Positions 1 through 21,966 of a stretch of DNA of 21,966 bases are shown piece by piece. The stretch is from positions 1 through 21,966 of the IMG/VR virus record IMGVR_UViG_3300012920_000317; one strand, given 5' to 3'. Numbering within the stretch: position 1 is the first letter of the stretch; each line of letters begins with the position of its first letter. The notes beneath the pieces are model-generated. The model made no database searches. It saw only the letters and a program-made list of their open reading frames with translations, and was not told the DNA's origin. The translations under genes were made by a program, and so were the position numbers. The stretch is from a virus.

Positions 1-21
1 CTTGAAATAAGCGGAACTACA

Positions 22-1716
22 ATGAGAAAGCTTTTAGGTTCAAAAAAGTTTGAGACTGAACAAAAGAAAAAATTCTTTAAAAAATTATTTGGATATTTTG
101 ATGATAAGACGTTTGAGAAGTTTGCTTCATCATTTATGCAAGAAAATTATACATTTGGAAAAGATTGGATGCCAACAAGTTTAGCGCAAAGAAAGAAAAT
201 GAAACGCATCCATCAAAAATTAAATCGCAGCATAAGGGAATCTGATTTATACACAGATGCAAATCCTAAAAATACTATAAAAGGATTAAAATTCGCAACA
301 GTAAAAGATGCACAAGCTTCTGTTAACAAAATAAAAAGTAGTGGTAAACCTCATGCACATAAAATACAGGCTGCCGTTGCAATGGAACAAAGAGCAAAGG
401 AAATGGGTAAAAAAGGTGCAGCAGCCATTTATAGAGCTTACATAAACAAAAATAAATTAAAAGAACAAAAGGAGTTATTACTTATGGGAGGAGCCTATGG
501 TCACATGGCACACCCGTTTGATGATTATGGATTAACCTTTGGAGAACTGAAGGATATAATAGACTTAGGGTTACAGGGTAAATTAGACAAAGAAGAAGCC
601 GTCACAGAAAAACTAGACGGACAGAATATAATGATTTCTGCAATTAACGGTAAAGCTGTAGCTGCAAGAAATAAAGGTGATTTAAAACGTGGAGGAATGA
701 GTTTAAGAGGTGTAAAAGCTAAATTTAAAAATCATATTCCTAGTGTTAAGAACGCATTCGTATTCTCTATGCAAGATATTGCTAGTTCTGTTGAAAGAAT
801 GTCTAAAAAAGATCAAGAAGCACTTTTTAATAACGGTAAAAACTGGGCAAATATAGAAATAATTTATCCAGAAAATTTAAATGTAATAGATTACGATGGT
901 CCTGCTACTATAGTTTTTCATGGTATATTAAAATATAATGAAGCATGGACGCCATCAGGTGAAGTAAAATCTGGAGGTGCAAGATTAGCTGCAATTATCA
1001 ATAAAGTAAATGGTGCGATAAAAACTAAATTCGCATTTAAAGGTCCTAATGTTATTACAATGCATAAAGTAAAAGACTATACTGCAATGAAAGGACGATA
1101 TATCGGTGCTTTATCAAAACTTCAATCGCGATATAAATTAACAGATAGTAATGAGCTATCATTATGGCATCAACACTTTTGGTTAGAATATATTTTAAAC
1201 GGTGCAAATTCATCAGATTATTCAAATATTCCTGATAACGTATTATACCCTCTTATGAAGCGCTGGGCATTTTCGGATAAGTCGTATAAAATGACAGAAA
1301 TAAATAAATTGAAAAATGATCATCCAAAATTTGTTGAGTGGGTAAGAGCAACAGAAAAATTAGATCATGCTAAAATGCTTAAAAATAATATGAAACCTTT
1401 TGAAGAAATATTTTTTGGAGTTGGTGCAGAAATATTAGCAAACGCTAGTAATTTTTTAAGTGCCAATCCAGACAAGACTGCACAAAAATTACGCAGTGAT
1501 TTAGATAAAGCTTCAAAAGCACTTTTAGCTAAAAAAGATTTTTCAAACCTTGGAAAATTAAAAGCTCAATTACAAAAATTAAAAGCAATGCCTGATATAT
1601 CAAAAGCTGCACCTACTGAAGGATTAGTTTTTAAGTATAACGGCAAAGTTTATAAGTTTACAGGATTTTTTGCACCAATCAACCAAATCTTAGGATTAGA
1701 AAAATTTTCGAGGTAA
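22..1716 (+). CDS. Predicted nucleotidyltransferase (ligase-fold) protein upstream of terminase
   Basis: 564 residues. The middle carries EKLDGQ (K197, D199, G200), which fits the KxDG adenylation motif of the DNA/RNA ligase and capping-enzyme superfamily, followed by RNKGD (216-220). Further on are an NIEIIYPE strand (277-284), FHGI (299-302) and, near the C-terminus, EGLVFK (533-538) then VYKF (543-546), which fit motifs III, IIIa, IV and V. The gap between KxDG and EGLVFK (about 335 residues) is longer than in typical ligases, so a helical insertion around 360-520 is likely. The N-terminal 150 residues are lysine-rich and helical. GHMAHPFDD (160-168) precedes the motif. Related phage proteins are, from memory, annotated only as uncharacterised. 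Substrate unknown; end-joining, capping or a degenerate structural role are all possible. The frame is open to the window edge, so the start could lie upstream, but ATG 22 follows a weak GCGGA and a TAA in another frame at 8-10. Confidence 0.6.
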   Translation: MRKLLGSKKFETEQKKKFFKKLFGYFDDKTFEKFASSFMQENYTFGKDWMPTSLAQRKKMKRIHQKLNRSIRESDLYTDANPKNTIKGLKFATVKDAQASVNKIKSSGKPHAHKIQAAVAMEQRAKEMGKKGAAAIYRAYINKNKLKEQKELLLMGGAYGHMAHPFDDYGLTFGELKDIIDLGLQGKLDKEEAVTEKLDGQNIMISAINGKAVAARNKGDLKRGGMSLRGVKAKFKNHIPSVKNAFVFSMQDIASSVERMSKKDQEALFNNGKNWANIEIIYPENLNVIDYDGPATIVFHGILKYNEAWTPSGEVKSGGARLAAIINKVNGAIKTKFAFKGPNVITMHKVKDYTAMKGRYIGALSKLQSRYKLTDSNELSLWHQHFWLEYILNGANSSDYSNIPDNVLYPLMKRWAFSDKSYKMTEINKLKNDHPKFVEWVRATEKLDHAKMLKNNMKPFEEIFFGVGAEILANASNFLSANPDKTAQKLRSDLDKASKALLAKKDFSNLGKLKAQLQKLKAMPDISKAAPTEGLVFKYNGKVYKFTGFFAPINQILGLEKFSR

Positions 1717-1719
1717 GTT

Positions 1720-2247
1720 ATGAATAGTGAAGATAAAGCTTTATTAAATATTATTAGCGGTAAAGATACCGAAAAAAAGGTAATGGTCGGCTATGAAGGT
1801 AAAAAACAAAAACACGGCGATATAAAAAGTCCACTTACAGACATAATGGCAAAAGCAAGAATGCCATGGTTTTGTCCTAAGTGTGACAGTATAATGAAAA
1901 AAAGATTAGACAGGAAAATGTGGATGTTATTCAATCATTGTTTTGAATGTCAAATACAAGAAGAACATGAAATGAGAGTAAATGGAACATTTGAATCTTA
2001 TGAGAAAAAACGATTTTTCCAAAATAGAAAATCTGCAATACTAGAACAAAAAGCAGATATAAAAAATTGGTTGGATATGGGCGATATGGAAGTCGTTGAA
2101 CCTGTTAATATAGATACAGGATTTGTTCACGTTGAAAAATATGAAAGACCACAGTCATTAATAGATGAAGCAAATGAAGCATTAGAACAACTCGATGCTA
2201 CACTAAAAGAAGTTGATTCAATATTGGAAGATTTGAATGAAAAGTAG
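1720..2247 (+). CDS. Small CxxC/CxxC protein in the gp16 position
   Basis: 175 residues, unrecognised by family. Two CxxC pairs, C52/C55 and C74/C77, form a probable four-cysteine zinc-binding ribbon within a basic, aromatic stretch (50-80). The C-terminal 30 residues are a predicted acidic coiled coil (EALEQLDATLKEVDSILE). The gene starts 3 nt after the preceding stop with a CGAGG site at 1709-1713, and its end overlaps the large terminase start by 11 nt, implying translational coupling. T4 encodes its small terminase subunit gp16 immediately upstream of gp17, so this could be a DNA-recognition or packaging regulator. No sequence resemblance to gp16 was seen, so that role is inferred from position only. 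Confidence 0.6.
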   Translation: MNSEDKALLNIISGKDTEKKVMVGYEGKKQKHGDIKSPLTDIMAKARMPWFCPKCDSIMKKRLDRKMWMLFNHCFECQIQEEHEMRVNGTFESYEKKRFFQNRKSAILEQKADIKNWLDMGDMEVVEPVNIDTGFVHVEKYERPQSLIDEANEALEQLDATLKEVDSILEDLNEK

Positions 2248-3808
2248 TGCACAAATAAAAGATGCAATAAAAACAGAATACGTAAAGTGTGCTTTAGATC
2301 CAGTATACTTTATGAGAGAATATTGCTGCATTCAGCATCCTGTTAGAGGAAAAATAAAATTTGATCTTTATCCTTTTCAGGAAAAAACTCTTACTGATTT
2401 TAATCAACATGATTATAATGTGATATTAAAAGCTAGACAGTTAGGTATATCTACATTGTCTGCAGGTTATTCTCTATGGCTGATGAATTTCCACGCAGAT
2501 AAAAACATATTGGTGATTGCTACTAAACAAGAAGTTGCAAAAAATCTTGTAACTAAAGTTAGAGTTATGCATAAGGAATTACCAAACTGGCTAAAACAAG
2601 GCTGTGTTGAAGATAATAAACTATCGTTGCGATATAAAAACGGTTCACAAATAAAAGCAATATCGTCTACAGGTGAAGCAGGTCGATCTGAAGCACTATC
2701 TCTTTTAATAATTGATGAGGCTGCATTTATAAGAAATATTGATGAAATATGGGCAGCAGCACAGCAAACGTTGGCAACTGGAGGAAAGTGTATTGCTCTG
2801 TCCACACCTAATGGAATGGGAAATTGGTTTCATCAAACATGGGTTGGTGCAGAAGAAGGTACAAACGCTTTTAACTTTATAAAACTACACTGGACTGTAC
2901 ATCCTAGTAGAGGACAAGAATGGCGAAACAAGCAAGATAAATTATTAGGTCCAGACATGGCCGCTCAAGAATGTGACTGCGATTTTATTAGTTCAGGTAA
3001 TACAGTAATTCCAGGACCAATTTTAAAGGAATATCAAGATAATTTTCAAACTGCCGAAATAGATAAACGATATGAAGATAATATGTGGATATGGAAGCAT
3101 CCTGATAATAGTAAACGTTATTTAATATCTGCTGACGTTGCTCGTGGAGATGGTAGTGATTATTCTGCATTTCATGTTATGGACATAGATTCTATGGAAC
3201 AAGTAGCCGAATACAAAGGAAAAGTTGATACTACACGTTATGCAAATATTTTAATGTCCGTAGGTACTGAATATAATGATGCATTACTTGTTGTGGAAAA
3301 TAATAACATTGGATGGGCCGTTTTACAAGTGTTATTAGATAGAGAATACAGAAACCTATTTTGGATGAAAAAAGATTTAAAGTATACTGATTCTAAAACA
3401 CAATATACAAACAAATACCGAGGTGAAAATAAAATGATGGTCCCGGGATTTACTACGTCAATGAAAAGTAGACCTTTGATTATTGAAAAACTTTCACAAT
3501 TTGTAAGAGAAAAAGAAATAAAGATAAACTCTATACGAACTATTGACGAACTTTATGTATTTATATACAACAATGGTAAAGCAGAAGCTTTAAAAGGCTA
3601 TAATGACGATTTAGTGATGAGTCTTGCAATTGGTATTTGGATAAGAGAAACTGCTCTTAGACTTTTGGAAGAAGGTATAAATATGACAAAACAAGCAATG
3701 AACAAAATGGATTCCAGTTCTGGAGTTTATACAGTTGAAGATGAGAATGATTACGGCTGGAAACAACATGTTGGTAAAAATAAGGAATCACTAACCTGGT
3801 TAATATAA
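2237..3808 (+). CDS. 17: Terminase large subunit (gp17-like packaging ATPase/nuclease)
   Basis: 523 residues, somewhat shorter than T4 gp17 (610). It powers DNA translocation into the prohead and cuts the concatemer. The ATPase domain shows KARQLGIST (65-73) as Walker A, LLIIDEAAF (156-164) as Walker B with catalytic E161, and STPNG (189-193) as the coupling motif. The C-terminal RNase H-like nuclease shows ADVARGDGSDYS (299-310), VVENNN (352-357) and GYNDDLVMS (454-462), giving candidate metal ligands D300, E354 and D457 or D458. The Walker A lysine is at the start of the motif (K65) rather than before the final Ser/Thr as in T4 gp17 (GKTT), a variant common in phage terminases. The start overlaps the previous gene, with a TTGGAAG site at 2224-2230. 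The portal gene follows after 1 nt. Confidence 0.96.
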   Translation: MKSSAQIKDAIKTEYVKCALDPVYFMREYCCIQHPVRGKIKFDLYPFQEKTLTDFNQHDYNVILKARQLGISTLSAGYSLWLMNFHADKNILVIATKQEVAKNLVTKVRVMHKELPNWLKQGCVEDNKLSLRYKNGSQIKAISSTGEAGRSEALSLLIIDEAAFIRNIDEIWAAAQQTLATGGKCIALSTPNGMGNWFHQTWVGAEEGTNAFNFIKLHWTVHPSRGQEWRNKQDKLLGPDMAAQECDCDFISSGNTVIPGPILKEYQDNFQTAEIDKRYEDNMWIWKHPDNSKRYLISADVARGDGSDYSAFHVMDIDSMEQVAEYKGKVDTTRYANILMSVGTEYNDALLVVENNNIGWAVLQVLLDREYRNLFWMKKDLKYTDSKTQYTNKYRGENKMMVPGFTTSMKSRPLIIEKLSQFVREKEIKINSIRTIDELYVFIYNNGKAEALKGYNDDLVMSLAIGIWIRETALRLLEEGINMTKQAMNKMDSSSGVYTVEDENDYGWKQHVGKNKESLTWLI

Positions 3809-3809
3809 T

Positions 3810-5585
3810 ATGGCAAAACAAGATACATTTTTAGATAGAATAACACGCTTATTTTCAACTAATGTTATAGTAAGAAATATAGGCGGTAAAAAATTACGTG
3901 TAATTGACACCGATGAAATACAACAAGGGTCAAAATCACTAACAGACAGATATACTAAACTGTTTGCAACGAATTATGCCGGTGGTGGTATGATGGGCTA
4001 TTCAGGCGAATTGGCTAAAGCACAAAGACTTGCACTGTTTAGAGATTATGAAGCTATGGACGACGATTCAATTATATCTTCCGCATTAGACGTTTATGCG
4101 GACGAATCAACAATGAAATCGGAATATGGAAACGTTTTAGAAATACATTCTAATAATAATCAAATAAAAGAAATACTGCATAATTTATTTTTTGATATAT
4201 TAAATGTTGAATTTAACTTATGGCCATGGATTCGTAACATGTGTAAGTATGGAGATTTCTTTCTTCATTTAGAAATTACTGAAGATTATGGAGTTACAAA
4301 TGTAATGCCGTTATCTGCGTATGACGTTTCAAGGGTCGAAGGGTTTAATCCTGACAATCCACAAGAAACCAAATTTATATTAGATGCTACAGATCCTAGA
4401 AATGCTCCATCTAATTCTAATAGAACAGAATATCAAAATTTTGAAGTAGCACACTTTAGATTATTGTCAGATTCTAATTATGCACCTTATGGTAAGTCAA
4501 TGGTAGAAGGTGGTAGAAGAACATGGAAACAATTAAGTCTTATGGAAGATGCAATGTTAATCCATAGAATTATGAGAGCTCCTGAAAAAAGAATTTTTAA
4601 AGTTGATATAGGTAATTTACCTCCAAATGAAGTTGATACATACATGAAACGTATTATTGACAAAATGAAAAAAGCGCCTGTGATTGACGATAAAACTGGA
4701 GAATACAATTTAAAATATAACATGCAAAACTTAACTGAAGACTTTTATCTTCCAGTTCGCGGTGGAGATAGCGGAACACAAATAGAAGCTCTTCCAGGAT
4801 TGACTTATGAGGCTGTTGAAGATATTGAATATTTGCGAAATAAAATGTTAGCTTCATTAAAAATACCTAAAGCCTTTTTAGGATATGAAGAACAAGTTGG
4901 ATCTAAAGCAACATTAGCTGCAGAAGATGTTCGTTTTGCAAGAACAATTGAACGTATTCAAAGAATTACAATAAGTGAATTAACAAAAATTGCAGTTGCC
5001 CATTTATATTCGCAAGGATATACTGATGCTGCTCTTGTTGATTTTGAATTAGAATTAACAAATCCTTCTACAATATATGAACAAGAAAGATTAGAATTAT
5101 GGGATTCAAAACAACGAATTGCAAGAGATTTACAAGACTCTTCTTTAGTTTCTAAAAAATGGGTTTATGATAATATTTTTAATTTTTCTGGTGAAGAAGT
5201 CAAGAGTTTAGAAAATGAAATTGTTGACGATAAAAAACAAATTTTTAGACTTTCTTCCATTGAAAATGAAGGAAATGATCCTGCAAAGCCAGATCCACAA
5301 GTAGAACCTCAATCTAGTCCTCGTAAGCATGAAGAAGATGAAGACAATGAAAAGCAGAAACGAGATAAAATGAATAGAGATACCTACAATGTAAAAGATG
5401 TACTTGGGAAATATGATTATACACATTCACAAGAAAGAGATCCATCACCAACAAGACATAATTACAGAAAAGCTAGTCCGCTTGCGCTTGCACATGTTGA
5501 TTTGATGGATAAACATTTCAATAAAAGTGCAAAACTGATAAAAGAAATTGATGAGATGGACGAGTCTCTCAAAGAAAACAAGTAA
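3810..5585 (+). CDS. 20: Portal vertex protein (gp20-like)
   Basis: 591 residues (T4 gp20 is 524). It forms the dodecameric ring at the special vertex through which gp17 pumps DNA and to which the neck attaches; it also nucleates head assembly. Diagnostic T4-type stretches include GKSMVEGGRRTWKQL (about 229-243), MRAPEKRIFKVDIGNLP (about 255-271), NMQNLTEDFYLPVRGG (about 305-320) and the clip/wing helix region ending in KIPKAFLGYEE (about 353-363). The last 110 residues are charged and low in complexity (EEDEDNEKQKRDK) and look like an extension. There is no good Shine-Dalgarno sequence at the start, which lies 1 nt after the gp17 stop, so expression probably depends on coupling. Unlike T4, no sheath or tube gene separates it from gp17. 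Confidence 0.95.
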   Translation: MAKQDTFLDRITRLFSTNVIVRNIGGKKLRVIDTDEIQQGSKSLTDRYTKLFATNYAGGGMMGYSGELAKAQRLALFRDYEAMDDDSIISSALDVYADESTMKSEYGNVLEIHSNNNQIKEILHNLFFDILNVEFNLWPWIRNMCKYGDFFLHLEITEDYGVTNVMPLSAYDVSRVEGFNPDNPQETKFILDATDPRNAPSNSNRTEYQNFEVAHFRLLSDSNYAPYGKSMVEGGRRTWKQLSLMEDAMLIHRIMRAPEKRIFKVDIGNLPPNEVDTYMKRIIDKMKKAPVIDDKTGEYNLKYNMQNLTEDFYLPVRGGDSGTQIEALPGLTYEAVEDIEYLRNKMLASLKIPKAFLGYEEQVGSKATLAAEDVRFARTIERIQRITISELTKIAVAHLYSQGYTDAALVDFELELTNPSTIYEQERLELWDSKQRIARDLQDSSLVSKKWVYDNIFNFSGEEVKSLENEIVDDKKQIFRLSSIENEGNDPAKPDPQVEPQSSPRKHEEDEDNEKQKRDKMNRDTYNVKDVLGKYDYTHSQERDPSPTRHNYRKASPLALAHVDLMDKHFNKSAKLIKEIDEMDESLKENK

Positions 5586-5601
5586 ATTATCAGTTACTGT
5601 A

Positions 5602-5614
5602 ATATTTATAAATG
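5602..5614 (+). promoter_or_regulatory. Candidate T4-type late promoter before the prohead block
   Basis: The 57-nt gap after the portal gene holds ATATTTAT (5602-5609) overlapping TATAAATG (5607-5614). The latter matches 7 of 8 positions of the T4 late promoter element TATAAATA and lies about 29 nt upstream of the next start. Gaps this long are rare in the window, which supports a regulatory role. No transcript data are visible, and in AT-rich DNA such a match can occur by chance. Confidence 0.4.
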
Positions 5615-5642
5615 AACTACTTTAGCTAAAGGAATACTTTTG

Positions 5643-6488
5643 ATGAAACATTCAAAATACAGAAACACCGGGCTGCTATTTGAGTTATTGGTAAGACAAA
5701 TAACGGCAGACATATTAAACAATCAAAAATCTGCTATCGCCGAAAAGATTTTGAAAACTTCTTTTAATAAGAAGTCAGAACTTTTTAAGGAAAATAAATT
5801 CTTTAATGTTCTTATCGAAACAAAGGTTAAATCTAAGGATCAAGCAAAAGATTTAATTGAAAATACTATTCGTGCGTATAATAAAATTGTCAATACAAAA
5901 TCTCTTAATAAGGAAAAATATGAACTTATTAAGCAGATTAAAGAAAATTTTGAACTAAATGATTTTTTAAAATCCAAAGTAGCAAATTATAGATTACTTG
6001 CTTCAATACACAATGTTTTAACTGAAAATTTAGATAATCCTGTCGCATATACAAAGTCAAAATCAACTCTTGTTGAGCACATGACAAACGAAACTAAAAC
6101 AAAAGAGTCAAGTATAGTTGAAACATTAAGAAAAGAAAACAAAGATTTACGAATTTTAGCTTATAAAGTATTAGTAGAACGTTTCAACAAAAAGTATGAT
6201 ACTTTGCTTGGTAGTCAAAAAGACGTTTTAAGAGAATACATTAATAACATTAGTAATACAAATGGACTAAAGGAATATTTGACATCTAGTTTTAATGGTG
6301 TTTTAAAAGAACTAAAAACTATTTTACCACAAGTAGATAATAAAGTGGTCAAAATAAAACTTAGAGAATGCATGTCAATCATAACCGAAGCTAAACCGTC
6401 CAGTAAATCTTATACTAAAGAAATTCTTAAGTTAATGAGGTTTCATCAGCTTTTAGAGGATGTGAAACATGCAATCAAAAAAGCTTAA
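5643..6488 (+). CDS. Unknown helical protein between portal and protease (candidate prohead core protein)
   Basis: 281 residues from ATG 5643; a TTG three bases upstream is in frame, but AAAGGA at 5628-5633 fits the ATG. Lysine-rich and almost entirely predicted helical, with no transmembrane segment or signal peptide. It begins KYRNTGLLFELLVRQITAD (5-23), which looks like the conserved part. In T4 this interval holds the small core proteins gp67 and gp68, so a role in the internal prohead core is a reasonable inference, but no sequence similarity to them is apparent and the protein is much larger than gp67. The next gene starts 20 nt before its stop. Confidence 0.7.
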   Translation: MKHSKYRNTGLLFELLVRQITADILNNQKSAIAEKILKTSFNKKSELFKENKFFNVLIETKVKSKDQAKDLIENTIRAYNKIVNTKSLNKEKYELIKQIKENFELNDFLKSKVANYRLLASIHNVLTENLDNPVAYTKSKSTLVEHMTNETKTKESSIVETLRKENKDLRILAYKVLVERFNKKYDTLLGSQKDVLREYINNISNTNGLKEYLTSSFNGVLKELKTILPQVDNKVVKIKLRECMSIITEAKPSSKSYTKEILKLMRFHQLLEDVKHAIKKA

Positions 6489-6897
6489 AGAATTAATCCG
6501 CACAATAATACAACAAGAACTTAAAGAAATGAGTGTCACCGGTGGAATTGATGGAGGAGCTGGACCACCTAAAACTCCTTATGCGTTTAGAGATCCAAAG
6601 GATAAAGATAAAGATGAAGACGATTTAAAACTTTCTAAGGGCATGTCTGTTGTAAAAGAAAACTATTACCAGTGGAAAAAAGACGACACGCTTTCAACAA
6701 AACAAAAAATTGCAAAGTCTATGTCAGAAATACGCAATAAGATTACAGAAATCGAAAAAATTGTAAAACATAACGTTAAGCTTAAAAACGAAACAAGATT
6801 TAAATCAGACCAGTATTATAAGAGAACAAAAGGAGCTTTAAACAAAATCTCTGAAAAACTTATGAGACTATCAACAAAAATTAAGGATCTAGTATAA
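6469..6897 (+). CDS. Small unknown protein, possible prohead core component
   Basis: 142 residues. A basic N-terminal helix ends in QQELKEMS (15-22), followed by a glycine/proline-rich linker (VTGGIDGGAGPPKTPYAFRD, 23-42), a charged KDKDKDEDD run (45-53), and a helical C-terminal half rich in lysine (60-142). AGAGGA at 6455-6460 is its ribosome site; it overlaps the upstream gene by 20 nt, and its stop TAA shares one base with the protease start. LKE at 18-20 fits the L-x-E pattern cut by T4-type gp21, which would release the N-terminal helix. Function is inferred from location only. Confidence 0.65.
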   Translation: MQSKKLKELIRTIIQQELKEMSVTGGIDGGAGPPKTPYAFRDPKDKDKDEDDLKLSKGMSVVKENYYQWKKDDTLSTKQKIAKSMSEIRNKITEIEKIVKHNVKLKNETRFKSDQYYKRTKGALNKISEKLMRLSTKIKDLV

Positions 6898-7487
6898 TGG
6901 ATAAATCACTAATTATAGACACAATACCGTTTGATGTCACACCAGAAAAAATCAATGAGTCAATGTCAAAAAATAATGGCAGACTTGTTGTAAAAGGGGT
7001 TTTACAAAGAGCTGAATCACGAAATCAGAATGGAAGAGTTTATCCTAAAGAAATATTAGTTCGTGAAGCTAAAAAATATACTTCAGAATTTATAAAAGAA
7101 AGAAGAGCAATGGGCGAGTTAGACCATCCTGATTCTTCTGTTGTTAATTTGCAAAACGTTTCTCATAATGTATTGGAAATGCATTGGGCAAATAACGATT
7201 TAGTTGGAACAGTAGAAGTACTATCAACTCCAGCTGGTAATATTTTAAAAGAATTATTTAAAAGTGGAATTAAATTGGGTATAAGTTCTAGAGGATTAGG
7301 ATCCATAAAGCAAGAAGCTGCAGGTGATCAAGTCCAAAGTGATTTTGAACTTATTGCTTTTGATTTTGTTTCAAATCCTTCTACACATGGAGCATTTTTA
7401 CATCCTGTGAATGAATCAAAAAATCATAATATAAATAAATGGGCAACCGTAGAAAGAGATATTACAAATATCTTATTGGGGAATTAA
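6897..7487 (+). CDS. 21: Prohead core serine protease (gp21-like)
   Basis: 196 residues, similar to T4 gp21 (212). It is packaged in the prohead core and, after assembly, degrades the scaffold and trims the capsid protein so the head can expand and take DNA. The family signature is visible: NGRVYP (45-50), MGELDHP (72-78) with likely catalytic H77, and GISSRGLGS (128-136) with the nucleophile at S130 or S131. A conserved FDFVSNPS (155-162) supplies D156 as a possible third residue. The gene shares one base with the preceding stop (TAATG) and has AAGGA at 6883-6887. Its flanks are unknown proteins that carry candidate cleavage sites, as expected for core substrates. Confidence 0.93.
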   Translation: MDKSLIIDTIPFDVTPEKINESMSKNNGRLVVKGVLQRAESRNQNGRVYPKEILVREAKKYTSEFIKERRAMGELDHPDSSVVNLQNVSHNVLEMHWANNDLVGTVEVLSTPAGNILKELFKSGIKLGISSRGLGSIKQEAAGDQVQSDFELIAFDFVSNPSTHGAFLHPVNESKNHNINKWATVERDITNILLGN

Positions 7488-7488
7488 T

Positions 7489-8439
7489 ATGTCAAAGAAG
7501 AAAACTAATTTAAAAGAAATATTAAATGAATCTATAGGTGGAATTGTTTTTCCTGAAGCAGTTGGTAGTCCATTTAAAGATAAAAATCCTGCAAGTTTAG
7601 TTAAAGTTGCAAAAGAAATACTTAATCAAAATAAAGCTTCTGTAATGGAAAGAGATGAACTTATTTCATCTGTAAATGAATTTAGCAATTTTGGTAAAGA
7701 GATTTATGGTAATCGTAGTATTTCTGAAGTTGGACAAAAATTTGTTGAAATGGCAAAAGCTGCACAAAAACATGTTGTAGATGAAACGCAAGATTGGTTT
7801 GATGCAGTTACTGTAAAAAGAAATATGTCTGAATTAAACAAACATGCACAAAATTTCAATAAACTTGCTTCAGAAGCACAAGCATTACAAGATAGAATGT
7901 CCGCTTTATATGAAGATATGGGTAATATTTACAATCGTTATTTTGAAATAAAAGAATTAAACGAAAGCTATAAAAATAAGTTAGATGAAGCCAGTTATAG
8001 TTTAACAAAAGCTTCCGAGCTTATAGGTGATGGTGATAAAGATGAACAATGGGAAGCTGCAGTTGAATTAACAGGTAAAGTTGTACGCCCAACATCATTA
8101 AAAAAGAATGAAATTTACATAATGCGTGAAAGAAATACGTCACATCATTTCAATTACTCAATGGACAGATTTCCAGTAATCTTTTTAGGTTCAGGCAAAT
8201 ATAACGATAAGAAATATCAATGGTTTGGAGCAAATAAAAAAGTAAAAGATTTAGAATACGGCGAATATTATTATTTTAAAGCTGCAGAAGTCAATAGAAA
8301 TACTGGAAAGGTAACTAAAGTATACATGTTTGGTGCATACCAATGGGGTAAAGGTTTAGCAATCGGTTCTGGTGCAAATAAAGTATCACTATATTCGTTT
8401 AATGCGGCAGCCGCTAAAAAACTAGGAGTAGACAAGTGA
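7489..8439 (+). CDS. Unknown two-part protein next to the prohead protease
   Basis: 316 residues. Residues 35-175 are predicted helical with coiled-coil-like spacing; residues about 188-300 are beta-rich and aromatic (YIMRERNTSHHFNYSMDRF, GKYNDKKYQWFGANKK, EYGEYYYFKAAEV). Near the N-terminus, ILNES (11-15) and FPEAVG (21-26) contain glutamates that could be protease sites. The start is 1 nt after the gp21 stop, with TTGGGGA at 7476-7482. Its stop overlaps the GTG start of the next gene. I do not recognise the family; a head core or inner-head role is inferred from position. Confidence 0.65.
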   Translation: MSKKKTNLKEILNESIGGIVFPEAVGSPFKDKNPASLVKVAKEILNQNKASVMERDELISSVNEFSNFGKEIYGNRSISEVGQKFVEMAKAAQKHVVDETQDWFDAVTVKRNMSELNKHAQNFNKLASEAQALQDRMSALYEDMGNIYNRYFEIKELNESYKNKLDEASYSLTKASELIGDGDKDEQWEAAVELTGKVVRPTSLKKNEIYIMRERNTSHHFNYSMDRFPVIFLGSGKYNDKKYQWFGANKKVKDLEYGEYYYFKAAEVNRNTGKVTKVYMFGAYQWGKGLAIGSGANKVSLYSFNAAAAKKLGVDK

Positions 8440-9614
8440 TAAACGAAGGATTTTTCAAAAATACAAAGAAAAAGTGGCTTATTGAACAAGGTTTAGCTGA
8501 AGCTGATGATAATAAATTTCATATTGGCGGCGGAATATATGTTGACAGTGAAAAAGATAAAGACGATCCAAATGCTAAAAAATATAACAAACAAGGTGAT
8601 AAGTTTGTACCAGTAGATTCAGATGATTCTGGTTCAGGTGACGCTGAAAAGCCTTCTGTAAATATTTTTGATGAACCTGCTGATGAACCTAAAGCTCAAT
8701 CTTCTAATGATGATGATAGACAAATTGGCGGTCCAAATGGTTTAGAAATAGATAGAGATGAAATCAAAGATATATTAATGAAAGATCCTGAAATAGCAGA
8801 TATTTTAGGTGGTGATGATGTATACTGGGATGATGTAGAGTTAGTTTCTTCAAAATTTGATGATGCTACTGTTGCAGAAATAGACCCAGATTCACCAATG
8901 ACTATTGGCGATTTAAAACAAGCTATAAAAGATTTTTCTGAAGAACAAGGCGCAGAACAAGCTGCTCGTGATAATCAAGAATTTGAACCTGTTGAAGATG
9001 ATAAAGATGTAAACAGAATGCAACAGGGAATGCAGCAAGCAATCGGTGGTGATGATTACGAAGATGTACCAGATAGATTAGAATTGCAAGGTAAAATGAA
9101 AGCAGATAATGGTGAAACTATTATTGTATGGAAAGACACAGATGATGGAATGATGATGGGTGTTGATGCAGAAGGTAATGTATATGAAGACGGTGAAAAA
9201 GCACGTTACGGTATTGGAGTATCAACTGCCGGTAGTGTATTCGGTGCAGATCAAAACAAACAAAGAAAAGCTGAATCAGTAAGCTTAGTTGAAAACTGGC
9301 AAAATAGAATAGATGATTTACTTAAAGACCAAAAAGGACATATTTCAAAGCATCATCCAGCTACAGCGTTTAAACCTATACAAGAAGGACCTGCTGATGA
9401 CGATGCAAAGGCTGCTAAAAAAATCGAAAGACAATTACAAGACATATTATGGTCTATTGACAAAGCTGAATCACTTATTACTAAAAACTTATCAGGTTTT
9501 GGCGCTCCAGGTCTAAAACATGCATTTTATGATGCAGTTAAAGCTGGTACAAAAAAACAAGGTTCATTTGATATAATGGCAGCAGGAAAAGTACTTAAAA
9601 AATATTATAAATAA
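8436..9614 (+). CDS. Acidic unknown protein, possible prohead core or scaffold partner
   Basis: 392 residues from a GTG at 8436 that overlaps the previous TGA; AGGAG at 8424-8428 gives ideal spacing and decides the start. The N-terminal 25 residues are basic and end in QGLAEADDN, where LAE (20-22) followed by Ala fits a gp21-type cleavage site. Residues about 45-215 are strongly acidic and disordered (runs of D/E, Q and G). Residues about 220-260 look like a small beta domain (GETIIVWKDTDDGMMMGVD). The C-terminal 80 residues are helical and basic (KAAKKIERQLQDILWSID, AGKVLKKYYK). An acidic body with a basic tail is typical of scaffold-like proteins, but the family is not recognised. Confidence 0.65.
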   Translation: MINEGFFKNTKKKWLIEQGLAEADDNKFHIGGGIYVDSEKDKDDPNAKKYNKQGDKFVPVDSDDSGSGDAEKPSVNIFDEPADEPKAQSSNDDDRQIGGPNGLEIDRDEIKDILMKDPEIADILGGDDVYWDDVELVSSKFDDATVAEIDPDSPMTIGDLKQAIKDFSEEQGAEQAARDNQEFEPVEDDKDVNRMQQGMQQAIGGDDYEDVPDRLELQGKMKADNGETIIVWKDTDDGMMMGVDAEGNVYEDGEKARYGIGVSTAGSVFGADQNKQRKAESVSLVENWQNRIDDLLKDQKGHISKHHPATAFKPIQEGPADDDAKAAKKIERQLQDILWSIDKAESLITKNLSGFGAPGLKHAFYDAVKAGTKKQGSFDIMAAGKVLKKYYK

Positions 9615-9628
9615 AGGTAGGAGGCTAC

Positions 9629-9826
9629 ATGTCCATATACGTTAAGGTTACAAAGAACAAATACGAATTTGCATTAAGAAAATTTAAGAAAAAAGTAAAA
9701 GACTCTGGAATATTACACGAACTACAGCAGCGTCAATTTTATGTAAAACCATCAGCTATAAAAAGAGATAAAAAAGCTAAAGCTAGGCTGCGTGCACAAA
9801 TACGTTCGAAAAAAGCTGAACTTTAG
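9629..9826 (+). CDS. rpsU: Ribosomal protein bS21 homologue
   Basis: 65 residues, the full usual length of bacterial bS21 (about 58-71). The family core is plain: VKVTKNKYEFALRKFKKKV (5-23), SGILHELQQRQFYVKPS (26-42) and a basic C-terminal helix (KRDKKAKARLRAQIRSKK, 45-62). In bacteria bS21 sits on the 30S subunit near the 3' end of 16S rRNA and helps initiation on structured mRNAs. It has a strong site, TAGGAGG at 9617-9623, and lies 14 nt after the preceding head gene, so it is probably co-transcribed with the prohead block. bS21 is known from several phages, including marine ones, and is thought to enter host ribosomes. Here it could favour late phage mRNAs; that is inference. Intact, with no sign of decay. 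Confidence 0.93.
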   Translation: MSIYVKVTKNKYEFALRKFKKKVKDSGILHELQQRQFYVKPSAIKRDKKAKARLRAQIRSKKAEL

Positions 9827-9838
9827 TAAAGTTATATC

Positions 9839-9846
9839 ATATTTAT
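9839..9846. promoter_or_regulatory. ATATTTAT element upstream of the scaffold gene
   Basis: TCATATTTAT (9837-9846) is identical to a decamer at 12755-12764, also in a gap before a structural gene. On the opposite strand it reads TATAAATA, a perfect T4 late promoter core, but that would point towards bS21 and no minus-strand gene exists. It may be a + strand promoter element of this phage or chance in AT-rich DNA. Confidence 0.3.
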
Positions 9847-9860
9847 ACCAAAATCTAATG

Positions 9861-9877
9861 CACCTATATATTAGGTG
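9861..9877 (+). other. Hairpin in the bS21-scaffold spacer
   Basis: CACCTA (9861-9866) and TAGGTG (9872-9877) form a 6-bp stem around a 5-nt loop. No T-run follows, so it is not a convincing terminator; it could be an RNA processing or stability element bounding the highly expressed scaffold-capsid message. The surrounding 117-nt spacer (9827-9943) contains no gene. Confidence 0.4.
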
Positions 9878-9899
9878 TTCCTGAATAATCGAATCTGAT

Positions 9900-9919
9900 T
9901 ATAGTTCCAAATAACTATA
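9900..9919 (+). other. Second hairpin just upstream of the scaffold ribosome site
   Basis: TATAGTT (9900-9906) pairs with AACTATA (9913-9919) around CCAAAT, a 7-bp AT-rich stem. It ends 12 nt before the AGGAG site (9932-9936) of the scaffold gene. A 5' stabilising stem or operator is possible; function unproven. Confidence 0.35.
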
Positions 9920-9943
9920 TAACTCTCTAATAGGAGTAATAAA

Positions 9944-11062
9944 ATGGAAGACATTTTAAAAGAAGCAATTGCTGACGCAAAAGCCGTGCGCGAAACTGCA
10001 TTAGCAAATGCAAAATTAGTCCTTGAAGAGGCATTCACCCCACATCTGAAATCAATGCTTTCTAAAAAGCTTCAATCTGAAGAAGAAGGAATGGAAGCAG
10101 AGGATGAGGAAAAAGCCGATGAAGGTTATCACGGTGAAGATGAAGAAGAAAAAGTTGACGAAAATGACGTTTCTTCTGGAATCGGAGCTAGTGATAATAA
10201 AGAACCTGGCGAAGCTGGTGACTCTTCTGGTGTAGGTCAAGGACCTGAGTCAGAAGGAAGTGAAGAAGAAGAAGGTAGCGAAGATGAAAATCTAGAAAAA
10301 GCACCTGATCAAGCACTCGGTGAAGCATACGACGACGAAGATGAAGATGAAGTCAAAGAAGCCATGGAAGATGAAGACGAAGATAAAGTCGATGAAGCCA
10401 TGGAAGATGAAGACGAAGATAAAGTCGACGAAGGCGAGCACATGGATGACGAAGATGAAGATCTTGCAGAAGTTCTACGTCAATTAGAAGCTGAAATGGC
10501 TGATGAAGACGAAGAAGGAATGGAAGACGAAATGCATCATGAAGGTGAGCACATGGATGATGAAGATGAAGAGATGAAAGAAGAGATGGAAGACGAAGAC
10601 ATGGAAGATGAAGACGTTGACCTCGATGAAATCATCAAAGCACTTTCAGAAGAAGAAGGAATGGAAGACGAAGACGAAGAAAAACAAGAAGAAGCAATGG
10701 TACCTGCTACTGAACTCGAAGAGTACAAGCAAACTGTTCTTTACTTGAAAGATAAGCTTTCTGAAGTCAACCTTCTTAATGCAAAACTTCTTTACACTAA
10801 CAAGCTATTCAGAAGCAGAAACGTATCTGAAGAGCAAAAGATTAAAGTAATCGAGCAATTTGACAGAGCTGCTAATGTACGTGAAGTCAAACTTGTTTAC
10901 TCTACTTTTGCAGAATCAATTAAACGTAAGTCTGTTAACGAATCCGCTCGTAGAAAAAGTCAAGCTTCAAAGCCTGTTGCTTCAACAAAGTCAAAGAAGC
11001 CAATCATCGGTGAAAGTACGGACTTCAAAAGCCGTATGAAGAAATTAGCTAACATTATTTAA
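9944..11062 (+). CDS. 22: Prohead scaffold protein (gp22-like), highly acidic
   Basis: 372 residues (T4 gp22 is 269). It forms the inner scaffold on which the capsid assembles and is later degraded by gp21. The C-terminal quarter carries the recognisable gp22 region: NLLNAKLLYTNKLFRSRNVS (about 274-293) and VIEQFDRAANVREVKLVYSTF (about 301-321, cited in part), then a basic tail ending MKKLANII. The middle (about 45-255) is an extraordinary Asp/Glu/Met run with internal repeats. Near the N-terminus, ILKEA (4-8) and LEEA (27-30) fit gp21 cleavage sites. AGGAG at 9932-9936 precedes the start. The major capsid gene follows after 13 nt. Codon use shifts here towards GAC, GTC and CTT compared with the upstream genes, as expected for strong expression. 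Confidence 0.9.
   Translation: MEDILKEAIADAKAVRETALANAKLVLEEAFTPHLKSMLSKKLQSEEEGMEAEDEEKADEGYHGEDEEEKVDENDVSSGIGASDNKEPGEAGDSSGVGQGPESEGSEEEEGSEDENLEKAPDQALGEAYDDEDEDEVKEAMEDEDEDKVDEAMEDEDEDKVDEGEHMDDEDEDLAEVLRQLEAEMADEDEEGMEDEMHHEGEHMDDEDEEMKEEMEDEDMEDEDVDLDEIIKALSEEEGMEDEDEEKQEEAMVPATELEEYKQTVLYLKDKLSEVNLLNAKLLYTNKLFRSRNVSEEQKIKVIEQFDRAANVREVKLVYSTFAESIKRKSVNESARRKSQASKPVASTKSKKPIIGESTDFKSRMKKLANII
10361..10432 (+). repeat. Two tandem 36-bp units in the scaffold acidic region
   Basis: Units 10361-10396 and 10397-10432 both encode AMEDEDEDKVDE and differ by one synonymous base (GAT/GAC), so this is a recent duplication. A more degraded copy precedes them (ending EDEVKE). A separate GEHMDDEDE segment occurs at about 10434-10460 and again at about 10543-10569. 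Confidence 0.85.
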
Positions 11063-11075
11063 TTAGGAGAATATA

Positions 11076-12674
11076 ATGTCTTATAACGATCAATTGAAAG
11101 ACGTAATGGGCGGATACAATCCTCATAATGAGCTTCTAGCTTCCTCTCGTAAATTGGTTTCTAAGTGGGAACCGACTGGCCTTTTAGAAGGAATTAGTAA
11201 CGAGAGTGAAACTGCCGGTATGGCTGTTCTCTTGGAAAACCAAGCAAAACAGTTAATCGACGAAGCTTCACAAGTTGGAACTTCAGCTAATCAAGAACAA
11301 TGGAGTGGTGTTGCACTACCTCTAGTTCGTAGAATATTTGCTGAACTTTCTGCACAGGAATTTGTTTCTGTTCAACCTATGAATTTACCAAGTGGTCTGA
11401 TTTTCTATCTTGATTTCAAGTATGGATCAACTCAGTCTGCAGGTAAACTTCATGCAAAAGATTCTGATCTTTATGGTGATACATCAAGTTCAGGCGACCC
11501 TAGTGGCGGTCTTTATGGCGCTGGTAAATGGGGTTACTCAATAAACGATCAAGCTGCAAATGCTACAGTATCTGCGGGTGCTACAGCTTCTGTTGCTGAT
11601 GTTCGTTTCGATGCTAATCTATCTGCTTCTGCAGCAGCTGGTAATTTGAAAAAGATTTCATTTACTAGACCTGCAGGTTCAGACGTAGATGGTATCAAAG
11701 CATGGGCCATTTCTGGTTCTGCTGCAGGTAAAGTCATTGCACAATACCCTGCTTTCGCATCTATAAGTGGTACTACTGTTAGTATGATTATTTCTGGTTC
11801 TGTTAAAGAAACTGAAACAGTCAACGTAATGTATCACGTTGCTCCATCTGATACAACAAGAGGTGACTTTGAAGTCACTCCAGCTGCTGAAGGATCTAAT
11901 CCTGAAGAAGCTAATGCAGGTATACCTGAAGTTGATATCCAGATGAAGTCAATTCCAATCACTGCTAAAACTCGTAAGTTAAAAGCAATTTGGACTCCTG
12001 AGCTTGCTCAAGACCTTAATGCTTATCACGCTGTTGACGCTGAAGCTGAATTAACTGCTCTTCTTTCTGAGTATGTAACAATGGAAATCGATCTTGAGAT
12101 CATTGACATGTTAAAAATCAACGCTTCTGCAAAAACCGAGTATTGGTCTGCTAAAGTTGGATTTGATTGGAATGGTTCCGCGTTTGAAGCCATCAGTGCT
12201 GCATCTAATGCATACACTAAGAATGAGTGGTTCCAAACTCTTGGAAACAAAATACAAGCAGTATCAAATGCAATCCATAAGAAAACCTTAAGAGGTGGTG
12301 CTAACTTTATGGTCGTAAGTCCAGAAGTTGCAACTATTCTTGAGTCTATCCCAGGATTTGCTACTGATTCTGATGCTGATGTTACTAAGAACTACGCTAT
12401 GGGCGTTCAGAAGATTGGTAACTTAGCAAATCGTTTCAACGTGTTTAAGAATCCTTATTTACAGGACGATCAAATCCTATGTGGATTTAGAGGAGCTCAG
12501 TTCCTAGAAACAGGAGCTGTTTATGCACCTTACGTTCCGTTGATCTTAACACCTGTTGTTTACGATCCAACCAACTTTACACCAAGACGTGGTGTGATGA
12601 CACGTTATGCTAAGAAGATGATTCGACCAGAATTCTACGGCTTAGTTAACGTTGCTGATTCAGGTCTTGTTTAA
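11076..12674 (+). CDS. 23: Major capsid protein (gp23-like)
   Basis: 532 residues (T4 gp23 is 521). HK97-fold shell protein. The T4-type signature is clear in KLKAIWTPELAQDLNAYHAV (301-320) with DAEAEL after it, plus SVQPMNLPSGLIFY (88-101) and the C-terminal RPEFYGLVNVADSG. The N-terminal propeptide probably ends after IDE (61-63) before ASQVG: it matches the gp21 rule and lies at nearly the same place as the T4 cut at residue 65. Residues about 160-260 are a Ser/Ala/Gly/Thr-rich beta stretch. The start has AGGAG at 11065-11069. It is the last gene before a strong terminator. Leucine codons here are mostly CTN, whereas upstream genes favour TTA, a sign of high expression. Confidence 0.96.
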   Translation: MSYNDQLKDVMGGYNPHNELLASSRKLVSKWEPTGLLEGISNESETAGMAVLLENQAKQLIDEASQVGTSANQEQWSGVALPLVRRIFAELSAQEFVSVQPMNLPSGLIFYLDFKYGSTQSAGKLHAKDSDLYGDTSSSGDPSGGLYGAGKWGYSINDQAANATVSAGATASVADVRFDANLSASAAAGNLKKISFTRPAGSDVDGIKAWAISGSAAGKVIAQYPAFASISGTTVSMIISGSVKETETVNVMYHVAPSDTTRGDFEVTPAAEGSNPEEANAGIPEVDIQMKSIPITAKTRKLKAIWTPELAQDLNAYHAVDAEAELTALLSEYVTMEIDLEIIDMLKINASAKTEYWSAKVGFDWNGSAFEAISAASNAYTKNEWFQTLGNKIQAVSNAIHKKTLRGGANFMVVSPEVATILESIPGFATDSDADVTKNYAMGVQKIGNLANRFNVFKNPYLQDDQILCGFRGAQFLETGAVYAPYVPLILTPVVYDPTNFTPRRGVMTRYAKKMIRPEFYGLVNVADSGLV

Positions 12675-12701
12675 GTAATTTAAACAAAACTACGCAAAAA
12701 T

Positions 12702-12732
12702 AAAAGGGCCCCTGCTTTGGGGCCCTTTTTTT
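12702..12732 (+). terminator. Strong intrinsic terminator after the major capsid gene
   Basis: AAAAGGGCCCC (12702-12712) pairs perfectly with GGGGCCCTTTT (12719-12729) around loop TGCTTT, an 11-bp GC-rich stem, and the T-run continues to 12732. It lies 28 nt after the capsid stop and would end the scaffold-capsid message. Confidence 0.95.
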
Positions 12733-12756
12733 ATGTTATACAACTTTCATTTTCTC

Positions 12757-12764
12757 ATATTTAT
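12757..12764. promoter_or_regulatory. ATATTTAT element before the gp13-like gene
   Basis: Part of the decamer TCATATTTAT (12755-12764) shared exactly with 9837-9846. It lies after the terminator and 33 nt upstream of the next start, where a new promoter is needed. The opposite strand reads ATAAATAT, one short of a T4 late core. Orientation is undecided. Confidence 0.35.
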
Positions 12765-12765
12765 T

Positions 12766-12783
12766 GTTGAAAACGTTTTCAAC
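12766..12783. promoter_or_regulatory. 18-bp perfect palindrome resembling a LacI-family operator
   Basis: GTTGAAAACGTTTTCAAC is fully self-complementary with a central CG. Its core TGAAAACGTTTTCA fits the TGNAANCGNTNNCA shape bound by LacI/GalR-family regulators, including CcpA cre sites. It lies between the candidate promoter and the ribosome site GGAG (12785-12788) of the gp13-like gene. As RNA it could fold into a 7-bp hairpin right next to that site, so an effect on translation is the alternative. Confidence 0.5.
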
Positions 12784-12796
12784 TGGAGATAAAAGT

Positions 12797-13948
12797 ATGG
12801 CTGTACCAATTTGGCAAGGTAGCAGTTCATTTTCTGCTGGTAATACACCGTATGGTTTTTACGATACAGAAAATGCATTTACGTCATCAGCAGATCAATT
12901 TGCTGATTGGGCTGCAAGACGCCTTGGATATCCTATAGTAGATGTTGAGCTACAATCTGGATCATTTTATGCATGTTTTGAAGAAGCTGTTACTGAGTAT
13001 TCTGCTCAGGTAAATCAGTTTAATATCAGAGATAATATGCTACACCTTCAGGGTCAATCCACTGGCTCTAAATTAACAGGTAAGAAAATTACTCCTACAC
13101 TAGGAAGAACAGTATTTTTAAGTCAACAATATGGAACTGAAGCTGGTGTTGGAGGTTTTATTGATTGGAAAAAAGGTAGTGTAGATGTTGTAAGTGGAAG
13201 TCAAGATTATGATCTTAACGCTCTATGGGCAACCGTTTCTGAATCAGGAAAATCTATAGAAATCAAGAAAGTTTATCATGAAGCTTCACCTGCCGTTACA
13301 AAGTATTTCGATCCATATTCAACAACTGGTTATGGAACTGCAAACTTTGTTGAAGGGTTTGGCTTTGGTCAATATTCACCTGCGGTTTCTTTCGTTCTTA
13401 TGCCTGTATTTGAAGATTTATTAAGAATGCAAGCAATAGAATTTAATGATCAATTCAGAAAATCATCCTATTCATTTACTCTTATAAATAATAAAATAAG
13501 AATATTTCCAATACCTGAAAAGAATACAAAATTATGGTTTGATTACATATTAACAGAGGAAAGAAGCAATACATTAGTTACTAGTAGCGGTGAACCTGCA
13601 AATGTAATATCTGATTATTCAAATGTTCCTTATGATAATATGAAATACCAATTCATTAATGATGTTGGAAAACAATGGATTCGAAAATATGGGCTAGCTC
13701 TATGTAAAGAATTATTAGGAACTATTAGAAGTAAATTCGGAACTGTACCTATTCCAAATGCCGAAGTAACATTGGACGGTGATACATTAAGGTCAGAAGC
13801 AACAACTGAAAAGGAAGCTCTTATAGCTGAACTAAGAGAAACCCTTGAACAGACAAGTAGAAAAGTATTAATGGAAGCTGATAGTGAAGAAAGTACACGA
13901 CTACAGGAAAAACTTAATAAAGTTCCTCTTAATATTTACATAGGATAG
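12797..13948 (+). CDS. 13: Neck protein, gp13-like head-completion protein
   Basis: 383 residues from ATG 12797 (MAVPIWQG); an in-frame TTG at 12764 lies inside the palindrome and is not used, since GGAG at 12785-12788 fits the ATG. The first half has ADWAARRLGYPIVDVEL (about 37-53) followed by a helix with CFEEAVTEYSAQVNQF (about 60-75), an arrangement typical of gp13-type neck subunits, which bind the portal after packaging and connect it to the tail. The end is helical and charged (LIAELRETLEQTSRKVL). T4 gp13 is 309 residues. The gp14-like gene follows after 4 nt, as 13 and 14 are adjacent in T4. Confidence 0.75.
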   Translation: MAVPIWQGSSSFSAGNTPYGFYDTENAFTSSADQFADWAARRLGYPIVDVELQSGSFYACFEEAVTEYSAQVNQFNIRDNMLHLQGQSTGSKLTGKKITPTLGRTVFLSQQYGTEAGVGGFIDWKKGSVDVVSGSQDYDLNALWATVSESGKSIEIKKVYHEASPAVTKYFDPYSTTGYGTANFVEGFGFGQYSPAVSFVLMPVFEDLLRMQAIEFNDQFRKSSYSFTLINNKIRIFPIPEKNTKLWFDYILTEERSNTLVTSSGEPANVISDYSNVPYDNMKYQFINDVGKQWIRKYGLALCKELLGTIRSKFGTVPIPNAEVTLDGDTLRSEATTEKEALIAELRETLEQTSRKVLMEADSEESTRLQEKLNKVPLNIYIG

Positions 13949-13952
13949 ACTA

Positions 13953-14435
13953 ATGGCTGGAAGATTTATACGATCAAGAGACTTAGAATTTTTTGATACA
14001 ATAAACAAAGAACTGGTTGGTGATCCTATAAAAAATAAAAAAGGAGTCATCGATCAAGAAGTAATTGCGTTTAAAGTTTCTGTATATGAAACTAAGCAAA
14101 ACCTTTATGGCGAGTCTTCATCAGGAAGAACTTATCAAAAAGGTGTCAAATTGAACTGTATAATTGAAGCTGATGACTTTGATTATGATATAAACGAATT
14201 TGGCCCAGATGTAAATTATAATGCATCATTTTCATTTTTACGTTCGTCTTTATTAGAAGCAAATTATGTACCTGATTTAGGTGACTTAATAAAATGGAAT
14301 TATGCTCATTGGGAAGTAAATGAAATAAATGAAAACCAATTAATTGGTGGACAACAAAATCAAAATCATTCAGTTGTATGTACAGCGCATATCACAGAAA
14401 TCTCTAGACTAAACATTGAAAGAGTGAGGTCTTAA
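13953..14435 (+). CDS. 14: Neck protein, gp14-like head-completion protein
   Basis: 160 residues, smaller than T4 gp14 (256). It would join gp13 in the ring that seals the filled head and receives the tail. Visible features: a beta-rich body with KVSVYETKQNLYGESSSGRTY (about 45-65, cited in part), CIIEADDFDYDINEFGPDV, and VPDLGDLIKWNYAHWEVNEI (about 110-129), a proline/glycine-turn then strand pattern found in head-tail connector proteins. The assignment relies on this and on its place after the gp13-like gene and before a gp15-like one. AGGATAG at 13942-13948 doubles as ribosome site and the preceding stop. Confidence 0.65.
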   Translation: MAGRFIRSRDLEFFDTINKELVGDPIKNKKGVIDQEVIAFKVSVYETKQNLYGESSSGRTYQKGVKLNCIIEADDFDYDINEFGPDVNYNASFSFLRSSLLEANYVPDLGDLIKWNYAHWEVNEINENQLIGGQQNQNHSVVCTAHITEISRLNIERVRS

Positions 14436-14444
14436 TAAGGTATT

Positions 14445-17400
14445 ATGGCAAAAGAGTTACCAGAAGATCGTAAACCGTTAGCACAAAAACGAAATAGAGG
14501 CAGAGAACTATCTAGAGAAAACGATAGGGTCAAAAATGTATCTGTTGGACTACAAGATATAGATTCTGCAATATTTTATTATTTTGATAATGTTATTAAA
14601 CCTGATATAAATGAAGCCGGAGAACGAGTAAAAGTTCCAATTATGTATGCAAACCCTGAAAGATGGGCCGCAATACAAAGAATGGGTTCTTTGCGTGATA
14701 AGAAAAGAAAATTAATAGTTCCTGCAATCGCATTTAGACGTACGTCAATGCAAAAAGATGAGACTATACCGGTTGATAAATTAGATCCTCAACAACCTAA
14801 ACTTTATCAAACATATCAGTCACAATATACACGTGAAAACAGATATGATAAATTAACTGCAACAAAAGGTATTTCACCTAAAAAAGAAATGTATGCAGTA
14901 TCAGTTCCTGATTACATGGTCTTAAATTATGATTTTATAATTTGGACAAGTTTTACGGATCAGATGAATCAAATAGTAGAAAAAATTAATTGGGCTGAAG
15001 GTTCATATTGGGGAGAACCTGGAAAATTTAGATTTAGAACAACAATTGATAGTTTTGAAGATGCAAGTGAATATGAAGGCCAAAGAAGAAATATTAAAAC
15101 TAACTTTTCTGTTACATTAAGAGGCTACCTATTACCTGAGTCGTTTAATCCTACTAATACTGAAAAATTTATAACACCTAAACAATTAGTCGTTACAAAT
15201 GAAACTGACGTTAACATATTACCTGTAACTGATATTGATTCTGACGGTGCAAAATCTATAAGAGTTGTTACAACAACAGGCGGTGCAGGAGGTGGAGGAA
15301 CTGGAGGTGGCGGTTCTGATTTACAAATTAAAGATAATGGTACTGTATTAACATCTGCTGCAACAAGTATAACATTTACTGGAGCTGGACTTACAACGAC
15401 AAATGACGGTACAAAAGTAACTGTCAATGCTCCATTACAAAATACAGCTGCACAAATTTCTGGAGCAAATGCTGCTGATAGTGCTAGCTTTTCAACAAGA
15501 ATATCAACTTTAGAATCAGATCCAGGCGGAGTATTTGTACAAACGGGTTCTTCATTTAATACAACAAACAGTTTAGAAATAACAGGAAGCTTAGCAGTAA
15601 CTGGAAATGTAACTGCGCAACAATATATAGTTAGTTCATCTGTTACTTATGTTACAGAAAGCTTTTTAAGTGGATCGCATGTTTTTGGTGATACCGTTGA
15701 TGACGTACATCAATTTACTGGTTCAATTAGAATAAATAGCGGTGCAACATCTTCAACATCAATATATGCTAGTAATATTCAAAATGGATATCCTACGTCA
15801 AATCAATGGAAGTCTAATTTAGAAGGCAGTTATTTCAATAATTTTGATAATACTACTCATATAAGCGAAATATTAAGGTTTATGGCTGGTGTAATGAGCC
15901 ATTCTCTTGATGTAGCCGATGCTTCACCAAATACAAAAACATTTTCATCTATAACCCCTTCATATTCTGATGGAAGTGAAACATCTAAAAGTTCATTATT
16001 TAATGGAGTCTTAGGTTCAACTTATGAAAATGCCAGATTAAGTAATAGTTGGACAGGATCAGGTTACATTGATATTACTCAAACAGGCTCGTATAAAGAA
16101 GTTTTAGATTATTTAGAGCTTAAAGGATGGGTGCAATCTAGTGATAGGGGTACAACTAATAATGATGTTGGTACAAATCCATTTCATGGAACATACGCAA
16201 CAAGAATACCTAGTACAATAACAACTCAAGCCACATTTGGAACATTCAGCCATACTATATCTGCAAATGCAGGCGGTTCAACTATTGCTAGTAGCAACGC
16301 TAATTATTTTGGATTAGGTAGTCTTACAAGTGGAGGTCCAACTCAATTTAAAGTAAGAGTTATTGCAACACAATCGTTTAGTGATAATTATGCCGATTCA
16401 ACACCTGATCAAAGTTCTACATTTACTACCTCATCAAAGACTGATTATACAACATCAGCATTTGGAACTTCAGGTGATGGACTAATACTTGCTAAAATAA
16501 ATACTGCACAGCCAGCTGTAATACCTTCTGCATATCAAGATGGAGATTTTACAAATGTTGCTGGCGCTATAAGTGGAAGAAAATACTCAGGTGGAGCTAC
16601 ATCAGCAACAAGTGTATCAGCATCAGGATATTATGCTTATCATGGAGTAAAAGCAGGAATAGCAACTGGCAGTCAAGCAACATATACATTTAAAAACGCT
16701 AGTGATTCTACAACTAGATTTTATATTTATACTGGAGGTTTACCAACAGATATTACAACTGGAGCTCCTAATGTTGTAGTAACAGGAGTTGGAACAAGAA
16801 CGGCGTTTTCAGCAACATCACGAAGCTTAAGTGGTGCACCATATATTTTAACATCAACATATTCATATACATTTAATTCGCAAGTAAGTAAATCGTTTGA
16901 CCCGGGTTTTGGGTATAACTCAGATGTGTTATCTAATGTAATGACTAACAATCAATGGGGAAATATAGGATCATCAACCCTTAATAATACTACAACAACG
17001 GTTTCAAATACAGGAGTTAGTTCAACAGGATTAACAAATTATGTAATCGATAAAACATTTACAACAAAAAGAACTTCTGGTCAAGCTCCTGAAATAACAG
17101 ATATAGCTGTAGCAAGCTCTTCATACAGTTTTACACTTAGCAGTAATAGTGACAATGTAGTTCAATTAAGAAGTAGTCAAGATGATAAAAATTACAATCT
17201 AAAGTTTAGAGCAAAGGGATTTAATTGGAAAGGTTCAAGAATAGATGATGACACCGTTAATTTTAAATTTTATGATGCAGCTTTATATGGGCAACACGCA
17301 GATAGTGGAAGCATGGCTATTTATAGTAGACCACAGGGATATGATCCAACGCTTATAACTAGTACTACTGAAGCTTTTGATGGAGAAGACTTTAGAATAG

Positions 17401-18008
17401 TACTAGCAGATAATGTAACTACATTTACAGGCGCATATTTTACAACAGATTCATTTCAAACAAATGATAATGGTGATGCAGTATTAGGCGATTATGATTT
17501 ACAAGTTAAACCTTCATATTTAGTCGATCCAGGTGGAAGTTATGGATATTGGTTCCCAGCAAATTTTGGATCAGGTACATACAAATATTATATTAGAAGA
17601 TTTCAAGCATCATCAGGAACAAAAACAAGTATGACAGTTAACGTTGGTAAAACATTAGTAAATTGGGATAGTACTAGCGATGGTATTGCAGTAGCGTTAA
17701 TTTTAAAAAGTGGTACAAGTGCAGGTGGCAATACAAGCATATCAACTTGTAGATTGTACGATCCTTCAGCAACTACAAGCAATTTAATTGAATCTGGTAT
17801 TGCTACAGATTATCATAAAAACCCATTTACTAGTAATATTGATTTATATGGAAATACTGGAGGAAACATTTCATCAACAACATATACTGTACCGATGAGA
17901 AACTCAGATGGAATGTTTATAGATAATACAGACCAAGAATTATATGTAATAGTTAGATATAAAAGCGATCCTCAACCTGTTCGTTCAATAAATTTAAGCT
18001 ATAGTTAG
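14445..18008 (+). CDS. Tail terminator-like (gp15-type) N-domain fused to a long fibre-like region
   Basis: 1187 residues. Residues 1-275 form a separate unit: basic N-terminus, NPERWAAIQRMGSLRDKKRK (70-89), AVSVPDYMVLNYDFIIWTSF (141-160), KFRFRTTIDSF (184-194) and KTNFSVTLRGYLLPESF (208-224). This resembles gp15-type tail completion and sheath-stabiliser proteins of marine T4-like phages (T4 gp15 is 272 residues and sits next to gp14). A glycine hinge (279-290) leads to about 900 residues rich in Ser, Thr, Gly and Asn, including SLEITGSLAVTGNVTA and SGSHVFGDTVDDVHQFTGS motifs typical of phage fibres, and a beta-rich end with KYYIRRFQ and YTVPMRNSDGMF. The frame is continuous, with no stop or new ribosome site at the junction. 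It probably places a filament on the tail-neck joint. The gp15 assignment is less certain than the fusion itself. Confidence 0.65.
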   Translation: MAKELPEDRKPLAQKRNRGRELSRENDRVKNVSVGLQDIDSAIFYYFDNVIKPDINEAGERVKVPIMYANPERWAAIQRMGSLRDKKRKLIVPAIAFRRTSMQKDETIPVDKLDPQQPKLYQTYQSQYTRENRYDKLTATKGISPKKEMYAVSVPDYMVLNYDFIIWTSFTDQMNQIVEKINWAEGSYWGEPGKFRFRTTIDSFEDASEYEGQRRNIKTNFSVTLRGYLLPESFNPTNTEKFITPKQLVVTNETDVNILPVTDIDSDGAKSIRVVTTTGGAGGGGTGGGGSDLQIKDNGTVLTSAATSITFTGAGLTTTNDGTKVTVNAPLQNTAAQISGANAADSASFSTRISTLESDPGGVFVQTGSSFNTTNSLEITGSLAVTGNVTAQQYIVSSSVTYVTESFLSGSHVFGDTVDDVHQFTGSIRINSGATSSTSIYASNIQNGYPTSNQWKSNLEGSYFNNFDNTTHISEILRFMAGVMSHSLDVADASPNTKTFSSITPSYSDGSETSKSSLFNGVLGSTYENARLSNSWTGSGYIDITQTGSYKEVLDYLELKGWVQSSDRGTTNNDVGTNPFHGTYATRIPSTITTQATFGTFSHTISANAGGSTIASSNANYFGLGSLTSGGPTQFKVRVIATQSFSDNYADSTPDQSSTFTTSSKTDYTTSAFGTSGDGLILAKINTAQPAVIPSAYQDGDFTNVAGAISGRKYSGGATSATSVSASGYYAYHGVKAGIATGSQATYTFKNASDSTTRFYIYTGGLPTDITTGAPNVVVTGVGTRTAFSATSRSLSGAPYILTSTYSYTFNSQVSKSFDPGFGYNSDVLSNVMTNNQWGNIGSSTLNNTTTTVSNTGVSSTGLTNYVIDKTFTTKRTSGQAPEITDIAVASSSYSFTLSSNSDNVVQLRSSQDDKNYNLKFRAKGFNWKGSRIDDDTVNFKFYDAALYGQHADSGSMAIYSRPQGYDPTLITSTTEAFDGEDFRIVLADNVTTFTGAYFTTDSFQTNDNGDAVLGDYDLQVKPSYLVDPGGSYGYWFPANFGSGTYKYYIRRFQASSGTKTSMTVNVGKTLVNWDSTSDGIAVALILKSGTSAGGNTSISTCRLYDPSATTSNLIESGIATDYHKNPFTSNIDLYGNTGGNISSTTYTVPMRNSDGMFIDNTDQELYVIVRYKSDPQPVRSINLSYS

Positions 18009-18017
18009 AGACAATAA

Positions 18018-18989
18018 ATGGCATCATTAGATAAAGAAAAAAAGTCTAGTAGACTACTCGCATCGAGACGATATACACATGACGTTCTGAATGATTCGCA
18101 AGAAGCATTTACAGAGGTACTGGATTTAGGTGCGTCAGAAGTTTATACACAAGCACATTTAATTCCATCAAGCAGTTTACCGCATAGTGGAAGTAGTCAA
18201 AATAATTCTACACATAATGTATCTGGAATGCCAATTACAAAATATTGGTACAGACATAAACTTACTAAGTCTAATTTAAACAATGAAGCATGGTTCTTTT
18301 TGAATCCTGCTGGAAGCGATTCAGGTATTGGTGCTCAGTTAATTGATTCAGATCAACAAACTAATTTTATATCACCAAAATATTCATTGCCTAGCTTATC
18401 AAATTCAACCACAGAAGATGCAACACCTGGATATTTGGCAATTGTCTATAAATCTACATCAACAGATTCAGGATCTTTAGATGGTTCAGCAATTGTATCA
18501 ACAAATGATTATGTATTTGATTATAAGACAGGAGTATTACAATTTAATAGTTCTACTGTAGATCCATCAGATTCACAATATGTCTATATGACCGTTTATC
18601 AATATGTTGGTACAACAGCACAAACAGGATTAGACGTTTCTGGTGCAGTTACTGCGTCATATTTTAAAGGTGATGGTTCTGGATTAACTGGATTAGCCGC
18701 ATCATATACACAAGAAGACATTTCAGGTTCTTTAGGACCAAATGCAAATTTTATACGAAATTTAACAGAAGCAAAAATTAGTGGATCTGCTCCATTTACT
18801 GCTGCAGGAATTAGTGGTTCATGGCAAGGTCAATTAAGTCAAAGTGCTACAATAGGTAACTTAACTGTAACTGGTACATCAAAAATCGGTAATCAACTTT
18901 TAGAAGATACGCAACTGACAGGTAGTGTAAAAATTACTGGGTCTTTGGATGTACAAGGAGTATTTATAATAGATGGAGGTACATTCTAA
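18018..18989 (+). CDS. Fibre-type virion protein
   Basis: 323 residues, Ser/Thr/Gly-rich. The N-terminal half (YWYRHKLTKSNLNNEAWFFL, about 76-95; VFDYKTGVLQFN, about 172-183) looks like a beta-sandwich attachment domain. Residues about 207-228 carry SGAVTASYFKGDGSGLTGL, a module common in phage fibres and repeated in the collagen-like protein downstream. The C-terminus has ATIGNLTVTGTSKIGNQL and ITGSLDVQG repeats, typical of trimeric beta-helical shafts, and stops abruptly at IIDGGTF without a chaperone or knob domain. It lies 9 nt after the gp15-like fusion gene. It probably makes a short filament or adaptor; the partner is unknown. Confidence 0.75.
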   Translation: MASLDKEKKSSRLLASRRYTHDVLNDSQEAFTEVLDLGASEVYTQAHLIPSSSLPHSGSSQNNSTHNVSGMPITKYWYRHKLTKSNLNNEAWFFLNPAGSDSGIGAQLIDSDQQTNFISPKYSLPSLSNSTTEDATPGYLAIVYKSTSTDSGSLDGSAIVSTNDYVFDYKTGVLQFNSSTVDPSDSQYVYMTVYQYVGTTAQTGLDVSGAVTASYFKGDGSGLTGLAASYTQEDISGSLGPNANFIRNLTEAKISGSAPFTAAGISGSWQGQLSQSATIGNLTVTGTSKIGNQLLEDTQLTGSVKITGSLDVQGVFIIDGGTF

Positions 18990-19183
18990 TGGACAGATCT
19001 CAAAAGAAAAAAGCTCAACAATTGATTAAACAAGCCGCTGAATTAGGAAAAGAATTGAACGCGCTAAATAGACAAGTTCAAAAACAAGAATTCACTCAAG
19101 GTCAGAGACATCTTGAATTTGTTAATAAATCATTTAAAGAGTTTTTTGGTTCAATGAAACGACTTTATGTCGTAGTAAAGTAA
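18989..19183 (+). CDS. Small helical protein of unknown function
   Basis: 64 residues. Its ATG shares a base with the upstream TAA (TAATG), so translation is probably coupled. One long amphipathic helix is predicted from about 4 to 36 (KKKAQQLIKQAAELGKELNA), then a short aromatic end (FKEFFGSMKRLYVVVK). No signal peptide. Its place between two fibre genes allows a chaperone or trimer-clamp role, but nothing in the sequence proves one. Confidence 0.6.
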   Translation: MDRSQKKKAQQLIKQAAELGKELNALNRQVQKQEFTQGQRHLEFVNKSFKEFFGSMKRLYVVVK

Positions 19184-19199
19184 CACAATAAAGCATTAA

Positions 19200-19215
19200 A
19201 CAAATATATATTTGT
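19200..19215. promoter_or_regulatory. 16-bp perfect palindrome before the collagen-like gene
   Basis: ACAAATATATATTTGT is fully self-complementary. It lies in the 51-nt gap before the collagen-like gene, three bases upstream of an ideal AAGGAGG ribosome site (19218-19224). Its right half, ATATTTGT, resembles the ATATTTAT seen in the other gaps. A promoter or operator is likely; AT composition makes chance possible. Confidence 0.4.
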
Positions 19216-19234
19216 ATAAGGAGGCCGTTATATA

Positions 19235-21966
19235 ATGGCAAAAGATCATACTATAAAACTTAAACGTTCGGCTGTACAAGGTAAAGCCCCTGATACAGGG
19301 AGTCTATCTTTAGGTGAGCTGGCGATTAATACGTATGATGGAAAAATATTTTTTGAAAGAAGTGGAAGTGTTGAAAGCGTACAGCAAATTGTTACAACAG
19401 ATGCACATACTTCAGGTTCTATAGACGTTTCAGGAGCGGTATCAGCTTCATTTTTTAAAGGCGATGCATCAGGATTAACTAATATTCCAACAGGACCTCA
19501 GGGTCCACAAGGCAACCAAGGTAACCAAGGAAATCAAGGTAATCAAGGACCTCAAGGTAACCAAGGTAATCAGGGTAACCAAGGAAATCAGGGCAGACAA
19601 GGCCCACAGGGACCGCAAGGTAATCAAGGAAATCAAGGTAACCAAGGTAATCAGGGTAACCAAGGTAATCAAGGACCGCAAGGTACACAAGGTAACCAAG
19701 GAAATCAGGGTAATCAAGGTAACCAAGGCAATCAAGGAAGACAAGGTCCACAGGGTCCATTAGGACCACAAGGTAACCAGGGTAATCAAGGACCACAAGG
19801 TAACCAAGGTAATCAAGGTAACCAAGGTCGGCAAGGTCCTTTAGGTCCACAAGGGCCGCAAGGTAATCAAGGTAACCAGGGTAATCAGGGTAATCAAGGA
19901 CCATTAGGTCCACAAGGACCACAAGGCAATCAAGGAAACCAAGGAAGACAAGGACCACTTGGACCTCAGGGTAATCAGGGCAATCAAGGAAACCAAGGTA
20001 ATCAAGGTAACCAAGGTAACCAAGGTAATCAAGGACCCCAAGGACCACAAGGTAATCAGGGACCGCTTGGACCACAAGGTAACCAAGGTAATCAAGGAAA
20101 TCAAGGTCCTGAAGGTAATTTTGGTGGTGCAACTTTTGAATATGTGTTTGATACGACCACAACTTCCGCAGATCCAGGGACAGGGAAATTAAGACTAAAT
20201 CAGACTGGACAAAACATTTCTACAAACATCTATTTAGATGAAGAAGACGTTAACGGTACAGATATATCAAATTATTTAGTTACAATTGACGATTCAACTT
20301 CTACGTTAAAGGGTCACGTAAGAATAACAAACAAATTAGACTCTTCTCAATTTTTATTAGGTACTATATCTAGTCAAACCGATAATGCTGGCTGGCATAC
20401 AATTGTTATTTCAATTGTTGACTCTTCTGAAACATCTCCATTTGAAAACTCAGAAGAAATACTTGTTACATTTGCCAGAACAGGTGATAAAGGCGACACT
20501 GGAGCACAAGGTCCACAAGGACCACTCGGACCTCAAGGAAATCAAGGTAATCAGGGTAATCAAGGTAACCAAGGTCGTCAAGGACCAACAGGGCCGCAGG
20601 GTAACCAAGGTGATACTGGACCGCAGGGCAACCAAGGTAATCAAGGTAATCAGGGTAACCAAGGTCCACAAGGACGTCAAGGCGATTTTGGCCCACAGGG
20701 TAACCAAGGTAATCAAGGAAGACAAGGTCCACAAGGACCACAAGGTAATCAGGGTAACCAAGGTAATCAAGGTCGTCAAGGTGATACAGGTCCACAAGGT
20801 AACCAGGGCAACCAAGGTAATCAAGGAAATCAAGGTGATATAGGACCACAAGGTGATTTTGGTCCACAGGGTAATCAAGGTAACCAGGGTAATCAAGGCC
20901 GTCAAGGTCCACAAGGACGTCAAGGTGATTTTGGTCCACAAGGAAATCAAGGTAACCAAGGTAATCAGGGAAGACAAGGACCGCAAGGTCAAACAGGTCC
21001 ACAAGGTAATCAAGGCAATCAAGGTAATCAGGGTAACCAAGGTAATCAAGGTCCAGTAGGACCACAAGGTGACCAAGGTGATACAGGTCCACAGGGTAAC
21101 CAGGGAAATCAAGGAAGACAAGGTCCGCAGGGACGTCAAGGTAATACTGGCCCACAAGGAAATCAAGGTCCACATGGACCAACAGGCCCACAAGGTTATC
21201 AAGGTCGTCAAGGACCGAATGGACCACAAGGTGATATTGGACCACAAGGTGATACTGGAGCACAAGGTAATCAAGGAAACCAAGGTGATATAGGACCGCA
21301 AGGACCAATAGGACCGCTTGGACCTCAGGGAAATCAAGGTAATCAAGGAAATCAGGGCAGACAAGGTCCACAAGGAAATCAAGGACCACTTGGACCCCAA
21401 GGTAGCCAAGGTGATACAGGACCTCAAGGTAACCAAGGTAATCAGGGAAATCAAGGTAACCAAGGTAACCAAGGAAATCAAGGTCGTCAAGGTCCACAAG
21501 GTTCAGATGGTCCATTAGGCCCACAAGGTAACCAAGGTAGACAAGGTCCACAAGGTGAATCTGGAAATGTTGGTGCATTAGGTCCACAAGGACCTGAAGG
21601 TAATTTTGGTGGTGTAACATTTAAATTTACATTTTCAACCGTTACTAATTCAGAAGATCCTGGAACAGGAAAATTAGCATTAAACAATTCTACTCAGGAT
21701 TCTTCTACATCAATACATGTAGATCAAGTTGATGGTACTGGTACAGATATAGAAAATTATTTAACTACGATAGACGATTCAACATCTTCAATAAAAGGTC
21801 ATGTTAGAATATCTAATAGAACAGATCAATCGCAATACATATTATTTACTATTGCAAGTGTTAATGATGAAGCTGATTGGTACAAAATTGTTGGTTCTGT
21901 CGTTGAATCAAGTGAAACCAGTCCTTTTTCAGACGGTGAAGGAGTTATTGCAACATTTGCAAGAAC
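19235..21966 (+). CDS. Giant modular collagen-like fibre protein (partial, runs off the window)
   Basis: ATG 19235 follows AAGGAGG (19218-19224). I followed the frame to the window edge: 910 codons and two bases, no stop. Residues 1-86 are an N-terminal attachment domain: [31 protein letters not shown] (a head common in phage fibres) and [14 protein letters not shown]. Residues 87-296 are 70 uninterrupted Gly-X-Y triplets; 297-416 a 120-residue beta-rich domain (starts GGATFEYVF, ends VTFART); 417-791 another 125 triplets; 792 onward a second copy of the domain, cut by the window. Proline occurs only at X, so hydroxyproline is not needed; a trimeric collagen helix is expected. It should form long, stiff filaments on the virion, perhaps for adhesion. 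The final part, including any receptor-binding tip, is missing here. Confidence 0.92.
19493..20122 (+). repeat. Collagen-like tract 1, 70 Gly-X-Y triplets dominated by GNQ
   Basis: By hand count: 41 GNQ, 17 GPQ, 5 GPL, 4 GRQ and one each of GTQ, GPE and GNF. There is no interruption. The only charged residues are four Arg and one Glu. The 9-base units vary at all three wobble positions (GGT/GGA/GGC, AAT/AAC, CAA/CAG). Confidence 0.95.
20123..20482 (+). repeat. Fibre domain copy A (120 residues)
   Basis: First copy of an inter-collagen domain, with DPGTGKL, GTDI, TIDDSTS, KGHVRI and SSETSPF as fixed points. Hand alignment to copy B gives 71 identical residues of 120 with no gaps. It is probably a compact beta domain that nucleates or locks the trimer between collagen tracts. 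Confidence 0.9.
20483..21607 (+). repeat. Collagen-like tract 2, 125 Gly-X-Y triplets with acidic units
   Basis: Uninterrupted. Besides GNQ, GPQ and GRQ it holds about 14 triplets with Asp at X (GDT, GDI, GDF and others), which tract 1 lacks. It opens with GDKGDTGAQ and closes with GPEGNFG, the same closing sequence as tract 1. Confidence 0.95.
21608..21966 (+). repeat. Fibre domain copy B, cut one base before its end
   Basis: Second copy of the 120-residue domain (starts GGVTFKFTF, ends ATFART). The window stops two bases into the last codon by comparison with copy A, so a third collagen tract probably begins just outside. Confidence 0.88.

Follow-up and report, generated by a model that had tools for sequence, protein, structure and literature searches.

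The T4-like aquatic phage that is the source of the window (the whole 21,966-nt virus record analysed here, with its T4-like head block) carries a genuine gene for ribosomal protein bS21 among its head genes, and we suggest, at a probability of about 0.55, that a working phage bS21 is made late from a transcript starting near position 5603, that it replaces the host bS21, and that the altered ribosomes initiate well on virion mRNAs bearing a Shine-Dalgarno (SD) sequence. This reading builds on the membership of the protein in the bS21 family, on purifying selection, on the constant position of the gene among the head genes and on a promoter-like motif that is specific for structural genes. Aquatic viruses commonly encode bS21, and the exchange on the 30S subunit would parallel the behaviour of the homologue from the pelagiphage HTVC008M, which enters E. 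coli 70S ribosomes (Mizuno 2019, PMC6375957).

The first-pass annotation had read the gene as an intact bS21 homologue, and this is confirmed: the ORF matches Pfam PF01165 (Ribosomal_S21; E 3.1e-13; score 49.6 bits, curated cut-off 27) over the full domain, from profile position 2 to 53 of 55, as well as PHROG 21469 ('ribosomal protein S21'), and it is under purifying selection, with a median dN/dS of 0.10 (226 pairs, 24 clade members). Proteins 80-89% identical are encoded in 22 IMG/VR contigs and proteins about 60% identical in six more, with the gene in the identical place wherever a contig covers the locus; the surrounding gene order is kept in at least 25 relatives, and the place is common to dozens of distant ones. 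The gene is therefore not a chance ORF. Residue 54 is leucine and not the aromatic residue of Bacteroidia-type bS21, which is associated with anti-SD sequestration. The match to Flavobacterium johnsoniae bS21 covers residues 12-53 in both proteins with no net gap and is the weakest among the bacterial cellular matches. Tyr54 as the key to SD use was considered and rejected, since bS21s with and without an aromatic residue there both co-occur with SDs. A genome scan for a bacterial donor returned two loci only, a phage-like contig in a euryarchaeal MAG and Termititenax. The same phage block is seen in a contig of a 'Euryarchaeota' MAG (L032, PBHZ01000028.1); as bS21 is a bacterial protein, this contig probably comes from a phage and was mis-binned.

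In the original description of the locus the gene lay between core-type genes and the scaffold and capsid genes. The gene order and the identities of gp17, gp20, gp21 and gp23 hold; the two core-type genes (orf7489 and orf8436) have no convincing family match, and the scaffold-like gene, which has no match in Pfam or PHROG, is assigned by position and composition (Table 1). In adjoining the TerL, portal, protease and major capsid genes, the window's bS21 resembles that of phages of freshwater Bacteroidetes, in which bS21 lies close to the TerL, portal, prohead protease and major capsid genes and in which late expression was shown by metatranscriptomics (Chen 2022, PMC9723584); there, among 900 published bS21 phages, 388 carry one or more of six structural gene types no further than ten genes away. 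Their bS21 is encoded on the strand opposite to the structural genes, with an aromatic residue 54, whereas the window's gene lies on the + strand like the structural genes, encodes Leu54 and belongs to a clade that uses SDs. At the window's end (19235-21964) lies a gene for a long collagen-like repeat protein, probably a tail fibre, with partial matches in some relatives.

Table 1. Features of the head block around the bS21 gene
Feature	Position	Strand	Remarks
TerL (gp17)	2237-3808		identity confirmed by Pfam/PHROG
Portal (gp20)	3810-5585		identity confirmed by Pfam/PHROG
TATTTATA, putative late promoter of a transcript with bS21 as its predicted last gene	5603-5610	+	before orf5640
orf5640, orf6469, gp21 protease, orf7489, orf8436	5640-9614	+	5' of bS21, same putative late transcript
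gp21 protease	6897-7487	+	identity confirmed by Pfam/PHROG
AGGAGG, SD site of bS21	9619-9624	+	from sequence; GAGG kept in relatives of the clade
Phage bS21 gene, 65 aa	9629-9826	+	ATG start, TAG stop
TATTTATA, putative late promoter of scaffold and gp23	9840-9847	+	between bS21 and scaffold
Leader hairpin I, GCACCTA..TAGGTGT	9860-9878	+	100% paired across 24 sequences, compensatory changes at two pairs
Leader hairpin III, TATAGTT-CCAAAT-AACTATA	9900-9919	+	covariation in 110 leaders
Small hairpin, scaffold SD (AGGAG, 9932-9936) paired with upstream CTC	9922-9937	+	two double-change pairs; 93.5% paired
Acidic scaffold-like gene (gp22 position)	9944-11062	+	position before gp23 and acidic composition only
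gp23 major capsid protein	11076-12674	+	Pfam PF07068, E 4e-76
Terminator-like hairpin between gp23 and neck gene	12702-12729	+	strong GC-rich 11-pair stem, T run; scored on both strands

Late timing has support in the sequence. In 15 superclade genomes or long contigs, motifs resembling TATTTATA precede 45 of 73 structural genes (counting those that follow a gap of at least 50 nt) but only 4 of 57 genes with replication or other known functions (Fisher p 3.5e-11, an optimistic value because the motif class was picked after the leaders had been inspected), and they lie in the forward orientation, on the coding strand, in 118 cases versus 28 in reverse. A motif-like sequence occupies the site equivalent to 5603 in 35 of 38 relatives, and such a motif is present in 94 of 109 scaffold leaders, in most cases 90-130 nt ahead of the ATG. 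We consider TATTTATA a candidate late promoter specific to structural genes in the superclade. The six-gene run downstream of the motif at 5603 ends in bS21, and on the + strand of this upstream run no terminator-like site was found. With one motif at 5603 and another at 9840, bS21 appears to be the last gene of one late transcript, and scaffold-gp23 appears to open the next, which would end at the hairpin at 12702-12729. The proposal that bS21 is expressed late with the head genes is thus supported by the structural-gene motif and by the metatranscriptomes of other bS21 phages (PMC9723584). A different sequence directly before bS21, TATAAATA at 9606-9613, was examined as a T4 late promoter and rejected, as it is absent from relatives.

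SDs are found on 46-66% of the genes in the window's clade, compared with 6-24% in control windows, and on 56% compared with 6% in the window itself. Given this genome-wide use, the AGGAG sites close to bS21 do not single out capsid genes, and the window's host probably uses SDs. The first-pass suggestion that bS21 tunes ribosomes towards capsid mRNAs by way of AGGAG sites is accordingly not supported for the window's phage; the general idea, which had already been published (Mizuno 2019, PMC6375957; Chen 2022, PMC9723584), survives as a testable hypothesis, since SDs concentrate on virion genes in SD-poor sister lineages with bS21. No SD analysis of phage genes was found in the searched parts of Chen 2022.

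Across about 100 superclade relatives an SD precedes gp23 in 37 of 42 phages with bS21 versus 4 of 54 without it (p 1e-16), where absence was assessed along the full length of the long contigs and only locally in shorter fragments, so that some of the bS21-less calls may be wrong. In control windows shifted further upstream the two groups do not differ (p 1 and 0.57), and their GC content is equal. In SD-poor genomes with bS21, SDs are carried by 67 of 144 structural genes (47%), 14 of 74 replication genes and 129 of 839 others, and in SD-poor genomes without it by 6 of 113 (5%), 1 of 73 and 39 of 553, a grouping made after the data were seen and with gene starts from a simple longest-ATG caller. 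Two genomes with bS21, G004 and G006, have little SD enrichment on virion genes. The bS21 starts were read in seven bS21-bearing genomes outside the window's clade: five lack an SD (G005, G006, G007, G009 and G010), the outcome for G004 depends on which start codon is right, and G016 has a weak match. G016 (L346) was reassigned to the bS21-bearing group on account of a bS21 located about 106 kb from its head block; despite this distance, some of its virion genes carry SDs. The gp23 tree requires at least six bS21 changes, and in six independent pairs on it SD use follows bS21 in about 4.2 and opposes it in 0.2 (median p 0.125). With only about six independent changes the association is not phylogenetically significant, and across the superclade it is correlative.

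Combining the timing and SD data, we suggest a model in which (i) transcription from the late promoter near 5603 would end with bS21, (ii) the phage bS21 would swap for host bS21 on the 30S platform beside the 3' tail of 16S rRNA, and (iii) the altered ribosomes would initiate well on SD-bearing virion mRNAs during the bulk synthesis of head and tail proteins. The window's host probably uses SDs in any case, and there the benefit would be quantitative; among SD-poor relatives bS21 may open SD-led initiation selectively for virion genes. A precedent exists in F. johnsoniae, where bS21 content affects SD use (PMC9976891): in rpsU autoregulation, there a host mechanism, it likewise decides whether ribosomes use SDs. 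Several points count against the model: no preference of SDs for capsid genes is visible in the window's clade, the independent pairs on the gp23 tree are few, G004 and G006 have little SD enrichment on virion genes, and in vitro translation by E. coli ribosomes carrying the HTVC008M protein fell to about 5% (PMC6375957). A stricter version, which we regard as tentative and rather unlikely, is a late switch in which phage bS21 would free the anti-SD tail of SD-blind ribosomes, SDs would mark mainly virion mRNAs, and bS21 itself would be made without an SD by unmodified ribosomes, members with SD-using hosts such as the window's phage being a relaxed version. Host rpsU of F. johnsoniae carries an extended SD (PMC9976891), whereas the bS21 genes of SD-poor phages mostly have none.

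The main rival to ribosome takeover, a live one that we consider a real possibility if not the likelier account, is that the phages differ only in their hosts: those without bS21 would infect SD-blind Bacteroidota and those with it hosts with full SD use or with SD use on highly expressed genes, so that SD use mirrors the host and bS21 is a general translation helper without choice of mRNA. Hosts are on record only for immuto and, as recorded, for Mel-JY01 (Microcystis), and the latter shows, in keeping with this account, a milder structural bias (48% versus 22%). The genome-wide SDs of the window's clade fit this account, as do the SDs throughout G023, a fragment of 48 kb that yielded no bS21, and the fact that genomes without bS21 are SD-depleted below control while the SD-poor ones with it are near control. 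It fits poorly with G032, which adjoins the immuto-like group without bS21 on the gp23 tree and whose bS21 is Flavobacterium-like (best solved match F. johnsoniae, 7jil), yet which has SDs on 8 of 10 structural genes versus 1 of 11 others. Alternatively, phage bS21 may only fill gaps in host ribosomes once the supply of host bS21 dwindles late in infection, with the initiation preference unaltered. Such a repair function agrees with the loose, exchangeable binding of bS21 (PMC6375957) and with a gene under purifying selection whose family core is kept, but it does not predict the association between SDs and bS21, and we consider it improbable.

A further alternative places the action of bS21 in the 117-nt gap between its gene and the scaffold gene, where two hairpins and a small SD-pairing stem show compensatory changes. 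Hairpin III is paired in 98.8% of cells in 110 leaders aligned without reference to pairing, versus 73.1% (at most 75.7%) after shuffling and 30-48% after sliding, with 47 distinct arm pairs. It usually lies about 20-35 nt ahead of the start codon, which would put it close to the mRNA exit of an initiating 30S subunit. Rfam has no match near 9827-9943 in the window and none that is convincing in four related loci. Direct regulation of the scaffold leader by bS21 binding to this hairpin is suggested by its site between the two genes and by the presence of bS21 just upstream in all 85 testable scaffold loci found by the hairpin motif. The 85/85 linkage arose because the search pattern and earlier bS21-baited loci had selected one subclade, and it collapsed in a sample baited with gp23, independent of both, which showed the hairpin in phages without bS21 too. 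Relatives lacking bS21, Flavobacterium phage immuto among them, conserve it just as well. We therefore rejected the hairpin as a bS21-specific element and assign it to the scaffold mRNA, and direct leader binding is very improbable. In the genomes searched, matches to hairpin III with clearly better scores (24-37 bits versus about 21 for the rest) lie only beside the scaffold gene (in the window, G001, G002 and Mel-JY01), although further copies elsewhere are possible, given that the model missed the scaffold leaders of immuto, G008 and G005.

Characterized relatives share parts of this arrangement. In Microcystis phage Mel-JY01 (PP395634) bS21 likewise lies between the protease and a scaffold-like gene on the same strand, and a related leader hairpin (TAGAGTT..AACTCTA) is present; unlike in the window, two extra genes separate bS21 from the scaffold-like gene and SD use is intermediate. 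Immuto (NC_055915) has a related head block and leader hairpin but lacks bS21 in the product list of the 125 kb examined and has almost no SDs. The bS21 of HTVC008M, a marine T4-like myovirus of Pelagibacter (PMC6375957), is 50% identical to the window's over residues 1-42 and sits between a CobS-like gene and Hsp20, whereas the window's lies in the head block.

As a late bS21 in the head block has already been published, the window's gene extends a known phage habit. The additions made here are the late-type motif, the covarying hairpin of the scaffold leader, which may represent a new RNA family before the scaffold-capsid genes of these T4-like phages, and the superclade pattern of SDs and bS21. 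This pattern addresses the question of why so many aquatic phages carry bS21, and it makes the published idea of ribosome takeover testable: it yields a concrete expectation, namely that mRNA choice shifts upon ribosome exchange, and it names sister phages with and without the gene.
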